In this document: in pieces, positions 1-64,000 of the stretch | Numbering within the stretch: position 1 is the stretch's first letter | How the letters are laid out: each line of letters opens with the position of its first letter | From: Candidatus Bathyarchaeota archaeon | Lineage (GTDB): Archaea; Thermoproteota; Bathyarchaeia; Bathyarchaeales; Bathycorpusculaceae | Assembly: GCA_018396705.1 (NCBI GenBank) | Contig: JAGTQZ010000002.1 | Location: forward strand, 62,001-126,000 | Length of the DNA stretch: 64,000 nucleotides | Direction: 5' to 3' | Notes under the pieces: model-generated | The model's input: only the letters and a program-made list of their open reading frames with translations | Database searches by the model: none | What the model was told of the DNA's origin: nothing | Position numbers and translations under genes: made by a program

Positions 1-276
1 ATCCACAGCGCCTCTTCCATACAGTTTGCCATTAACCTTTTTTACTGGAATATATCCCGGAACAGTGTCAATGTGTCCACATAACAAAATCACTGGTTTT
101 CCATGTCCAGCCTTGCCTAGCACGTTTCCAACACCATCAATGTCGACCTTAAATCCAAATTTTCTCATTTCATCTGCAATGAAGACGCTTACTTCTTGCT
201 CTTTGCCTGATGGACTGTAAAACTTTAGGAGACTAGTTAGAAACTGAATGGCTTGTTCTTGGGCAATGTTCTCCAT
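1..276 (-). CDS. lysK: [LysW]-lysine/ornithine hydrolase, N-terminal part
   Basis: The first 92 codons of an M20-family metallopeptidase run off the left edge of the window. The start is ATG at 276. The translation contains CGHIDTVPG near residue 66, with the metal-binding His-x-Asp of M20 enzymes, and ends at GRGAVD, the usual next M20 motif. In this pathway LysK releases lysine (or ornithine) from the LysW carrier protein, the last step. Its start overlaps the 3' end of lysJ by 44 bp, so it is the distal gene of the lysW-X-Y-Z-J-K operon. The family call from motifs and context is strong; lysine versus ornithine specificity cannot be read from this fragment. Confidence 0.88.
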   Translation of the reverse strand, partial: MENIAQEQAIQFLTSLLKFYSPSGKEQEVSVFIADEMRKFGFKVDIDGVGNVLGKAGHGKPVILLCGHIDTVPGYIPVKKVNGKLYGRGAVD

Positions 277-1444
277 TCAAGATTTCATCCATTACCGTTA
301 TAACTGTATCAATATCTTTTTCGGTAATTATAAATGGAGGCAAAAAGCGTAACACGTTTTTACCGGCATCGAGCATGAGAACCCCTTTCTGCAGAGCACC
401 CAATATCACATTTAAAACATCAATCTTTAATTCCACTCCTGCCATGAGGCCTAAGCCGCGTACCTCCCTCATTATTCTGTGGCGTAACTGCAATTCTTCT
501 AATCTATCCAAAAAGTAACGCCCAAGCTTTCCAACTTTTTCTGGAAGCTTTTCTTCGATAAGCACATCGATCGTGGCGCATCCTGCAGCGCATGCAACGG
601 GGTTCCCTCCAAACGTGCTTGTGTGTTCTCCAACTTCAAGGGCAGACGCTATTTCCTCTTTGGCCAAAGTTGCTCCAAGAGGTAAGCCCCCGGCAATCGA
701 TTTGGCAACACATAAAATGTCAGGTGTTATGGCCCAATGTTCACAAGCAAACATTTTCCCGGTTCTGCCCATTCCAGTTTGGACCTCATCCAATATTAGG
801 AGAACTCCTGTTTTATCACACAACTCTCTTAAAGACTGGAAAAATCCTTCAGGTGGAACTATGACACCGCTTTCGCCTTGCACCGGCTCAGCTATGATTG
901 CTGCAGTCTTTTCCGTGATCGCCTCCTTTATCTTCTGCAGGTTGAACCTTGGCACATGTTTGAAATCCGGCACAAGAGGCTGAAAAGGCCCCCTATACTT
1001 TTCCTTCCATGTTGCGGAAAGGGCACCCATGGTTTTTCCATGGAAGCCACCCATCATCGCGATTATCTCTGTTTTCCCAGTGTATTTACGCGCCATTTTT
1101 ATGGCGCATTCAACACTTTCGGCTCCACTGTTTCCAAGAAAGGCTTTGGTCAAACCTTTAGGCGCGATTTTAATTAACTTTTCAAGGAACTTCGCTCTTG
1201 TCTCATTGTAAAAGGAGCCATGGCACGGGATAAGCCTTTCTACCTGCCTTTTTATTGCCTGAACTATGGCTGGGTGAGAGTAACCGAGAATGCAGACTCC
1301 ATAGTTTCCGGTAAAGTCCAAGTACTTTTTACCGTTTATATCCCATAGATAAACACCTTCACCCTTGGAAATCACTATAGGCCTCTTTGCGTAGGACCTT
1401 ATCATGTACTTGTCTTCTAAAGTCATGATGGAACTTTCATCCAT
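233..1444 (-). CDS. lysJ: [LysW]-aminoadipate/glutamate semialdehyde aminotransferase
   Basis: A class III PLP-dependent aminotransferase (ArgD/LysJ family) of 403 aa, normal length. GNSGAESVECAIKMARKYTG around residue 105 is the cofactor phosphate-binding region, DEVQTGMGRTGK carries the PLP-ring Asp, and AKSIAGGLPLGA carries the Schiff-base lysine. It transfers an amino group to the semialdehyde held on LysW. It overlaps lysZ by 8 bp and lysK by 44 bp, so these genes are probably translated in a coupled way. Met1 and Met7 are both possible starts. As in other archaea, one enzyme may serve both lysine and arginine synthesis; that is family knowledge, not visible here. Confidence 0.9.
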   Translation of the reverse strand: MDESSIMTLEDKYMIRSYAKRPIVISKGEGVYLWDINGKKYLDFTGNYGVCILGYSHPAIVQAIKRQVERLIPCHGSFYNETRAKFLEKLIKIAPKGLTKAFLGNSGAESVECAIKMARKYTGKTEIIAMMGGFHGKTMGALSATWKEKYRGPFQPLVPDFKHVPRFNLQKIKEAITEKTAAIIAEPVQGESGVIVPPEGFFQSLRELCDKTGVLLILDEVQTGMGRTGKMFACEHWAITPDILCVAKSIAGGLPLGATLAKEEIASALEVGEHTSTFGGNPVACAAGCATIDVLIEEKLPEKVGKLGRYFLDRLEELQLRHRIMREVRGLGLMAGVELKIDVLNVILGALQKGVLMLDAGKNVLRFLPPFIITEKDIDTVITVMDEILNGEHCPRTSHSVSN

Positions 1445-2249
1445 TAACTATCACTGTTCCATTTTCATGTCGAATAGCTGATGTAATTGGAGATTTCCGC
1501 AGTCCAGAAGAAATTATCACTTCTTTAACACCAATGTTTAGAGCTTCAGCGGCCGCGTGTACTTTGGTGCTCATGCCTGCGCCTATTTTTGGAAGGGCCT
1601 CTTTGATTTCGGAACTTTTCGTTATTGGTACGACTTTCCCGTCTAGGATAACGCCTTCCACATCGGTTAAAAAAACAAGTTCATCTGCCTTTACTGCGCC
1701 GGCAATGCTAGCAGCAGCGCGATCACCGTCAACATTTAAAAGCTCAAATTCTTCTCCTATGGCTACCGGTGATATTACTGGCACGTACCCGTTTCCTATA
1801 AGAAGCTTAAGGAGTTCACTGTTTACTTCGTGTATTTTCCCGGAAAATCCAGCGTCAATGACTTTTTTTCTTCCCCTTTCGTCGACTATGATCATTCTTT
1901 CCTTTCTTTTTGCCTTGAGGAGACCGCCGTCTACACCCGAAAGTCCAATGCTGCGCACTCCGCAGCTTTGAAAAACTGAGACAATTTTTTTGTTGATTTT
2001 GCCGGACATGACCATATTATAGATTTCCACTGTGTCTTTGTCTGTGTATCGGCTTCTGAAACCTTCAGGAGAGATTACAAATTTCTGTTCTTGGCCAAGT
2101 TTTTCAGCGATAGCCGTTACTTCGGCTCCCCCTCCGTGGACGAAGATAACACTGTTTCCGCCTTTGTGGACAACATCTCCTACGTCGCTGGCAATTTCGC
2201 CAAGATTATTTTTAAGAACGTTTCCCCCAGCTTTCACAACAATCAGCAT
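1437..2249 (-). CDS. lysZ: [LysW]-aminoadipate/glutamate kinase
   Basis: An amino-acid kinase fold protein (ArgB/LysZ family), 270 aa. KAGGNVLKNN at the N-terminus is the phosphate-binding Lys-Gly-Gly segment, FVHGGGAEVT near residue 36 is the substrate glycine loop, and NVDGDRAAASIAGAVKADEL near residue 170 leads into the ATP site (FLTDVEGV). It phosphorylates the side-chain carboxylate of the residue attached to LysW. It lies 4 bp after lysY and overlaps lysJ. Acetylglutamate kinase is the alternative name by homology; the adjacent lysW makes the carrier-protein version more likely. Confidence 0.9.
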   Translation of the reverse strand: MLIVVKAGGNVLKNNLGEIASDVGDVVHKGGNSVIFVHGGGAEVTAIAEKLGQEQKFVISPEGFRSRYTDKDTVEIYNMVMSGKINKKIVSVFQSCGVRSIGLSGVDGGLLKAKRKERMIIVDERGRKKVIDAGFSGKIHEVNSELLKLLIGNGYVPVISPVAIGEEFELLNVDGDRAAASIAGAVKADELVFLTDVEGVILDGKVVPITKSSEIKEALPKIGAGMSTKVHAAAEALNIGVKEVIISSGLRKSPITSAIRHENGTVIVNG

Positions 2250-2253
2250 TTTC

Positions 2254-3306
2254 TCACACCGGGTGGAAACCTACATGGTTTAAGCCTGTTTTTTCGTCAA
2301 ATCCAGACATTATGTTTAGGCATTGAACTGCTTGGCCCGCGGCTCCTTTTACAAGGTTGTCTATCGCAGAGAAAACTACAAGCCTGTTAACACGTGAATC
2401 CAGCTCGAAACCTATATCACAAAAGTTTGAGCCGACAACTATTTTTGGATCTGGAAACTGGTAAAGTCCCTTTTTATATCTGACAAAACGGATGAAGGGT
2501 TCACCCTCATAAGCTGAGCGGTAAGCCATCCAAACATCTTTCATTGTTACCTCTTTAACCAGGAACGTGTGAATTGTGGAAAGTATACCGCGCACTATGT
2601 TTACAGCATGCGGGGTAAACGCGACCTTCACCGGCCTTCCAGCGATTAAATTCAACTCTTGTTCTATCTCTGGAATATGTCTGTGATCAACTGGTTTGTA
2701 TGGCCTCGTTCCACCGGACCTTTCAGGGTGATGTGATGCTATTGATGGGCGATTACCCGCACCAGATGAACCTACCTTAACATCTACGACTATTCTATCC
2801 TTGTCAATGAAGCCTGCTTTAACTAGCGGTGCCAAGGCTAAGATGGTGGCGGTTGCCATGCAACCAGGGCAAGCTACAAGCCTCGCTTTTCTTATTTCTT
2901 CTCGATGAAGTTCTGGGAGGCCATAAACCGCTTCTGCAAGTATTTCTGGAGCTGGATGGCTCCATCCGTACCATTTAGGATAATTTTCAGAATCTTTTAA
3001 GCGGAAGTCTGCGCTCATATCAATAACCTTTAAGCCTGCATTCAGCAGTTCTGGAACATATTTAACTGAGGCACCATGCGGCAAGGCTGTGAAAACCAGA
3101 TCGCATTTCTCTTTTATTTCAGACAACCCGTAAGGAATGAATTTTAGCTGCGTGGCTCCCCTTAGGTTTGGATGTATAGTGTGAACATACTCACCAGCCT
3201 GTTTCTGTGAAGTAACTAGAGTTACTTCTACTTTCGGATGGAAAAGCAGTAGTCTCAAAAGTTCTCCGCCAACATATCCTGAACCGCCAATAACGCCTAC
3301 CCTCAT
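2254..3306 (-). CDS. lysY: [LysW]-aminoadipyl/glutamyl phosphate reductase
   Basis: ArgC/LysY-family NADPH-dependent reductase, about 350 aa. It opens with the Rossmann motif GGSGYVGGELLRLLLFHP; VACPGCMATATILALAPL near residue 145 carries the catalytic cysteine, and a conserved histidine segment (FTPHAVNIVRG) follows near residue 235. It reduces the acyl-phosphate on LysW to a semialdehyde. I chose ATG at 3306, giving MRVGVIGG and a GGAAG-type ribosome site just upstream; a TTG at 3321 would add five residues. It sits directly between lysX and lysZ with almost no spacer. Confidence 0.9.
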   Translation of the reverse strand: MRVGVIGGSGYVGGELLRLLLFHPKVEVTLVTSQKQAGEYVHTIHPNLRGATQLKFIPYGLSEIKEKCDLVFTALPHGASVKYVPELLNAGLKVIDMSADFRLKDSENYPKWYGWSHPAPEILAEAVYGLPELHREEIRKARLVACPGCMATATILALAPLVKAGFIDKDRIVVDVKVGSSGAGNRPSIASHHPERSGGTRPYKPVDHRHIPEIEQELNLIAGRPVKVAFTPHAVNIVRGILSTIHTFLVKEVTMKDVWMAYRSAYEGEPFIRFVRYKKGLYQFPDPKIVVGSNFCDIGFELDSRVNRLVVFSAIDNLVKGAAGQAVQCLNIMSGFDEKTGLNHVGFHPV

Positions 3307-3323
3307 TTTAGCCACTTCCAAAC

Positions 3324-4505
3324 CTAATTTTTGTCAAGGAGACTCTCCGCGCATCTTAAAAGTTGCTCTGCCAAGTTTATCTCGGCGGCCAGTCTAGTTT
3401 GTTCCCAGAAATCTGGGCAAGCGTTTGCTTCGTGAAACATTATATGGTCTTTCATGTCTTTAACCTGTTCCTGTATTGTTTTTTGGATGTGGCGGTACGC
3501 CTCGGAGCTTGCGTAATTGTTAAACGACCTTTCCAATTTTTCGTTCCATTGGATAAAATTTTCCTTCGTTACTTTCTCCTTTTTGACTTTCTGTATCTCG
3601 TCAAAAAATGGTTTTAACCGTTCAAATTCCATTGCAAGTTCATTGCTGACCGCCATCTCTTTTCCAAAGTTTATCATCGCGTCGAGGGCTAAAACCCAAG
3701 CGTCACAACCTTTTCCTATAGCTTCAGCACATCTTACAGCTTTTTCTCTTATTTGTTGGGGCAAACTTACCCCGAAAACCATGTTGCCTAAATATGCGTT
3801 TGTCCTAAAATCCCTAAGTCCCGTTCTAGCCATTGCATTTGGGTGACAGCAGGCCTCTTTACCTTTCTCCTTCGCGACAATTATTCTCAAATCGAAAAAC
3901 CATTTATTAATAAACTCTTGGGCTAATACCCCAATCGGGTTTATGATGGAAGGCTTAATTTCGCTCAAAATATTAAGGAGCTCCTGCTGTTCAGCGGCCA
4001 GTTTGATGTCCCTGCCATGTGAACCTGCATCTGGTTTCACCACAACGGGATTATTCCCAATCGCTTGCTGAACTAATTGGGCGATTTCAGTTTCATTTGA
4101 AATTTCACGTCCATCAGCAGTTTTCTCCTTAGGGTCGCATGGCACATAAACCGTTGCTGGTATACTGATCCTTTCTTTCCAAAAGCGGAGAAGTGTCCTA
4201 AGCTTGCTGAAACATACATATTCGACTTGCAGAGGATTTAGAACTTTCTTCTCCAGTGTTTCAAAAATTGCTCCAATAAACAATCGGCGGTTCTTGCTCT
4301 GCGCCCTATTCAATATCACGGAGACATTTTTTAACTCTTCTGAAAAATCTTTACTCAAACTTTTGATTTGCCAACGGTTGTTTGCTATTAAAAAAGAAGT
4401 TTTGCGGAATGGTATAAATGTTAAGTTTATGCCATGCTTCTCGGCTGTTAGCTGTATCCCCATTTCATCTGTTCCTGTTTGCTCACAGAGAATTGCTATG
4501 CTCAT
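3324..4505 (-). CDS. lysX: LysX/ArgX-like ATP-grasp ligase with large insertion
   Basis: An ATP-grasp (RimK-like) ligase that should attach alpha-aminoadipate or glutamate to the C-terminal Glu of LysW. VVVKPDAGSHGRDIKLA near residue 155 is the ATP-grasp lysine and flexible loop; DLRIIVAKEK near 205, TNAYLGN near 235 and FHEANACPDF near 357 are the later ATP-grasp segments. At 393 aa it is about 110 residues longer than typical LysX (around 280). Much of the excess is a charged, predicted-helical stretch at about residues 281-352, placed between two core strands. The substrate-loop motif TNAYLGN also differs from the forms I know for LysX and ArgX, so specificity is open. Position between lysW and lysY supports the role. 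Confidence 0.78.
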   Translation of the reverse strand: MSIAILCEQTGTDEMGIQLTAEKHGINLTFIPFRKTSFLIANNRWQIKSLSKDFSEELKNVSVILNRAQSKNRRLFIGAIFETLEKKVLNPLQVEYVCFSKLRTLLRFWKERISIPATVYVPCDPKEKTADGREISNETEIAQLVQQAIGNNPVVVKPDAGSHGRDIKLAAEQQELLNILSEIKPSIINPIGVLAQEFINKWFFDLRIIVAKEKGKEACCHPNAMARTGLRDFRTNAYLGNMVFGVSLPQQIREKAVRCAEAIGKGCDAWVLALDAMINFGKEMAVSNELAMEFERLKPFFDEIQKVKKEKVTKENFIQWNEKLERSFNNYASSEAYRHIQKTIQEQVKDMKDHIMFHEANACPDFWEQTRLAAEINLAEQLLRCAESLLDKN

Positions 4506-4558
4506 GGCGCATCCGGTTTAAAAGTTATGAAGAGGAAGAAAAGAAAATTGAGGGTTGG

Positions 4559-4732
4559 CTACTCGCCCCAGTCTTCTCCCTCAATTTGGAGTTCTTCAAT
4601 TACTACGGAGTCTGTGTTGACTTCTTTGACTTCAAGTTCAAGTCCGCAATCTGGACACGATAGGATTTCACCCTTTGAAACGTCGCTTGGTACTTCGATT
4701 TTTGCACCGCATTCTGGGCAGACTGACTCCAT
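4559..4732 (-). CDS. lysW: LysW amino-group carrier protein
   Basis: A 57-residue acidic protein starting at ATG 4732. It has a zinc-ribbon pair CPEC (residues 5-8) and CPDC (26-29) and ends in GEDWGE, the invariant tail of LysW whose terminal glutamate gamma-carboxyl receives aminoadipate or glutamate. LysW carries and protects the growing intermediate while LysX, LysZ, LysY and LysJ act on it. It is the first gene of the minus-strand operon, 53 bp before lysX, and has its own TATA box upstream. The Cys spacing and the EDWGE tail make this identification secure. Confidence 0.96.
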   Translation of the reverse strand: MESVCPECGAKIEVPSDVSKGEILSCPDCGLELEVKEVNTDSVVIEELQIEGEDWGE

Positions 4733-4743
4733 TTTATATCACA

Positions 4744-4778
4744 CGCTTCATGGAAGCGCTTAAGGCTTCTTATATATG
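4744..4778 (-). promoter_or_regulatory. lysW operon promoter with palindrome
   Basis: Read on the minus strand, a TATA box (CATATATAAG, around 4770-4778) lies about 26 bp before the predicted transcription start near 4748. A short inverted repeat, CGCTTC-ATG-GAAGCG at 4744-4758, covers that start. The layout suggests an operator for lysine/arginine control, but the repeat is short. Confidence 0.5.
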
Positions 4779-4876
4779 TTTTGGTCATCATATTACTTTA
4801 AAAGCCACAAAAGACCAAGAATAGCCACAAAGAATTTGATTACGTCCAAAATTGTTCAAACCAAGTGTGGGATTTT

Positions 4877-4922
4877 AGCGCAAAATAGGAAGCTATATAA
4901 GCTCATAACGTATTTTGCGTTA
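4877..4922 (+). promoter_or_regulatory. proC promoter: TATA box inside an inverted repeat
   Basis: The TATA box CTATATAAG (4893-4901) is flanked by a perfect 8-bp inverted repeat, CGCAAAAT (4879-4886) and ATTTTGCG (4912-4919). Allowing two mismatches, each arm extends to 14 positions. The two half sites are about 33 bp apart centre to centre, three helical turns, with TATA between them and the predicted start near the second arm. This is a plausible repressor site for proC. Confidence 0.55.
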
Positions 4923-4946
4923 CCAAATTGGAAAGGTTGATGGAAC

Positions 4947-5756
4947 ATGGAGACCATAACTGTAATAGGCGCGGGAATGCTCGGCAGCGCCATAGTTAAA
5001 AGCCTTTTAAAGGCAGGATACGTGGGCAACGTTATCGCTACAAGGCGCGACGCGGAAAAGCTAAAAGAGCTGGAGGCATTAGGGTCAAAGACCACTACAA
5101 ACAACAAGGAAGCTGCAAGAAACGCTGACGTTATTTTCCTATGCGTGAAGCCTAAAGATGTTGGAAAAGTTCTCAAAGAAATAAGCAGCGAAATTGAGGG
5201 AAAACTTGTAATATCAACAGCAGCTACAATTCCCCTAAAATTCTACAAAAAAATAGTCCCCAAAGCTAAGTTTGTTAGGACAATGCCAAACATCGCCGCT
5301 TTGGTTCAAGCGTCCTACACGGCTTACTGCTGCGACGAGGATATAACGGCAAGCGACAGAAAGAAAGTTGAAAAACTATTAAACGCTATAGGCGTCTCTC
5401 AAGAAGTTGAAGAAAAATACATGGACGCCATAACAGCCCTGAGCGGCAGCGGACCTGCCTACATATCAATCTTTATCGAGGCTTTAATGTACGCTGGATT
5501 GAGAGTTGGCTTGCCCAGAAATTTGTCGCTTTACAGTGCAGCCCAAACAGTTCTTGGAACGGGAAAACTGATATTGGAAACACAAGAGCATCCCGCCAAA
5601 ATAAAAGATATGGTTACGACGCCAGGTGGAACAACAATTGAAGCTATATATGAGCTGGAGGGAAGCCAAATCCGCCAAGCCTTAATGAGGGCCATAAAAG
5701 AGGCAACGGAAAAATGCCAAAAAATTAGGGGAGAAATAATCCAAGAAACAGTCTAA
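4947..5756 (+). CDS. proC: Pyrroline-5-carboxylate reductase
   Basis: ProC, 269 aa, last enzyme of proline synthesis: it reduces pyrroline-5-carboxylate with NAD(P)H. The N-terminal [16 protein letters not shown] is the dinucleotide-binding fold; [17 protein letters not shown] near residue 161 and [13 protein letters not shown] near 211 are the family signatures. The start is ATG 4947. It is transcribed divergently from lysW and its last 4 bp overlap the end of the convergent hisI. No glutamate-5-kinase or glutamyl phosphate reductase gene is nearby, so how the substrate is made (for example from ornithine) cannot be told here. Confidence 0.93.
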
Positions 5757-6103
5757 CCTCGTTTTTCTTTTTCTATCTGGTTATGGAAGCATGTTCTCTC
5801 TCCTGTGTGGCATGCGTTTCCTTTCTGTTCAACTAGAAAGAGTAATGCGTCGTAGTCACAGTCTACTAGAATGTCTTTAATCTTTTGGGTGTTTCCAGAG
5901 GTTTCACCCTTCATCCATAGCTTCTGTCTAGATCTACTCCAGTAGTGGGCATAACCGGTCTCTAAAGTCCTTCTTAAAGCTTCAGGGTTTGTGTAAGCTA
6001 ACATGAGGACCTCTTTTGTATTAAAGTCTTGCACTATCACTGGAATTAAGCCGCCGCCTTTTTGGAAATCTAACTGTTCGATGTTGATTTTTTTCATGTT
6101 CAA
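5753..6103 (-). CDS. hisI: Phosphoribosyl-AMP cyclohydrolase
   Basis: HisI domain only, 116 aa. The signature [15 protein letters not shown] followed by [10 protein letters not shown] provides the metal-binding Asp and Cys residues and the conserved HTG. It opens the purine ring of phosphoribosyl-AMP, the third step of histidine synthesis. It is the last gene of the his operon, overlaps hisF by 4 bp and meets proC tail to tail. The HisE pyrophosphohydrolase domain often fused to it is absent, and no separate hisE is in the window. ATG 6103 or the Met two codons later may be the start. Confidence 0.93.
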
Positions 6104-6903
6104 AGGCGAACCTCAACCCCCTTTTCCTTCAAAAACCTCTTAATAAATGGTATCGGATATTTATTGTAGTGGAAAATGGATGCGGCGAGGGCGGCGTCGG
6201 CTTTTCCAATGGAGAAGGCTTCAAGAAGATGTTCTGGTTTGCCTGCGCCTCCACTTGCAATGACTGGAATATTCACGTTTTCAGAAATGCTCCTAGTTAA
6301 TTCCAAGTCGTACCCGTTTTCTGTTCCATCTCTATCCATAGACGTGAGGAGAATTTCTCCGGCTCCGAGCTCTTCCGCTTTGGTTGCCCATTGAATTGCA
6401 TCTATCCCTGTGGGCTTGCGTCCTCCATACGTGTATACTTCAAACCAGCATGCTCCATCCTTTGTTTCAACCATGGTTTTGCCTTCAGTTTTTTCGTATC
6501 GTCTCTTAGCGTCGATGGCGACAACAACACATTGTTTCCCAAAGGTTTTTGCAAGCCTTGTAATTAAGCTGGGGTGTTCAACAGCTGCGGTGTTAATTGA
6601 TACTTTATCTGCTCCGCTGCAGAGTACAACTCTTGCATCTGAAAGGCTATGTATTCCACCGCCCACCGTGAAGGGGATATTTATTTCTGCGGCAACTCTC
6701 TCTACAACGTCCTTCAATATTTTCCGTTTTTCAGGTGAGGCTGTAATGTCGAGGAAAACAAGTTCATCTGCGCCCTCTTCTGAGTATCGCCTTGCCAACT
6801 CCACGGGGTCTCCAGCGTCTTTTAGGTTTAGGAAATGCACCCCTTTAACAACCCTTCCATGATCAACATCCAAGCATGGTATAATACGCTTCGCTAAGGG
6901 CAT
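6100..6903 (-). CDS. hisF: Imidazole glycerol phosphate synthase, cyclase subunit
   Basis: A (beta/alpha)8 barrel cyclase, 267 aa. [15 protein letters not shown] at the N-terminus carries the first catalytic Asp, and [16 protein letters not shown] near residue 139 carries the second; GGGIHSL and [11 protein letters not shown] are the phosphate-binding loops. With HisH it converts PRFAR to imidazole glycerol phosphate and AICAR using ammonia channelled from HisH. It lies between hisI (4 bp overlap) and hisA. Confidence 0.95.
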
Positions 6904-6908
6904 TCATT

Positions 6909-7628
6909 TCACCTGGCAAGTTCTAAAGCTTCTTTTAATGTAAAAACTCCTTCGTACAAGGCTTTTCCTATAACCACGCCATAAACGCCGGCTTGCTTTA
7001 AAATGGCTAAGTCGTTTAAACTACTCACTCCGCCAGCCGCAATTATCCGCGCTTTCTGCAGGGCGCAAATTCGCTTTACGATGTTAATGCTTACTCCTTT
7101 AAGAGTGCCATCTCTACTTATTGAAGTTAACAGGAAAGTTTTAACCTTAAGCTTCAAGAATTTTTTCATAGCTTCAGCTACGCTCAATTCAGCCTCTTTT
7201 CTCCAGCCTTCAATCATAACCCTGCCATTTTCATCATAATCGAGCGCCACGATAATGCAGTCACCGAATTTTTCTATTAAGTATTTTATGGCTTCTGGCT
7301 TTTTAAAAGCCAGGGTTCCAAGCATAACTTTGTCCACGCCTATGCTAAGAAGTTTTTCCGCTGCTTCCTCGCTTCTTATTCCTCCTCCGACGTGTACAGG
7401 TATTTTCACTGCTTGAACTATTTCTGAAATTGTAGCGAAGTTGTTTCCCCTGTTTAAGGCAGCGTCTAAGTCAATTACGTGAAGGGCGTCTGCTCCGTCT
7501 TTTTCCCACTTTTTAGCTACCTCTACAGGCTTCCCTAGCCAATCGTAAATTTTCGCTGCTTCTGGATCACCTTTAAGAAGTCTCACAACCTTTCCATCCA
7601 TTAAGTCGATGGCTGGAAAGATTTTCAC
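6909..7628 (-). CDS. hisA: ProFAR isomerase
   Basis: HisA, 239 aa, barrel isomerase acting just before the HisHF synthase. AIDLMDGKVVRLLKGDPE carries the N-terminal catalytic Asp; VGGGIRS and AAGGVSSLNDL are phosphate loops; SRDGTLKGVS carries the second catalytic Asp. The C-terminal VVIGKALYEG is typical. Its barrel shares ancestry with the adjacent hisF. The histidine operon context settles HisA over TrpF or bifunctional PriA. Confidence 0.94.
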   Translation of the reverse strand: MKIFPAIDLMDGKVVRLLKGDPEAAKIYDWLGKPVEVAKKWEKDGADALHVIDLDAALNRGNNFATISEIVQAVKIPVHVGGGIRSEEAAEKLLSIGVDKVMLGTLAFKKPEAIKYLIEKFGDCIIVALDYDENGRVMIEGWRKEAELSVAEAMKKFLKLKVKTFLLTSISRDGTLKGVSINIVKRICALQKARIIAAGGVSSLNDLAILKQAGVYGVVIGKALYEGVFTLKEALELAR

Positions 7629-7637
7629 CGCTGCGTT

Positions 7638-8243
7638 TCACCTCTTAACAAAATTGCGGAAATTCTTAAGGAACTTTAATCCTTGCGAGCCTGACTTCTC
7701 CGGGTGAAACTGTGTGCCAAAGATGTTTCGTTTTGCGACGACGGAGGCGAAACTTACACCATAGGTGGTTTCAGCGCATACAACATCTTTTTCGGCTGGA
7801 ACTGGATAGTATGAGTGGGCAAAGTAACCATAAAAATAGTCTCCTATACCATCAAACAGAGTGCTTGGCTTTACCGCTTGAACAATGTTCCATCCCATGT
7901 GAGGCACTTTGACCAAACTTGGCAGCCTAACATTTTCACCTCCAAGAAGCGCTAAGCCTTCACCTGGGCCCTCTTCGCTTTTTTGGAATAGAAGTTGCAT
8001 GCCTAAGCATATGCCCAAAATTGGCGTTCCCTCTTTGGCTAAATCGGTTAGGTGCTCCTTAATGGAAGCCAATTTTCCCGAAACTTTTAAAAAGTTTCCG
8101 ACGCCTGGAAGGATTACGACGTCTGCCTGGTTGAGTAACTTTTTATTGAATCCTATTGATGGTGTGAATCCAATTTTGCCTAGTGCACATTTGAGGCTGT
8201 AAATGTTTCCAACACCGTAGTCGAGGATAACTGCCTTCAGCAA
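7638..8243 (-). CDS. hisH: Imidazole glycerol phosphate synthase, glutaminase subunit
   Basis: Class I glutamine amidotransferase, 201 aa. GICLGMQLLFQ near residue 77 contains the nucleophilic cysteine and GTQFHPEKSG near residue 177 supplies the His and Glu of the triad. It hydrolyses glutamine and feeds ammonia to HisF. It directly abuts hisB (0 bp) and precedes hisA by 9 bp. Confidence 0.95.
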   Translation of the reverse strand: MLKAVILDYGVGNIYSLKCALGKIGFTPSIGFNKKLLNQADVVILPGVGNFLKVSGKLASIKEHLTDLAKEGTPILGICLGMQLLFQKSEEGPGEGLALLGGENVRLPSLVKVPHMGWNIVQAVKPSTLFDGIGDYFYGYFAHSYYPVPAEKDVVCAETTYGVSFASVVAKRNIFGTQFHPEKSGSQGLKFLKNFRNFVKR

Positions 8244-8819
8244 TTAAATCAACCCTTTAGAGCTGGGTGCACCCTTCCTCCTTGGATCGATGGTTACTGC
8301 TTGTCTCAGTGAAAGCGCAAGAGCTTTAAAGGCTGCCTCAGCCTTGTGATGATCATTAGCTCCGTACTGAGCCCATATGTGGACGTTGGCCTGCATGGAC
8401 GTGGCAAAACTTTCTAGGAAATGGTAAATATCCTCGCATGGCATGTCCTCAATTTTTTTGCCCCTGAATTTTAAATCGATTTTAACATAGGGACGTTTTG
8501 CCAAGTCAACGGCACAGAAAACAAGGGAGCAGTCCATTGGGACCGCTGCGAATCCAAATCGGGCTATTCCTTCACCATTGCCTAATGCTTTTCTGACCGC
8601 TTGACCCAAACATATTGCCACATCTTCTGTTATGTGGTGTTTGAGGTCTCCTTTTACAGAAACTGTGATGTCGATTAAGCTGTGAAAGGCTAGCGTAGTT
8701 ATTAAATGGTTGAGAAAAGCTATTCCCGTGTTACCGTCGGCCTTCCCTACGGAGTCAAGGTTGACCTTTACGCAGACTTCGGTTTCCCGCGTTTTCCTAG
8801 AAATCTCGGCAATTCTCAT
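8244..8819 (-). CDS. hisB: Imidazoleglycerol-phosphate dehydratase
   Basis: HisB dehydratase, 191 aa, single-function archaeal form without the phosphatase domain. Two HH motifs bind the metals: HHITEDVAICLGQA near residue 61 and NDHHKAEAAFKALALSLRQA near residue 155; the end PSSKGLI matches the family tail. One oddity: the usual FLDHM motif reads FLNHL here (residue 37 is Asn instead of Asp), while the metal-binding His is kept. A histidinol-phosphate phosphatase must be encoded elsewhere. Confidence 0.93.
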   Translation of the reverse strand: MRIAEISRKTRETEVCVKVNLDSVGKADGNTGIAFLNHLITTLAFHSLIDITVSVKGDLKHHITEDVAICLGQAVRKALGNGEGIARFGFAAVPMDCSLVFCAVDLAKRPYVKIDLKFRGKKIEDMPCEDIYHFLESFATSMQANVHIWAQYGANDHHKAEAAFKALALSLRQAVTIDPRRKGAPSSKGLI

Positions 8820-8822
8820 TGT

Positions 8823-9953
8823 TCAGCCTCCAGAGTTTGACTGGCATGTTTCTTTGAGTATTTCAATAAGCCTTGCGTTCATCCATGGTAAGCCAACTGT
8901 TGTTCTTAAGCAATTCTGGAAGCCAAGGACCGTTCCCATTTTTCTAACGAGGACGCCTTTTTCTAATAAACTGCGATAAACATTGTCTGAAGGTTTCTCC
9001 GTTTTAAACAATACAAAATTCGTCTTTGAATTGAAAGCCTTAACTCCATCGATTGCATTCAAGGATTTCATAAGCTTTTTTCGCTCTATCCGAGTTTTTT
9101 CAAAAGCTTCTTCAAAAATATCCATATTTTCCAAAACCTTCACACCGACTTTTAAAGAAAAAATGCTCACTGGATAGGGTAATCCAACATTTTTCGACAA
9201 TGTTCTGATGATCTCATCATTTGCAATGCAGTATCCGAGACGCAAGCCTGCAAGGCCAAAGGCCTTAGAAAATGTTCTAATAACTATCAAATTGTCATAT
9301 TTTGGGACAAGTGGCACAAGCGAGTAATCGGCAAACTCTACGTAGGCTTCGTCAACTGCGACGATCCCCGGAAAATTCTCAATCAAAAACTTTATGTCGT
9401 CTATTTCGAACTGATTTGCCGTGGGGTTGTTCGGCGAGCATAAGAAAAGCAATCTTGTTTTTGGCGTTACCTTTGACAGCAATGCCTCGATATTTAAAGA
9501 AAAATCCGTTTTCAATGGGACTTCAATAACTTCAGCCCTCTGAAGTTTCACTGCATAATGATACATTGTGAAAGTGGGTGAAATAGTGATAGCTTGCTCT
9601 CCCCTTTCAAGAAACAGGTTGGCTACCCTTGCTATCAACTCGTCACCTCCATTACCCACGGCTATGTAGTTGGCTGAGAGGCCCACATAACCGCCAAGCT
9701 TCTCCCGAAGTGTTTCATCTTCTTCTCCTTGCGGATAGATACGCGGATCAAATTCTTCCAAAGCTTCCATCATAAGTGCAAGAAGTTTTTCACGGGGAAT
9801 GAAGAAGTTCTCATTCGCGTTTAACTTTACAATTTTTGAACGTTCAAGATTGAAAAGTTGCCCTACAAGTTTTGAAGATTCTCCAAAGGCGTATATATTT
9901 GGTCGCATCTCCTCAAGCTTCTGCTTAATCCATGCGGCCCTATCATTTTTCAA
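8823..9953 (-). CDS. hisC: Histidinol-phosphate aminotransferase
   Basis: Fold-type I PLP aminotransferase, 376 aa. SPNNPTANQF near residue 175, DEAYVEFADYS near 200 and RTFSKAFGLAGLRLGY near 225 (Schiff-base lysine in FSK) are the HisC signatures, and the N-terminal KLNANENFF matches HisC. It converts imidazole acetol phosphate to histidinol phosphate. It overlaps hisD by 4 bp and lies 3 bp before hisB. Confidence 0.93.
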   Translation of the reverse strand: MKNDRAAWIKQKLEEMRPNIYAFGESSKLVGQLFNLERSKIVKLNANENFFIPREKLLALMMEALEEFDPRIYPQGEEDETLREKLGGYVGLSANYIAVGNGGDELIARVANLFLERGEQAITISPTFTMYHYAVKLQRAEVIEVPLKTDFSLNIEALLSKVTPKTRLLFLCSPNNPTANQFEIDDIKFLIENFPGIVAVDEAYVEFADYSLVPLVPKYDNLIVIRTFSKAFGLAGLRLGYCIANDEIIRTLSKNVGLPYPVSIFSLKVGVKVLENMDIFEEAFEKTRIERKKLMKSLNAIDGVKAFNSKTNFVLFKTEKPSDNVYRSLLEKGVLVRKMGTVLGFQNCLRTTVGLPWMNARLIEILKETCQSNSGG

Positions 9954-11239
9954 TTTTTCATTCGCTCCTCCACTGCTCTAAAGTGAGCTGGCAATCCTTC
10001 AGCCTTCGATAAAATTCTGATATACTCATAAGCTTTTGACAACCCTTTTCTCGAGCCTTTTACAATGGCTATTCTTTTCACGAAATCAAGAGACGATAAA
10101 CCCGAGAAAATCCTTCCAACCCCTCCCGTGGGCAGCACGTGATTTGTTCCACCATAATAATCGCTTAGAGAGGCTGGAGTATACTGCCCTACTAAAACAA
10201 TACCCGCTGCATTTAGCCTTTTAACAGCATCTTCTGGATTCTTCAACATTACCTCGACATGTTCCGGCGCGAAAGCGTTTGCAAGATCAACCATCTCATC
10301 CACTGTATCACATACAACCACAAAGCCATTGTTTGACAAAGCTTCCGTAACTATGCTGCTCCTAGGCGTAGATTTCGCTATGTCCTCCAATTCAGAAATG
10401 GTTTTTTCAGCTAGTTTCCTAGACGTTGTAATCAGGCCAACCGTAGAGTCCGGTCCATGTTCCGCTTGGGCGCACATATCAAGAGCCACAAACCGTGGAT
10501 TTGCATTTTCATCTGCAAGAACGAGAAGTTCGCTTGGACCGGCGGGAAAATCTATTGCCACGTTGCGGGAAACTAGTCTCTTTGCAATGGCTACATAAAT
10601 GTTTCCCGGCCCCACAATTTTGTCCACCGGCTTTACAGTTTCGGTGCCATAGGCCATGGCCGCTATAGCTTGGGGCCCTCCTACCTTATAGATTTCATTA
10701 ACTCCACATATATCTGCTGCAACCAGCGTCAAAGGATTAAGCAAGCCGTTCCGGTTGGGTGGTGAACAGACGGCTATGTTCGGCACACCTGCCACAAGCG
10801 CTGGAATCACAGTCATCAGCAAGGTGCTAGGATATGCAGCTTTTCCACCGGGAACATAGCAGCCCACCCTCTGGATCGGACGTGTACAAAATTTAATGCA
10901 TATTCCGTCAAGCTCTATTTCCATGTTTAAACGTTCTAAAACTTGTTTCTCAACAGTCTCAAGTCTTTCCTTAACAGCCTTTATAGTGCTAATCTGATCT
11001 TCCGTGACTTTTTCATAAGCTTCGCTTATTTCTTCACGGCTAACCATTAAACTTTTAGAATCGAGGGAAACTTTGTCAAATTTCCTTGCAAATTTAATTA
11101 GGGCCGTGTCGCCTTTTGTTTGGACTTCTTTGATTATGCCTTTCACGTAAGCTTCTAATTTAGTCTTATCCTTTACAGGCTCCCTATGCATAAACTTTTG
11201 CTTGAACGAAGATGGCTCGTATATGTTTATTATTTTCAT
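9950..11239 (-). CDS. hisD: Histidinol dehydrogenase
   Basis: HisD, 429 aa, a zinc enzyme oxidising histidinol to histidine with two NAD+. GCYVPGGKAAYPSTLLMTV near residue 130 and VDKIVGPGNIYVAIAK near 210 are diagnostic; DFPAGPSELLVLAD and AQAEHGPDS (zinc and catalytic residues) follow, then FAPEHVE. The length is standard. It overlaps hisG and hisC by 4 bp each, giving a tightly coupled operon. Confidence 0.96.
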   Translation of the reverse strand: MKIINIYEPSSFKQKFMHREPVKDKTKLEAYVKGIIKEVQTKGDTALIKFARKFDKVSLDSKSLMVSREEISEAYEKVTEDQISTIKAVKERLETVEKQVLERLNMEIELDGICIKFCTRPIQRVGCYVPGGKAAYPSTLLMTVIPALVAGVPNIAVCSPPNRNGLLNPLTLVAADICGVNEIYKVGGPQAIAAMAYGTETVKPVDKIVGPGNIYVAIAKRLVSRNVAIDFPAGPSELLVLADENANPRFVALDMCAQAEHGPDSTVGLITTSRKLAEKTISELEDIAKSTPRSSIVTEALSNNGFVVVCDTVDEMVDLANAFAPEHVEVMLKNPEDAVKRLNAAGIVLVGQYTPASLSDYYGGTNHVLPTGGVGRIFSGLSSLDFVKRIAIVKGSRKGLSKAYEYIRILSKAEGLPAHFRAVEERMKN

Positions 11240-12201
11240 TGCTGGTCTACCTTTTCTAGAGCCAGGACTTGCCTCGGCTCATAAACCACAAGTCCTTGCG
11301 CAAGTTTTCGTATTGTTGGAAGAATTTTGAAGAAGGAATCTCTTTCAATCACCGTGTTAACTGCATACCAGCCGGGATCAGCAAGCGGAGCAACAGTAGG
11401 CCTTTTCAATGCTGGCAACTCTTGGAGAAGCCGCTCCAAATTCTCTTTCTTAACGTTGACAAATATATGTAGCCTTTTCGAACCGTCAACGACACCTCTT
11501 AACATCATCATTATATCAAAAATTTTTTCGCGTTTTTCAGACTCTAGCGAGTTTTTGTTCGCTATCAAAAATGCAGTGGATTCCATCACAACATCTATTA
11601 CCTTTAAGTTGTTCTGCTCAAGGCTTGTACCCGTTTCGGTGACGTCAATAATTGCATCCGCAACCTCTGGCGGTTTAGCTTCAGTGGCTCCGAACGACAG
11701 GAATATGGCGACTTTCGAATTTTGGCCTTTTCGCCACCATGGTGTAACTATTAATGGCTCTGCGTCACCGAAAAACTTGAGGTATGTCTGGTTATTTTTA
11801 ATGTAATTTGCTGTGATGTTTAGATACTCCGCAGATATTCTGACATTTCTTCCAGAAGCTAAGAACTTTTCTAGTAGGCTCGAGAACGAGTTTATTTCTG
11901 TCCAATTCTTTGGCACGGCAACTACAAGCTTCACTTTTCCATATTCAAGATTTTGGAGCATTTCGACATCCGCGTTTGTTTCCTTAATCCAGTCTATGCC
12001 TGAAATTCCAATATCATATAGTCCTTCGCTCACCAATATTGGAATCTCCTGGGGCCTTAAAAGTCTTAATTCGATTTCGGGATCGTTGATGGCTGGTCTA
12101 TAGCTCCTTTCCTGTCCTGACACGCGGTATCCAGCTCTTTCAAGGATTTCAAATGTTGCCTTTTGCAGTGAACCAGCTGGAACAGCAAATTTTACTTTCA
12201 C
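11236..12201 (-). CDS. hisG: ATP phosphoribosyltransferase, long form
   Basis: First enzyme of histidine synthesis, 321 aa, starting with GTG at 12201. The catalytic domain includes YDIGISGIDWI near residue 63 and the phosphoribosyl-binding loop VTETGTSLEQ near residue 185. The length and the C-terminal segment (about residues 235-315) indicate the long form with the ACT-like histidine-feedback domain, so HisZ is not needed. A GAGGTGAGAT ribosome site lies just upstream. The stretch from TATA box to start contains a leader ORF and is described separately. Confidence 0.93.
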   Translation of the reverse strand: MKVKFAVPAGSLQKATFEILERAGYRVSGQERSYRPAINDPEIELRLLRPQEIPILVSEGLYDIGISGIDWIKETNADVEMLQNLEYGKVKLVVAVPKNWTEINSFSSLLEKFLASGRNVRISAEYLNITANYIKNNQTYLKFFGDAEPLIVTPWWRKGQNSKVAIFLSFGATEAKPPEVADAIIDVTETGTSLEQNNLKVIDVVMESTAFLIANKNSLESEKREKIFDIMMMLRGVVDGSKRLHIFVNVKKENLERLLQELPALKRPTVAPLADPGWYAVNTVIERDSFFKILPTIRKLAQGLVVYEPRQVLALEKVDQQ

Positions 12202-12209
12202 AGCTCATC

Positions 12210-12338
12210 TCACCTCAGCATTATCGAAATATTAAAGGGAGTTGCAAAATTTTCATTAATCCAGAAAACGTACAAGCTGAATTTTAGCAATTGGCTAAGG
12301 CCGTCAGAAATGAAAGCAGTCGCCCCGTATGAACGCAT
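12210..12338 (-). CDS. Possible 42-aa ORF between his promoter and hisG
   Basis: An ATG-initiated ORF (MRSYGATAFISDGLSQ...) fills the space up to 9 bp before hisG; its TGA lies inside the hisG ribosome site. It has no histidine codon, is rich in Phe, Leu and Ile in its second half, and resembles nothing I recognise. It runs in a different frame from the overlapping leader ORF at 12346, so at most one is likely to be the main product. It may be accidental. Confidence 0.25.
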   Translation of the reverse strand: MRSYGATAFISDGLSQLLKFSLYVFWINENFATPFNISIMLR

Positions 12339-12346
12339 TCCCTCAT
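12284..12346 (-). CDS. Putative his operon leader peptide
   Basis: A 20-codon ORF (MRECVHTGRL...) starting at ATG 12346, about 10 nt after the predicted transcription start, with GGTG upstream as a weak ribosome site. It has a single His codon (CAT) at position 6. Its first codons ATG AGG GAA TGC GTT match the start of a small ORF before ilvB. A segment inside it, CCTTAGC (12300-12294), can pair with GCTGAGG (12219-12213) at the hisG ribosome site. It is probably regulatory, not a working protein. Confidence 0.5.
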   Translation of the reverse strand: MRECVHTGRLLSFLTALANC

Positions 12347-12354
12347 TTTGCACC

Positions 12355-12387
12355 ACTTCCTTAAGGAAGTACTGTAGTTTAATATAA
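12355..12387 (-). promoter_or_regulatory. his operon promoter with 16-bp palindrome
   Basis: On the minus strand TTATATTAAA (12387-12378) is a clear TATA box. The perfect palindrome ACTTCCTTAAGGAAGT (12355-12370) lies between it and the predicted start near 12356, where a bound repressor would block RNA polymerase. The arms are partly similar to the lysW repeat (CTTCC...GAAG). Confidence 0.6.
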
Positions 12388-12425
12388 GCTTATTGCCATT
12401 TTTGATAAACTACTTGGAGGTGCTG

Positions 12426-12444
12426 AAAACTCTTGAGACAAGAG
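12426..12444 (-). terminator. Hairpin terminator after pheA
   Basis: Downstream of the pheA stop on the minus strand, CTCTTG-TCT-CAAGAG (12444-12430) forms a 6-bp stem with a 3-nt loop followed by TTTT. It probably ends the ilvD-pheA transcript before the his promoter. Confidence 0.45.
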
Positions 12445-12475
12445 ACTGTGGTCAATAACCTGACAAAAGCTAGAT

Positions 12476-13309
12476 TCAACCGGTAGCCTTTGGATAGGAG
12501 CCCAAAACCTTTATAAATGGAGTTTTTTCTCGAAGCTCATTAAGGGCTTCCATGCATTCCGGTTCGGTTTTGTGGCCTTCAAAGTCAAGGTAGAATATGT
12601 ACTCCCAAGGCTTTTTCCTCGTAGGTCTAGACTCTATTTTAGTGAGGTTTATTTTTCTTTTTGCAAACACACCTAAAGCATCGTAAAGTGCTCCTGGAAC
12701 ATGTTTAACTGAGAAAATTATTGAAGTCTTGTCGTTACCGCTTGGTGATGCATCCATTTTCGAAAGAATTACAAACCGCGTATAGTTGTCTGGGACATCT
12801 GATATATTTCTCGCGAGAATTTTCATTCCGTAAATTTCTGCTGCTCTTTCGCTGGCTATTGCGGCTTCATCCATTGAATGTTTTTCTTTTATAATTTTGA
12901 CGCTGCCAGCTGTATCGTAGGTCGGTATTACCTCGCACATTATTTTTTCCAAAAACTTAGAGCATTGAGCCAAAGCCTGCGGATGCGAGTAAACCCTTTT
13001 TATAGAACTTAGATCGGCATTGGTGTTTCCTATTAAACAATGTTCTATCTTGAGGATAACCTCCCCGCAAATCTTAAGGTCATGAGTCAACAGCAAATCA
13101 TAAACTTGGTTAACACTGCCCTCTATCGAGTTTTCTATTGGAAGTACACCGTAATCTACTTCTTCCAACTCAACTTTTCTAAAAACCTCTGAGAAGCTTT
13201 TGCATGGAATAGGCTGGATTTTATCGTTGAAGTATTCGTAGATAGCCATTTCACTATATGCGCCAATCTCGCCTTGGAAAGCAACTTTTAGATGCTTCTC
13301 TTTCCCCAT
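12476..13309 (-). CDS. pheA: Prephenate dehydratase with ACT domain
   Basis: A monofunctional prephenate dehydratase, 277 aa, converting prephenate to phenylpyruvate for phenylalanine. VAFQGEIGAYSEMAI opens the catalytic domain, PIENSIEGSVNQVYDLL is the substrate-binding stretch near residue 80, and NYTRFVIL near residue 175 has the catalytic Thr-Arg-Phe. The ACT domain (about residues 195-277) contains GALYDALGVFAKR and KIESRP, the phenylalanine feedback site. It lies 10 bp after ilvD, away from the other aromatic genes some 14-23 kb downstream. Confidence 0.94.
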   Translation of the reverse strand: MGKEKHLKVAFQGEIGAYSEMAIYEYFNDKIQPIPCKSFSEVFRKVELEEVDYGVLPIENSIEGSVNQVYDLLLTHDLKICGEVILKIEHCLIGNTNADLSSIKRVYSHPQALAQCSKFLEKIMCEVIPTYDTAGSVKIIKEKHSMDEAAIASERAAEIYGMKILARNISDVPDNYTRFVILSKMDASPSGNDKTSIIFSVKHVPGALYDALGVFAKRKINLTKIESRPTRKKPWEYIFYLDFEGHKTEPECMEALNELREKTPFIKVLGSYPKATG

Positions 13310-13319
13310 GACTGGTCAC

Positions 13320-14984
13320 TTAACATGGCTGTCCTCTTAAGGTTGCCCCCTCATCAACCGATCCAACAAGGCAAATATACCTTTGGAGGTATCCCAAAGA
13401 GATTTTTGGAGGCTTAGACTTCCAGCATGCGAAACGTCTTTTCAAATCGTCGTCACTTAATTTTACGTCTATTTTCCTTTTAGGTACGTCAATTTCAATA
13501 GTGTCTCCATCCTCCAGTATTGCTATGGGACCCCCCTCCGCAGCTTCTGGTGAGACGTGACCTATGCAAAGTCCTCTTGTTGCTCCCGAAAATCTTCCAT
13601 CAGTGACCAAAGCAACAGATTCAGCCAAGCCCATGCCCACTATTGCTGCTGTAGGCGAAAGCATTTCTCTCATTCCCGGTCCGCCTTTTGGCCCCTCATA
13701 TCTAATCACTACAATGTCGCCATCAACTATTTTTCCATCTAGAATAGCTTTAATTGCTTCCTCCTCAGAATCATAGACTTTAGCCGGACCGCTATGGCGA
13801 AGCATTTTGCGGGGAACGGCGCTTAACTTGACAACAGCCCCTTTTGGAGCAAGATTCCCATACAATATGGCCAATCCACCCTCCACGTGCACCGGGTTAT
13901 CGATGGGTCTGATGACTTCTCTATTGTAAACCGTTGCATCCTTGATGTTTTCCCATACGGTCTCCCCGGTCACGGTTACCGCGTTTAGATGTAGAAATTG
14001 TCTTAGCTCTTTCATCAGGGCTGGGATCCCCCCAGCCTCGTCTAATTCTTGAAGGTCATGAGGCCCAGATGGCCTCATGTCGCATAAGTGCGGAATTTTC
14101 CTACTATATTCGTCAAATACCCTTAGTGGAAGATCCACACCCGTCTCTTTCGCTATGGCCTTCAAATGTAGCACGGTGTTTGTTGATCCACCAAGGGCCA
14201 AGTCTACTATAATGGCGTTTTCAAAGGCCTCGTATGTCATTATGTCCCTTGGCTTGATATCTCTTCGGACAAGTTCAACGATTTTTTCTCCACTTTCCTT
14301 GGCTATTCTCGATTTTGCAGATGAAACAGCAAGAGCAGTAGCACATCCAGGAAGAGACATGCCCAAGGCTTCGGTAATACATGCCATAGTGTTCGCCGTG
14401 TACATGCCATTACATGAACCGCATCCTGGGAAGGCCCTATCTTCAATCATTTTTAATTCATCTTGGCTAAGTTTTCCCGCTTTAACTTCTCCGACTGCTT
14501 CAAAAATCACTGTCACGTCCACTATTCTCCCTCTGTATCTGCCTGAAAGCATCGGCCCTCCTGTTACAACTATTGAAGGAATGTTCAGTCTTGCAGCAGC
14601 CATAAGCATACCGGGGGTTATCTTGTCACAATTTGTTATCAAAACCATTCCATCAAACTGATTTGCCTGAATCATAACCTCTACAGAATCCGCAATTAAT
14701 TCACGTGACGGAAGAGAATAATGCATTCCAATATGGCCCATCACCAGTCCATCACATATTGCAATTGTGTTGAATTCAAATGGGACTCCGCCGGCTGACC
14801 GAACACCCTGTTTAACATATTCAGCTAATTGGCGTAGATGCATGTGACCTGGAACGATTTCTGAATGACTGTTAACAACCGCTATAAGCGGCTTTTCTAA
14901 GTCACCGTCTGTTAATCCAAGACATTTTAATATGGCTCTTTGAGGAGAACGAGTAAGACCTTTCTTTAAAACATCGCTTCTCAT
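13320..14984 (-). CDS. ilvD: Dihydroxyacid dehydratase
   Basis: IlvD, 554 aa, an iron-sulfur dehydratase shared by valine, isoleucine and leucine synthesis. [20 protein letters not shown] near residue 118 and [15 protein letters not shown] near residue 190 carry the cluster cysteines and the conserved lysine; [19 protein letters not shown] lies near residue 470. The start ATG 14984 overlaps the stop of a 6-codon frame (ATG AGG GCT ...) whose sequence mostly serves as ribosome site. It shares a divergent promoter region with the cimA-like gene. Confidence 0.96.
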
Positions 14985-15049
14985 TTTCCACCAGCCCTCA
15001 TCCTGTTGTTGACCTTCCTACTGCGTTGAGATGAATTTCAAGATAGAAA

Positions 15050-15066
15050 AGCTTTAATATAAATAT
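15050..15066. promoter_or_regulatory. Shared divergent TATA region, ilvD / cimA
   Basis: The AT-rich element CTTTAATATAAATA (15052-15065) can act as a TATA box in both directions. For the plus strand it predicts a start near 15082, so an ATG at 15065 cannot begin cimA. For the minus strand it predicts a start near 15032, about 48 nt before ilvD. Confidence 0.55.
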
Positions 15067-15093
15067 GCGCTACTCATTAGCCGAGGTTCATAA

Positions 15094-15120
15094 ATGGGGA
15101 ATAGCTTTATTAGTGGATAA
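15094..15120 (+). CDS. Putative 8-codon leader ORF before cimA
   Basis: ATG GGG AAT AGC TTT ATT AGT GGA TAA encodes MGNSFISG. It has its own ribosome site GAGGT at 15083-15087 with ideal spacing and starts about 12 nt after the predicted transcription start. Its stop (15118-15120) overlaps the GTG start of the synthase at 15113, which has no ribosome site of its own, so translation of the enzyme would depend on reading this ORF. Codon 6 is Ile, the product of the citramalate route. Confidence 0.5.
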   Translation: MGNSFISG

Positions 15121-16681
15121 CTTTGCAGAAAAAATAAGAATTTTTGACACTACCCTCAGAGACGGTGAACAAACCCCTGGAGTTTCCTTGACACCTAAAG
15201 AGAAAGTTAGAATAGCTAAAAAGCTTGACGAGCTTGGAGTGGACGCCATCGAAGCTGGTTTTGCAGCATCCACAAAAGGAGAATTCGAAGCGATAAAAAT
15301 GATTGCAAACGAAAACCTTAAGGCGGAAGTATTCAGTTTTGCAAGAGGAAGCAAAAAAGACATAGACGCTGTTATAGATAGTGGCGCAGATGCTGTTTTT
15401 CTAGTGATTCCCGCATCTGAAATCCACATAAAAAATAAACTTGGTAAAACATATGAACAAGTTCTAGAGCTTGCGGAGGAATGTATTCAGTACGCGAAAA
15501 ATCATGGCCTTAAAGTTGAATTCGGAGCTGAAGATGCAACGCGCAGCGAAGCATCTTTTCTTAAAAAATTGATTGCAACTAGCATAGAAGCTGGTGCAGA
15601 TGTCGTAACTCCGTGTGATACTGTTGGAGTTTTAACCCCAGAAAGAGCCTACGCATTCTACGCATATCTAACGAAGAGTTTTCCGGGTGTGACCTTCGGA
15701 GTCCACTGTCATGATGACTTTGGAATGGCTGTGGCCAATTCTATTGCAGCTTTAAGGGCGGGTGCAAAAGAGGTTCATGCCACGATAAATGGCATAGGCG
15801 AGAGAGCTGGAAACGCCGCTTTAGAGGAGATAGCCGTTGCATTGAAGTTGCTTTATGGCGTAGACGTTTCCCTAAAACTGAGCTTATTATATGAAATTTC
15901 CATGCTTGTTTCTAGGCTGACGGGTGTTCAAGTACCGCCCAATAAGGCTATAGTTGGCGAAAATGCATTCACTCACGAGTCAGGGATACATACGCATGCT
16001 ATCTTGAATGATCCCACTACGTATGAACCGATTCCACCAAGTCTTGTGGGGCGAACTAGACGGTTTGTAGTTGGCAAACATGCTGGTTCAAGGGGGATAA
16101 AAGCTGTTCTCAATGAAATGGGTATATTCCCGAATGAGGAACAGTTAAGGGATATTCTCTCAAAAGTTAAAATGATAGGTGATAAGGGCAAGAAAATCAC
16201 TGATCTGGACTTAGAGGCGATAGCGGAAACAGTCATGAACATGCCGAGACATAGAACGCTAAAGCTTCAAGAATTAACAGTGGTCACGGGAAACAAGGTG
16301 ACTCCAACGGCTTCCGTAAGACTAAATGTGAAAGGTCAAGTTATCATGAGCGCGGCTACTGGAGTTGGACCTGTGGATGCGGCAATAAACGCCATACGAA
16401 AAGCTATTCAAACCATTGAACCCATAAAGCTTAATGACTACTATGTTAAATCAATTTCAGGGGGAACCGACGCCATAGTTGAGGTGATGGTGCACCTTAG
16501 CAAGGGAGATGTCACAACAACGGCGTGGGGGGCTCATGAAGACATTGTTATGGCAAGTGTTGAAGCTGTGCTAAACGGAATAAACAATATTCTATCAAAG
16601 CGTGAAAACACGAACTCTCTTAGTTCAAACGTGGAAAACTTGACGCCCAAATTGCGAGGTGACTTTAATGCGGAGGGATAG
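15113..16681 (+). CDS. cimA: Citramalate synthase-like (LeuA family)
   Basis: About 522 aa from GTG 15113. An acyl-CoA condensing enzyme: FDTTLRDGEQTPGVSLT at the N-terminus, HCHDDFGMAVANS near residue 200 (metal His-x-His), NGIGERAGNAALEE near 230, GENAFTHESGIHTH near 285, and a C-terminal LeuA dimer/regulatory domain. Segments such as FGAEDATRSEASFL and VIPASEIHIKNKL look more like methanogen citramalate synthase than isopropylmalate synthase, while the paralogue at 23474 looks more like LeuA. Citramalate synthase would make 2-oxobutyrate for isoleucine from pyruvate and acetyl-CoA. Homocitrate synthase for lysine is an alternative. Confidence 0.72.
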   Translation: MDNFAEKIRIFDTTLRDGEQTPGVSLTPKEKVRIAKKLDELGVDAIEAGFAASTKGEFEAIKMIANENLKAEVFSFARGSKKDIDAVIDSGADAVFLVIPASEIHIKNKLGKTYEQVLELAEECIQYAKNHGLKVEFGAEDATRSEASFLKKLIATSIEAGADVVTPCDTVGVLTPERAYAFYAYLTKSFPGVTFGVHCHDDFGMAVANSIAALRAGAKEVHATINGIGERAGNAALEEIAVALKLLYGVDVSLKLSLLYEISMLVSRLTGVQVPPNKAIVGENAFTHESGIHTHAILNDPTTYEPIPPSLVGRTRRFVVGKHAGSRGIKAVLNEMGIFPNEEQLRDILSKVKMIGDKGKKITDLDLEAIAETVMNMPRHRTLKLQELTVVTGNKVTPTASVRLNVKGQVIMSAATGVGPVDAAINAIRKAIQTIEPIKLNDYYVKSISGGTDAIVEVMVHLSKGDVTTTAWGAHEDIVMASVEAVLNGINNILSKRENTNSLSSNVENLTPKLRGDFNAEG

Positions 16682-16824
16682 ACCCCTTCAATCGAGGGAT
16701 CGCCAAATCAAACGGCTATAACACTACCTCTTTTCATGCTCAATCTGCAAATTCCACGTTTAACGAAAAAGACCGACAAGTAGATTGTGAACATATATGC
16801 AAAAGCTTCGCAGAAATATTAGAC

Positions 16825-17133
16825 ATGCTGGTTAGAAAAAAGCTAAGCATGAAACAGATAAAATATCTCTCTAAAATAGAGGAAAACCATGGTCTGCTAT
16901 ATTATCAGCTTGTAAACAAATTATCCATTGAACAGGGCGTACCTAGATCAACCATCAGATGGAACCTAAACAAACTAAGAGATGCAGGAATGATAATCAC
17001 CGGAAATAAAAACGCGAAGGGAGTTCCTGTAAGTCTCACAGAGAAGGGAAAGATCCTACTGCTGTTAACTGAAGGTAAACATGAGTTTTTGGGCAAGTTT
17101 TATTGCCCAAAAACTTTATTTAAAACAAAATAA
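16825..17133 (+). CDS. Small winged-helix DNA-binding protein
   Basis: A 102-aa protein with a predicted winged helix-turn-helix: PRSTIRWNLNKLRDAGMI (about residues 40-57) is the recognition region and VSLTEKGKILLLL the wing and following helix. TATA at about 16790-16799 (ACATATATGC) predicts a start near 16820, so translation is probably nearly leaderless. It lies between the cimA-like gene and the ilv/leu operon. A role as local regulator is likely from context only. Its last codons overlap the inverted repeat at 17086-17113. Confidence 0.6.
   Translation: MLVRKKLSMKQIKYLSKIEENHGLLYYQLVNKLSIEQGVPRSTIRWNLNKLRDAGMIITGNKNAKGVPVSLTEKGKILLLLTEGKHEFLGKFYCPKTLFKTK
17086..17113. repeat. 11-bp perfect inverted repeat upstream of ilv TATA box
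   Basis: TTTTTGGGCAA (17086-17096) and TTGCCCAAAAA (17103-17113) are exact reverse complements separated by 6 nt. The right arm touches the TATA box of the next transcript (CTTTATTTAAAAC, about 17114-17126). It could be a regulator-binding site upstream of TATA or a hairpin ending the winged-helix transcript. Confidence 0.6.
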
Positions 17134-17158
17134 CATGTGGGAAGGGTACGGTGCATCA

Positions 17159-17281
17159 ATGACAAAACGAAGGGAAAACTTGAAAAAGAATGAATTAAAG
17201 ACCACCACTAAGGATTTCAAGGAATTCAATGACCAGTTTGAATTCTCTTTCTGGTATGAAACTAGGCCGGAGGGGCCGTAA
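17159..17281 (+). CDS. Small 40-aa ORF, aromatic-rich, before ilv leader
   Basis: ATG 17159 lies about 15 nt after the start predicted from the TATA box at 17114-17126, with GGTG upstream. The product begins with a basic, polar half (MTKRRENLKKNELK) and then has seven Phe/Trp/Tyr residues between positions 20 and 33 (ending FEFSFWYETRPEGP). I do not recognise it. It could be a small protein or a first leader ORF of the ilv transcript. Confidence 0.35.
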   Translation: MTKRRENLKKNELKTTTKDFKEFNDQFEFSFWYETRPEGP

Positions 17282-17301
17282 ACATTGAGGATGGAGGCAA
17301 A

Positions 17302-17352
17302 ATGAGGGATAGCGTTCTCTGGAGGACCAACTTTATTTGCAAAATGTACTGA
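17302..17352 (+). CDS. Putative ilv operon leader peptide
   Basis: A 16-codon ORF (MRDSVLWRTNFICKMY) with a strong ribosome site GGAGG at 17293-17297, 4 nt before the ATG. The ribosome site is better than those of many real genes here, though the product is too short for a normal protein. Codon 6 is Leu (CTC). The stretch GGCAAAATGAGGGA and the following AGCGTTC match the his leader start almost base for base. It ends about 100 bp before ilvB. Confidence 0.55.
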   Translation: MRDSVLWRTNFICKMY

Positions 17353-17373
17353 AAATGCAATGAATTGCAGGTT

Positions 17374-17415
17374 ATGGAAGGTCGCCTCGTTTATCTTACG
17401 ACGAGAGTCGTCTAG
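17374..17415 (+). CDS. Second mini-ORF before ilvB
   Basis: ATG 17374 opens a 13-codon frame (MEGRLVYLTTRVV) of which five codons are Leu or Val, ending in GTC GTC TAG. Its own ribosome site is weak. ACGAC-GAGA-GTCGT (17398-17411) inside it forms a small hairpin, and CGCCTC (17383-17388) can pair with GAGGGCG at the ilvB ribosome site. It may be part of the same leader control or accidental. Confidence 0.3.
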   Translation: MEGRLVYLTTRVV

Positions 17416-17450
17416 TGTTATTATTAGTGTAACTTTTGGAGGGCGTTTTC

Positions 17451-19130
17451 ATGGTTGCCATGAGTGGTGCTAAGGCTTTTGTGAAAGCGTTGGAAATGCA
17501 AAAGGTGGATGTTATTTTCGGCATACCTGGTGGGGCGGTTCTTGACATCTGTGATGCTCTTGCAGATTCCAGCATAAGGACAATTTTGATGCGGCATGAG
17601 CAATGTGCTGCACATGCAGCGGATGGATATGCTCGTGCAAGTGGACGAGTTGGCGTTTGTATGGCCACATCCGGGCCGGGTGCAACAAATCTTGTGACTG
17701 GAATAGCCACTGCCTATATGGATTCATCGCCTATCGTTGCCTTCACTGGTCAAGTTCCAAGGAAGCTTATAGGAAGGGATGCCTTCCAAGAGGCAGACAT
17801 TATTGGTATAACTTGTCCAATAACTAAACATAACTTTCAAGTAGGCCATGCTTCCGAGATACCTACAACAATTAAAAAAGCCTTTTATATAGCGTCGTCC
17901 GGTAGGCCAGGCCCGGTTTTAGTGGATGTGCCTAAAGATGTACAGATCGAATTCGCTGACGTGAAAATTGAAGATCATGAGGAGACCATTCGTCGTCCAT
18001 CAAATCATGCTCCGCATCCGCTTCAGGTGAAAAAAGCTGTTGAACTGCTTGTGTCAGCTGAGAGGCCCATGATAATTGCTGGTGGCGGTGTTATAACCTC
18101 AAATGCTTCAGAAGAGCTTATAGCGATTGCTGAACTCCTTTTGGCACCCGTTGCGACAACGCTTATGGGGAAGGGGGCCATTCCTGAAAACCATCCCTTG
18201 GCAACTGGCCTATTGGGGATGCATGGCACAATTGCGTCGAATCGTCTAATTCAAGAAGCGGATGTAGTGCTTGCTGTGGGTACAAGATTTTCAGATAGAA
18301 CAACGGGCAAAGTGGATGAATTCTGTCAAGATGCAAAAATAATCCACATAGACATTGATGCGGCAGAGATTGGGAAAAACGTCGAGGCTGACGTGCCAAT
18401 AGTGGCCGACGCAAAAGAGGCGTTACAAGAGATACATATGCTTTTACAAAGAAAAATGGCTAAAAAAGAAAATTCTGCTTGGACTGCAAAAATAAGGGAA
18501 TTAAAGGAACAGCTGGAGGAAAAAGCGAATTGTCAGGGTGAGTTAAAACCGCCACGGGTTATGGCTGAAATCCGTCGGATTTTACCTGAAGACGCCATTA
18601 TCACCACGGAAGTAGGGCAAAACCAAATGTGGGCTGCAATTTATCTGAAAGCTTACAAGCCGCGGACATTTATTTCCTCAGGAGGCCTCGGAACAATGGG
18701 TTTTGGTTTTCCAGCAGCGTTAGGCGCAAAAGTTGCGCGTCCAGAGGTTCCCGTCGTTGACATTGCCGGTGACGGAAGCTTTATAATGACTGAACAAGAC
18801 CTTGCAACTTCTGTTTTGGAAAACATTCCAGTAACAGTCATAGTTTTAAACAATTCAGTCCTCGGAATGGTGGCGCAGTGGCAGAGGCTATTCTATGGCG
18901 GAAGATACGTTGCGGTTAAGCTTGGCAAAGTGCCGGATTTTGTAAAGTTAGCTGAGGCTTACGGTGCCCAAGGCTTCCGTCCCAAATCCCTTGAAGAATT
19001 TTCGTCAGTGCTCAAAAAAGCCATAAAAAGCGATGTTACAACAGTTATTGACGTGTCTATCTCTCCAGAAGAAAATGTTCTTCCTATGGTTCCACCCGGC
19101 AAAGGGCTGAAATGGATGATATGGGAGTAA
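17451..19130 (+). CDS. ilvB: Acetolactate synthase large subunit
   Basis: ThDP- and FAD-dependent enzyme, 559 aa, joining two pyruvates (or pyruvate and 2-oxobutyrate) at the start of valine/leucine/isoleucine synthesis. RHEQCAAHAADGYARASGRVG near residue 45 holds the catalytic Glu, and GDGSFIMTEQDLATSVLEN near residue 443 is the ThDP-binding motif. I set the start at ATG 17451, 8 nt after the ribosome site GGAGGG; an upstream TTG at 17436 overlaps that site. It is first of the ilv-leu-thrB operon. Confidence 0.96.
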   Translation: MVAMSGAKAFVKALEMQKVDVIFGIPGGAVLDICDALADSSIRTILMRHEQCAAHAADGYARASGRVGVCMATSGPGATNLVTGIATAYMDSSPIVAFTGQVPRKLIGRDAFQEADIIGITCPITKHNFQVGHASEIPTTIKKAFYIASSGRPGPVLVDVPKDVQIEFADVKIEDHEETIRRPSNHAPHPLQVKKAVELLVSAERPMIIAGGGVITSNASEELIAIAELLLAPVATTLMGKGAIPENHPLATGLLGMHGTIASNRLIQEADVVLAVGTRFSDRTTGKVDEFCQDAKIIHIDIDAAEIGKNVEADVPIVADAKEALQEIHMLLQRKMAKKENSAWTAKIRELKEQLEEKANCQGELKPPRVMAEIRRILPEDAIITTEVGQNQMWAAIYLKAYKPRTFISSGGLGTMGFGFPAALGAKVARPEVPVVDIAGDGSFIMTEQDLATSVLENIPVTVIVLNNSVLGMVAQWQRLFYGGRYVAVKLGKVPDFVKLAEAYGAQGFRPKSLEEFSSVLKKAIKSDVTTVIDVSISPEENVLPMVPPGKGLKWMIWE

Positions 19131-19134
19131 GCCT

Positions 19135-19647
19135 ATGGAAACAAAAACCTCAGCGCAGGAATACATTATTTCGGCAATCGTTGAACATAGACCTGGGGTT
19201 CTCTTCCGAGTTTCTAATATGTTCAGGAGAAGAGGGTTTAACATTCAAAGCATTTCTGTTGGTCCAACCGAAAGAGAAGAGCTTGCAAGAATAACAATAA
19301 CCGTTAATGGAGACGAAAAACTTGTTGAGCAGATCGTTAAGCAGTTAAGAAAGCTTATTGAAGTAGTTAAAGTTAGTATACTGGATCCTAAGAACACGGT
19401 TATACGTGAACTGGCTCTAATAAAGGTGACGGCCCCGGATTACAGGGCGAAGACAGACATAATTAATTATGCGGAGATTTTCAAAGGGCGGGTTGTAGAT
19501 GTTTCACATAAATCTCTAACGATTGAAGTTACCGGAGACCCAGACAAGATAAACGCTTTTATAAACATTATGAAGCCCTATGGGATTAAGGAAATCGCCC
19601 GGACAGGGATAACCGCCCTGTCTAGAGGTGAGCCCCAAACAAGATAG
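19135..19647 (+). CDS. ilvN: Acetolactate synthase small (regulatory) subunit
   Basis: Regulatory subunit, 170 aa. The N-terminal ACT domain reads IVEHRPGVLFRVSNMFRRRG with the usual valine-binding geometry, followed by the SISVGPTERE segment and a second ferredoxin-like domain from about residue 85. It activates IlvB and confers feedback inhibition by branched-chain amino acids. It follows ilvB by 4 bp. Confidence 0.95.
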   Translation: METKTSAQEYIISAIVEHRPGVLFRVSNMFRRRGFNIQSISVGPTEREELARITITVNGDEKLVEQIVKQLRKLIEVVKVSILDPKNTVIRELALIKVTAPDYRAKTDIINYAEIFKGRVVDVSHKSLTIEVTGDPDKINAFINIMKPYGIKEIARTGITALSRGEPQTR

Positions 19648-19663
19648 GAGGTGGTAAAGAATT

Positions 19664-20653
19664 ATGGTGAAGGTGTATTTAGATAATGACGTTAATTTAG
19701 AATCCATAAAAGGTAAAACTATAGCCGTAATAGGATATGGAAGCCAAGGAGAAGCTCAAGCCAAAAACCTAAGGGATTCAGGCTTAAAAGTTATAGTTGG
19801 GCTTCGACCGGACGGCAAATCATGGAATAAAGCAAAAAAAGACGGATTTGAAGTCTATACAGTGCCAGAGGCTTCAAAAAAAGGCGACATAATACTCTTC
19901 TTAATACCGGACATGAATCAGCCAGAAGTTTATAGAGAGTCGATAGCACCGCATTTAGCTGAAGGAAAAACCTTGAATTTTGCACATGGCTTCAATGTCC
20001 ACTTTAAACAGATAGTGCCTCCCAAAAACATTGATGTCATTATGGTTGCTCCTAAAAGCCCAGGTGCAAGGCTTAGAGAAACCTTCGTCGAAGGTTTTGG
20101 TGTTCCAGCCCTCATAGCCGTTCACCAAGACTTTAGCGGAAAAGCCAAAGAAACGGCTCTGGCAATTGCTAAAGGGCTTGGATGTACGAGAGCAGGCGTT
20201 TTGGAAACGACTTTCAAAGATGAAACTGAAAGTGACCTAATAGGTGAGCAAACGGTGCTCGTTGGTGGACTAATTGAACTGATAAAAAACGGGTTTGAGG
20301 TTCTTGTTGAAAATGGTTACCCCCCAGAGTTGGCATATTTCGAGGCTTGCAATGAGGCTAAACTAATAATGGATCTGATTTACCAGAAGGGCATAACTGG
20401 AATGTTGCAAGCCGTTTCAGACACAGCTAAATATGGTGGCTTAACCGTCGGCCCAAAAGTGATAGACAACCATGTCAAAGAAAACATGAGGAAAGCTGTT
20501 GAAAACGTTAAAAATGGAACTTTCGCTAAGGAATGGATAGAAGAGCATAAAAAAGGTGAAAAAAGGCTAAAAACGTTAATGAAGGAAATTGAAAATCATG
20601 AACTAGAAAAAGTTGGCAAGTTCATTAGAAAAATCGCTGGACTAGAAAAATAG
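19664..20653 (+). CDS. ilvC: Ketol-acid reductoisomerase
   Basis: Class I KARI, 329 aa. [20 protein letters not shown] is the Rossmann motif (residues 21-40), GLRPDGKSW (46-54) the cofactor-specificity loop, and [19 protein letters not shown] near residue 190 with [17 protein letters not shown] the metal and substrate site. A strong AGGAGGTGGT ribosome site precedes the ATG. The acidic Asp50 in the specificity loop is notable, because phosphate-binding basic or Ser residues are expected there in NADPH enzymes. Confidence 0.95.
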
Positions 20654-20676
20654 CAATTCCGGAGGAAAACAAGTAG

Positions 20677-21930
20677 TTGAATATATCTGAAAAGATTTTG
20701 GCAAAAGCTTCAGGCCGAAAGGAGGTTAGTCCAGGTGAAATCGTGGAAGCAACCGTAGATATGGCCATGATAAATGATATAACGGGACCGTTGGCTATTG
20801 AAGCCTTTTACAAAATAGGCGTAAAAAAAGTCTGGGAAAACGAGAGAATTGTGATGGTTTTAGATCATCAAGTTCCAGCAGACTCTGCCAAGTCAGCTGA
20901 ACTCCACAAAATCATGAGGAAATTCGCAAAAGAGCAAGATATCCGGTATTTCTATGATGTTGGATTTGGCGGAGTTTGCCACCAAGTTATGGTGGAAAAG
21001 GGTCATGTGAGACCAGGTGAACTTATTGTTGGGGCAGACTCTCATACGTGCACTTATGGCGCATTGGGAGCATTTGGAACGGGAATAGGCTCAACGGAAA
21101 TGGCCGCCGTTTTCGCCACGGGCAAGATATGGCTTAAAGTCCCAGAAACAATAAAATTCAATGTTATTGGCAAGTTTCAGAGGTTTGTCGGTGCAAAAGA
21201 CCTGATATTAAACATCATCGGCCAGATAGGAGCTGATGGAGCTACCTACAAGGCCATGGAATTTGATGGACCAACCATTAAAGGTATGAGTGTAAGCGAT
21301 AGACTGACCATTTGCAACATGGCTGTAGAAGCTGGAGCGAAGACGGGAATAATCAATCCAGATGAGACGGCGCTAGCTTACGTTAAGAATAGAACCAACA
21401 AGCCCATCAACCTATTAAAAAGCGATGAGGACGCTAAATACGAGAAAGTGATCGATGTTGACGTCAGCCTACTAGAACCACAAGTTGCATGTCCCAGCTC
21501 CGTTGATAACGTCAAACCAGTTTCAGAGGTTGAGGGCACTCCAATAGACCAAGCTTTTATTGGATCATGTACCAACGGTAGAGTCGAAGACTTAAGATTA
21601 ACCGCGGAAATTGTTAAGGGCAAAAAAATCAAGAAAGGTGTACGGCTTATTGTTACACCAGCCTCTCACGAAGTCTATCTACAAGCCTTGAAAGAGGGAC
21701 TGCTTAGAGCACTCGCGGAGGCTGGCGCGTGTATTTGCAGCCCAACATGTGGCGCATGTTTCGGTGGACATATGGGGCTGCTTGCTGATGGCGAAACTTG
21801 CATTAGCTCTTCAAACAGAAACTTTGTTGGAAGAATGGGAAGCCCGAAAGCCCAAATATTTTTGGCGTCTCCGGCAACAGTTGCCGCTTCTGCCCTGAAA
21901 GGGGAAATTACTGACCCAAGGAGGTTGTAG
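20677..21930 (+). CDS. leuC: 3-Isopropylmalate dehydratase large subunit
   Basis: Aconitase-family large subunit, 417 aa, TTG start with GGAGG at 20661-20665. DHQVPADS near residue 63, GADSHTCTYGALGAFGTGIGS near 121, and IGSCTNGRVEDL plus CSPTCGACFG near 290 and 350 supply the three cluster cysteines. It isomerises 2- to 3-isopropylmalate. As the only such subunit in the window it may also serve the citramalate route and, if homocitrate is made, lysine synthesis. That sharing is an inference. Confidence 0.92.
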   Translation: MNISEKILAKASGRKEVSPGEIVEATVDMAMINDITGPLAIEAFYKIGVKKVWENERIVMVLDHQVPADSAKSAELHKIMRKFAKEQDIRYFYDVGFGGVCHQVMVEKGHVRPGELIVGADSHTCTYGALGAFGTGIGSTEMAAVFATGKIWLKVPETIKFNVIGKFQRFVGAKDLILNIIGQIGADGATYKAMEFDGPTIKGMSVSDRLTICNMAVEAGAKTGIINPDETALAYVKNRTNKPINLLKSDEDAKYEKVIDVDVSLLEPQVACPSSVDNVKPVSEVEGTPIDQAFIGSCTNGRVEDLRLTAEIVKGKKIKKGVRLIVTPASHEVYLQALKEGLLRALAEAGACICSPTCGACFGGHMGLLADGETCISSSNRNFVGRMGSPKAQIFLASPATVAASALKGEITDPRRL

Positions 21931-21933
21931 CCT

Positions 21934-22440
21934 TTGGAAGTTAAAGGTAAAGCTGTCATTTTTGGGGATAACGTAAACACCGACGTTATAATTCCAAGCA
22001 AGTATTTAACTTCCCTTGATCCAAACGAGCTAGCAAGGCATGCCATGGAAGGCTTGGATCCAACATTCCACTTGAAAGCACGGGAGGGAGTCATAGTTGC
22101 AGCTGGAAGAAATTTTGGTTGCGGTTCAAGTCGTGAGCAAGCTCCCATCGCTCTGAAGTATGCGGGTGTGAAGTGTGTTGTCGCCCAATCCTTTGCCCGC
22201 ATATTCTATAGAAACGCCATAAACATTGGATTACCCGTAATTGAATGCCAAGCAATTCTTGAAAAAACAGGCGAAGGAGACCATTTGCTCATAAACTTGG
22301 CAAGTGGCGAAATATTAAACTTGACAAAAAATGTGAAGCTGCAAGCGTCAAAACTTCCAGATTTTGTTTTAGAAATTATAAGTGCAGGTGGCTTAATAGA
22401 ACATTTAAAAAGGAGGTTGGAAAAAAGTGGCAAGCTATAA
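21934..22440 (+). CDS. leuD: 3-Isopropylmalate dehydratase small subunit
   Basis: Swivelling domain subunit, 168 aa, TTG start 3 bp after leuC. NTDVIIPSKYLTS near residue 18 contains the substrate-recognition loop; GRNFGCGSSREQAPIALK near residue 55 is the family hallmark. The loop residues after YL are Thr-Ser, neither the YLRT form known from homoaconitases nor the YLVY form of one methanogen isopropylmalate isomerase, so substrate range is unclear. It overlaps leuB by 14 bp. Confidence 0.92.
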   Translation: MEVKGKAVIFGDNVNTDVIIPSKYLTSLDPNELARHAMEGLDPTFHLKAREGVIVAAGRNFGCGSSREQAPIALKYAGVKCVVAQSFARIFYRNAINIGLPVIECQAILEKTGEGDHLLINLASGEILNLTKNVKLQASKLPDFVLEIISAGGLIEHLKRRLEKSGKL

Positions 22441-23458
22441 AGTTGCCATAATTCCAGGCGACGGTGTTGGACCAGAACTTACCGAGGCAACCTTAAAAGT
22501 TCTAAATGCTGTGGAAGAGAAGTTCAACCTAAATTTTGAGTACATATTCCTCGAGGCTGGAGATGCTTGCTTCGAAAAGCGTGGTGTGGCTCTTCCAGAG
22601 GAAACTATTGAGGCTATAAAAAATGCGCATGTCTGCCTAAAGGGTCCCGTGGGAGAGACCGCCGCAGATGTCATTGTTAAACTTCGACTGATGTTCGATC
22701 TTTATGCCAATATACGTCCAGTGAAGTCATACGCGGGGGTGTCCTGCCTTAGAAACGATATAGATCTAGTTATTGTTAGGGAAAACACTGAAGACGTTTA
22801 TAAAGGGCTTGAGTTTTTCCTTGACGATGACACCGCCGTGGCTTTGAGAGTCATAACGAGAAAGGGTTGCGAGAGAATAGCCAGAAAAGCTTTCACGATT
22901 GCTGATTTTCGCGGCAAAAAGCGGGCGGTGACCGCTGTACACAAAGCTAACGTTATGAGAAAAACATGTGGATTATTCGCTGAAGTTTGCAGAAAAATAG
23001 CGAAAGAATATCCCAATATTTCGTTTAATGAGCAATATGTTGACGCGGCAGCTATGAGGCTTATCAAGGAACCGCAAAACTACGATGTGATAGTTACGAC
23101 GAACATGTTTGGAGATATACTCTCAGACGAAGCCGCCCAACTCGTTGGAGGTTTAGGAATGGCTCCGGGCGGAAACATAGGTGACCATTATGCAATCTTC
23201 GAACCTGTGCATGGATCTGCGCCGACACGTGTCGGAACGCATACGGCCAACCCATGCTCAATGATTTTGGCGTCAAAAATGATGCTTGAATGGTTGGGTG
23301 AAAAATACAACGACAAAAACTGTTCTGAAGCTGCACAAGCAGTTGACAGGGGTGTTGCAGAGGCCTTGCGGAAAGCATTATCGGTTCCGGATCTTGGCGG
23401 TTCCTTAACCACTATAGGTATGGGTGAGGCGATAGCCAAGGAAGTCATGAAAATATAA
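22427..23458 (+). CDS. leuB: 3-Isopropylmalate dehydrogenase (beta-decarboxylating family)
   Basis: Isocitrate/isopropylmalate dehydrogenase family, 343 aa, GTG start at 22427 with AGGAGG at 22411-22416. [17 protein letters not shown] opens the fold; [31 protein letters not shown] (about residues 94-124) is the substrate loop region, and [28 protein letters not shown] binds metal and NAD. The ENTED form is shared with homoisocitrate dehydrogenases, so broad specificity is possible; the leu operon position favours LeuB. Confidence 0.9.
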
Positions 23459-23473
23459 GCTTAGGCTGATGAA

Positions 23474-24967
23474 ATGGAGTACATTAGAATTTTTGACACA
23501 ACATTGCGGGACGGTGAACAGACTCCTGGAGTTTCTTTAACTCCAGAGGAAAAGATGGAGATAGCTCTACAGCTTGACAAATTAGGAGTAGATGTAATCG
23601 AAGCTGGTTTCCCATCGGCTTCTGAGGGAGAATTTAGGGCTGTCAAAAGTATAGCTGCGGCTGGCTTGAAAGCAGAGATCTGCGCACTTGCACGGGCGAC
23701 AAAAAGCGACGTAAACATGGCGATGGCTTGTGAGGTAGACTCGATTCACACGTTTATCCCAACGTCTGATATTCAAATAAAATATGTTTTAAACGGAACG
23801 CGGGGGCAAGTGTTAAAGGAAACCGCGGAAATTATTCAGTACATAAAGGCTCATGGCTTTATATGTGAATTTTCTCCTATGGATGCAACCAGAACAGAGC
23901 TTGACTTTCTCAAAAAAGTGTGCTTAGTTGCACAGGAAAACAAAGTGGATAGGATAAACATACCGGACACTGTCGGAGTTGCAAATCCAACGTTTATGAA
24001 AAATCTCATAAGCGAGCTGAGAAGGACAATAACTGTTCCGATAAGCGTGCATTGCCATAACGATTTCGGAATGGCAGTGGCAAATTCTCTAGCCGGTGTT
24101 GAAGGTGGTGCAACGCAAGTCCACGTGACCGTGAATGGTCTGGGTGAAAGGGCTGGAAATGCTGCTCTAGAAGAGGTTGTGATGGCTCTTCAACTAATAT
24201 GCAACAAGAAAACAAGGATAAACACGAAGTTATTGTATGAAACTTCACGACTTGTTTCACGAATAACCGGAATCACCCTTCAGCCAAATAAGGCTATCGT
24301 CGGCGAAAACGCCTTTGCCCATGAATCTGGAATACACACTAAAGGAGTTGTGGTTAAGCCGGAAACTTTCGAACCATTAACACCAGAAATGGTTGGGAGA
24401 ACACGAAAAATAGTTGCAGGTAAACATGCGGGGAGGCAGGGGCTAAAAGCTGAGCTTGAGGCCATGGGATTTCACGTCACTGAGGACCAACTTAACGAGA
24501 TTTTTAAACGTGTAAAAAGCTTAGGTGACAAGGGAAAAACGGTCACTGATGGTGACCTTTTCGCAATAGCTAGAGCCGTTACAGGGATACCTGAAAAAAA
24601 TATTGTTAAATTAGCCGGCTTCACTGTTGTAACTGGAAGTGAAACCACACCCATGGCCTCCGTCAAGCTGATACTCAACGATAAAGAGTACATTGCAACT
24701 GAGACAGGTGTCGGTCCGGTGGATTCCGCTATAAAGGCGATACAGAAAATCGTAAACATGTTGATAGGGGTTAAACTGAGAGAGTATAGGCTTGAAGCAA
24801 TAACAGGCGGCTCAGACGCCGTTGCTGAAGTCATAATAAAAATTGAAGACGACCATGGAAACATAGTTTCCGCCAGCAGCGCAAGCGAAGACATCGTCAA
24901 GGCAAGCGTCGAGGCCATGATAAACGGGATAAACAAACTGCTCACCAAAAGAGGCTTAGGGAATTGA
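23474..24967 (+). CDS. leuA: 2-Isopropylmalate synthase
   Basis: LeuA family, 497 aa, ATG start. FDTTLRDGEQTPGVSLTPEE, HTFIPTSDIQIKYVL near residue 92, FSPMDATRTELDFL near 133, HCHNDFGMAVANS near 192 and GENAFAHESGIHTKG near 277 are all present, with a C-terminal regulatory domain from about residue 370. HTFI and DATRTELDFL match archaeal isopropylmalate synthases more than the paralogue at 15113 does. It condenses acetyl-CoA with 2-oxoisovalerate. The stop overlaps thrB by 4 bp. Confidence 0.88.
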   Translation: MEYIRIFDTTLRDGEQTPGVSLTPEEKMEIALQLDKLGVDVIEAGFPSASEGEFRAVKSIAAAGLKAEICALARATKSDVNMAMACEVDSIHTFIPTSDIQIKYVLNGTRGQVLKETAEIIQYIKAHGFICEFSPMDATRTELDFLKKVCLVAQENKVDRINIPDTVGVANPTFMKNLISELRRTITVPISVHCHNDFGMAVANSLAGVEGGATQVHVTVNGLGERAGNAALEEVVMALQLICNKKTRINTKLLYETSRLVSRITGITLQPNKAIVGENAFAHESGIHTKGVVVKPETFEPLTPEMVGRTRKIVAGKHAGRQGLKAELEAMGFHVTEDQLNEIFKRVKSLGDKGKTVTDGDLFAIARAVTGIPEKNIVKLAGFTVVTGSETTPMASVKLILNDKEYIATETGVGPVDSAIKAIQKIVNMLIGVKLREYRLEAITGGSDAVAEVIIKIEDDHGNIVSASSASEDIVKASVEAMINGINKLLTKRGLGN

Positions 24968-26004
24968 AACATACTTCATCACCGGGATTGGCTCCGGTTA
25001 CTGAACGCGATGAAGCCAGACATAGAAAAAGCAAGGCTAATGCCAACGGCTCATTTGTTCTTGCCCATGTTGAGGCAAAAGCTCCGGCGACTTCGGCAAA
25101 CCTAGGCGCTGGATTTGATGTCTTCGGAGTTGCATTAGACGCCTTGTTTGATAAAGTTGCCGTTGACGTGGTGAAAGGAGATAACAAAATTCAATTGTTT
25201 GTTAAAGGGAAAAATTCAGAGCTTGTTTCAACAAATCCCGACGAAAACACTGCGGGACTAGCTGCAAAGGCCCTTTTGAAAGCATCCGGCAAAAGTTACG
25301 GGCTTATTATAAGCATTGAAAAAGGCATACGGCCTGGAAGCGGTTTGGGAAGCAGCGCAGCAAGTGCAGCAGCTTCCGCGTTGGCTGTGAATGAAGCTTT
25401 ACAGTTAGGTTTTACAAGAAAAGAACTCGTAAAATTTGCAGCTTTAGGCGAAATAGCGGCCGCGGGCGTTCCCCATTATGACAATGTTTCTGCGGCTCTC
25501 ATGGGATTTTTCACGGCGGTAGTTTCACATGAACCTTTTGAAGTGATACAGCTTCCAATGCCTGAAAATATCAAGTTTGTCGTAGTCACCCCAGAAATAG
25601 TGCTGGAAACATCCAAAGCTCGCTCAGTTCTTCCCAAACAAGTGGCGCTGTCTGACGCTGTGCATAACATTGCAAGGGCATCTGCGTTTGTTGCTGGTGT
25701 TTTAACAAGCAATCTAACCTTAATGGGGATGGGAATGAAAGACTTGCTTGCTGAGCCATACAGGGCCAGTTTAATCCCCGGACTGGCTGAGGTTAAAAGA
25801 AATGCCATAGCCGCCGGAGCGGCTGGTGTTGCAATAAGCGGATCTGGCCCCTCTGTCTTAGCGCTTGTTGACGCCTCCAAAAATGTGGAGGCCAAAGTCT
25901 TGAAAGCTATGAAGGAAGGTTTTGAAGGGTATGGAATACAATGCGAGGCTATAATCGCCAAACCTGGGCCGGGCGCGACGGTCGTTAGGAGCGAAGAAAA
26001 GTAA
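24964..26004 (+). CDS. thrB: Homoserine kinase
   Basis: GHMP kinase, 346 aa. KAPATSANLGAGFDVFGVALD (about residues 35-56) and GIRPGSGLGSSAASAAASALA near residue 118 are the substrate and ATP loops; GPSVLALVD near 298 completes the fold. It phosphorylates homoserine for threonine. The only usable starts are TTG 24964 (overlapping the leuA stop as TTGA) or TTG 24988, giving an unusual polar N-terminal extension of about 25-33 residues. Homoserine dehydrogenase and threonine synthase are not nearby. Confidence 0.88.
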   Translation: MKHTSSPGLAPVTERDEARHRKSKANANGSFVLAHVEAKAPATSANLGAGFDVFGVALDALFDKVAVDVVKGDNKIQLFVKGKNSELVSTNPDENTAGLAAKALLKASGKSYGLIISIEKGIRPGSGLGSSAASAAASALAVNEALQLGFTRKELVKFAALGEIAAAGVPHYDNVSAALMGFFTAVVSHEPFEVIQLPMPENIKFVVVTPEIVLETSKARSVLPKQVALSDAVHNIARASAFVAGVLTSNLTLMGMGMKDLLAEPYRASLIPGLAEVKRNAIAAGAAGVAISGSGPSVLALVDASKNVEAKVLKAMKEGFEGYGIQCEAIIAKPGPGATVVRSEEK

Positions 26005-26094
26005 GCTCATAAGCGTTCAATCTAAAATCCGAGTTTTAGTTGAAAACTTTTGCATTTTCCTTTATTCGTCCAAACATGAAACTGAAACCAAAAG

Positions 26095-26104
26095 ATATAA
26101 ATAT
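26095..26104 (+). promoter_or_regulatory. Aromatic operon TATA box
   Basis: ATATAAATAT (26095-26104), preceded by a purine-rich BRE-like AAAG, predicts transcription start near 26125, only about 7 nt before the leader ORF ATG. The start of the operon is therefore the leader peptide and not aspartate kinase. Confidence 0.65.
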
Positions 26105-26131
26105 TGGAAGGTTTCTGTTTATTGGTCTGAT

Positions 26132-26209
26132 ATGAACAATCCAATAGCCACGATCAACACCCAATTCGGGTTTTATTTTAGTGGCTATTGGTACATATTT
26201 AGCTATTAG
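26132..26209 (+). CDS. Aromatic-amino-acid leader peptide
   Basis: A 25-codon ORF beginning MNNPIATINTQ and ending FGFYFSGYWYIFSY, followed by TAG. Nine of the last 14 codons are Phe (4), Tyr (4) or Trp (1), all three end products of the operon that follows. It starts just after the predicted transcription start. The RNA contains a perfect 11-bp inverted repeat inside the ORF, CCAATAGCCAC (26141-26151) with GTGGCTATTGG (26181-26191), and a second stem right after the stop codon. By analogy with bacterial trp and phe leaders the codon run should sense charged aromatic tRNAs. No role as a working protein is likely. Confidence 0.85.
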   Translation: MNNPIATINTQFGFYFSGYWYIFSY

Positions 26210-26260
26210 GGAGAAACCGCGACCGCTTCTGTTTCGGTTTCGGTTCTCTCCTTTTGGAGG
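26210..26260 (+). promoter_or_regulatory. Leader hairpin and ribosome-site switch
   Basis: Directly after the leader stop, GGAGA-AACCG (26210-26219) can pair with CGGTT-C-TCTCC (26241-26251, one bulge), with a further ACCG/CGGT stem inside. The same TCTCC can instead pair across TTTT with GGAGG (26256-26260), the ribosome site of aspartate kinase. The two pairings exclude each other, so a ribosome at the leader stop codon could change access to the site. Confidence 0.6.
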
Positions 26261-26268
26261 TTTATGGT

Positions 26269-27564
26269 GTGAGGCTGGAACAAGGTAATGTTTCTGGTTC
26301 CATTTTTGTTGTAAAGTTTGGAGGAAGCAGCTTAGCTGATTGCGAAAAAATAGCTAACGCTGCCAGAGCCGTCATAAAAGAGTTGAACAAAGGAGCAAGA
26401 GTTGTTGTAGTGGTTTCTGCTATGGGTAAAACCACCGACTTATTGCTTGAAACTGTGAAGAAGGCTACCAACTGCGAAAAGACAGCATGGGGCAGAGACG
26501 TTGACGACGTACTAGCTATGGGAGAAAGGACTAGCGCGAGGATTTTCTCGGCAACCCTTAAGGCCAATGGTGTAAAATGTCGCTATTTTGATCCAGCGGA
26601 CCCAGATTGGCCAATAATCACCAACGATGTGCCAATGAACGCTGATCCCATCTTAGAAGTGTGCAAGGAACGTGTTGTCAAACATGTCCTACCTCTGCTT
26701 GATCAAAGCGTCGTTGTAGTTGTTCCCGGCTTTGTTGGGAAGACGTTAGATGGCAAAATTACAACTATGGGGAGAGGTGGAAGCGACATAACAGCGCTTG
26801 TCTTGGCTTGGGCGCTTAAGGCAAAGCAAGTTATCCTCGTTACTGATGTTGACGGCATAATGACAGCTGACCCTAAACTTGTCAAGTCTGCAAGAAAAGT
26901 GCCTGAAATAGATGTTGATTCACTAATTGGGCTTGCAAGCTCCTCCCACAAGTTTCTGCAGAGAAAAGCATTAAAATACAAGGAGGAATGGATGGACGTT
27001 AAAATCATAAACCATAACCACTGCGACTTGGCTGCTGAAGGCACTGTCATTAAAGGTGCCCTTTCAAAAAATGTCGTTAGCATGAGTTTTCCAGAAGCCG
27101 TAGCCTCCGTAACCGTTGTTGGAAAAGCGCTTTCCCAGTCTCATGAAGTCTTACAGCAAGCGATCCAGAAAATAAAGAGTGCAGAGGTTCCTCTTCTTGG
27201 AATTTCAGCCAACTATGATTCGCTTATTCTCTATGTTCCAGAGGGTATGCTTGGCAGAGTCCTTGAGCCGCTTCATTCGATTGTTTACGATTATCCGGAG
27301 GCCATAGCCATAGCTGTGAGAAAAAACCTTGCCCTGCTTAAAATCAAAACGGCAGAGCTTGAAGAAACCCCGGGAGTAATTGTTAACTTGGCTAAAGCTT
27401 TAGATTCAAAAGGCATTAACATTTACGGATTGTTCACAGTGGCCTCTGGAATACATGTTTTTGTTGATATGGCGGATGCTGATGAAGCCTTTGCGGCTAT
27501 TAAGAAATCTTTGGAAGAGGATTTTGAAAAATCCTTAGAAATCAAAGTTATGGAGGCAAACTAG
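26269..27564 (+). CDS. lysC: Aspartate kinase
   Basis: Monofunctional aspartokinase, 431 aa from GTG 26269 (8 nt after GGAGG). [40 protein letters not shown] near residue 160 and [15 protein letters not shown] near 195 form the kinase domain; two ACT domains follow from about residue 280 ([39 protein letters not shown]). It makes aspartyl phosphate, leading to aspartate semialdehyde. Heading the aromatic operon makes sense because semialdehyde is a substrate of the DKFP route. Its product also serves threonine synthesis. The ACT ligand is unknown. Confidence 0.93.
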
Positions 27565-27566
27565 AA

Positions 27567-28400
27567 TTGGTAAGTGGAAAAAGTAGACGAATGCGGAGAA
27601 TACTTGGCGAAGATGGCAAAACTGTGATTGTTCCCATGGACCACGGGGTTACATGCGGCCCTATTAACGGACTTTTAGACATGCAAAACACCATTGACAA
27701 GCTTATTGCTGGCGGCGCAGACGCCGTTGTTCTACATAAAGGTATAGCGAAAAACGTTGACACAAAAAGGCTTGGACTCATTATACATGTTTCTGCAAGC
27801 ACAAAGGTAGGGCCTGACGCAAATTGGAAAGTGGGGGTCTGCAGCGTCGAAGAGGCCATTCGGCTGGGATGTGACGCCGTTTCGGTTCATGTGAACGTGG
27901 GTGCGGTTCATGAGCCTGACATGCTGGTGGAGCTGGGCAAAATAGCGGACGAATGTGACGCATGGGGGATTCCTCTGCTTGCCATGATGTACCCGCGAGG
28001 AGCGAAAATAAAAAATGAGCATGACCCAGAGGCTGTTGCCCACGCAGCTAGGCTTGGTGCAGAACTAGGCGCAGATATAATAAAGACCAATTATACAGGA
28101 GATATTGAGTCTTTCAGAAAAGTTGTTGAGGGGTGTCCTGTCCCGGTGATAATCGCTGGCGGGCCAAAAGTCGACACGGCTCAAAGTTTGCTGGAAATGG
28201 TTTATGATGCAGTTAAAGCCGGCTGCGCAGGGGTATCTATAGGTCGAAACGTTTTCCAACATGAAGATCCAACAGCTATGACTAAAGCTCTTGTTGGCAT
28301 AGTGCATGAGGGATGGAGCATAGAGGATGCGGTGATGTTTTTAAAGGCAGAATGTTGTCCTAAATCCGATGTCAAGGCTAAAGTGGGGGTCTACTCTTGA
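27567..28400 (+). CDS. aroA': ADTH (DKFP-pathway) synthase, class I aldolase-like
   Basis: 277 aa, TTG start with GGAGG at 27552-27556. It resembles archaeal class I fructose-bisphosphate aldolase: [15 protein letters not shown] near residue 24, and [15 protein letters not shown] near 170 with the Schiff-base lysine. In methanogens this family (MJ0400) condenses a DKFP-derived unit with aspartate semialdehyde to a 2-amino-3,7-dideoxy sugar acid. Immediate pairing with the dehydroquinate synthase II gene (4 bp overlap) supports this over a glycolytic role. Confidence 0.88.
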
Positions 28401-29476
28401 AAGAGTTTTGGCTGAAAATAGATAAAACTGTTCCGCAAAATGTCATGGAACATCTGCTCGATTCTGCAAGTCAAACGTGTGATGTCGTGTATGTTGAGGA
28501 TGAGCAGAAATTAAACGACGTTAAGAAAAAGAAGTTAGGGGTAAAGGTTGCCGCGAAGATTCGCGAGTGCGACATTCAAGTCCTTGAACCCCTTATGTCG
28601 GAAGAGTTAGCAAAGTTGAAGACTGCTGGCAAACCAGTGGCGGTTCGGGTAACGGTTAAGGGCAAGGAGGACGAAGTGGCTGCTGTCAAAGCTGCAAATC
28701 TTTCAGCCGATTACATTATTATCAACTGTTTGGACTGGAAAATCATACCATTAGAGAACCTTATAGCTAACATAAGAGGAACAAGCAAGCTTTTGGCAGA
28801 GGTTTCATCATTGGAAGAGGCCAAACTAGCTCTTGAAACTCTTGAACTGGGAGCCGACGGAGTAGTCTTAAAAACGGCAGATTCAAATGAGGTTATAAAG
28901 GTGGCGTATCTAGTCAAAAAGCAGCTACCCCAGTTTAAACTTGTACCGGTAAAAATAGTTGGCGTTAAACAGATAGGAACCGGAGCCAGAGTGTGCGTTG
29001 ACACGTGCGATTTAATGAAGGAGGGTGAGGGACTCCTTCTCGGATGTCAATCTGCATGTTTATTCCTAGTGGAAGCGGAGGTTCACGAAAATCCCTTTGT
29101 TCAACCTAGACCTTTCAGGGTGAATGCGGGTCCAGTGTCGCTGTACGCGCTGTGTGCTCCAGATAAGACAAGATATCTTTCAGAACTCAAAGCCGGAGAC
29201 GAGTTAATGATCGTGGACAGAAATGGCAAAGCTAGGTTCACGAATATTGGCAGAGTCAAAATTGAGTGGCGTCCTCTTCTACTAATTGAGGCTGAATGGG
29301 AGGGTAAAAACTTCAAGACGATAGTTCAAAATGCGGAAACGATAAGGCTTGTAACAAAGGATGACTCTACGTCAGTTACGAAGCTTAAACCCGGAGACGA
29401 GGTTTTAGCGTACATTTCAGAAGGTGGAAGGCACTTCGGAACCCTTGTTAAAGAGGAGAAGGTTGTAGAGCTTTGA
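28397..29476 (+). CDS. aroB': 3-Dehydroquinate synthase II
   Basis: Archaeal type II dehydroquinate synthase (MJ1249 family), 359 aa, TTG start overlapping the previous gene. [19 protein letters not shown] near residue 110 and [15 protein letters not shown] near 150 are conserved family blocks; [21 protein letters not shown] and [15 protein letters not shown] near 195-250 form the second half. It oxidatively deaminates and cyclises the ADTH product to 3-dehydroquinate with NAD. It is unrelated to bacterial AroB. Confidence 0.93.
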
Positions 29477-30156
29477 CCGTTAGAATATGCGTTTCCATAA
29501 TGCCTAAAAGCTTTAATGACGCGTTGAAGCTGATCCAAAAAGCGGAAGAGCATAAGGCAAACTTTATCGAGATAAGATTAGACTGTCTCGGCGGATTTAA
29601 AGAGTTGAAAGACGTCGCTGGATGTGCAAAAACACCGCTAATCGCAACTATTAGAACACCTAACTGTGGCGGAAATTTTTTGGGGAAGGATGAAGAACGC
29701 AGAAAAATTCTTTACAATGCTGCTTCAAACGGGTTTAAATACGTGGACATAGAACTTGACACACCTTGGCTGAGCAGCTTTGTTAAGGAACTGCATGCTT
29801 TAGGAGTTAAACCAATACTGTCTTTTCACGACTTTGAAGAAACGCCGGAAATCACAAAGTTACAGCAAATTCTTAAAAACGAAATTGCAGTAGGCGCAGA
29901 CATCTGCAAAATAGTGACAATGGCGCGAAGTCTACAAGACAACTTAACTTTACTACGTTTCCTAAACGAGGAGGGTGGAAAAGCTAAGATTGTCTGCTTC
30001 GCTATGGGGGCTCTGGGTAAACCCTCAAGACTTTTGTCGCCGATTTTTGGAGGATACTTCACAATCGCTGCCTTGGAACACGGCGGGGAAACTGCTTCAG
30101 GGCAAATGACAATTCAAGAAATGAAGGCGGCGTATAAGGCGTTAGGAGCCATGTAA
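29473..30156 (+). CDS. aroD: 3-Dehydroquinate dehydratase, type I
   Basis: Type I barrel enzyme, 227 aa, TTG start (TTGA overlap). FIEIRLDCL near residue 31, LSFHDFEETPE near 117 (catalytic His) and DICKIVTMARS near 145 (Schiff-base Lys) are all present, with GALGKPSRLLSPIFGGYFTIA near 180 closing the site. It dehydrates dehydroquinate to dehydroshikimate. It directly abuts aroE. Confidence 0.94.
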   Translation: MTVRICVSIMPKSFNDALKLIQKAEEHKANFIEIRLDCLGGFKELKDVAGCAKTPLIATIRTPNCGGNFLGKDEERRKILYNAASNGFKYVDIELDTPWLSSFVKELHALGVKPILSFHDFEETPEITKLQQILKNEIAVGADICKIVTMARSLQDNLTLLRFLNEEGGKAKIVCFAMGALGKPSRLLSPIFGGYFTIAALEHGGETASGQMTIQEMKAAYKALGAM

Positions 30157-31026
30157 ATGGAAATTTCTGGAAAAACCAAAGTGTTCTGTGTAATCGGCGA
30201 CCCAATTGATCATTCGCTAAGCCCCGTTATGCATAATGCTGCTTTTAGATTTTTGAAGCTTGACGCTGTTTATGTTGCCTTTAAGGTGAAAAAGGAAAGG
30301 CTTGAAGATGCTGTGAATGGTGTGCGCGGGTTCAGCATTTATGGAATGAATGTTACGATGCCCCATAAAACTGCCATCACCAGTTACTTGGACGAAATCG
30401 ACCCTGCGGCAAAATTCGTTGGAGCCGTTAACACGGTGCTTAATGCGAACGGGAAGCTTGTAGGCTTCAATACCGACGGCGTCGGCGCAATAAAAGCCTT
30501 AAAGGAGAATGGAGTGGAGCCTAAAGGTAAAAAGTTCCTACTTTTAGGCGCTGGAGGCGCCGGAAGAGCAATAGCTTTCCAACTTGCACAAGAGGCAGAC
30601 GAGCTTAGAATTCTAAACAGAGACGGAGAGAAGGCTAAAAGGTTGGCGGAATCGCTTCAAAGAAAGTTTAACAAAAAAATTGTCGGAAACAGCCTTTCAA
30701 CAAACCTCCTTAAAGAATGGCTTAAAAACGTAGATGTGCTCATTAACGCCACTTCCGTTGGCATGTACCCTAACAGTGGCCAAACCATCGTCGAGAGGGA
30801 TATGCTAAATCCGAAGCTTACAGTAATGGACATAGTTTATAGTCCTATTGAAACGAAGCTATTAAAAGAAGCTAAATCTGTTGGCGCCAAAATTATAAAT
30901 GGCATTGAAATGCTCGTCTTTCAAGGTGCTGCTTCATTTGAAATCTGGTGGAATCAGCCTGCTCCTGTAAACGTTATGAGGGAAGCTATTTTGAAAAAAC
31001 TCTGCGGGGTGGAAATCAAAATTTGA
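30157..31026 (+). CDS. aroE: Shikimate dehydrogenase
   Basis: AroE, 289 aa, ATG start with no gap after aroD. SLSPVMHNAAF near residue 18 and NVTMPHKTAI near 65 (catalytic Lys) bind shikimate; AVNTVLNANGKLVGFNTDG near 92 and GAGGAGRAIAFQL near 132 (NADP fold) follow. It reduces dehydroshikimate. The stop overlaps the TTG start of the kinase gene. Confidence 0.95.
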   Translation: MEISGKTKVFCVIGDPIDHSLSPVMHNAAFRFLKLDAVYVAFKVKKERLEDAVNGVRGFSIYGMNVTMPHKTAITSYLDEIDPAAKFVGAVNTVLNANGKLVGFNTDGVGAIKALKENGVEPKGKKFLLLGAGGAGRAIAFQLAQEADELRILNRDGEKAKRLAESLQRKFNKKIVGNSLSTNLLKEWLKNVDVLINATSVGMYPNSGQTIVERDMLNPKLTVMDIVYSPIETKLLKEAKSVGAKIINGIEMLVFQGAASFEIWWNQPAPVNVMREAILKKLCGVEIKI

Positions 31027-31910
31027 GTGGAAAAACTACTGCAACTGCTATAAGCTATGGTGGAGCAACCATAATAAACGCTATCGCAACTGGCAAAGGA
31101 GCAGCCTTTGGAGTAAAATTATGGACAAAAGCAGAGGTTAAGTTGACAGATAGTCCGCCAATTATAAAGGGTGAAATTGTTTCAGACCCTGCCGAGAACA
31201 CTATACTTATAGAGAAAACTGTGAATAAGATTCTGAGATATTTTGGGCTTGCCGACAAATTCGGGGCAGAGGTTAAAACATGGTCCAACATACCCATTGC
31301 CCGCGGCCTAAAGAGCAGCAGCGCTGCTGCAAACGCCATAGCTCTCGCCACAGTGGCTGCGCTAGGGAAAGAGGTTGATGACTTGACAGTAGTAAATTTG
31401 GGTGTTGAAGGAGCTTTAGAAGCAAAAGTCACAGTAACAGGTGCTTTCGACGACGCTTGTGCATCCTATTTTGGCGGAATAGTCATAACAGACAACTTAA
31501 AGAGGAAGATAATTAAACGCCTTGAAGCGCCTGAAAACCTCACCGTCTTGTTTCACATACCTAAAACTAAAGTTTACACAAGCAGTGTTAATGTTCAGAA
31601 AACGCGGGCCATAGCCCCCTTGGTCAAGATAGCATATAAAGAAGCTTTAAAGGGTAACTTTTGGCAAGCTTTAACGCTTAATGGGCTGATATACTCTTCG
31701 GCTCTAGGATATGATTCTTCAATTGTTCTGGATGCTTTAATGGCTGGAGCAACTGCCGCCGGATTATGCGGTAAAGGACCAGCCGTAACAATTGTTGTCG
31801 CCGAAGAAAAGATTGATGGTGTACGGGAAGCCTTGATGCAGTACGAGGGAGAAATAATAGAGACGCAAATAAATCATGAAAAAGCGCAAGTTTTGGGCGT
31901 TTCTCCATGA
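31023..31910 (+). CDS. aroK: Shikimate kinase, archaeal GHMP type
   Basis: GHMP-superfamily shikimate kinase, 295 aa, not related to the bacterial P-loop kinase. IARGLKSSSAAANAIALATVAALG near residue 97 is the ATP loop and GLCGKGPAVTIVV near 250 the C-terminal GHMP motif; FDDACASYFGG lies between. I set the start at TTG 31023, in the TTGA overlap used repeatedly in this operon; the frame stays open upstream into aroE but that part has no family likeness. Confidence 0.92.
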   Translation: MSGKTTATAISYGGATIINAIATGKGAAFGVKLWTKAEVKLTDSPPIIKGEIVSDPAENTILIEKTVNKILRYFGLADKFGAEVKTWSNIPIARGLKSSSAAANAIALATVAALGKEVDDLTVVNLGVEGALEAKVTVTGAFDDACASYFGGIVITDNLKRKIIKRLEAPENLTVLFHIPKTKVYTSSVNVQKTRAIAPLVKIAYKEALKGNFWQALTLNGLIYSSALGYDSSIVLDALMAGATAAGLCGKGPAVTIVVAEEKIDGVREALMQYEGEIIETQINHEKAQVLGVSP

Positions 31911-33205
31911 CAAGAGTTGTCATTAAACCAGCTGAAAACTTAAGGGGGGAAGTTAACGCCCCCCCCTCTAAATCTTATACGCATAGAATGCTTATTGCCG
32001 CACTTTTATCAAGTGGCAAAACAACTATAGAAAAGCCTCTAATTTCCGACGACACGCTAGCAACTTTAGAGGCTGTAAAAGCCTTCGGAGCCGAAGTAAA
32101 ACAAAAAGGCGAACTCTGGGAAGTGAATGGACAACCACCGCCTCTAAAGACGCCCGCAGGACCTGTGAGTTGCCGGGAGTCGGGAACCACCTTACGCTTT
32201 ATGATACCAGTTTCCGCCCTTGCCCTTGGAAACACAACATTTGTGATGGGACAATCGCTGAGTAGAAGACCCATAGAACCGCTGCTTCAAAGCCTAAAAC
32301 AGCTTGGAGTGAATACCCGATATGATGCCGAAAATCCATCCGTCATAATAGTTCACGGCGGAGGAATCGACGGTGGAGAAACAACCTTAAGAGGCGACAT
32401 AAGCTCCCAGTTCATATCTGGTCTTCTGTTTGCGTGCCCCCACGCGAAAAATGACACTAAAATAAGCCTTACAAAACCGGTTGAATCAAAAGGCTATATT
32501 GAAATGACTCTGGATGTACTGCGTAAACACTCCGTAAAAGTTAGAATTTCAGAAGATTTCACTCAAATACAAGTTCCAAGCGGGCAAATATACCTGCCTT
32601 TTGAGCATAAGGTTCCTGGAGATTTTTCTTCCGCGGCTTATCTTCTGGCCGCCGCCGCCATAACATCATCAAAAATAAGAATTCACAATCTTGATTATAC
32701 GTCAAAGCAGGGAGATAAAGCGATTTTAGAAATACTTAGGCATGCAGGTTTAGAAGTTAAAATCGGTGAAGGGTTTGTCGAAGTTAGTGGTGAACTTCGC
32801 GACGCAATAAATGTTGATGCGGGAGATATCCCAGACTTGGTGCCGGCGTGCACAGCAATTGCATGTTATACAAGCGGAGTGTCTCAAATATGCAATGCTG
32901 GAAGGTTAAGGTACAAGGAATCTGACAGGCTTGCCGCTCTTTACACAGAGTTTAGAAAAATGGGGGCTCACATAATCATGGAGGAGAGCGGCCTAATAAT
33001 AAAGGGGCCGTGTAAACTTCATGGCGCTGTAATAGATCCTCATAATGATCATAGAATAGCGATGGCTTGCGCCGCCGCGGCTTTAGGCGCTGAGGGTGAC
33101 ACAGTAATAATAAACGCTGAATGCGTGGGAAAATCTTATCCCAACTTTTTCAGAGACTTAACCGTGTTAGGAGCGAATATAGTTGACGGCGAACTCGATT
33201 GGTAA
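31907..33205 (+). CDS. aroA: EPSP synthase
   Basis: 3-Phosphoshikimate 1-carboxyvinyltransferase, 432 aa. PPSKSYTHRMLIAALLSSG at residues 19-37, ESGTTLRFMIPVSAL near 87, SSQFISGLLFACP near 165, and RYKESDRLAAL near 338 carry the substrate- and PEP-binding residues. It overlaps the kinase by 4 bp and aroC by 23 bp. Confidence 0.95.
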   Translation: MTRVVIKPAENLRGEVNAPPSKSYTHRMLIAALLSSGKTTIEKPLISDDTLATLEAVKAFGAEVKQKGELWEVNGQPPPLKTPAGPVSCRESGTTLRFMIPVSALALGNTTFVMGQSLSRRPIEPLLQSLKQLGVNTRYDAENPSVIIVHGGGIDGGETTLRGDISSQFISGLLFACPHAKNDTKISLTKPVESKGYIEMTLDVLRKHSVKVRISEDFTQIQVPSGQIYLPFEHKVPGDFSSAAYLLAAAAITSSKIRIHNLDYTSKQGDKAILEILRHAGLEVKIGEGFVEVSGELRDAINVDAGDIPDLVPACTAIACYTSGVSQICNAGRLRYKESDRLAALYTEFRKMGAHIIMEESGLIIKGPCKLHGAVIDPHNDHRIAMACAAAALGAEGDTVIINAECVGKSYPNFFRDLTVLGANIVDGELDW

Positions 33206-34289
33206 AGCCTTTGTTGTAACATCTTTCGGAGAAAGCCACGGCAAATGCGTGGGCACAGTTATAGATGGTTGCCCAGCAGGGCTTCCACTTTCCGAACTAG
33301 ACGTGCAAGCAGAACTGGATAAGAGGATACCGCCCAAACAGGAAATAACGTCGGGAAGAATCGAAAAAGATGTCGTGGAAATTCTATCCGGAGTATTTGA
33401 AGGATACACTACTGGGGCGCCTATCTGTATTCTGGTATGGAACAAGGAAGCTGTCCCCTCAGAATATGACGCTATAAAAGATTTGCCAAGACCTGGACAC
33501 GCCGACTACCCCGCCCACATTAAATATGATGGATTCAACGACTACAGAGGCGGCGGAAGGTTCTCTGGAAGAATTACTGTATCATTTGTTATGGCTGGAG
33601 CTGTTGCAAAGAAATTACTGCGAATGTTCGGGGTTGAAGTGTTGGCGTACACCAAAGCAATAGGCGATATTGAAATGAAAGAAACACCAACGCTGGAGCA
33701 GATTAGAGAAGGAACATATAAAAACTCGGTTAGATGCCCAGATCCAATGTACGCTGAATCAATGGAGAAAGCCATAATCGAGGCAAGAAGGGAAGGAGAA
33801 AGTCTCGGAGGCATAGTGGAATGTATTGCATTAAATGTTCCGGCAGGTGTCGGCGAGCCAATAGTTGACGCGTTAGACGCTGATATAGCAAAGGCCATCT
33901 TCGTTGTGCCCGCCGTTAAGGGAGTGGAGTTTGGTGCAGGATTTAAAGCAGCCACACTGAAGGGATCCGAAAACAACGATGCATATACGATAAGAAACGG
34001 CAAAGTAGTAACCTTAACAAACAACGCAGGCGGGGTGCTTGGAGGTCTATCCAATGGTATGCCGATAGTGGTTAGAGCGGCTTTTAAGCCAACACCGTCG
34101 ATAGCGAAACTACAGAAAACCATAAATTTGTCAACGTTCGAGGAGGCCACTGTGCAAATAAAGGGCAGGCATGACCCGTGCATAGTGCCAAAAGCTGTTC
34201 CGGTAATAGAAGCTGTGGTTGCAATAACATTAACAGACCTCATGATAAGGGCTGGAATAATCCCGAAAGTTCTAGGAAGGAAGAGGTAA
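33183..34289 (+). CDS. aroC: Chorismate synthase
   Basis: FMN-dependent chorismate synthase, 368 aa, TTG start inside the aroA 3' end. SFGESHGKCVGTVIDGCPAG near residue 14, GGGRFSGRITVSFVMAGAVAK near 122, and RHDPCIVPKAVPVIEA near 335 are conserved. It forms chorismate, the branch point for Phe, Tyr and Trp. No trp genes are in this window. Confidence 0.95.
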   Translation: MTANSIGKAFVVTSFGESHGKCVGTVIDGCPAGLPLSELDVQAELDKRIPPKQEITSGRIEKDVVEILSGVFEGYTTGAPICILVWNKEAVPSEYDAIKDLPRPGHADYPAHIKYDGFNDYRGGGRFSGRITVSFVMAGAVAKKLLRMFGVEVLAYTKAIGDIEMKETPTLEQIREGTYKNSVRCPDPMYAESMEKAIIEARREGESLGGIVECIALNVPAGVGEPIVDALDADIAKAIFVVPAVKGVEFGAGFKAATLKGSENNDAYTIRNGKVVTLTNNAGGVLGGLSNGMPIVVRAAFKPTPSIAKLQKTINLSTFEEATVQIKGRHDPCIVPKAVPVIEAVVAITLTDLMIRAGIIPKVLGRKR

Positions 34290-34291
34290 CC

Positions 34292-34558
34292 TTGGAAAAA
34301 ATAGCCGCATTACGGCAGAAAATAGACGAAATAGACGAGAAAATTCTCCTACTGCTAAAAGAAAGAATTGAAGTTTCCAAGAAAATAGGCGAAATAAAAC
34401 AGAAACAAGGAATCCCCGTCAGAGACCCCAAAAGGGAAGAGGAAAAATACAAGCACATATCAGAGAAAGCCGCGGAGTTTGGACTTGACGCTGAAGATGT
34501 TAAAAATCTTTTTCAAAAAATAATCGACATAAGCATTCGCATACAAAAGTCTGAATAA
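34292..34558 (+). CDS. aroQ: Chorismate mutase, AroQ type
   Basis: An 88-residue all-helical AroQ mutase. RQKIDEIDEKILLLLKERIEVSKKIGEIKQKQGIPVRDP carries the conserved Arg and Lys residues, and PKREEEKYKHI follows. TTG 34292 with GAGG upstream fits the length and start of the family; the frame is open further upstream in aroC but without similarity. It converts chorismate to prephenate for pheA and tyrA. Confidence 0.9.
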   Translation: MEKIAALRQKIDEIDEKILLLLKERIEVSKKIGEIKQKQGIPVRDPKREEEKYKHISEKAAEFGLDAEDVKNLFQKIIDISIRIQKSE

Positions 34559-34617
34559 ACTCTTTCTTATGTAAAATCTTAAATATTCGTTATACATTCC
34601 AAACTGGACTGGTTGAA

Positions 34618-35691
34618 ATGTTATACGAAATAAACGAGAAAGTAATAAGACTTGAAAAAGAAGGAAAGAAAATTATAAAATTTAACCTTGGAGACCCCGA
34701 TCAACAAACTTCAATGGAGATTATTGAGGCTGCTTTTGAATCAATGAAAAAAGGTAAAACAAAATATGCCTCCGCCGCCGGAGAGAAAGAATTGAGAGAA
34801 ACTCTAGCTGAGATCCATGGTGTTAAAGCGGACAACATTGTGATAACTCCGGGTTCCAAGTGGGCGATTTTCGCTGTAATGTATCTATTATTTGAAAAAG
34901 GCGGCAACGTGATAATCCCGAGTCCACATTGGACAGCATATGACTTAGCAGCCAAAAGCTTAGGTGCTGATGTGAAGCTTATAAAAACTAAGTTTGAGTC
35001 AAATTGGGAAGTGAAAGCTGAAGATCTAGAGGCGCTTATTGATGAGAAAACAAAGTTGATCATACTTAACAATCCTAACAATCCCACAAGCAAAGTAATG
35101 GCTGAAAAAGTTGTAAAGAGAATAGTGGACATAGCTAATAGTAAAGGTGTAAAAATTCTGTCAGACGAAGTTTATGCAGACATAAGTTTCGTCAAAACCA
35201 AAAGCCTTCTGGATTTTGGAGGCGAACCCATAATAGTTAAGAGTTTCTCTAAAACGTTTGCCATGACTGGATGGAGGATAGGCTACTTAATCGCGGATAA
35301 AACGCTTGTAGACAAAATTATAAAACTTAATCAAATAACGTTGACAAATGTCCCCGTTTTTATACAAGATGCGGCTATGAAGGCGCTGGAGCTTAGACAT
35401 GAAATTGCGTCAAGGCTACGAGATGAGTACCGGAAAAGGGCGGATTTAGCTTGTAAAATATTTTCGGGAACAAAATTGAAGTTTACAAAGCCCGATGCAC
35501 CCTTCTATATATTCCCAAAACTTGACGGATTGGATTCTGAAAGATTTTCTTTTGACCTTTTGGATAAAGGAGTTGCAGTAACTCCAGGAACATCATTTGG
35601 CGATTATAAAGAACACTTTAGAATATCCTTAACAGCACCGGACGATGAAATTGAGACAGGCCTTAAGATAATCGCTGAGGCTTTTAAATGA
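34618..35691 (+). CDS. Class I aminotransferase (aspartate/aromatic), short N-terminus
   Basis: Fold-type I PLP aminotransferase, 357 aa. NNPNNPTSKV near residue 142, SDEVYADISFV near 182 and SFSKTFAMTGWRIGYL near 211 (PLP lysine) are present, and FRISLTAPDDEIE carries the substrate Arg. Position between chorismate mutase and tyrA suggests it makes Phe and Tyr from their keto acids. Compared with relatives it lacks about 20-25 N-terminal residues. A TATA-like TTAAATATTC (about 34578-34587) predicts a start just before the ATG, so it may have its own promoter. Confidence 0.85.
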   Translation: MLYEINEKVIRLEKEGKKIIKFNLGDPDQQTSMEIIEAAFESMKKGKTKYASAAGEKELRETLAEIHGVKADNIVITPGSKWAIFAVMYLLFEKGGNVIIPSPHWTAYDLAAKSLGADVKLIKTKFESNWEVKAEDLEALIDEKTKLIILNNPNNPTSKVMAEKVVKRIVDIANSKGVKILSDEVYADISFVKTKSLLDFGGEPIIVKSFSKTFAMTGWRIGYLIADKTLVDKIIKLNQITLTNVPVFIQDAAMKALELRHEIASRLRDEYRKRADLACKIFSGTKLKFTKPDAPFYIFPKLDGLDSERFSFDLLDKGVAVTPGTSFGDYKEHFRISLTAPDDEIETGLKIIAEAFK

Positions 35692-36560
35692 AAATAGCGA
35701 TAATAGGCGCCGGAAGAATGGGTAAATGGTTTGCTAAATTCTTTCTAGACCAAGGTTTTACCGTTATAGTTTCAGACAAGGACTCTGAGAAACTAAAAAG
35801 AATACGGGAAGAACTAAACGTCGAAACGGCAGACAATGTAAAAGCTGTGGAAAGTGCAGACCGTATATTCATATGTGTACCCATCGAAAACTTCGAAAAA
35901 GTGATAGAAGAGGTACATGCGCACATCCACTCTGGACAAGAGATTATGGACATATGCTCTGTTAAGGAAAACCCGGTAAACATAATGCATAGATATATTA
36001 AGAATGCTGTCTCACTTGGCACCCATCCAATGTTTGGTCCAGGCGCCCGAAGTATAAAAAACCAGAATTTCATTTTTACACCTACAAACGCTGAGGAAGA
36101 GGCTTTAGCGAAAAATTTTGGAGCATGGCTGGAAAGTAAAGGTGCCAAAGTTTTCTTTATGACTCCACGGGAACATGACAAGCTCATGTCAGTTGTAATA
36201 GGGTTCCCCTATTTTTTAAGCTGCGTTGTCTGCGATACAATATTAAGTCATGGACAGTTTGCAAAGACGAAAGAAATTTCTGGAGTAAGCTACAAGCTAC
36301 TGTTAACAATAATTGAAGCCATGACTTCGGAACAAACAGAGCTTGCAGTAAGTATACAAACGGGGATTTCAGAAATGGACAAGCTTGGAGAACTTTTCTT
36401 GGATAAAACGAAAGAATGGCTGGAAATATTAAAACAAAAAGATAAAACTGCGTTTATCAAAAAAGTGGAGCTGCTGAAAAGCAAACTGTCCAAGGCAGAT
36501 CCGCAGTTTTTCAAAGCTTATGAGTCCATGTATAGAATGCTTGAGGCTCTTGAAAACTGA
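35688..36560 (+). CDS. tyrA: Prephenate dehydrogenase
   Basis: TyrA-type NAD(P)-dependent dehydrogenase, 290 aa. IIGAGRMGKWFAKFF opens the Rossmann fold, SLGTHPMFGPGARSIKNQNF near residue 105 is the prephenate/catalytic His stretch, and REHDKLMSVVIGFPYFLS near 165 follows. The C-terminal 100 residues are helical, without an ACT domain. It overlaps the aminotransferase by 4 bp and ends the aromatic operon. Confidence 0.88.
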   Translation: MKIAIIGAGRMGKWFAKFFLDQGFTVIVSDKDSEKLKRIREELNVETADNVKAVESADRIFICVPIENFEKVIEEVHAHIHSGQEIMDICSVKENPVNIMHRYIKNAVSLGTHPMFGPGARSIKNQNFIFTPTNAEEEALAKNFGAWLESKGAKVFFMTPREHDKLMSVVIGFPYFLSCVVCDTILSHGQFAKTKEISGVSYKLLLTIIEAMTSEQTELAVSIQTGISEMDKLGELFLDKTKEWLEILKQKDKTAFIKKVELLKSKLSKADPQFFKAYESMYRMLEALEN

Positions 36561-36699
36561 TAATTTAAGCTGGAATATTTTTAGTTATGTCCGATGCGAA
36601 AATATACTCGATATCTGAAATTAGAGTGTAAAATATATCTATATTTGGAATATGTATTAATTAAAACAACTGCATATTGCCCTAACTGGTGTCCCAAGT

Positions 36700-36786
36700 T
36701 TGGATGAACGGCAACTTCGAAAAATGCTGAGGCAGATGGGTTATCCAGAAAAATCTATTGAAGCGGTTCTTAAATGGTATAAATGA
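36700..36786 (+). CDS. Tiny helical ORF upstream of PadR gene
   Basis: TTG 36700 with GGTG eight nt upstream opens a 28-codon frame (LDERQLRKMLRQMGYPEKSI...). The sequence looks like an amphipathic basic helix pair of real protein character, and AT-rich TATA-like DNA lies upstream (36630-36660). It could be a microprotein or the remnant C-terminus of a lost gene. No function can be assigned. Confidence 0.35.
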   Translation: MDERQLRKMLRQMGYPEKSIEAVLKWYK

Positions 36787-36808
36787 AAGTTCTTGTATTC
36801 AAGCCGTT

Positions 36809-37135
36809 TTATTTCTCTCCGATCAATTCTACAAGAAACTCTTTGGCTGTCTTCGTGAATGTTTCCCGCATTTTTTGGAGGAGTTCCTCCCCTTTTTTCG
36901 TTAAGGTGTAATGTTTGATCTTGCGATTGCCCTTTAAAGTCCATTGGCTGCTTGCAAATCCCTCCATTTCAAGTCTATGCAGAAAGGGGTAAACTATGCT
37001 GGGTTTCAGTGTTCTTCCAGTTAGTTTCTTAAATTCAGATATGAGCTCGTATCCGTGTCTTGGCTTATGCGACAAAAGCCATAGTATTACTGGTTTTTCG
37101 AGACTGCGAAGGAAAGCGTCGCTGATTCTAACCAT
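36809..37135 (-). CDS. PadR-family regulator
   Basis: A 108-aa winged-helix protein of the PadR family: LWLLSHKPRHGYELISEFKKLTG is the first helix-turn-helix, TLKPSIVYPFLHRLEMEGFASS the recognition helix and following strand, and KHYTLTKKGEELLQKM the wing. Dimeric PadR proteins usually repress neighbouring or self promoters. It is transcribed divergently from the paralogue at 37256. Confidence 0.85.
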   Translation of the reverse strand: MVRISDAFLRSLEKPVILWLLSHKPRHGYELISEFKKLTGRTLKPSIVYPFLHRLEMEGFASSQWTLKGNRKIKHYTLTKKGEELLQKMRETFTKTAKEFLVELIGEK

Positions 37136-37163
37136 AGGCTTTCAAGCAAAATAATTTAAACCA

Positions 37164-37225
37164 TGATATATCAAACTTTCCATATTAAGAATGCTTATAT
37201 TCCATGTCAATTTAAGCCTACATGT
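37164..37225. promoter_or_regulatory. Palindromes between divergent PadR genes
   Basis: TGATATATCA (37164-37173) is a perfect palindrome, and CATGT (37203-37207) with ACATG (37220-37224) forms a 5-bp inverted repeat 12 nt apart. PadR operators commonly contain ATGT...ACAT, though usually with an 8-nt spacer. These are candidate operator sites. Confidence 0.4.
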
Positions 37226-37255
37226 AGAAATTAATCTCTGGTAGGGCTCCCTCAT

Positions 37256-37588
37256 ATGGCTGAATTGGAGCAAGAAATTTTAAAAGCCGTTGTCAGAGGC
37301 TTCAGTAGGGTCATGATTTTATGGCTTCTAACAAAAGCATCCATGTCTGGATATGGTATTACAAGGGAGTTAAAACGATTAGCTGGATGGAGTTTCCGCC
37401 CAGGGGTTGTCTATCCTCTGCTTTATGAACTTGAAGAAAGCGGTTTAATACAGGGAAAATGGATGGAAAAGGGGAGAAGACGTATAAAGTATTATTCAAC
37501 AACTGAAAATGGTGTCAAACTCTTGAATCGTGTTAAAGACCTACTCGGGGCACCTGTTAAAGAAGTATTAAAAGAAATTATGCTTTGA
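37256..37588 (+). CDS. PadR-family regulator
   Basis: A 110-aa PadR winged-helix protein: MILWLLTKASMSGYGITREL, FRPGVVYPLLYELEESGLIQG and IKYYSTTENGVKLLNRV correspond to the first HTH helices, recognition helix and wing. It is a clear paralogue of the divergent gene at 36809. It lies 71 bp before porG and could regulate it, but nothing in the sequence proves that. Confidence 0.85.
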   Translation: MAELEQEILKAVVRGFSRVMILWLLTKASMSGYGITRELKRLAGWSFRPGVVYPLLYELEESGLIQGKWMEKGRRRIKYYSTTENGVKLLNRVKDLLGAPVKEVLKEIML

Positions 37589-37659
37589 TGTATGTCTTTC
37601 TACTTTTATCTCAGAAAAACGTATATTGTAGTAACTGCTATCCTCGAAGTCTATGAGGA

Positions 37660-38226
37660 ATGGCCTTGAAAAAGGTTATCGAAGTTAGGTGGCATGGCAG
37701 AGGCGGACAGGGAGCGTGGACGGCCAGCGAATTACTTGCGAGAGCTGCGATTTATGAAGGTAAATATATTCAATCTTTTCCGGAGTTTGGCCCTGAAAGA
37801 ATGGGGGCACCTGTATCAGCTTTCACGAGGATAAGCCTTGAACCTATTCGAGTGCATTGTGCAATTTATAATCCTGATGTTGTTGTGGTTTTAGACCCGA
37901 CGCTGTTGAAAACTGTGCCCGTTACTGAGGGAGTTGGTAAGGGAGGAAAGCTTATAATAAATTCGAAGGAAAGCCCGAACAATGTTAAGAAAGCTTTAAA
38001 AGAGAGTGAACTTGAAGTCTGGACTGTTCCAGCAACTGAAATAGCCATAAAAATTTTGGGTTTGCCCATAACAAGCACAGCCATGCTTGGAGCTGTTGCA
38101 CGGGCCACAGGTCTGGTTAGCTTGGAAAGCCTTAAAAAAACGGTTAAGGAACGTTTTAGAAGCGACATAGCTGAGAAAAACTTTGCTGTCATAGAGGAAG
38201 CCTATAAGGAGGCACGTTCCACATGA
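37660..38226 (+). CDS. porG: 2-oxoacid:ferredoxin oxidoreductase, gamma subunit
   Basis: Gamma subunit, 188 aa. RWHGRGGQGAWTASELLARAA at residues 10-30 and FPEFGPERMGAPVSAFTR near 40 are the family signatures. With the delta, alpha and beta genes that follow it makes a four-subunit enzyme of the archaeal pyruvate (or 2-oxoisovalerate) oxidoreductase type, which reversibly links 2-oxoacid to acyl-CoA, CO2 and reduced ferredoxin. It overlaps porD by 4 bp. Confidence 0.93.
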   Translation: MALKKVIEVRWHGRGGQGAWTASELLARAAIYEGKYIQSFPEFGPERMGAPVSAFTRISLEPIRVHCAIYNPDVVVVLDPTLLKTVPVTEGVGKGGKLIINSKESPNNVKKALKESELEVWTVPATEIAIKILGLPITSTAMLGAVARATGLVSLESLKKTVKERFRSDIAEKNFAVIEEAYKEARST

Positions 38227-38507
38227 CTTCTAAAGAAGAAGAGAAAAGTTGGAAAGAGATCTCTATTGCTGCGGTTTGCTGGAAACCAAGCACCGACTTT
38301 CTTACAGGTGATTGGAAAACCTTCAAGCCCGTAAGAGATTTGGGAAAGTGCATCCGTTGCCTTTTATGCGTAATGTTCTGCCCAGACGGCGCCATACATT
38401 GGATAGCTGAAAAAGGTGACATCGAATTTGACTACAACTACTGCAAGGGCTGCGGCATCTGCGCCAACGAGTGTCCTACTAAGGCGATAGAGATGAAAAT
38501 TGAATAA
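38223..38507 (+). CDS. porD: 2-oxoacid:ferredoxin oxidoreductase, delta subunit
   Basis: A 94-aa ferredoxin-like subunit with two [4Fe-4S] motifs: CIRCLLCVMFCP (near residue 41) and CKGCGICANECP (near 75). It passes electrons from the thiamine subunit to external ferredoxin. Confidence 0.93.
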   Translation: MTSKEEEKSWKEISIAAVCWKPSTDFLTGDWKTFKPVRDLGKCIRCLLCVMFCPDGAIHWIAEKGDIEFDYNYCKGCGICANECPTKAIEMKIE

Positions 38508-38523
38508 ATGGGAGATGCGTTTT

Positions 38524-39756
38524 ATGAAAAGTGTTGTCGAGCAAAAGTTTTTGGCTTTAAACGGGGACGAAGCTGTTGCATATGCCGTTAAGCAGTGCGA
38601 TGTAGATGTTGTGGCTGCTTATCCAATAACGCCCCAAACAATTATTGTTGAAAGGTTCAGTGAGTACGTGGCTAACGGCGAAGTTGAAACAGCTTTTATC
38701 TGTACAGAATCTGAACACAGCGCTTTAACGGCATGCTTGGCTGCCTCTTTGACTGGTGCAAGGGCCTTTACAGCTTCAGCTTCGGCGGGTTTAGCTTTGA
38801 TGCATGAAATGCTTTTCGTTGCGTCTGGATGCCGTGCACCAGTTGTCATGGCTATTGCGAATCGTGCTTTATCTGCCCCTTTGAACATTCATGGTGACCA
38901 ATCAGATACCATGGCACAGAGGGACAGCGGGTGGATTCAGATTTATGCGGAAAACGCACAAGAGGTTTACGACTCGGTTATACAAGCTTTCCGGATAGCG
39001 GAACATCCTGAGGTTCTATTGCCTACCATGGTTTGCCTTGAGGGTTTTCAATTGAGTCACTCGTTGGAGAACGTGAATGTGCTTCCAGACGATGTCGTGA
39101 AAAGGTTTGTGGGAGTACGTAAGTTTCCAAAGGTGCTTACTCATGAGGGAAAATTTGCGCCTTTAAGGCTTGACCCAGATAATCCAATGACCCTCGGGCC
39201 AGCAGCTTTTCCAAATTATTATTTTGAGTTCAAACGCCAACAGGAAGAGGCCATGAATAAAGCCCTCGAAGTCATTAGGCAAGTGCACGATGAATACGCT
39301 GAAATAAGTGGAAGAAGATATGGCAACGGGCTTCTCGACCCCTACTACCTTGATGACGCCGAAATTGCCACGGTATGTCTAGGTTCAACGGCGGGTACCG
39401 TGAAAACAGTTGTCGACGAGTTGAGAGCTGAAGGCGTTAAAGCTGGGCTTCTGCGAATTCGCACTTTTAGGCCATTTCCCGTAGAAGGGATCCGTAAAGC
39501 TTTGGAAAATGTAAAGGCCGTGGCTGTGATGGATAAAAGTATGAGTTTTGGCGGCCATGGTGGTGCTGTTTTTCATGAAGTTCGCCATGCCCTTTACGAT
39601 TCTGAAAAGCGACCCTTCGTTGTCGACTATATATATGGACTTGGTGGAAGAGATATAAATCCAATGCAAATCCGTGCAATTTATAGAGATCTTCAAGAAG
39701 TCCTCCAAAAAGGTCGTGTCGAAACTCCAATAAGATATGTAGGTCTAAGAGAGTAA
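38524..39756 (+). CDS. porA: 2-oxoacid:ferredoxin oxidoreductase, alpha subunit
   Basis: Alpha subunit, about 410 aa. AAYPITPQTIIVERFSEY near residue 33, ESEHSALTACLAASLTGARAF near 60 and HGDQSDTMAQRDSGWIQIYA near 125 are typical of PorA. I set the start at ATG 38524 with GGAG about 9 nt upstream; TTG 38500 would overlap porD. The HGDQSD stretch is closer to pyruvate than to 2-oxoglutarate enzymes as far as I can judge. Confidence 0.92.
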   Translation: MKSVVEQKFLALNGDEAVAYAVKQCDVDVVAAYPITPQTIIVERFSEYVANGEVETAFICTESEHSALTACLAASLTGARAFTASASAGLALMHEMLFVASGCRAPVVMAIANRALSAPLNIHGDQSDTMAQRDSGWIQIYAENAQEVYDSVIQAFRIAEHPEVLLPTMVCLEGFQLSHSLENVNVLPDDVVKRFVGVRKFPKVLTHEGKFAPLRLDPDNPMTLGPAAFPNYYFEFKRQQEEAMNKALEVIRQVHDEYAEISGRRYGNGLLDPYYLDDAEIATVCLGSTAGTVKTVVDELRAEGVKAGLLRIRTFRPFPVEGIRKALENVKAVAVMDKSMSFGGHGGAVFHEVRHALYDSEKRPFVVDYIYGLGGRDINPMQIRAIYRDLQEVLQKGRVETPIRYVGLRE

Positions 39757-39771
39757 GAGGAGAATAGTTAA

Positions 39772-40740
39772 ATGGATAGTGAAAAATGGGGGTTCACGGT
39801 CAAGGATATAGTTGAAAAACCAGACTTATTTATGTCTGGCCATAGAGCATGTGCGGGTTGTGCTCCAGCAATCGTTATGAGATTGATAATGAAAGCTGTT
39901 CGAGGCCCCACAATTGTGACGACGGCCACTGGTTGCATGGAAATAGTTTCAACACTGTACCCCTACACTTCTTGGGCCGTGCCTTGGCTTCACACAGCCT
40001 TTGAAAATGCCGCCGCAAATGCTTCAGGCATAGAATCAGCTATTAAAGTGTTGCGAAAAAAGGGCAGGATAAAAGGCGAGCACGTGGATGTCATCGCCAT
40101 TGCTGGAGACGGAGGCACATATGACATAGGCTTTCAAGCCCTCTCCGGAGCTGTGGAAAGAGGTCACGACTTCTTGTTTGTGCTTTATGATAATGAGGCG
40201 TATATGAACACGGGCATACAGAGAAGCGGAGGCACACCTCTAGGCGCGGCTACAACAACTTCGCCGGCTGGCCAAGTCATACCTGGCAAGCTTGAACCCA
40301 AAAAGCCCATAGCTGACATAATGGCGGCCCACGAAATTCCATATGTGGCTACGGCATCACCATATTACTGGCGTGATCTAATAACTAAAGCGCGGAAAGG
40401 CCTAGAAGTAGAAGGACCAGCGTTTCTACACGTTTTTGCACCATGCCCCCGAGGTTGGAGAAGCGACTCAGCAAAATCCATTGAGCTTTCCCGTTTGGCG
40501 GTGGAAACATGCATTTTCCCGTTATGGGAATGCATAAGAGGTGAATATCAGCTTTCAGCACCCAGCAAAGTCATAGCAATAGAACCTCAAAGGAAAAAGC
40601 CGGTGAAAGAATACTTAGCGATGCAAGGCCGGTTCAGACACTTATTCACATCAAAATATGAGAATCTTATCGACGAAATACAGCGAATAACAGATCAGAG
40701 ATGGCAAAACCTTCTCAAAAAATGCGGGATCACTAGCTAA
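39772..40740 (+). CDS. porB: 2-oxoacid:ferredoxin oxidoreductase, beta subunit
   Basis: Thiamine-diphosphate subunit, 322 aa. GHRACAGCAPAIVMRL near residue 23 provides two cluster cysteines, IAGDGGTYDIGFQALSGAVERGH near 108 the ThDP motif with NEAYMNTG after it, and FAPCPRGW near 223 another cluster cysteine. It completes porGDAB. For pyruvate, the operon supplies acetyl-CoA, a substrate of both LeuA-family enzymes in this window. Confidence 0.93.
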   Translation: MDSEKWGFTVKDIVEKPDLFMSGHRACAGCAPAIVMRLIMKAVRGPTIVTTATGCMEIVSTLYPYTSWAVPWLHTAFENAAANASGIESAIKVLRKKGRIKGEHVDVIAIAGDGGTYDIGFQALSGAVERGHDFLFVLYDNEAYMNTGIQRSGGTPLGAATTTSPAGQVIPGKLEPKKPIADIMAAHEIPYVATASPYYWRDLITKARKGLEVEGPAFLHVFAPCPRGWRSDSAKSIELSRLAVETCIFPLWECIRGEYQLSAPSKVIAIEPQRKKPVKEYLAMQGRFRHLFTSKYENLIDEIQRITDQRWQNLLKKCGITS

Positions 40741-40902
40741 GGTCCAGTCCTTTCTATCTCATTTTTAAGATTTTAACTTTTTAAACACCGTTTTCTCAGC
40801 GTCAAGTTTTTATTCAGCCTTTAATTACGCCGTTGAAAATGCAGTATGACAATCATGGTGGTAACAAGCATAACCTAGGAGGCTGACAACCCACTGGATT
40901 CA

Positions 40903-42234
40903 TTGCATATGACTAGCTTGTTTGCTTTTGTGGCGTCAATCCTCTTGACTTTTAAGCATCCAAAGGTTAAACTTCCATTCAAGCATGTTTATCTTCACTT
41001 AGATTATGGTTTAGCTCCAATATTATGTGTGGCTGTCTTATGGGTGACATCCGTGATAGATGCCAACTTTATTGTAAGGGGTATCGTTGGCTGTGAAAAC
41101 ATCAAACCCTACTCGATAATAATCTTGATATTATCTCTGGCATACATCTGTATTTCCTTAGATTTAACCGGATTGTTCAAGTACATCGCATTGCAGGTTA
41201 TAAAGTTAGCTGGGAATTCTGGCAAAAGGCTGTTCGTGTACTTTTTCATACTTACGTCTATACTGACACTTTTCACAAGCAACGATGTTGTAGTATTGAC
41301 GATTACCCCAATAATTTTATACATGTGCAGCAGTGTGGCCGTGTCACCTCTTCCATTCCTTCTCGCCCAGTTTTTCGCTGCTAATATTTCCGGCATGGGG
41401 CTCTATGTTGGAAATCCAACTAACATTGTGATTGCCGAAGCTTATGGAATTTCCTTTGCCGATTTTGCTAAATGGATGCTTCTGCCAGCAGTCTCCGCCA
41501 CTGTCACGTGCCTCATGCTGCTTTTGCTAGTTTTCCGTCGGAAACTACCTGACAGAATGCAACCACCGCATGTTAGCCCGCAACATGCTCTTAAGGACAG
41601 GAGGGGCGCCGTTTTTGGTTTAATCGTGCTTGGCGGCGCCATCTTCTTCATGAGTTTGCCGTCAGAGTGGACAGGGGTTCATCCATGGATGATTGCCTTG
41701 GCATCCGCATTTGTAATGTTTCTTTATAATTTGTTGCTGGCGCGATCCAATATCTTAACTGTTCCGAAAAGGATGCCGTGGAAAATAGCACCATTTCTAA
41801 TCGGACTTTTCGTCATAGTTGAAGGTATGGCTTCCTCGGGTTGGACCGATTTGCTTGCACTTCAACTTTCAAAAGTTTCTACAAGTCTTATAGCGGCTGT
41901 GCTTAGTGTAGGTTTTGCATCGTCGTTCGCCGCTGGTTTAATGAATAATCATCCCATGACAATATTCTTCGTTAAGGCTCTTCAAGGCTCAGCTTTTTCA
42001 ACTCCCCGGATCGTTAAGTTTGGCGCTATGTTAGCGCTTGTTGTTGGAAGCAATCTTGGAGCCAACTTTATGCTGACCGGAGCGCTTGCTGGGTTAATGT
42101 GGGCTAAAATTCTTTCAAACCATGGGTATACTATTTCATTTTCAGAATTCTCCAAATACGGTTTTCTAGTGATGCCTATTGTGGTAGTTGTGGCTTGTTT
42201 AATGCTTGTTGGTCTGATCTCTTTATTGGCATAA
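40903..42234 (+). CDS. ArsB/NhaD-type ion transporter
   Basis: An integral membrane protein of 443 aa with about 11-12 hydrophobic segments, in the ion transporter superfamily that includes ArsB, NhaD and citrate carriers. FTSNDVVVLTITPIILYM near residue 125 and ANISGMGLYVGNPTNIVIAEAYGISF near 160 are the conserved discontinuous-helix motifs, and SSFAAGLMNNHPMT near 345 is the second-half repeat. The substrate cannot be deduced. The start is TTG 40903 or ATG 40909; AGGAGG lies rather far upstream at 40877. Confidence 0.78.
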   Translation: MHMTSLFAFVASILLTFKHPKVKLPFKHVYLHLDYGLAPILCVAVLWVTSVIDANFIVRGIVGCENIKPYSIIILILSLAYICISLDLTGLFKYIALQVIKLAGNSGKRLFVYFFILTSILTLFTSNDVVVLTITPIILYMCSSVAVSPLPFLLAQFFAANISGMGLYVGNPTNIVIAEAYGISFADFAKWMLLPAVSATVTCLMLLLLVFRRKLPDRMQPPHVSPQHALKDRRGAVFGLIVLGGAIFFMSLPSEWTGVHPWMIALASAFVMFLYNLLLARSNILTVPKRMPWKIAPFLIGLFVIVEGMASSGWTDLLALQLSKVSTSLIAAVLSVGFASSFAAGLMNNHPMTIFFVKALQGSAFSTPRIVKFGAMLALVVGSNLGANFMLTGALAGLMWAKILSNHGYTISFSEFSKYGFLVMPIVVVVACLMLVGLISLLA

Positions 42235-42237
42235 TGG

Positions 42238-44118
42238 TTAAACTGCGTTTCTGAGGAATTTTTCTATCTCGTTTTCAGCGTTGTCTGCCTTTATGAATAT
42301 GGGCACATTTTCTATGCCTGTGGCAATGTAACTGGATAACAACCATTCTCCAGGTGCGAACTCAAGGGTTTTCTCCAATATGCCCTTGTCTATCATGAAA
42401 GTGTCGCTTATCAATGCGCGGTCGTATGGCCGTGGCAGCGTTCCCACAAAGTAGGTGTGAAGTTGTTGAAGAGCATTTGTGTTCAAGTAGGCGATGCGTT
42501 GAGTAGCTATGCAAACACCTAAACCGTATTTGCGGCCTTGCCTAAGCAGTGTTTCCACCTGTTTGCTGCATTTTTTGTCTATGCCTGTTGCACCTGAAAG
42601 CTCAGGGATGAATTCTTGAGCTTCATCGAAGACTAGGAGGATATAGGGCTTAACTTGAAACATGCGTTTTCTCCGGATGAGTAGGTCATGGGTTAGTGTT
42701 ATGACTAATTCTTTTATTGTTGTGGGGTCTGATATGGAGATGCAAACAAGCCTTGTCTCGCCTTCCAGTAGTTCCCGGATTTTTTCCACAGTCAGCCCGC
42801 CGGTTTCCTTCTTCATTTCTTCTTGGCGTTTCCTTATTTGGTCTAGTATTGTTGTTCTCGTCGTTGCCCAACCGTAGAAGGCGCTTTTGTCGTGGACTTT
42901 GAACTCTTCCACCGTGGCTATGCAGACGTTGTCTATGTATTTGATGAAGTCTTCACTTACTTCTTGGTTTTCGCTTAGTCCATGTGCCTCCATGTAATCT
43001 AATACAGCGTCATGGATTCTATCTATGGCGTTCAAATAGTGAGGTCTATCAGTGGCGCTTTTTCTTTGATCGTTTAACTCCTCCAAGAATTGAGCGTAAG
43101 TCGGGATTTTCTGTTTGGGTCTAGTGTAGAATCCAAGTTTATCTTGTTCCATTATGCGTTTTAATCCAAACTTGATTCGCTCGTCAGCCTCATACTCTCT
43201 TGGCTTTACGACTGAGTTGAAGAATTGTTCAAGAGAGTCTATTCGATGTTCAAGAATAATCTTGGATGGAATTCGCTCGTCCGCCAGTAAGTCAAGCAGC
43301 AAGAACACATACTCGCAGCTTATGTCGAAAACAACGACTTTAACGTCACTTGTGTGAAGTAGGATTCGCCTCAAGATGTTGGACATTAAGTTGCTTTTTC
43401 CTCCGCCTGTAAAAGCGAAAACGCCGAAATGGTAGCGCACGAGCTTCTCGAAATCCACATATATTGGAATGACTGTGTTGCTTGTCTGAAACATTTTCAC
43501 AACACCGAGTCTCGGGTCAAGCCTAGCATCTTCCACGGTTTTAGACGGATCTACACCAAGCTTTTCGGTAATTTTCTGGTTATACATCCGGTTTATCATT
43601 TCACTATTTAAAATGTAAACGGGGCTACCCACAACTGGATAGGAAAACCCCTTCACAAACCTGTATTCGCAGTTTTTACTTATTACTAAATCATAGTTTA
43701 TTGGTATGGCGTCTATTTGGATCATCATGGTTGAACGGTCATCTGTCAACCAATCTGCCTCCGACTGCTCTATAATTTCAAACTGCATGGGATAATAGCC
43801 ATGGTCCGACAAGCCTCTAAGCCCGAAGTGTTCAGGCCAGACACGGCTTATCTCCATAAGCGTATAGCGTTCCTCGCCCAAAAGCGCCTGCTTAAAGTTT
43901 TTAACGGCTAAAAGCATGCCCTCTTCCAGCAAGCCCATCAAGTCTTTTTGGTATTCCACTTTTATGCGACAGTTGTAGCGGGCGCTTGTTCCAGCCACTT
44001 TGGATTCTTCTGCCCCGCCAAAAAACCGGGGCACGACGGTGGCGAGCCTGGCCCTGAACCGTCCGTCGAAGTCTGTGAAGCACATACAGTTAAATTTGTT
44101 CTCTTCTTGCGGCTTCAA
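42238..44118 (-). CDS. herA: HerA-family DNA translocase ATPase
   Basis: A 626-aa HerA/FtsK-like ATPase. An N-terminal beta (HAS-barrel) domain precedes FAFTGGGKSNLMSNIL (Walker A, near residue 240) and ILLVFDEAQEFIPE (Walker B, near 495), followed by RQGRKYGLGVCIATQR, a sensor segment. HerA hexamers translocate DNA and work with NurA in end resection; relatives also act in antiviral defence. The start overlaps the nurA end by 29 bp (TTG 44118; ATG 44085 is an alternative). Confidence 0.9.
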   Translation of the reverse strand: MKPQEENKFNCMCFTDFDGRFRARLATVVPRFFGGAEESKVAGTSARYNCRIKVEYQKDLMGLLEEGMLLAVKNFKQALLGEERYTLMEISRVWPEHFGLRGLSDHGYYPMQFEIIEQSEADWLTDDRSTMMIQIDAIPINYDLVISKNCEYRFVKGFSYPVVGSPVYILNSEMINRMYNQKITEKLGVDPSKTVEDARLDPRLGVVKMFQTSNTVIPIYVDFEKLVRYHFGVFAFTGGGKSNLMSNILRRILLHTSDVKVVVFDISCEYVFLLLDLLADERIPSKIILEHRIDSLEQFFNSVVKPREYEADERIKFGLKRIMEQDKLGFYTRPKQKIPTYAQFLEELNDQRKSATDRPHYLNAIDRIHDAVLDYMEAHGLSENQEVSEDFIKYIDNVCIATVEEFKVHDKSAFYGWATTRTTILDQIRKRQEEMKKETGGLTVEKIRELLEGETRLVCISISDPTTIKELVITLTHDLLIRRKRMFQVKPYILLVFDEAQEFIPELSGATGIDKKCSKQVETLLRQGRKYGLGVCIATQRIAYLNTNALQQLHTYFVGTLPRPYDRALISDTFMIDKGILEKTLEFAPGEWLLSSYIATGIENVPIFIKADNAENEIEKFLRNAV

Positions 44119-46009
44119 TGGCTGTTCGCCTCTCTCTAAACGTGCTCATGTAGAATATGAACTTTCTCAATTTATGATTATTAAGAATCCATTCTGCAGT
44201 TGTATCTACAACCCGCTTGAATTGACTGTAATTCCACTTGGCAATTTTGTCTGCGATAAATAAGGGCGTGTTATGTCCGAAAGCTTCTGGAATGTTGGAT
44301 GGCGCCATAGCCACTAAAATGCTCATGGTTAGGTTTTGCATGGGATTTGGCACGTTCTTGTCCATGAAGAGGATTACTTCCATGGGCTCTTTTGTGCCGT
44401 CGCTGAGCTCGTTCCAAAACTCCACAGTGGTTTCAGGCTTATAATCATATTCCGGATAGACGAGGCGGTCTACGAGGAGCACGTTGCTCCTTAGCATAGG
44501 GTCGGTTTTGGCTTGACTCAACTGCACATAGGTTTTAAGGAAGACTTTCTCCAAGCCTATCTTGTTTTTAATGGCGCCTGAAACGTAGCCTTTCCGGTTC
44601 TGTTTGTCCAAAACCATGGTTCTAAAGGCAGAATCATACTCTATGAGACTCCATGGAGGTGTAATCTTATCCGCATTTAATATGCTGGTGGACTGGAGAA
44701 TCATGCGGTCTGTGTTCGGCAATTTCTCCAAAATTTCTTGGAAAATTTTAGTTGCCAAGAGGTCGTTATTGCACATTATTGGGATGAGTTGCCGTTTAAA
44801 GTCTCTTGCAGCTGTGTCTTTTGTCACGCCTATCAGGAGAATATGTCTATTCCAACATTCCTCCATCAGCATGTGCAGTGTGAAAAGTGTTAGAAATGCG
44901 ATGTCAAGTGTTGTAAGCCAATATTCTTTTCCGTCTTTAACTATTTTCATAGGATTGCTGGTTTCAGGGTTTTCTGTGAAAAAGAATTTGTCGCCTATGG
45001 CTACTACCAGTTTTTTGATGCGCTCCCACGTCCTCAAATATCTTTGGTTTAGGGCGTAAATTTCGCCTTTTTCGGTTAAAACGCCTTTTTTCACGAGGCT
45101 GTTTATGGCGCGTTCAACTCTTTTCGCTCTGTCCTCGTCTTTGATTTCAAATTCTGCTAGAATCTGCCTTTTTGTTAGGGCACTTTTCCGTTTAAGCAAG
45201 TCTATTATAGCATAGCGGATGTAGTCCGCCCTTGGAGGAGGTATGCCTAGCCTTTGGTTACAGACAAAATGTCTTGCAATGGTTAATTCGTTGATGTCTA
45301 TAGGTTCTCCGTCCACTTTATAGCCTAAAATATTGCTTTTTGCTTTCCACAAGGCGCGTTTCGAAGTATCGTAGAGGAGGCTTGCCCTTTCAACAGACAG
45401 ACTTCTGTCCAAAATAATTATTCGAACATTTTGTTCGAAGTCTTTAGCCATTTTGTAAGCCAAATAGTATTCAGCAAAAGTCATAATCCAGTTGGCGATT
45501 GTTGCATTGTTAATTATTGACTCTTCGGTTAATGGTTTTCCAAGGCTAATCTCGTCGGGTTGGGAAACTTCAAAAAATGTCTGATCCACGTCTGGAATTT
45601 CGTTAACGTAGATGGGCACCACGCTGGAGATGCCCGCACCATGCTTAGCAGTTCGCTCGTCATACTTAACTGTTGGCGGCTCATCCTCATGAAAGGTTAT
45701 TGTCCCGGTTGAGGCGTAGGCACCTCCGAAGAAAACGACAAGGTCAAAAAGTGGACGCGAGTACATGGTTCCATCTATTCCCGCGAAACGTACAGAAGAA
45801 GCTCCAAAAAACTCTTTTGCAGTTTGATAAGCTTCTTCTGTATTAAAGCCAATTTTAATAAGGCTTGAAAGAAGGTTTTCGTAAAAGTTCTTCAGCGAAG
45901 AAAAGCGCTTTTCATAGTCTAAAACTTGCATGGATGCCCCAATTTTAAGCATGTTACATGTCCGTTTTATGGCGTTGCTTAAAGGCGAAAGCTGCACCTC
46001 AACTCCCAC
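44090..46009 (-). CDS. nurA: NurA-like nuclease, enlarged
   Basis: A 639-aa protein with the NurA nuclease core: FAGIDGTMYSRPLFDLVVFF near residue 74 (motif I Asp) and IIILDRSLSVERA near 197 (second catalytic Asp). A winged-helix segment occupies about residues 268-325 (SALTKRQILAEFEI, RVERAINSLVKKGVLTEKGEIYALN), and a long C-terminal half continues with DMVLDKQ-like and LLVDRLVYPEYD segments. Typical NurA proteins are around 350-450 aa, so this is a large, multi-domain version. Coupling to herA supports the assignment; Mre11 and Rad50 are not adjacent. Confidence 0.8.
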   Translation of the reverse strand: MGVEVQLSPLSNAIKRTCNMLKIGASMQVLDYEKRFSSLKNFYENLLSSLIKIGFNTEEAYQTAKEFFGASSVRFAGIDGTMYSRPLFDLVVFFGGAYASTGTITFHEDEPPTVKYDERTAKHGAGISSVVPIYVNEIPDVDQTFFEVSQPDEISLGKPLTEESIINNATIANWIMTFAEYYLAYKMAKDFEQNVRIIILDRSLSVERASLLYDTSKRALWKAKSNILGYKVDGEPIDINELTIARHFVCNQRLGIPPPRADYIRYAIIDLLKRKSALTKRQILAEFEIKDEDRAKRVERAINSLVKKGVLTEKGEIYALNQRYLRTWERIKKLVVAIGDKFFFTENPETSNPMKIVKDGKEYWLTTLDIAFLTLFTLHMLMEECWNRHILLIGVTKDTAARDFKRQLIPIMCNNDLLATKIFQEILEKLPNTDRMILQSTSILNADKITPPWSLIEYDSAFRTMVLDKQNRKGYVSGAIKNKIGLEKVFLKTYVQLSQAKTDPMLRSNVLLVDRLVYPEYDYKPETTVEFWNELSDGTKEPMEVILFMDKNVPNPMQNLTMSILVAMAPSNIPEAFGHNTPLFIADKIAKWNYSQFKRVVDTTAEWILNNHKLRKFIFYMSTFRERRTAIEAARREQI

Positions 46010-46123
46010 CTAGCCAACAATTAAAAGCTTAGACGTAAAAACGTTTTTAAGCTCAAAACACCCCATGATTTCAGAATATTTTATATCAGTTATCCGCGCA
46101 AATCTAGTCTTGAAGGAGAAAAA

Positions 46124-46630
46124 TTGGCTGGAGAGCCTATTATAAAACGCAAAAGTGTCAAAACTCGACGGGTTGAAATTGAAGTTAGGCAAATGACTTT
46201 GGAAGATTTGCCTGAAGTTTGGCGTTTAAGCGAGGAAGTTTTCACACCGACGCAGTTGCAGTTCACATACCGCACATGGAACATCAACGAATTGCTTTCG
46301 CTTTTCCAAGAGGATCCTGAACTATGTTTGGTGGCCGAAGACATAAACACAAAAAAGATTGTGGGATTCGCATTAGGCACCATTTTAAAGAGACCTTTCA
46401 GTCCATGGACCTATGGCTATTTTCTATGGATAGGCGTTAAAAAAATGAGGCGCCGCCGAGGCGTTGGCAAGAGACTTTATAGAGAACTGGAAAAGCGCTT
46501 TAGAGAGAGGGGCGCCCGCATAGCCATAGTAGACGTGGAAGGCACAAACTTGGCGGGCATGCGTTTCGTGGAGAATCTTGGCTTTAAGCGAAGTCAAACC
46601 TACGTATGGTACAGCAAACTTCTTGATTAA
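46124..46630 (+). CDS. GNAT-family N-acetyltransferase
   Basis: A 168-aa GNAT protein (RimI-like). VRQMTLEDLPEVWRLSEEVF is the first strand-helix, WIGVKKMRRRRGVGKRLYREL near residue 105 the acetyl-CoA pyrophosphate loop (RRRGVG), and DVEGTNLAGMRFVENLGFKR the C-terminal signature. It may acetylate protein N-termini or a small molecule; the substrate is unknown. The start is TTG 46124 with GGAG nearby. Confidence 0.85.
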   Translation: MAGEPIIKRKSVKTRRVEIEVRQMTLEDLPEVWRLSEEVFTPTQLQFTYRTWNINELLSLFQEDPELCLVAEDINTKKIVGFALGTILKRPFSPWTYGYFLWIGVKKMRRRRGVGKRLYRELEKRFRERGARIAIVDVEGTNLAGMRFVENLGFKRSQTYVWYSKLLD

Positions 46631-46807
46631 TCTAGCTAAAGTGTGGAACAGAACCAATAATCTTCCCTCATCTTTAACTCAAAATTATAGTATTTACTTT
46701 AAACCTTCAACAGTTAATGACCCTCAATGTTGAACGGGCAGAATGGAAAATTATTTATCTATCATCATGGAAAAACCATGGTTATCGAGGATGTTGGAGG
46801 AGAAATT

Positions 46808-46978
46808 ATGGCTAAATGTCCAAAATGTGGAACCGTCGTAAACACGCCTAAAAAGAAGTGGACCATGGCGGGCCGTCCAGACAAGTCTGGCAAAAGAATG
46901 CAGTTGGAAATAGGGCTTTTCGACTGCCCTAAATGCAATAAACCTTTCCGGGAAGTACTAAGCAAGAAAAAAGTTTAG
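46808..46978 (+). CDS. Small zinc-ribbon protein 1
   Basis: A 56-residue basic protein from ATG 46808 (GGAGG 7 nt upstream) with two CPKC pairs, MAKCPKCGTVVNTPKKKW near the start and FDCPKCNKPFREVL near the end, spaced about 40 residues. The frame is open further upstream but without protein character. It is a paralogue of the next gene. Nucleic-acid binding is plausible from charge and fold; no function is known to me. Confidence 0.75.
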   Translation: MAKCPKCGTVVNTPKKKWTMAGRPDKSGKRMQLEIGLFDCPKCNKPFREVLSKKKV

Positions 46979-47009
46979 CAAATAACAACATTCACAGTTG
47001 GCTTTAACC

Positions 47010-47219
47010 ATGCCGAAAACGAAGCAAAACATTTGCCCTGAATGCGGAACAGAAGTTAAAGACCCCTACAAAACGTGGGAGCTTATCGCACCGTTCCCTG
47101 ACAAGCAAATGCGGATAACTATGACAGTCTTTGGCATGTATGAATGCCCAAAATGCGGAAAAAAGTTCAAAGGCATAGTAAGCAAAGTCAAACTAGGCGC
47201 TGAAGGCATAGAACTATAG
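47010..47219 (+). CDS. Small zinc-ribbon protein 2
   Basis: A 69-residue protein (MPKTKQNICPECG...) with CPEC and CPKC pairs and the same pattern of a tryptophan-containing basic segment between them as its upstream neighbour (K.WEL..P.PDKQM versus K.WTM.G.PDKSG). It is a tandem paralogue 31 bp downstream. ATG 47010 or TTG 46998 may be the start; no good ribosome site is visible. Confidence 0.7.
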   Translation: MPKTKQNICPECGTEVKDPYKTWELIAPFPDKQMRITMTVFGMYECPKCGKKFKGIVSKVKLGAEGIEL

Positions 47220-47332
47220 CCTGTACATTTACCCCTTTTATTTCTCCCTTTAGATTGATACAGAACACTAACTTTTAAAATCTGAAAGGATAATTCTACA
47301 AGACAGCATAGGCTCAAAAGAAGGCCAGAAAG

Positions 47333-48238
47333 TTGGCGATTGAAACTCTAAAAAAACTGTGGAAAAATGACTATTTCCAAACAGCAATAACAATAGCGCT
47401 GATATTTCTCATAGTCTTCAGCCTATACTACAGTGCACAAGCCGTCTTGGGTACACCCTACCCAGTGTTAGCGGTAGCCTCTGGAAGTATGCTTCCAACT
47501 CTTAACATTGGCGATCTAATAGTGGTTCAAAAAATAGACCCAGCCCAAATAAATGCTGACCCAAAAGGCTTAACTGGAGACATCCTAGTTTACAAAAAGG
47601 GAGATGAGCTAATAGTTCACAGAGCAGTCAAAATAGAAGACAGAAACGGTATATACTACATTACAACACGTGGGGACAACAGCGGTGTAGATGATCCTGC
47701 ATGGCCTTCCACAAATCTGGTGGGCAAAGTAATAGCTAGAATACCTTACCTTGGAAACATCCCCCTATTCCTCAATTCGGGAAGAAACACTTACATACTA
47801 TTCCTTGCACTACTTATAATCTTCATAATTCTAATGTTGCCGTTTGGTTCAAATGATAAGGAAAAACTGGTCGAGAAAAAGAGCGCCTCAAAAATAGATT
47901 TAGGCCACATCTATTATGCCGTTTTGAACATAGTGATTATTGGATTAATAATTTTTAGTTTGTATGGCTCGTTCACTTTTTGGCAGCCTGGCGCTGCCCC
48001 TCCTAACGCAACCATTCGAGGCATGTACGCTGACCAACAATATCACGAAAGCTTCAACGTGAAGGCTATTCTACACCAGAGCCTCCTAACATACAAGATT
48101 GATTGTGAAATGAGCAGTGGAACCCGTTTAGGCGTCCCAACATTTGCATGGTATCAATTTTTCACTATTATTCTAATAATTTTTAACGTTTGGAAAATCC
48201 ACAGTTTTTTAAAGTCAAGAAAAAGGTGCAGACTCTAA
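47333..48238 (+). CDS. Signal peptidase I, archaeal type, with extra C-terminal domain
   Basis: A 301-aa S26B-type signal peptidase. After an N-terminal membrane helix (residues 15-35), VASGSMLPTLNIGDLIVV holds the catalytic Ser, ELIVHRAV the His that replaces bacterial Lys, and TRGDNSGVDDP the Asp residues. A second helix lies near residue 152. Unlike ordinary archaeal signal peptidases (about 150-200 aa), a further 100 residues follow, with two more membrane helices (about 195-215 and 275-292) flanking an exported loop. TTG start. Confidence 0.85.
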   Translation: MAIETLKKLWKNDYFQTAITIALIFLIVFSLYYSAQAVLGTPYPVLAVASGSMLPTLNIGDLIVVQKIDPAQINADPKGLTGDILVYKKGDELIVHRAVKIEDRNGIYYITTRGDNSGVDDPAWPSTNLVGKVIARIPYLGNIPLFLNSGRNTYILFLALLIIFIILMLPFGSNDKEKLVEKKSASKIDLGHIYYAVLNIVIIGLIIFSLYGSFTFWQPGAAPPNATIRGMYADQQYHESFNVKAILHQSLLTYKIDCEMSSGTRLGVPTFAWYQFFTIILIIFNVWKIHSFLKSRKRCRL

Positions 48239-48521
48239 AGTTCAGCGATGCGCAAAGACCTCCTCTACAGTCTAATCCAACAACAGAACAGTTACAGATG
48301 TTTTTCAAAGAATATTTTATGAAAAATCAATTCAGAATTGACAGTTAATGCCCATTACCTTAACATTATCATTTAAAAACCTCTTTTCAAGCTAATTTGA
48401 GAATTTGATTAAGGGTTTAGCTCATTTGGGTGAAAACCGAAGCTCTAAAAATAAAAATTAGACTCCAGCAATAAAACGTTTAAATATTGGCGATGATAGG
48501 TAGGATAAGAAAAGATATTCG
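48239..48521. other. Intergenic stretch
   Basis: AT-rich DNA with no convincing gene or RNA. A TATA-like CGTTTAAATATTGG (about 48475-48488) probably drives the next gene, giving a short leader. Confidence 0.5.
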
Positions 48522-48869
48522 ATGGTGCAAGACGTGGACGATAAATATAAGGAAAGACTCGAGGAACTGAGAAGGGATCTCGGAGATTTAATGTCCAGTG
48601 TTCCTGAGCTATCCAGATTCGCCCAGTATGTATACATTGCTGAAGAGAAAAAATTTCTCGACATAAAGACTAAAGAATTGATTTCTTTAGCCATTGCCGT
48701 AGCTATACGTTGTGAAGACTGCATACTTTGGCATCTAGATGCTGCAATAAAAGCCGGTGCTAGAAAGGAGGAAATCATGGATGCATTAAAAGTGGCGGTT
48801 GCGATGGCTGGGTCACCAGCGCTCGTCTATGCAGTAAAAGCTTATAAAGCTATGACGTCGTTCCTTTAA
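48522..48869 (+). CDS. Carboxymuconolactone decarboxylase/AhpD-like protein
   Basis: A 115-aa all-helical AhpD/CMD-family protein. LAIAVAIRCEDCILWHLDAAIKAGA near residue 62 contains the CxxC and nearby His typical of the redox-active members. Such proteins act as peroxidase partners or in aromatic degradation. It ends in a 20-bp overlap with the convergent lipoate ligase gene, and no peroxiredoxin is adjacent. Confidence 0.8.
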   Translation: MVQDVDDKYKERLEELRRDLGDLMSSVPELSRFAQYVYIAEEKKFLDIKTKELISLAIAVAIRCEDCILWHLDAAIKAGARKEEIMDALKVAVAMAGSPALVYAVKAYKAMTSFL

Positions 48870-49587
48870 AGTTCCACGATTTTCTCTCATACCTTTCTTT
48901 ATACAAGAATTTTGAAAGAACACTTTCATATGCGTTCAAGTCACCAGGATTAACTTTAATTTTGTATGTTTTCTCAATACCGTGGAGAATTGCGTGTTTA
49001 ATGTCATCCATTGATATGGAACATTCTTTTAATTCATCCTTTATGTTAGTTACCTCATATCGTGGTTTGGACAGTACTTTTGAAAGAATTTTTATTTCAG
49101 CGTAAACTAGAAGGGTGCCGTGGCAGAGTACAGCATTTCTTTTTATATAAGCCGCCAACCCAGACACTTTTTTGTTTTTTAACCAAATAGAATTAGGTGG
49201 TCTAAACTCAGCATCTATACCTATTTCTTTCAACCCTTCAATTACAGCGTTGCAGGAAAACTCATATAGTTCAGAAAAACTTTCTGGATAGAATTTGCTA
49301 TACCTGCTTATAACAAAAGTCCAGTTGAGATTACCGAGATCTTGATATACTGTCCCACCCCCGGTGAAGCGCCTTAAAATCTGCACCTTGTACTTTTCGC
49401 ATTCTTTTATGTTTACTTCTTCATCAACGTTTTGGGAGCGTCCTAAGATCACTGACCGTGAGTTTCGCCAAAAACGTACGGTACTCGGTGATTTTCCTTC
49501 ATTAACCGCCGTTAATATGGCTTCTTCTATAGCCATGTTCAGGTATGGGTCATTTGATTCTGAGTAGAGGATTCTCCATTCTTCCAT
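48850..49587 (-). CDS. lplA: Lipoate-protein ligase
   Basis: LplA-type ligase, 245 aa, attaching lipoate (or transferring it) to E2 lipoyl domains. RRFTGGGTVYQDLGNLNWTF near residue 71 is the family signature, with Gln where His is usual (VYHD), and KKVSGLAAYIKRNAVLCHGTLLV near 138 holds the catalytic lysine. The C-terminus, ending in ERYERKSWNFKG, looks like only the start of the accessory domain. It precedes a lipoyl-E2 gene on the same strand, its likely substrate. Confidence 0.88.
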   Translation of the reverse strand: MEEWRILYSESNDPYLNMAIEEAILTAVNEGKSPSTVRFWRNSRSVILGRSQNVDEEVNIKECEKYKVQILRRFTGGGTVYQDLGNLNWTFVISRYSKFYPESFSELYEFSCNAVIEGLKEIGIDAEFRPPNSIWLKNKKVSGLAAYIKRNAVLCHGTLLVYAEIKILSKVLSKPRYEVTNIKDELKECSISMDDIKHAILHGIEKTYKIKVNPGDLNAYESVLSKFLYKERYERKSWNFKGTTS

Positions 49588-49626
49588 TCTTGGGAGAAAG
49601 TAGAAGAAGAGTAAATAAACCTTCCT

Positions 49627-50799
49627 TTATATCATGAGATGTATGTTCTCCAAGTTCTCTTTGATTTTCCTCAAGAATTTAGCGGCTAAAGCTCCGTCTA
49701 TCACTCTATGATCAGCGGTTAAAGATAGTGTCAACATTGGTTTTATCATAACCTGCCCAGAAACGGCCACCGGTTTTTCCACGATTCTGCCAACTCCTAA
49801 TATTGCAACTTGACCTGGAAAAATTATCGGGGTGAACATGTCTACTCCAAACATTCCTAGGTTAGTGATTATAAACGTACCATTGGATACTTCGTCGATC
49901 GTCAATTTGTTTTGTCTAGCGCGTTCAATCAGGTCCTTAACAGTCGCGTTGAGTTCTCTAATATTTTCCCTTTTATCCGCGTTGTGAATTATTGGGACGA
50001 CAAGTCCATAGTCCGTTGCGACGGCCAATCCAATGTTAATTTCGTCTAGTATACGTATATTTTCCTCTTCAATAGTTGCATTGAAAATTGGGAAGTCTCT
50101 TATGGCCTTAGCAACAGCCATGATGAGTAGTGTGTTATAGGATAAATCGATATTTTCCTTTTCTTTAAGTATGTTGCGGACGGCTATCATTTGTGTGGCA
50201 TCTAGCTCCATGGAATAGGTTACTGGAGGAATCGTTTTATGGCTTAAAGTCATTCTTTCGGCAATTATTTTTCTGACACCTGCTAAGGGCGTGACCTTTC
50301 CTTTCCTGGCTTCAAGCTCCTTTATTGCGTTTAACACGTCTTCCTTTGTTATTCTGCCCTCTGGGCCGGTTCCCTTAATTTTTGTAATGTCAATTCCATG
50401 TTCTTCTGCAAGTTTTTTAGCAATTGGCGAGATTTTTATTCTCAAAATCTCTTTCTTTGCCTCCTCTCTAGCCTCAACTGTCGGTTCTTTTGTAACAATT
50501 TTTGGGACAACTTCTTCCACTGTGACCTCTTTAATGTAGCGCTCAATGTCGGCAGCATTATCCCCAGGCTCCATGATAACTGCAATAGGTTTTCCTACGG
50601 GTACTTCTGCATTCACCGGTGCCAATATTTTATATAATACACCGCTAGTTGGGGCGTTGATTTCATAAGTAACTTTTTGGGTCATTATACTTACTACACG
50701 TTCGCCCTCTTGGACGTTTTCGCCCTCTTTTTTAAACCATTCTACAATGGTCCCGCTATCCATTGCTAAATCAAGTTTAGGCATTATCACAGTTTTCAT
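49627..50799 (-). CDS. 2-oxoacid dehydrogenase E2 acyltransferase
   Basis: Dihydrolipoamide acyltransferase, 390 aa: one lipoyl domain (residues 1-75, lipoyl Lys42 in MTQKVTYEI instead of the usual TDK motif), a peripheral subunit-binding domain (ISPIAKKLAEEHGIDITKIKGTG near 130-170) and the catalytic domain ending in LTADHRVIDGALAAKFL (His and Asp of HxxxDG). It forms the core of the complex with the E1 genes upstream. Pyruvate, acetoin or branched-chain substrate cannot be separated by eye. Confidence 0.9.
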   Translation of the reverse strand: MKTVIMPKLDLAMDSGTIVEWFKKEGENVQEGERVVSIMTQKVTYEINAPTSGVLYKILAPVNAEVPVGKPIAVIMEPGDNAADIERYIKEVTVEEVVPKIVTKEPTVEAREEAKKEILRIKISPIAKKLAEEHGIDITKIKGTGPEGRITKEDVLNAIKELEARKGKVTPLAGVRKIIAERMTLSHKTIPPVTYSMELDATQMIAVRNILKEKENIDLSYNTLLIMAVAKAIRDFPIFNATIEEENIRILDEINIGLAVATDYGLVVPIIHNADKRENIRELNATVKDLIERARQNKLTIDEVSNGTFIITNLGMFGVDMFTPIIFPGQVAILGVGRIVEKPVAVSGQVMIKPMLTLSLTADHRVIDGALAAKFLRKIKENLENIHLMI

Positions 50800-50807
50800 T
50801 TTAAAAG

Positions 50808-51797
50808 CTACCTCTCGAAAAGTTCTCTTACAGCTTTTATTATATCATTTTCATTCGGGATTGTTATTTGCTCTAATGTTGGGGCGGCGGGTGCTGGAAT
50901 ATGTGGGGCAGCAACCCTCTTTATTGGAGCGTCCAGATAGTCAAATGCTTCCTCCATGACCATGCTAGCGATCTCGGCACCAACTCCACAAGTTTTTACA
51001 CCACTTTCTGCGACTACAAGGCGATTAGTTTTCATTACAGACTTGATTATGGTCTCTTTATCAAGGGGCACAAGCGTCCGAGGGTCTACAACTTCGGCAT
51101 TAATGTTTAACTCTTTTAATTTTTCAGCTGCTGAAAGTGCGCGGGGCACCATTGTGGACACCGCAACTATCGTGACGTCTGTTCCTTCCTTCTTCACATC
51201 AGCTTTTCCCAATGGCACCGTATATTCCTCCGTAGGCACGAACCCCTTAGTGCGGTAAAGAAGGAACGACTCGAAAAACATTATTGGGCATTCCTCTCGT
51301 ATTGAACTCTTTAATAGGCCTTTTGCGTCATAGGGAGTTGCTGGCGCAACAACTTTCAGACCGGGTACATTCATGAACCAAGCCAAAGGAACTTGCGAAT
51401 GGTCACTTCCTACGCCTCTTCCCTGTCCAATCATTGCTCTTATTACAAGCGGGACTTTTAACTGTCCGCCTGTTGAATAACGTAGTTTGGCAGCAACATT
51501 TACTATTTGGTTCATGCAACAAAGCAAAAAGTCCGCGTACATCACTTCTACTACTGGTTTTAGGCCTGTCGCAGCTGCCCCTATGGCCGCTCCAACAAAT
51601 CCGTCCTCGGAAATCGGTGTATCCCTGACTCTTTCTGGTCCAAATTCCTTCATTAACTCTGCTGTGACCAAAAAGAGGCCACCGCGCCCGGAATATCCTA
51701 ATTGGACATCTTCGCCTAGTATTATAACGCGCTCGTCTCTACGCATTTCTTCTCTTAACGCCTCATTTAAAGCTTCAACATAAGTTATTTCCCTCAT
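50808..51797 (-). CDS. 2-oxoacid dehydrogenase E1 beta
   Basis: E1 beta subunit, about 329 aa. ITYVEALNEALREEMRRDERV opens it, ILGEDVQLGYSGRGGLFLVT and DTPISEDGFVGAAIGAAATGLKPVVE near residue 70 are typical. I chose ATG 51797, preceded by GGTGGTGAT, over ATG 51818 inside the E1 alpha end. It provides half of the thiamine-binding heterotetramer. Confidence 0.9.
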   Translation of the reverse strand: MREITYVEALNEALREEMRRDERVIILGEDVQLGYSGRGGLFLVTAELMKEFGPERVRDTPISEDGFVGAAIGAAATGLKPVVEVMYADFLLCCMNQIVNVAAKLRYSTGGQLKVPLVIRAMIGQGRGVGSDHSQVPLAWFMNVPGLKVVAPATPYDAKGLLKSSIREECPIMFFESFLLYRTKGFVPTEEYTVPLGKADVKKEGTDVTIVAVSTMVPRALSAAEKLKELNINAEVVDPRTLVPLDKETIIKSVMKTNRLVVAESGVKTCGVGAEIASMVMEEAFDYLDAPIKRVAAPHIPAPAAPTLEQITIPNENDIIKAVRELFER

Positions 51798-51807
51798 ATC
51801 ACCACCA

Positions 51808-52770
51808 TTAGTATACATATTCTGCTACCTGGTCCGGAGATGGGTATGGACTTTCTTCTGCAAATTTTATGGCCTCTTTAACCCTTGCCTCTACTTCACC
51901 CTCTATCCGTTGGAGACTCTCCTCACTAAGTATCCTGTTAGCAATCAAGTAGCTCCTCAATCTGTTTATTGGACATTTCTTCTTCCACTCGTCAATTTCC
52001 TCTATGGATCTATAAGCAACTCCCGGGTCGGTCGTTCCATGACCAACCGTTCTATAAGTTTTACATTCAATTAGAGTAGGACCACCGCCGTTTCTTGCTC
52101 TTTGAATAGCTTCACGCGCCGCATTATATATTGCGATTACATCGTTTCCGTCGACAGTGATTCCAGGAATATTATATCCACGCGCTCTTTCCGAAATATT
52201 CTCTACAGACGTTGACTTTTTAATATGCACCGAAATGGCGTACATATTATTTTCGCATACAAAAATTACGGGCAACTTCCATATAGCTGCTAGATTTAAC
52301 GCCTCATGAAAGTCCCCGGTATTTGATGCACCGTCTCCGAAGAAACTTACGGCAACCTGATTAGTTCTACGTAATTTTATTGATAGTCCCACTCCCACTG
52401 CTAACGGTAAACCTGTTCCTACTATGGGACAGGAATACAATAAGCCCTTATTGATGTATGCAACTCTCATGGAACCACCTCTGCCTTTGCAACAACCGCT
52501 TTCTTTCCCTAGAATTTCAGCTGCAAGTTTGTCTAATGGTACTCCTTTCGCAATTGCAATTCCATGGCCTCGATGGGTGCCGATTGCATAGTCATCGTCT
52601 TTCAAATTAGCGCACACTCCTACCGCAACACCCTCTTGGCCTATGGAGAGATGCACCAGTCCAGGTACAAGTCCTTTCCCGTATTCTTCGCCTATTTTTT
52701 CCTCAAATCGACGTATTTCAAGCATTTTTGTGTACATCCATGTTAAAAGATTATGATTCAAACTTTCCAA
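51808..52770 (-). CDS. 2-oxoacid dehydrogenase E1 alpha
   Basis: E1 alpha subunit, 320 aa. GTHRGHGIAIAKG near residue 68, SFFGDGASNTGDFHEALNLAAIWKLP near 145 (ThDP motif GDG...N) and YRTVGHGTTDPG near 245 (phosphorylation-loop region) match the PDH/acetoin/branched-chain family. No E3 (dihydrolipoamide dehydrogenase) gene is in the window. Gene order E1alpha-E1beta-E2 with lplA following suggests one operon. Confidence 0.9.
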   Translation of the reverse strand: MESLNHNLLTWMYTKMLEIRRFEEKIGEEYGKGLVPGLVHLSIGQEGVAVGVCANLKDDDYAIGTHRGHGIAIAKGVPLDKLAAEILGKESGCCKGRGGSMRVAYINKGLLYSCPIVGTGLPLAVGVGLSIKLRRTNQVAVSFFGDGASNTGDFHEALNLAAIWKLPVIFVCENNMYAISVHIKKSTSVENISERARGYNIPGITVDGNDVIAIYNAAREAIQRARNGGGPTLIECKTYRTVGHGTTDPGVAYRSIEEIDEWKKKCPINRLRSYLIANRILSEESLQRIEGEVEARVKEAIKFAEESPYPSPDQVAEYVY

Positions 52771-52828
52771 ATGCTCACTCCCATTTGATTATGAAATAGA
52801 GGAAAATAAAAAGGAGAGGATGGGGGCT

Positions 52829-53752
52829 TTACGATTTTGAAGGACGCGATACTTTAACATTGCTTAGACGCTCATACATAGCTGCTAGTGCGCAATAATC
52901 AAGTGACTTCATTCCATTGGCTATTGCAGTATTATAAAGCTGCTCGATGAGACTGCCTAATGGGACACATGCACCAACTTCCCTTGCCATTTCAACAGCC
53001 AATCGGGTGTCCTTGGCAGCAAGTTCTAACGTGAAAGCTGGGGTCCAGTCTCCATCTATAACTTTTTTTCCCTTAGTTTCGGTTATATACGTCTTGAAAA
53101 TGCTGTTGTTCCATATTTCAACTATCAAAGCTGGGTCAAGCCCTGCCTTTGCTCCAAATGTGATGCTCTCAGCGAAAGCACCTGTTATTATATGCAGGTG
53201 TAAATTCATGGTTAGTTTCATGGCGCATCCGCTTCCAGTATCACCTATATACCATATTTTTTTGCCCATGGTTTCTAGTATTGGCTTAACTTTGTCGACA
53301 ACTTCTTTTTTGCCAGCAGCAAGTATCGTTAAAGTTCCCTCTGTTGCCGGTTTAACGCTACCTATGACGGGGGCGTCTACGAATTCTCCACCTTTCGCTC
53401 TTACAACTTCAGCTAGGTTTTTAACAACGCTTGGCAGGTTTGTACTCATGTCTATTACAATGCTTCCCTTTTTAAGCCCGTCAATAATCCCTAAGTTTTG
53501 AAGGTCTCCCCTACCCAACATTACATCTTCTGTAGCGGAGGGTGTCGCCAGCATACATATTACAATGTCTGATTTTTCCGCTAATTCCTTTGGATTTTTT
53601 GCCGGTTTGGCTCCAAGCTTGACATGTTCTTCAATTTTTTTCGGGGTTCTATTCCATACAATGAGGGGATATCCATTTTTTAGAATGTTTTTCGCCATCG
53701 GGCCGCCCATTAATCCTATTCCAGCAAAGCCGACTACCGGTTTTTCACTCAT
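52829..53752 (-). CDS. Beta-hydroxyacid dehydrogenase (3-hydroxyisobutyrate DH family)
   Basis: NAD(P)-dependent beta-hydroxyacid dehydrogenase, about 307 aa. GFAGIGLMGGPMAKNILKNG is the cofactor fold, DAPVIGSVKPATEGTLTILAAG near residue 120 the substrate motif and GSGCAMKLTMNLHL near 170 holds the catalytic Lys. ATG 53752 is chosen since GAGGTGA just before it is a ribosome site. 3-Hydroxyisobutyrate (valine breakdown) or tartronate-type substrates are both possible. Confidence 0.87.
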   Translation of the reverse strand: MSEKPVVGFAGIGLMGGPMAKNILKNGYPLIVWNRTPKKIEEHVKLGAKPAKNPKELAEKSDIVICMLATPSATEDVMLGRGDLQNLGIIDGLKKGSIVIDMSTNLPSVVKNLAEVVRAKGGEFVDAPVIGSVKPATEGTLTILAAGKKEVVDKVKPILETMGKKIWYIGDTGSGCAMKLTMNLHLHIITGAFAESITFGAKAGLDPALIVEIWNNSIFKTYITETKGKKVIDGDWTPAFTLELAAKDTRLAVEMAREVGACVPLGSLIEQLYNTAIANGMKSLDYCALAAMYERLSNVKVSRPSKS

Positions 53753-53763
53753 TTCTTTCACCT

Positions 53764-54978
53764 CTAAGTTATGGGGCAGGATATTAATTCTTCAGCTGGG
53801 AATTTAAATAGTCTTTCGCAACCAGTATCTGTCACGACAACTTCCTCTTCGATTCTTGCAGCGCCTCTTCCATCCTTGGAAGGACACCAAGTCTCAAGAG
53901 CGAAAACCATACCTTTCTGAATTTTAAATGGACGTTCTAATGAGAATAGCCTTGAAATAACTGGTTTTTCCCAAATGCTTAATCCAACCCCATGGCCAAA
54001 TTGAAGCAGGAAGGCCTCTTCCTCGTTTTTAAACCCGAGTTCCTCGGCAGAAGGCCAACATCGTGCAATATCCGCTGTAGTCGCTCCAGGCTTAACCGCA
54101 TCTATAGAAGCTTTTAGCCACGCCCAAGCCTTCTCATAAGCTTCAATCTGCGCCTTTGTTGGCTCACCTACAACAAAAGTTCTATAGTAGCAGGTGCGGT
54201 AGCCATTGTATGAATGCATTATGTCAAGGTATACCATGTCGCCTGGCCTAATTATTCTATCAGCGAACACATGAGGGTGAGGCGCCCCCCTCGGGCCCGA
54301 GACAACGTTTACGCATTCCACTAAGTCTGATCCAAGGGTATAAAGAACATTGTTGACCAAGGCGACTAACTCATTCTCTCTAACTCCTGGTACGAGATTC
54401 CTTGCTACTTCAGCATAAGCTGCATCCACCATAGATGCTGCTATGCCCAGCAATTCAATTTCATCCTTTGTCTTAATAATTCTGGCATCAAGCATTGCCT
54501 GCTGGCCGTCAACGACCTTAATTCCCCGTTTAGTTAAAGCTTCTATCAAAGGGATCTCTATTATGTCCACACCCAATGGCAAATCTGCAATCTTATATTT
54601 CTTTAAAACATCCACTATGCTATCTGCGACTTTTTCTATCATGCCTACTTCCGGAGGAATGGATCCTCTCATGGACCCTACTGCTGGGAAAACTCTATCA
54701 GCGATCCATGGACAAGTTTTTCTTTTCGCTGGTGCAGCAGGATCAAAGAGTATTGGATCAGAATCTAATGGTAGTATTACATATCTTTGCATTTTATTTC
54801 TAGCCCATTCCCCCACGTGTGTACTGGTAATGTAGCGTATATTATCGAAGTCGAAGCAGAGCAACGCTCCGAGGTTATGGGCTTTAAGTTGCTCTTTTGC
54901 TCTTTCTAACCGTTCTTTCCGTAGGCGGTCGTAGTTAACTCTTTCTTCAAAATCCACTCCCATCACTCCAAAACTCAT
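53764..54978 (-). CDS. M24-fold protein, creatinase/aminopeptidase P-like
   Basis: A 404-aa two-domain pita-bread protein. The N-terminal creatinase domain (residues 1-150, including CFDFDNIRYITSTHVGEWARNK) precedes an M24 domain with YLDIMHSYNGYRTCYYRTFVVG near residue 265, FGHGVGLSIWEKPV near 335, ALETWCP near 375 and IEEEVVVTD near 388. Where metal-dependent members have Asp (SDxTRT), this one has CYYRT, as in creatinase, which uses no metal. It may be a C-N hydrolase or lyase (DMSP lyase DddP is another relative). ATG 54978 follows GGGGAGAGAG. Confidence 0.78.
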   Translation of the reverse strand: MSFGVMGVDFEERVNYDRLRKERLERAKEQLKAHNLGALLCFDFDNIRYITSTHVGEWARNKMQRYVILPLDSDPILFDPAAPAKRKTCPWIADRVFPAVGSMRGSIPPEVGMIEKVADSIVDVLKKYKIADLPLGVDIIEIPLIEALTKRGIKVVDGQQAMLDARIIKTKDEIELLGIAASMVDAAYAEVARNLVPGVRENELVALVNNVLYTLGSDLVECVNVVSGPRGAPHPHVFADRIIRPGDMVYLDIMHSYNGYRTCYYRTFVVGEPTKAQIEAYEKAWAWLKASIDAVKPGATTADIARCWPSAEELGFKNEEEAFLLQFGHGVGLSIWEKPVISRLFSLERPFKIQKGMVFALETWCPSKDGRGAARIEEEVVVTDTGCERLFKFPAEELISCPIT

Positions 54979-55121
54979 TTCTCTCTCCCCTCTCAATATC
55001 TTCAAGTTTGAGAAAAATCAGAACGCTTACCGCTTAAAAGATTTTTGGTATTATCCTCTTAAAGTATTGAACTATCATAAAAAGGGGGAAGGATTAACAG
55101 AGAAGCGGTGTCAATTAATGC

Positions 55122-55523
55122 CTATTTCTTCTCTTTTAATCTGCTGGGTGCAAACAACACGACCATTCGCAGCGTTTCACCGCCTACTGTTAAGTTCTCA
55201 TGTTTCGCACCAGCAGGCATCCATATAAACATTCCAGGTTCTAACGTGTACTCCTTTCCCTCTATCACCCATTTACCTCTTCCTGAAAGTACAAAGAAGG
55301 CATGTTCTGAAACTGGATGAACGTCAAGTTCAGCGACAGCGCCGGGTCTCATCTCAGTTATGAAGACTTCCATGTTCTCAGTTCTTATAAGGGGAAACGA
55401 CGAAGAGTTCGTATGTTTTGGCGGCTCTATGGGTTTAACTTCGGACACTTTGACTACTACCGGCTCCTTTTTTGTCCACCATTCTAAGCCTGGTGGCGGG
55501 TATGGTTTAGATACCGTGGACAT
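55122..55523 (-). CDS. Single-domain cupin
   Basis: A 133-aa cupin-2 protein. HPVSEHAFFVLSGRGKWVIEGKEYTLEPGMFIWMPAGAKHE (about residues 70-110) shows both cupin motifs with metal-binding His, Glu and His residues. It may be a small isomerase or a sugar/metabolite-binding protein. It lies between the M24 gene and livM on the same strand. Confidence 0.8.
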   Translation of the reverse strand: MSTVSKPYPPPGLEWWTKKEPVVVKVSEVKPIEPPKHTNSSSFPLIRTENMEVFITEMRPGAVAELDVHPVSEHAFFVLSGRGKWVIEGKEYTLEPGMFIWMPAGAKHENLTVGGETLRMVVLFAPSRLKEKK

Positions 55524-55605
55524 GCTCTACCACCTTCTCTGAGAAAGGCCATGTAAGAGATTTAAGGTATATAAAATTTTGTTTCCATCAAGTCCTACTT
55601 AATGT

Positions 55606-56601
55606 TTATTTGTCACCGGATTTTGTCCGGGTGCTTGATAGGTATCTTAATAAGGTATCGTATGTTCGAGTTTTGCGTAACAACCCTATTATGCCCGGCG
55701 GTGTTACCGTGATTACTATGACAAGCAATATACCTAAAATGAGGGGACTGTATTGGGCGTATCCGGGCAGTATCTGTTCCAGCAAAACGACTATTGCTGT
55801 CCCCACAATCGGACCTTCCTCCGTGCTGATACCTCCTATAATGACTGCCATGAGCATTACATTTAACCATGTAATGCTAAATGCGCCTTTTGGTTCAATG
55901 TGGCCTTGAAAGAAATAGAAGACACATGAAGCTAAACCCGTGAAAAATGTGGCTATTAAAAACGAATATAACTTGCATCTAAACACGTTTATGCCGCATG
56001 TTGCGGCTGCCTTTTCGTTATCGCGGATCGCCATGAGACCTGCCCCTAGTTTTGATTTTAAGATAAATCGCATAAGTAGTATAGACACTATTCCAACTGC
56101 AAGGGCCAGGTAATAAAGACTCGTTGGAGAAAGTCCGCTTACGATTCCAAAACCTGCGCCTCCACCCACAGGAGCCCCTGGAACGGGGATAGGCCTCCAC
56201 CAGTTGAACCAAACTCTGCATATTTCATTCAGCAGAAGAGTTCCTATGGAGAAATAGAGGCCCCTCATTCTAAAGAGGGGAATGGAAAGAATTGCTGCAA
56301 ACAAGGTGGCGACTACACATGCCGCTAATGTGGCGAGGTATAAAGGTATATTATAGAACCACAATAACATTGCCACGGTGTACCCTGCAATGCCCATAAA
56401 TGCAGGTTGACCTAAAGAAACAAGTCCGGAATAACCGGCTAACAGATTCCACATGTTTGCAAGAGCCAGATAAACAAAGAACACAAAAAGAACGTGAAGA
56501 ACATACCATCTGACGCCTATCACTGGTAAGAGAGCCATTATTATAACTACGACAGCTAACAGCGAATATCCAACATTTAATTTAAATTGCTTGGCCTTCA
56601 T
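55606..56601 (-). CDS. livM: Branched-chain-type ABC transporter permease LivM
   Basis: LivM-type permease, 331 aa, about 9-10 membrane segments. GYSGLVSLGQPAFMGIAGY near residue 55 and the cytoplasmic loop KLGAGLMAIRDNEKAAATCGINVFRCKLYSFLIATFFTG (about 182-220) are the family hallmarks. It overlaps livH by 4 bp. Confidence 0.92.
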   Translation of the reverse strand: MKAKQFKLNVGYSLLAVVVIIMALLPVIGVRWYVLHVLFVFFVYLALANMWNLLAGYSGLVSLGQPAFMGIAGYTVAMLLWFYNIPLYLATLAACVVATLFAAILSIPLFRMRGLYFSIGTLLLNEICRVWFNWWRPIPVPGAPVGGGAGFGIVSGLSPTSLYYLALAVGIVSILLMRFILKSKLGAGLMAIRDNEKAAATCGINVFRCKLYSFLIATFFTGLASCVFYFFQGHIEPKGAFSITWLNVMLMAVIIGGISTEEGPIVGTAIVVLLEQILPGYAQYSPLILGILLVIVITVTPPGIIGLLRKTRTYDTLLRYLSSTRTKSGDK

Positions 56602-57467
56602 TCTTTGACACCAAATATTCCTTGCGGTCTAATCGCTAACATTATGAATATCACGATAAAACCTGCAAAAGTTTGGAGGCCCACGCCGAGAAAATAGGAG
56701 CCCAAAGTTTGAGATAATCCAAGAACAATGCCGCCAATAAAAGTTCCTGCCATGCTTCCCAATCCGCCTATTACCACGACACCGAAGGCGATGAAGAGGT
56801 ATGTAAATGATGAGGCGGGATTAAATGGAAATGTTAACCCAAGAAACACGCCGGCAATAGAGGCGAAAAACAACGAAATACCGAGGGTTAACGCGTACAC
56901 GTGATCGATACGCATTCCCATTAGCTTGGCAGCTACTGGGTCCTGTGATGCACAACGGATTGATAAGCCTACATAGGTTCTATTTAGTAGCCAATGAAGC
57001 ACTAACATCGCTATGAAAGATGCTATGAAGTCTAGCACATATATAAGTGGAATGCTGTATGGACCTATTTTTAGGCCTTCAATGGCGTAAGGAGTTACCA
57101 ACGATTTGAAGTATGGAGAAAAAATTTGTTGAAATAGATTTGCAAGAATTATTGATATCCCGTAAGTTATTAAGAGTGAAGGCTCAGCTCCTAATCGGTA
57201 GGCCCTATTTATCAAGAACTTTTGAGCGATATAACCAACAACAAATAATGTAGGGGCTATTAAGACTATGGCAATAATGGGATCCAGTCCCAAAACGGTT
57301 AGTAACACCAGTCCCATATAACTGCCAAATATAACAAAGGCGCCATGGGCTAAGTTGACCATTTTCATGACGCCAAATACCAACGAAAGACCTAACCCGA
57401 TTACGGCGTATAGCCCTCCTAGAAGAATACCGTTAATTATTGGTGGAATTAAGCTTTCAGAGATCAT
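56598..57467 (-). CDS. livH: Branched-chain-type ABC transporter permease LivH
   Basis: LivH-type permease, 289 aa, about 8 membrane segments. GLGLSLVFGVMKMVNLAHGAF near residue 25 and LSIRCASQDPVAAKLMGMRIDHVYAL near 170 (EAA-like loop) mark the family. It pairs with LivM to form the channel. Confidence 0.92.
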   Translation of the reverse strand: MISESLIPPIINGILLGGLYAVIGLGLSLVFGVMKMVNLAHGAFVIFGSYMGLVLLTVLGLDPIIAIVLIAPTLFVVGYIAQKFLINRAYRLGAEPSLLITYGISIILANLFQQIFSPYFKSLVTPYAIEGLKIGPYSIPLIYVLDFIASFIAMLVLHWLLNRTYVGLSIRCASQDPVAAKLMGMRIDHVYALTLGISLFFASIAGVFLGLTFPFNPASSFTYLFIAFGVVVIGGLGSMAGTFIGGIVLGLSQTLGSYFLGVGLQTFAGFIVIFIMLAIRPQGIFGVKE

Positions 57468-57469
57468 GC

Positions 57470-58186
57470 TTAAACACCGAAGTAAGCTGATTTTATCTCC
57501 TCTTCATCCTTTAGATCTTTTGACTTTCCACTTAAGACTATCTCGCCACTTTTTAGGATGTATGCTCTATGGGAGACTTTTAGACTTTGCCTTATGTTCT
57601 GTTCAACTACCAGCACAGTAGTGCCCTCTGAATTTATTTTTTTAATGGCATCGTATAGTTTGAGCGTGACGATGGGTGACAGGCCGAGAGAAATTTCATC
57701 GAGGAGTAGGAGCTTTGGATTAGACATTAATGCACGTCCTATTGCAAGCATTTGTTGCTCCCCACCGCTTAGTGTACCAGCAAGCTGTTTATTTCTCTCC
57801 TTGAGTATTGGAAATAGATCATATACTTTTTTTAACATTTGTTCTTTTTGATTTCTTGCCCTTGAAATATATGCCCCTGCAATAAGGTTTTCATACACAG
57901 TCAACATTGGAAAGATTCTTCGTCCCTCCGGGACTAATGAGATTCCGAGCGAAACTATTTGGGACGCATCCAGTTTATCTATTCGTTTATTATCAAAAAT
58001 AATAGCTCCTTTAGCCGGATGAACTAAGCCCATTATCGCATTCAGTATGGTAGTTTTGCCCGCTCCATTGGCACCGATGAGTGATACAATTTCACCATTC
58101 TGAACGCTTAGGTTTATGTTTCTGACGGCACAAAAATCACCATAGAAAACTGAAACATCTTCAAGCTTTAGTAGCTCCTCATTCAT
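57470..58186 (-). CDS. livF: ABC transporter ATPase LivF
   Basis: ATPase, about 238 aa. GANGAGKTTILNAIMG (Walker A), LSGGEQQMLAIGRALMSNPKLLLLDE (signature and Walker B) and the late VLVVEQNIRQSL are typical of LivF. ATG 58186 with GAGGAATGACATC upstream fits best; a frame further upstream overlaps livG. Confidence 0.93.
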   Translation of the reverse strand: MNEELLKLEDVSVFYGDFCAVRNINLSVQNGEIVSLIGANGAGKTTILNAIMGLVHPAKGAIIFDNKRIDKLDASQIVSLGISLVPEGRRIFPMLTVYENLIAGAYISRARNQKEQMLKKVYDLFPILKERNKQLAGTLSGGEQQMLAIGRALMSNPKLLLLDEISLGLSPIVTLKLYDAIKKINSEGTTVLVVEQNIRQSLKVSHRAYILKSGEIVLSGKSKDLKDEEEIKSAYFGV

Positions 58187-58190
58187 GATG

Positions 58191-58931
58191 TCATTCCTCT
58201 TCAAGTTCTTTGCCAAAATAAGATTCGATTACACGTATATCTTTGATTACTTCCCTGGGACTACCGTCAGCTATTTTTTCGCCTGAACTCATTACTATAA
58301 GTCTGTCAACGGCTTCTAATACAAGTTTCGGAATATGCTCAATTAGTATAATGGAAACACCCATCTCGTTTATCGTTTTTAGAATCTTGAGTAGTTGAGG
58401 AATTTCTGCATCCGTTAAGCCTGCTCCAACTTCGTCGACTAATAGCACCGATGGATTAGATACGAGAGCTCTAGCTAGCTCTAGGCTTTTAAGGTCTAGA
58501 AGCTTTAAACTTCCGGCGGGGAGGTCTCCTTTGTCTGAGAGGCCGATGAGATTAAGCACTTCCCATGTTTTTTTCTCAGACTCAGCTCTATTAAATCCCC
58601 CTCCATACATAGCTGCAATTAAAACATTTTGAAAAACTGTTAGACGTGAAAAAGGTTGTGGAATCTGATAGGTTCTTGCTATTCCCAGCCTACGTATTTT
58701 ATATGGTGGAAACCCCGCAATATTTATCCCTTTATATTTTATTACCCCAGAATCCGGCTTGTAAACACCAGATATCAAATTAAAAACTGTTGTTTTACCC
58801 GCCCCATTTGGACCCATTAAACCTAATACTTCACCTTCATTCAAGTGAAAGGATAGGTCTTTAACAGCAATTAATCCTCCGAAACTTTTCCTAAGCCTCT
58901 GAACATCCAGAATCACGTCGCCGGTGGTCAT
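58191..58931 (-). CDS. livG: ABC transporter ATPase LivG
   Basis: ATPase, 246 aa. GPNGAGKTTVFNLISG (Walker A), LLDLKSLELARALVSNPSVLLVDE (LivG-type, with a degenerate signature in place of LSGGQ: LKLLDLKSLELA) and SIILIEHIPKLVLEAVDRLIVM (switch His). The degenerate signature is unusual and would make this the weaker ATPase site. First of the livGFHM operon, divergent from livK. Confidence 0.92.
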   Translation of the reverse strand: MTTGDVILDVQRLRKSFGGLIAVKDLSFHLNEGEVLGLMGPNGAGKTTVFNLISGVYKPDSGVIKYKGINIAGFPPYKIRRLGIARTYQIPQPFSRLTVFQNVLIAAMYGGGFNRAESEKKTWEVLNLIGLSDKGDLPAGSLKLLDLKSLELARALVSNPSVLLVDEVGAGLTDAEIPQLLKILKTINEMGVSIILIEHIPKLVLEAVDRLIVMSSGEKIADGSPREVIKDIRVIESYFGKELEEE

Positions 58932-58981
58932 GATTAGTCAAGCCTCTTCTTCAGTGCACTTAGGCTAGGTATTTTGACTAC

Positions 58982-59012
58982 CCCTAATTAGGGTGTTCAT
59001 TTGAAATATAAG
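58982..59012 (-). promoter_or_regulatory. livGFHM promoter with palindrome
   Basis: CTTATATTTC (59012-59003, minus strand) is a TATA box; the perfect 12-bp palindrome CCCTAATTAGGG (58982-58993) covers the predicted start. The layout is the same as at hisG and lysW. Confidence 0.55.
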
Positions 59013-59134
59013 GCTAACGGATTTCTAGAAGTGAATTGAAATGTTACACGGCTTTAAACAGTTTTAAACGTCATCAATGAGATGATTAACCATTGCCCAT
59101 GCTTGGCCTTTCGAAAGTTTTAAAAGTACATTTC

Positions 59135-59173
59135 ATCTTTAAATAAAAACAGTCTAACTTAATAAAGGTTAGA
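59135..59173 (+). promoter_or_regulatory. livK promoter with inverted repeat
   Basis: CTTTAAATAAAA (about 59136-59147) is the TATA box. TCTAAC (59153-59158) and GTTAGA (59168-59173) form an inverted repeat around the predicted start near 59166. Confidence 0.5.
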
Positions 59174-59187
59174 TTGAGTGTGATCAG

Positions 59188-60594
59188 ATGGTAAGTAAAA
59201 AAGTTCTTGTTGCAATCGTTGTCATTATCGCCATAATAGTGATAGCATCCGTTGTGTACATTCTAACAAGACCTACTGCAGAAGAAATTCTAATAGGTGC
59301 TACCCTAGATCTTACAGGTCCAATGGCTGCCTTTAATGCCGGTTTAACCTTTGGCCATCAAGCAGCCGTTGAGGATATCAATGCTCAAGGCGGTATTTTA
59401 GTGGGTGACAGGCGGGTAATGGTTAAATACATAGTCTATAACAATGAAGGAGATCCTTCAAAAGCTGCAACCCAAGCAGCTGACCTTATACTGAAGGATG
59501 GAGTAATCGCCTTAGTCGGTGGAGATGGGCCGCCAGTTACCTGGAATCCAATTTGTGTCCAATGTGATAAATATAAAACTCCAATAGTGGCGGGCAGTCC
59601 ATGGGAACCATGGTGGGCAGGTGGACCTGCCAATAAAACGGTTCCAGGTTTCCCTGTAGCCGGTGGCTACAACTATGCGTGGAGCATCCTCTTTAGAATA
59701 GCAGCGGCTCCAGGTACACAAACCGGGCATCCGTGGCTTGAAGGTAAAAAGGGATATAGACTTGCAGATGCCGCTGTGGGTATAACTAAACTGTTTGAAG
59801 ACAAGTATACGATGAACCCCCCGAGAGTTGCGATATTAGCATGTGATGATGCTGATGGGCGAGGCTGGTACGAAACATTCCCGAAAGTTGTAAAGGAGGA
59901 GTTAGGTTACATCCCTTGGAGAACACCTGTAGATACAGGGGAAACCCTTGGTTTATACCCGCCTGGGACAACAGATTTTACAGGTATAATAGAGGAATGG
60001 AAAAGAGCCAATTGTGAGATACTTTGGGCGAACCTTCCGGGAATAGACTTCGGAACAGTTGTAAAGCAGATGGCACAGTTGGGTTATACTCCGAAATTGG
60101 GATGGATAGCCAGAGGTGCTATGTTCTATGAAGAGGTGGCCGCTTGGGGAGGAGACTTGCCGTTGGGTTGGTTATCCGAAATCAAGTGGGACCCAACTTA
60201 TGACCCAGCAACGCATCGTGGTATAGGCGAAACAACTGCTTGGTCCTTACATGAAAGATGGTCTCAGGCTAAGGGCACTCCTGTGGAGGTTACCCAATAC
60301 TGTTATACTACGGGCTTTGGATACGCGGCAATGCAAATTTTATTTGACGCAATTTCAAGGGCTGGAAAATTAGATAAGGACGCTATTAATGATGCAATAG
60401 CTGAAACTGACATGTACACGATCGTTGGGCGCGTCAAATTTTCAAAGCTGTCACATGACTCACCACGGCCAGTTGTCGTTGGTCAATGGCAAAAAGTAGA
60501 TAAGCCTTGGAAATGGGAAATGCGCATAGTCTATTCAACAGTCCCGGAGATTAAAACAAACGGCGAAATAATATTCCCAATACCTCCAAAGTAA
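59188..60594 (+). CDS. livK: Branched-chain-type ABC substrate-binding protein
   Basis: Periplasmic-binding-fold protein, 468 aa. An N-terminal hydrophobic anchor (residues 5-27) without a lipobox Cys is followed by EEILIGATLDLTGPMAAFNAG, the standard start of LivJ/K-like domains. Insertions (for example Trp-rich SPWEPWWAGGPANK near residue 132) make it longer than E. coli LivK. The ligand may be an amino acid, amide, urea or aromatic acid. It faces livGFHM across a 256-bp control region. Confidence 0.9.
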   Translation: MVSKKVLVAIVVIIAIIVIASVVYILTRPTAEEILIGATLDLTGPMAAFNAGLTFGHQAAVEDINAQGGILVGDRRVMVKYIVYNNEGDPSKAATQAADLILKDGVIALVGGDGPPVTWNPICVQCDKYKTPIVAGSPWEPWWAGGPANKTVPGFPVAGGYNYAWSILFRIAAAPGTQTGHPWLEGKKGYRLADAAVGITKLFEDKYTMNPPRVAILACDDADGRGWYETFPKVVKEELGYIPWRTPVDTGETLGLYPPGTTDFTGIIEEWKRANCEILWANLPGIDFGTVVKQMAQLGYTPKLGWIARGAMFYEEVAAWGGDLPLGWLSEIKWDPTYDPATHRGIGETTAWSLHERWSQAKGTPVEVTQYCYTTGFGYAAMQILFDAISRAGKLDKDAINDAIAETDMYTIVGRVKFSKLSHDSPRPVVVGQWQKVDKPWKWEMRIVYSTVPEIKTNGEIIFPIPPK

Positions 60595-60675
60595 AATATC
60601 CCTCTTTCTTTCTATTATTTTAACTTCTATGTTAAGCGAAATGTTTTAAAAACAAGGCTGATAAATTTCGTTATC

Positions 60676-62472
60676 ATGACAAAAATATACGGATATGCCG
60701 GAAAAGTTCTCAGGGTGGACTTAACCAACAAAAAGATAGTGATTGAAATTCTGAGAAATGAACTAATAACCCGCTACATAGGTGGTAAGGGCTTTGGAGC
60801 AAAGATTCTATGTGAAGGGCTGAAACCGGAAATTGACGCATATGATCCAGCTAACATGCTTATTTTTGCAACTGGACCTGCAAATGGTGCAATTTTATCT
60901 GGGGCCTCAAGACTATGCGCAATTTTTAAGTCGCCTTTGACTGGAATTTGGGGAGAATCGCAATGTGGCGGTTACTTCGCTCCAGAACTCAAACACGCTG
61001 GTTATGACATGATCATAATCCAGGGTGTATCAGACAAACCAGTGTATTTGAAAATCGAGGATGAACAAGTTAGTTTACATGATGCGGCACATCTATGGGG
61101 AAAGGATACATTCGAAACGGAGGAAATAATAAGAAAAGACCATGACTCAAAATTCCAAGTACTTTCAATAGGGCCGGCTGGCGAAAATTTAGTAAGATAT
61201 GCTTGCATTACCCATGGCAAAGGCAGACAGTTTGGGAGATGTGGTGCTGGGGCTATAATGGGCTCCAAAAAGCTTAAAGCAATCGCTGTTAAAGGTGGTG
61301 GAACTGTAGAGATAGCGAAACCGGAAAAACTTGACGAGTTCAGAAGTGAATTAAACGAGAAGATTAGCGAACGCTTGAAATTATTGAGAAATTATGGAAC
61401 GCCTGCCATGATGATGTTGACAAACACCACTGGAACTTTACCGACAAGATATTGGACGGAAGGAGAATTTGAGGGAGCTGAAAAAATTGGTGCTGAAACA
61501 TTGAAAAAGCTTTTTTATAAACAGAGCAAAACGTGTTTTGCATGTGCCGTTGCATGTGGCAAAGTATCTGTTTTCTCAAAAGGTTCCACAATTTCAGAAG
61601 TTGAAGGCCCAGAGTATGAGACGCTTTTTGCTTTCGGGTCGCTTTGTGGAAATGACAATTTAGAGTCCATTTTAGAATGCAATGAAGTATGCGATAGACT
61701 TGGAATGGATACAATTTCAGCTGGAAACGTGGTGGCGTTTGCCATGAAATGTTACGAAGAGGGCATTATAACATCACAAGACACTGATGGAATAAACCTA
61801 ACTTTTGGAAACAGTGAGGCACTCGTCAACATTCTGAAAAAAATAGCATATAGGGAAGGATTCGGCAACGTGCTTGCAGAAGGTGTTAGAAAAGCTGCGA
61901 AAATTATTGGTAAAAATTCTGAAGAAGTTGCTATACATGTTAAAGGTTTAGAACCGCCAGGATATGATCCAAGGGGTTTAAAAGGTGTCGCCCTTGCTTA
62001 TGCCATATCCTGTAGAGGAGCTTGTCATCTCCGTCACATGGTATATAGACCGAACCTAACTGGAGAGAAGCCGTTTGAACGGGGAAAGGTTGATAGAATG
62101 TCATATCAGGGACAAGCAGAAATTGTGAAAGAGCTTGAAGACTTTTACACGATAACTGACTGTATGGTACTATGCAGATTTGTGTGTCTACCAACCATTG
62201 GGCCGATACTATGGGATGAGTTGACAAAACTTTACTCGATATTAACCGGGATAGAAATCAAAAAAGGAGAATTTGTGAATATTTCCTCGCACATAAACAA
62301 CATGATAAGACAGTTTAATGTAAGAGCTGGTCTAGAAGTGAATCAGGATACACTGCCAAAGAGATTCTTTGAAGAGAAACTCAAAACAGGTAACTCAAAA
62401 GGCGAAATAGTTCATTTGAGTGAGTTTGAAAAAATGCTTGACGAATATTACGCGTTAAGAGGGTGGAAGTGA
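60676..62472 (+). CDS. aor: Aldehyde ferredoxin oxidoreductase, tungsten type
   Basis: AOR-family enzyme, 598 aa, with a tungsten- or molybdenum-bis-pterin and one [4Fe-4S] cluster. YIGGKGFGAKIL near residue 35 and ESQCGGYFAPELKHAGYD near 95 are N-terminal family blocks; CFACAVACGKV near 286 has three cluster cysteines, and GRGACHLRHM-like ISCRGACHLRHM near 448 and CMVLCRFVC near 496 include the fourth. It oxidises aldehydes to acids with ferredoxin. A promoter-like ATGTTTTAAAAAC lies upstream. Substrate is unknown. Confidence 0.92.
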   Translation: MTKIYGYAGKVLRVDLTNKKIVIEILRNELITRYIGGKGFGAKILCEGLKPEIDAYDPANMLIFATGPANGAILSGASRLCAIFKSPLTGIWGESQCGGYFAPELKHAGYDMIIIQGVSDKPVYLKIEDEQVSLHDAAHLWGKDTFETEEIIRKDHDSKFQVLSIGPAGENLVRYACITHGKGRQFGRCGAGAIMGSKKLKAIAVKGGGTVEIAKPEKLDEFRSELNEKISERLKLLRNYGTPAMMMLTNTTGTLPTRYWTEGEFEGAEKIGAETLKKLFYKQSKTCFACAVACGKVSVFSKGSTISEVEGPEYETLFAFGSLCGNDNLESILECNEVCDRLGMDTISAGNVVAFAMKCYEEGIITSQDTDGINLTFGNSEALVNILKKIAYREGFGNVLAEGVRKAAKIIGKNSEEVAIHVKGLEPPGYDPRGLKGVALAYAISCRGACHLRHMVYRPNLTGEKPFERGKVDRMSYQGQAEIVKELEDFYTITDCMVLCRFVCLPTIGPILWDELTKLYSILTGIEIKKGEFVNISSHINNMIRQFNVRAGLEVNQDTLPKRFFEEKLKTGNSKGEIVHLSEFEKMLDEYYALRGWK

Positions 62473-62499
62473 AAGTTGACGTCTAATGTTAGCAGTATT

Positions 62500-63144
62500 C
62501 TAAGAAATTGAAGAATAATAGCCACTCTTATTTTTCTCCGCCATTAATACGCGGTAGCCGCTTCCCCTTGCCAAAACCGTGCAGTTCCCGAAGGTTTCAT
62601 GGAATATTTGTTGAAGTCTTTTTCCACCTATCTTGGACTTCACAACAAGTTGTAATGTTCCCTTTTCAACCATATGTTTCGGCGCTTCTGTTATTATGGC
62701 TTTTACTGTGGTTAGTCCGGCGCTTACCGGAGGGTTTGAGAGGATGCAGTTGAACATTGTGTCTTTAACTGGCTCATAGAGGCGTCCTTTTTTAACTTCA
62801 ACGTTGTGAACATTGTTTAGTTCAATGTTTCGTCTCGCAAGTTTCACAGCTCGTTCGTTAACGTCCACCATAATCACATGCAGTTTTGGGTTGAATGCTG
62901 CAGCTGCGATTCCGATGACACCATAGCCGCATCCCACATCCAACACGTAGCCCTTTTCAGGGAGAATCATGGTTTCTATCAATAGTTTTGTACCTAAATC
63001 CACGCGTTTTTTAGAGAATACTCCGGAAGCTGTTAGAAACTTGAAAGTTTTTCCCCTTAAATAGGCTTGTATAAGTCCATATCGTGGTTTCACTTTGGGG
63101 CTTGCTGAAAAATAATGGTCTACTGTGCCTTTTTTGTTAAACAT
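62500..63144 (-). CDS. RsmC/MTS-family methyltransferase
   Basis: SAM-dependent methyltransferase of the RsmC (16S rRNA m2G) family, 214 aa. TVDHYFSASP at the start, VLDVGCGYGVIGIAAAAFNP near residue 66 (SAM motif I) and NCILSNPPVSAG near 132 (NPP catalytic motif) define it. I chose ATG 63144, part of a TGATG overlap with the cbf5 stop; an upstream start at 63168 would overlap more. Pairing with cbf5 suggests rRNA modification. Confidence 0.88.
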   Translation of the reverse strand: MFNKKGTVDHYFSASPKVKPRYGLIQAYLRGKTFKFLTASGVFSKKRVDLGTKLLIETMILPEKGYVLDVGCGYGVIGIAAAAFNPKLHVIMVDVNERAVKLARRNIELNNVHNVEVKKGRLYEPVKDTMFNCILSNPPVSAGLTTVKAIITEAPKHMVEKGTLQLVVKSKIGGKRLQQIFHETFGNCTVLARGSGYRVLMAEKNKSGYYSSIS

Positions 63145-64000
63145 CAGATTTCGCCGCTTTTCCAGCATCTTGGATATGTGCCTCTTGGCATTAAAACACG
63201 TTTAACCTTTGCGACAACACCGTGTTCCATGCTTAGAATTTCCTCGGTGGAAGCTTGGGCTTCTGCAAGGGCGACCGCCTCGTCTTTTAATGTGAAAATT
63301 GCCACCGTAGAACCTGCAGCAATACCCGATTCTATAGATAAAACTCCGGGAGCAGTTAGGTTTGCCCCATGGCAGATAGCATCCACAGCGGAATCCCGAA
63401 TATATATTTTTGGAATAAATGCTAAGGCTTTTTCCATAGGTTGAATAAACTTTTTTAGAATAGCGTCGTCTCTGTTTTCCCGCCACTGCATAAACCAGTA
63501 CGCTACCTCATGTAGCGTTACAAGCCCCTCCTCTTCGACGAAAGGACCTGCCCTTGTCCTGCGGAGTTCTTGCATGTGGGCTCCGCAACCTAAAACTTCA
63601 CCTATGTCATGGCACAATTTGCGAATATACGTGCCTCCTTCACAGCCAACCTTGAAAAGTACGTTACGACCTTCCATTTCAAGGAAGTCTATATAATAAA
63701 TTTTTCTTGTCCGCAATTGACGCTTTACAGAGGCCCTTAACGGTGGACGTTGATAAATGGTGTCTTCAAACTCTTCTAGGACGGCTTTTACACGGTTTTC
63801 AGGCACATCGCCATGAATTTTCATTACGCAGACGTATTCTTTACCGCTTAGGAGTAGCGCTTGCACTATCTTTCTTGACTCTTCTAAGGTTATTGGGAGA
63901 ACACCGGTCACGTTGGGATTTCCCTAAGCCTTTTACCTAGGATGGGCCTCTAGGGTCCCACCGTGGCCGATGTTTTCTACATCGAGGATGCGTTTAACCC
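63144..64000 (-). CDS. cbf5: H/ACA pseudouridine synthase Cbf5, split by intron, partial
   Basis: Catalytic subunit of the archaeal H/ACA box RNP that makes pseudouridine in rRNA and tRNA. Exon 1 (63950 to beyond the window edge) encodes VKRILDVENIGHGGTL; exon 2 (63144-63919) continues PNVTGVLPITLEESRKIVQ and includes RPPLRASVKRQLRTRKIYY, GGTYIRKLCHDIGEVLGCGAHM and the PUA domain to the end. Between them lies a 30-nt segment with in-frame stops. Removing it yields GHGGTLDPNVTGVLP and restores the catalytic Asp (GTLDP). The N-terminal part lies outside the window. Confidence 0.93.
63920..63949 (-). other. Archaeal (bulge-helix-bulge) intron in cbf5
   Basis: Read on the minus strand: exon ...GGGACCCTAG, then 30 nt beginning AGGCCC and ending GGGAA, then ATCCCAAC. 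CCCT and AGGG form the 4-bp central helix, GGGA and TCCC the outer helix, GGCC and GGCT the inner helix, with 3-nt bulges AGA and AAA. Cutting after the second base of each bulge gives CTA GAT CCC (Leu-Asp-Pro) in frame. One T on the 3' side is unpaired, so the motif is slightly relaxed. Confidence 0.85.

Follow-up and report, generated by a model that had tools for sequence, protein, structure and literature searches.

The aromatic amino acid operon of this Candidatus Bathyarchaeota genome is preceded by a short open reading frame (ORF) that very probably encodes a translated regulatory peptide, making expression of a Phe/Tyr/chorismate operon dependent on Phe- and Tyr-tRNA charging through ribosome-mediated attenuation; the step that would turn the operon on or off is inferred. 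Computational analysis of the 64,000-nucleotide stretch (the window) and of its relatives established the ORF, its conserved run of aromatic codons, a fixed geometry, three RNA pairings (a:b, c:d, and a:c) and an association exclusive to this operon. The features involved are the following.

26096..26103, + strand: TATA box TATAAATA, preceded by a purine-rich BRE-like sequence
26132..26209, + strand: leader ORF with the aromatic cluster in its last 14 codons (evidence from translation, shuffles, and relatives)
26141..26151, + strand: segment a, 5' arm of hairpin P1, CCAATAGCCAC; 11 bp, 100% complementary to segment b
26181..26191, + strand: segment b, 3' arm of P1, GTGGCTATTGG; aromatic-cluster codons S-G-Y-W
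26208..26225, + strand: segment c, 5' arm of hairpin P2; begins inside the stop codon
26235..26253, + strand: segment d, 3' arm of P2; pairs with c
26252..26255, + strand: UUUU tract from P2 to the Shine-Dalgarno sequence; termination-like here, not conserved
26256..26260, + strand: Shine-Dalgarno sequence GGAGG of the aspartate kinase (AK) gene
26269..27564, + strand: AK gene, which opens the operon; GTG start, 59 nt past the leader stop
27567..36560, + strand: remaining operon genes, DKFP/ADH synthase to tyrA; identified by NCBIfam except tyrA, gene order kept in relatives

The leader ORF has an ATG start and 25 codons (translation MNNPIATINTQFGFYFSGYWYIFSY*), nine of the last 14 being Phe, Tyr, or Trp codons. 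Translation and the position of the TATA box confirm the original prediction of such an ORF just behind the expected transcription start: the center of TATAAATA is 32.5 nt 5' of the leader ATG and archaeal TATA-to-start spacing is approximately 26-27 nt, so transcription is predicted to begin about 2-8 nt before the ORF (approximately 26124-26130). Most relatives have a TATA-like box 30-48 nt 5' of the leader start, according to a simple scan in which a few rows are clearly misassigned. In most f1 genomes (L002-L051), GGTTCGAAGC is located exactly at the predicted transcription start; it pairs with AGCTTCGA (leader codons S-F-D), and the palindromic TTCGAA within it could alternatively be a DNA operator. 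A candidate pairing of GGTTTCT (26110-26116) with AGAAACC (26213-26219) was dropped, its 5' partner being upstream of the predicted transcription start. In aromatic content the leader ORF ranks first among the 1259 short ORFs of the whole window, and nine or more aromatic codons were reached by only one of 3000 local dinucleotide shuffles; taken alone, these figures are suggestive.

Eleven co-oriented genes, a Phe/Tyr/chorismate operon, follow the leader. Ten were checked with NCBIfam (AK, ADH/DKFP-type synthase, DHQ synthase II, aroD, aroE, archaeal shikimate kinase, aroA, aroC, archaeal chorismate mutase, and an aminotransferase); the eleventh (35688-36560) is prephenate dehydrogenase (tyrA), identified from its translation and weak tblastn matches to counterparts. 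For AK, the GTG at 26269 is a more likely start than a TTG at 26254. The closest named records to the AK are from isolates SKYB16 (76% identical) and DGJ8_bin_44_34 (74%), both Candidatus Bathyarchaeota. The gene count originally given for the operon stands; the accompanying statement that it makes all three aromatic amino acids or their precursors needs narrowing. No trp gene is among the eleven, so the products are Phe, Tyr, and chorismate and not Trp itself; trpE of the same genome is on another contig.

Whole-genome searches at the family, order, class, and phylum levels, followed by extraction of upstream DNA, yielded 78 leader ORFs. Within the order an aromatic-rich leader ORF precedes every AK locus with enough upstream sequence (73 of 73; 72 by automatic scan and L076, whose stretch is anchored differently, by reading), and a comparable ORF is present at none of 75 control loci (trpE, hisG, and ilvB) from the same order. 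The ORF thus recurs before the AK operon of related genomes with synonymous and Phe/Tyr changes, as had been anticipated. All 52 AK-bearing genomes of the window's family have the leader, 46 recognized by a covariance model and six by reading. This model (R1), built on the commonest leader form, matches 46 of the 91 family genomes, with a single match in each, adjacent to AK in all but one fragmented genome, where the match is on a separate contig; among R1 matches in the family, the association with this operon is exclusive. Leaders were also identified in four further families of Bathyarchaeia (f12, with NPYYYYYYYCFF*, and f13, f14, and f19) and in other classes (L114, L125-L127, and L128). 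Those of other families have diverged past nucleotide recognition, their sequence differing almost completely with the aromatic codons retained.

Leaders of the f32 relatives (L132-L134) are weaker and differently laid out, and they were excluded from the composition, P2, TATA, AK-start, and pairing statistics; L132 was included in the extended partner-swap test only. These leaders end in ..GSFSSMFQYY*, with the stop just 22-24 nt 5' of AK, and the ORF contains a CCTCCT with two alternative partners, an AGGAGG within the same ORF and the Shine-Dalgarno sequence of AK; they are possibly a different, sequestration-type switch.

Phe, Tyr, and Trp codons make up 56% of the last 14 codons of the 78 leader ORFs, versus 5% of the upstream part; by residue, the last 14 codons are 26% Phe, 28% Tyr, and 1.4% Trp. 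The scarcity of Trp in relatives points to a Phe/Tyr signal, consistent with an operon lacking trp genes. Judged by codon content, it is Phe and Tyr that would be sensed, and the original suggestion that the mix of all three aromatics fits control of a common pathway is amended accordingly. The N-terminus of the peptide varies freely among relatives and its length ranges from 12 to 44 codons. Spacing is tighter: the last aromatic codon is 0-2 codons from the stop in all 78 leaders, and the leader stop is 44-72 nt (median 57.5) from the AK start in relatives.

The ORF looks translated, an inference made without expression data. Start codons are ATG (71), TTG (six), and GTG (one), and ATG and TTG interchange at the same position in f5. 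Gaps inside the ORF are 3, 6, 9, or 15 nt long, whereas gap lengths beyond the stop are not divisible by three. Among the nearest relatives the aromatic codons underwent 16 synonymous changes and 14 exchanges among Phe, Tyr, and Trp versus 26 losses or gains; random single changes at these codons would be expected to give a kept:lost ratio of 2:7.

The leader RNA of the window folds better than 200 of 200 shuffles (z -3.9). P2 (26208-26253) spans the region from the leader stop codon to two bases 5' of the Shine-Dalgarno sequence, and in 75 of 76 relatives its start is offset by -3 to +4 nt from the stop-codon end; its sequence is wholly different between families, with the hairpin always present. 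Covariation inside f1 and f4 was uninformative because the base of P2 is almost invariant there, and an alignment-free partner-swap test across families (own versus swapped segments in 28 divergent representatives) was used instead. Own segments gave the better pairing in three combinations, P1 (a:b, z -6.4), P2 (c:d, z -9.8), and a:c (z -5.6), an outcome unchanged by four added representatives from outside the class. The control combinations A:D, B:C, D:SD, A:SD, and B:SD (SD, Shine-Dalgarno sequence) were not significant in the 28 representatives; B:D was weakly so (z -2.5), as expected given that b resembles c, both matching a. The a:c pairing reaches 14 bp in L083 (-29.5 kcal/mol), is long in f34 (L125) and weak in f1b, and has no support in the G000-like group to which the window belongs (z -0.08).

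Masking by a ribosome was modeled on these RNAs. In f1a the c:d pairs number 12.7 in the free leader, 12.6 with the ribosome on the first aromatic codon, 12.3 on the middle one, 3.8 on the last, and 0.8 at the stop, so that a ribosome on the last codons or the stop abolishes P2. At equilibrium, P2 persists in most sequences when the ribosome stalls at a first or middle aromatic codon, and it is outcompeted by a:c almost only in L083; early stalling would therefore need kinetic control, acting during RNA synthesis. Accessibility of the Shine-Dalgarno sequence changes little under masking, in a direction inconsistent across groups.

The proposed mechanism is as follows. With Phe and Tyr plentiful, the ribosome would pass the aromatic cluster and exit at the stop, whereupon P2 would fold between the leader stop and the AK ribosome-binding site and expression would be low. 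With Phe or Tyr short, the ribosome would dwell on the aromatic codons; a stall on the last of them would cover the 5' arm of P2 directly, and a stall further upstream would cover segment b, freeing a to pair with c. Neither route would leave a P2, and the operon would be expressed. P2 as the OFF state and starvation as the ON state are inferences; no other direction would be sensible for a biosynthetic operon. As the output step, P2 may act on initiation of AK translation (favored where the U-tract is absent) or on transcription; because P2 constantly fills the gap from the leader stop to the ribosome-binding site, the favored target is AK translation or coupling. Stalling and the response to uncharged tRNA are likewise inferred, as no RNA-seq or ribosome profiling data are available.

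The original proposal of attenuation by aromatic tRNA charging is supported for Phe and Tyr by the conserved leader and its geometry, and a terminator-type attenuator is not established, the U-tract being missing in most relatives. It remains possible, if rather unlikely, that P2 is an intrinsic terminator and that a stalled ribosome favors a:c as anti-terminator, as in bacterial trp and phe leaders. The mutually exclusive a:c pairing, backed by the swap test and so long in L083, would fit this arrangement, as would the TTTT or TTTTT behind P2 in G000-like, f5, and f12 leaders; a U-tract 3' of P2 is confined to these and some others. However, a T-run of five behind P2 is absent from most f1a, f1b, f3, and f4 leaders (in f1b, from the entire gap between stop and AK), and a terminator would not need to lie constantly a few nucleotides 5' of the Shine-Dalgarno sequence. 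A further point against a terminator is that intrinsic termination in archaea is held to depend on a T-run and not on a hairpin. Because the terminator is not conserved, we do not claim membership in the transcription-attenuator family. Sequestration of the Shine-Dalgarno sequence, with the 3' arm of P2 (CUCC) alternating between the 5' arm and the AK GGAGG, is improbable: CUCUCC-UUUU-GGAGG in the window and similar sequences in f5 and f3 would permit it there, but as a general rule it is rejected by the swap test (d:SD z +0.4, own no better than swapped; C:SD z -1.6) and by the G-rich P2 3' arm of f1a and f4, which is unable to pair with the Shine-Dalgarno sequence.

We give still less credence to the peptide itself acting, as a nascent-chain arrest peptide or a small aromatic-rich membrane protein. 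Its composition is hydrophobic and f1 has a conserved F-Y-Y-rich C-terminus, but across families, and over the whole range of lengths, residue order is not conserved beyond aromatic identity, with Phe and Tyr interchanging; the leader alignment contains no conserved peptide sequence of the TnaC/ErmCL type, and occurrence solely ahead of this operon also argues against arrest. As for a chance aromatic-rich ORF, the 5' region is AT-rich and TTT and TAT codons arise easily in it; such an origin is scarcely credible against the shuffles and is refuted by the conservation (all AK loci of the order, no controls). On this comparative evidence it is certain that the leader ORF is not due to chance, and control by the translation of Phe and Tyr codons remains the preferred explanation.

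Relatives with the operon and without an aromatic-rich ORF were the original criterion of refutation. There is none among the order's AK loci with enough upstream sequence; outside the order, an aromatic run is missing before the AK gene or operon in f10 (13 loci), f15 (seven loci), and f18 (four loci) (operon content was verified for f10 and f15), yet these carry leaders with Phe and/or Tyr codons. A highly conserved MGGHLYWH leader (Tyr-Trp) is present in 12 of the 12 f10 loci with enough sequence, and f15 and f18 leaders have the form (G)DxVF GDxVY, Phe then Tyr. By their pattern these short putative leaders belong to a second class, still presenting Phe and/or Tyr codons; it was also found in other operons (trpE, hisG, and ilvB), which were sampled through family searches.

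AK loci: second-class leaders in L081, L084, L085, L086, L088, L089 (f15), L096-L099 (f18), and L090-L111 (f10)
trpE: second-class leaders among loci L145-L174, at -85 to -105
hisG: second-class leaders in L194-L210, at about -300 to -345

The trpE leader, M[RG][DNY]x[VIL]-W, is present in 24 of 30 sampled genomes, with Trp as codon 6 in 24 of 24; the hisG leader, [ML]R[DN]x[VI]-H, is present in 17 of 30, with His as codon 6 in 17 of 17. The common pattern is start codon-(R/G)-(D/N/Y)-x-(V/I/L)-X, where X is the cognate codon. Codon 6 looks like a specifier codon, which might act through an early stall, a frameshift, or a T-box-like process; the mechanism is unknown. The trpE frame of L153 seems to overlap the leader, in the +1 frame. 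In the window, the leader of the his operon is MRECV-H (codon 6 His) and that of the ilvB operon MRDSV-L (codon 6 Leu). Both ORFs start with a perfect 21-mer, GCAAAATGAGGGAWWGCGTTC, shared by the his (12331-12351, - strand) and ilvB (17297-17317, + strand) leaders, with a chance expectation of 0.01 in 64 kb. No His- or Leu-rich leaders were found in the window, and Trp-rich ORFs approximately 100-170 nt upstream of trpE were rejected because they proved to be the end of the preceding gene read out of frame. The second class strengthens the main claim, because cognate-codon leaders would then be habitual in these archaea.

Leader-peptide attenuation is a textbook mechanism of bacteria. We know of no previous archaeal case, as the original prediction also held, and none was found in the literature searched, which excluded subscription journals and leaves absence unproven. 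The leader is best read, by analogy, as a functional counterpart of the bacterial trp, phe, and his attenuators and the first such system known in an archaeon. It shares with bacterial attenuators (E. coli trpL, pheL, and hisL; actinobacterial trp/ilv, PMC1262725) a short ORF rich in codons for the operon's products, a position directly upstream of the cognate operon, and, as far as the predicted pairings go, alternative RNA hairpins. It differs in its archaeal host, in aromatic codons that are in the 3' arm of P1, abutting the stop, and not in the 5' arm, in a putative anti-structure a:c in place of 2:3, in the unconserved terminator U-tract, and in a P2 always adjoining the first gene's ribosome-binding site. 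As in erm/cat-type translation attenuators, a stalled leader ribosome would hold open a hairpin beside the next gene's ribosome-binding site; unlike them, the signal would be the codon supply of two amino acids and not an antibiotic, there is no conserved arrest peptide, and the Shine-Dalgarno sequence is not, as a rule, inside the hairpin. Like a T-box riboswitch the leader would sense tRNA charging (inferred in this case), but through a translated ORF with many sensor codons and not through one specifier codon; the window contains no Rfam match, T-box included, at gathering score.

In archaea, the DNA-binding regulators TrpY (Methanothermobacter) and Tar/TK0271 (Thermococcus) are known to control aro, tyr-phe, and trp operons (PMC6737238). 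The two proteins thus also govern aromatic operons, but by protein-DNA control at the promoter. Almost all Crenarchaeota lack both TrpY and Tar, and "a third regulator or mechanism" has been suggested (PMC6737238); the leader, if it works as proposed, would supply this missing regulator of aromatic synthesis. The sequence evidence strongly suggests that archaea, too, sense amino acid shortage by a slowed ribosome. A broader proposal, which could equally prove right or wrong, is that Thermoproteota archaea independently evolved ribosome-mediated attenuation as general amino acid sensing, with aromatic-run leaders and a stop-rooted hairpin, needing no terminator, at Phe/Tyr operons, and with one specifier codon as the sixth codon (M[RG][DNY]x[VIL]-W or -H) at operons for Trp and His and, in other lineages, at the aro operon. 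The leader provides a sequence-level assay transferable to a tractable archaeal host. If the reading is correct, archaea would couple tRNA charging to biosynthetic gene expression, implying transcription-translation or translation-translation coupling in these uncultured organisms.
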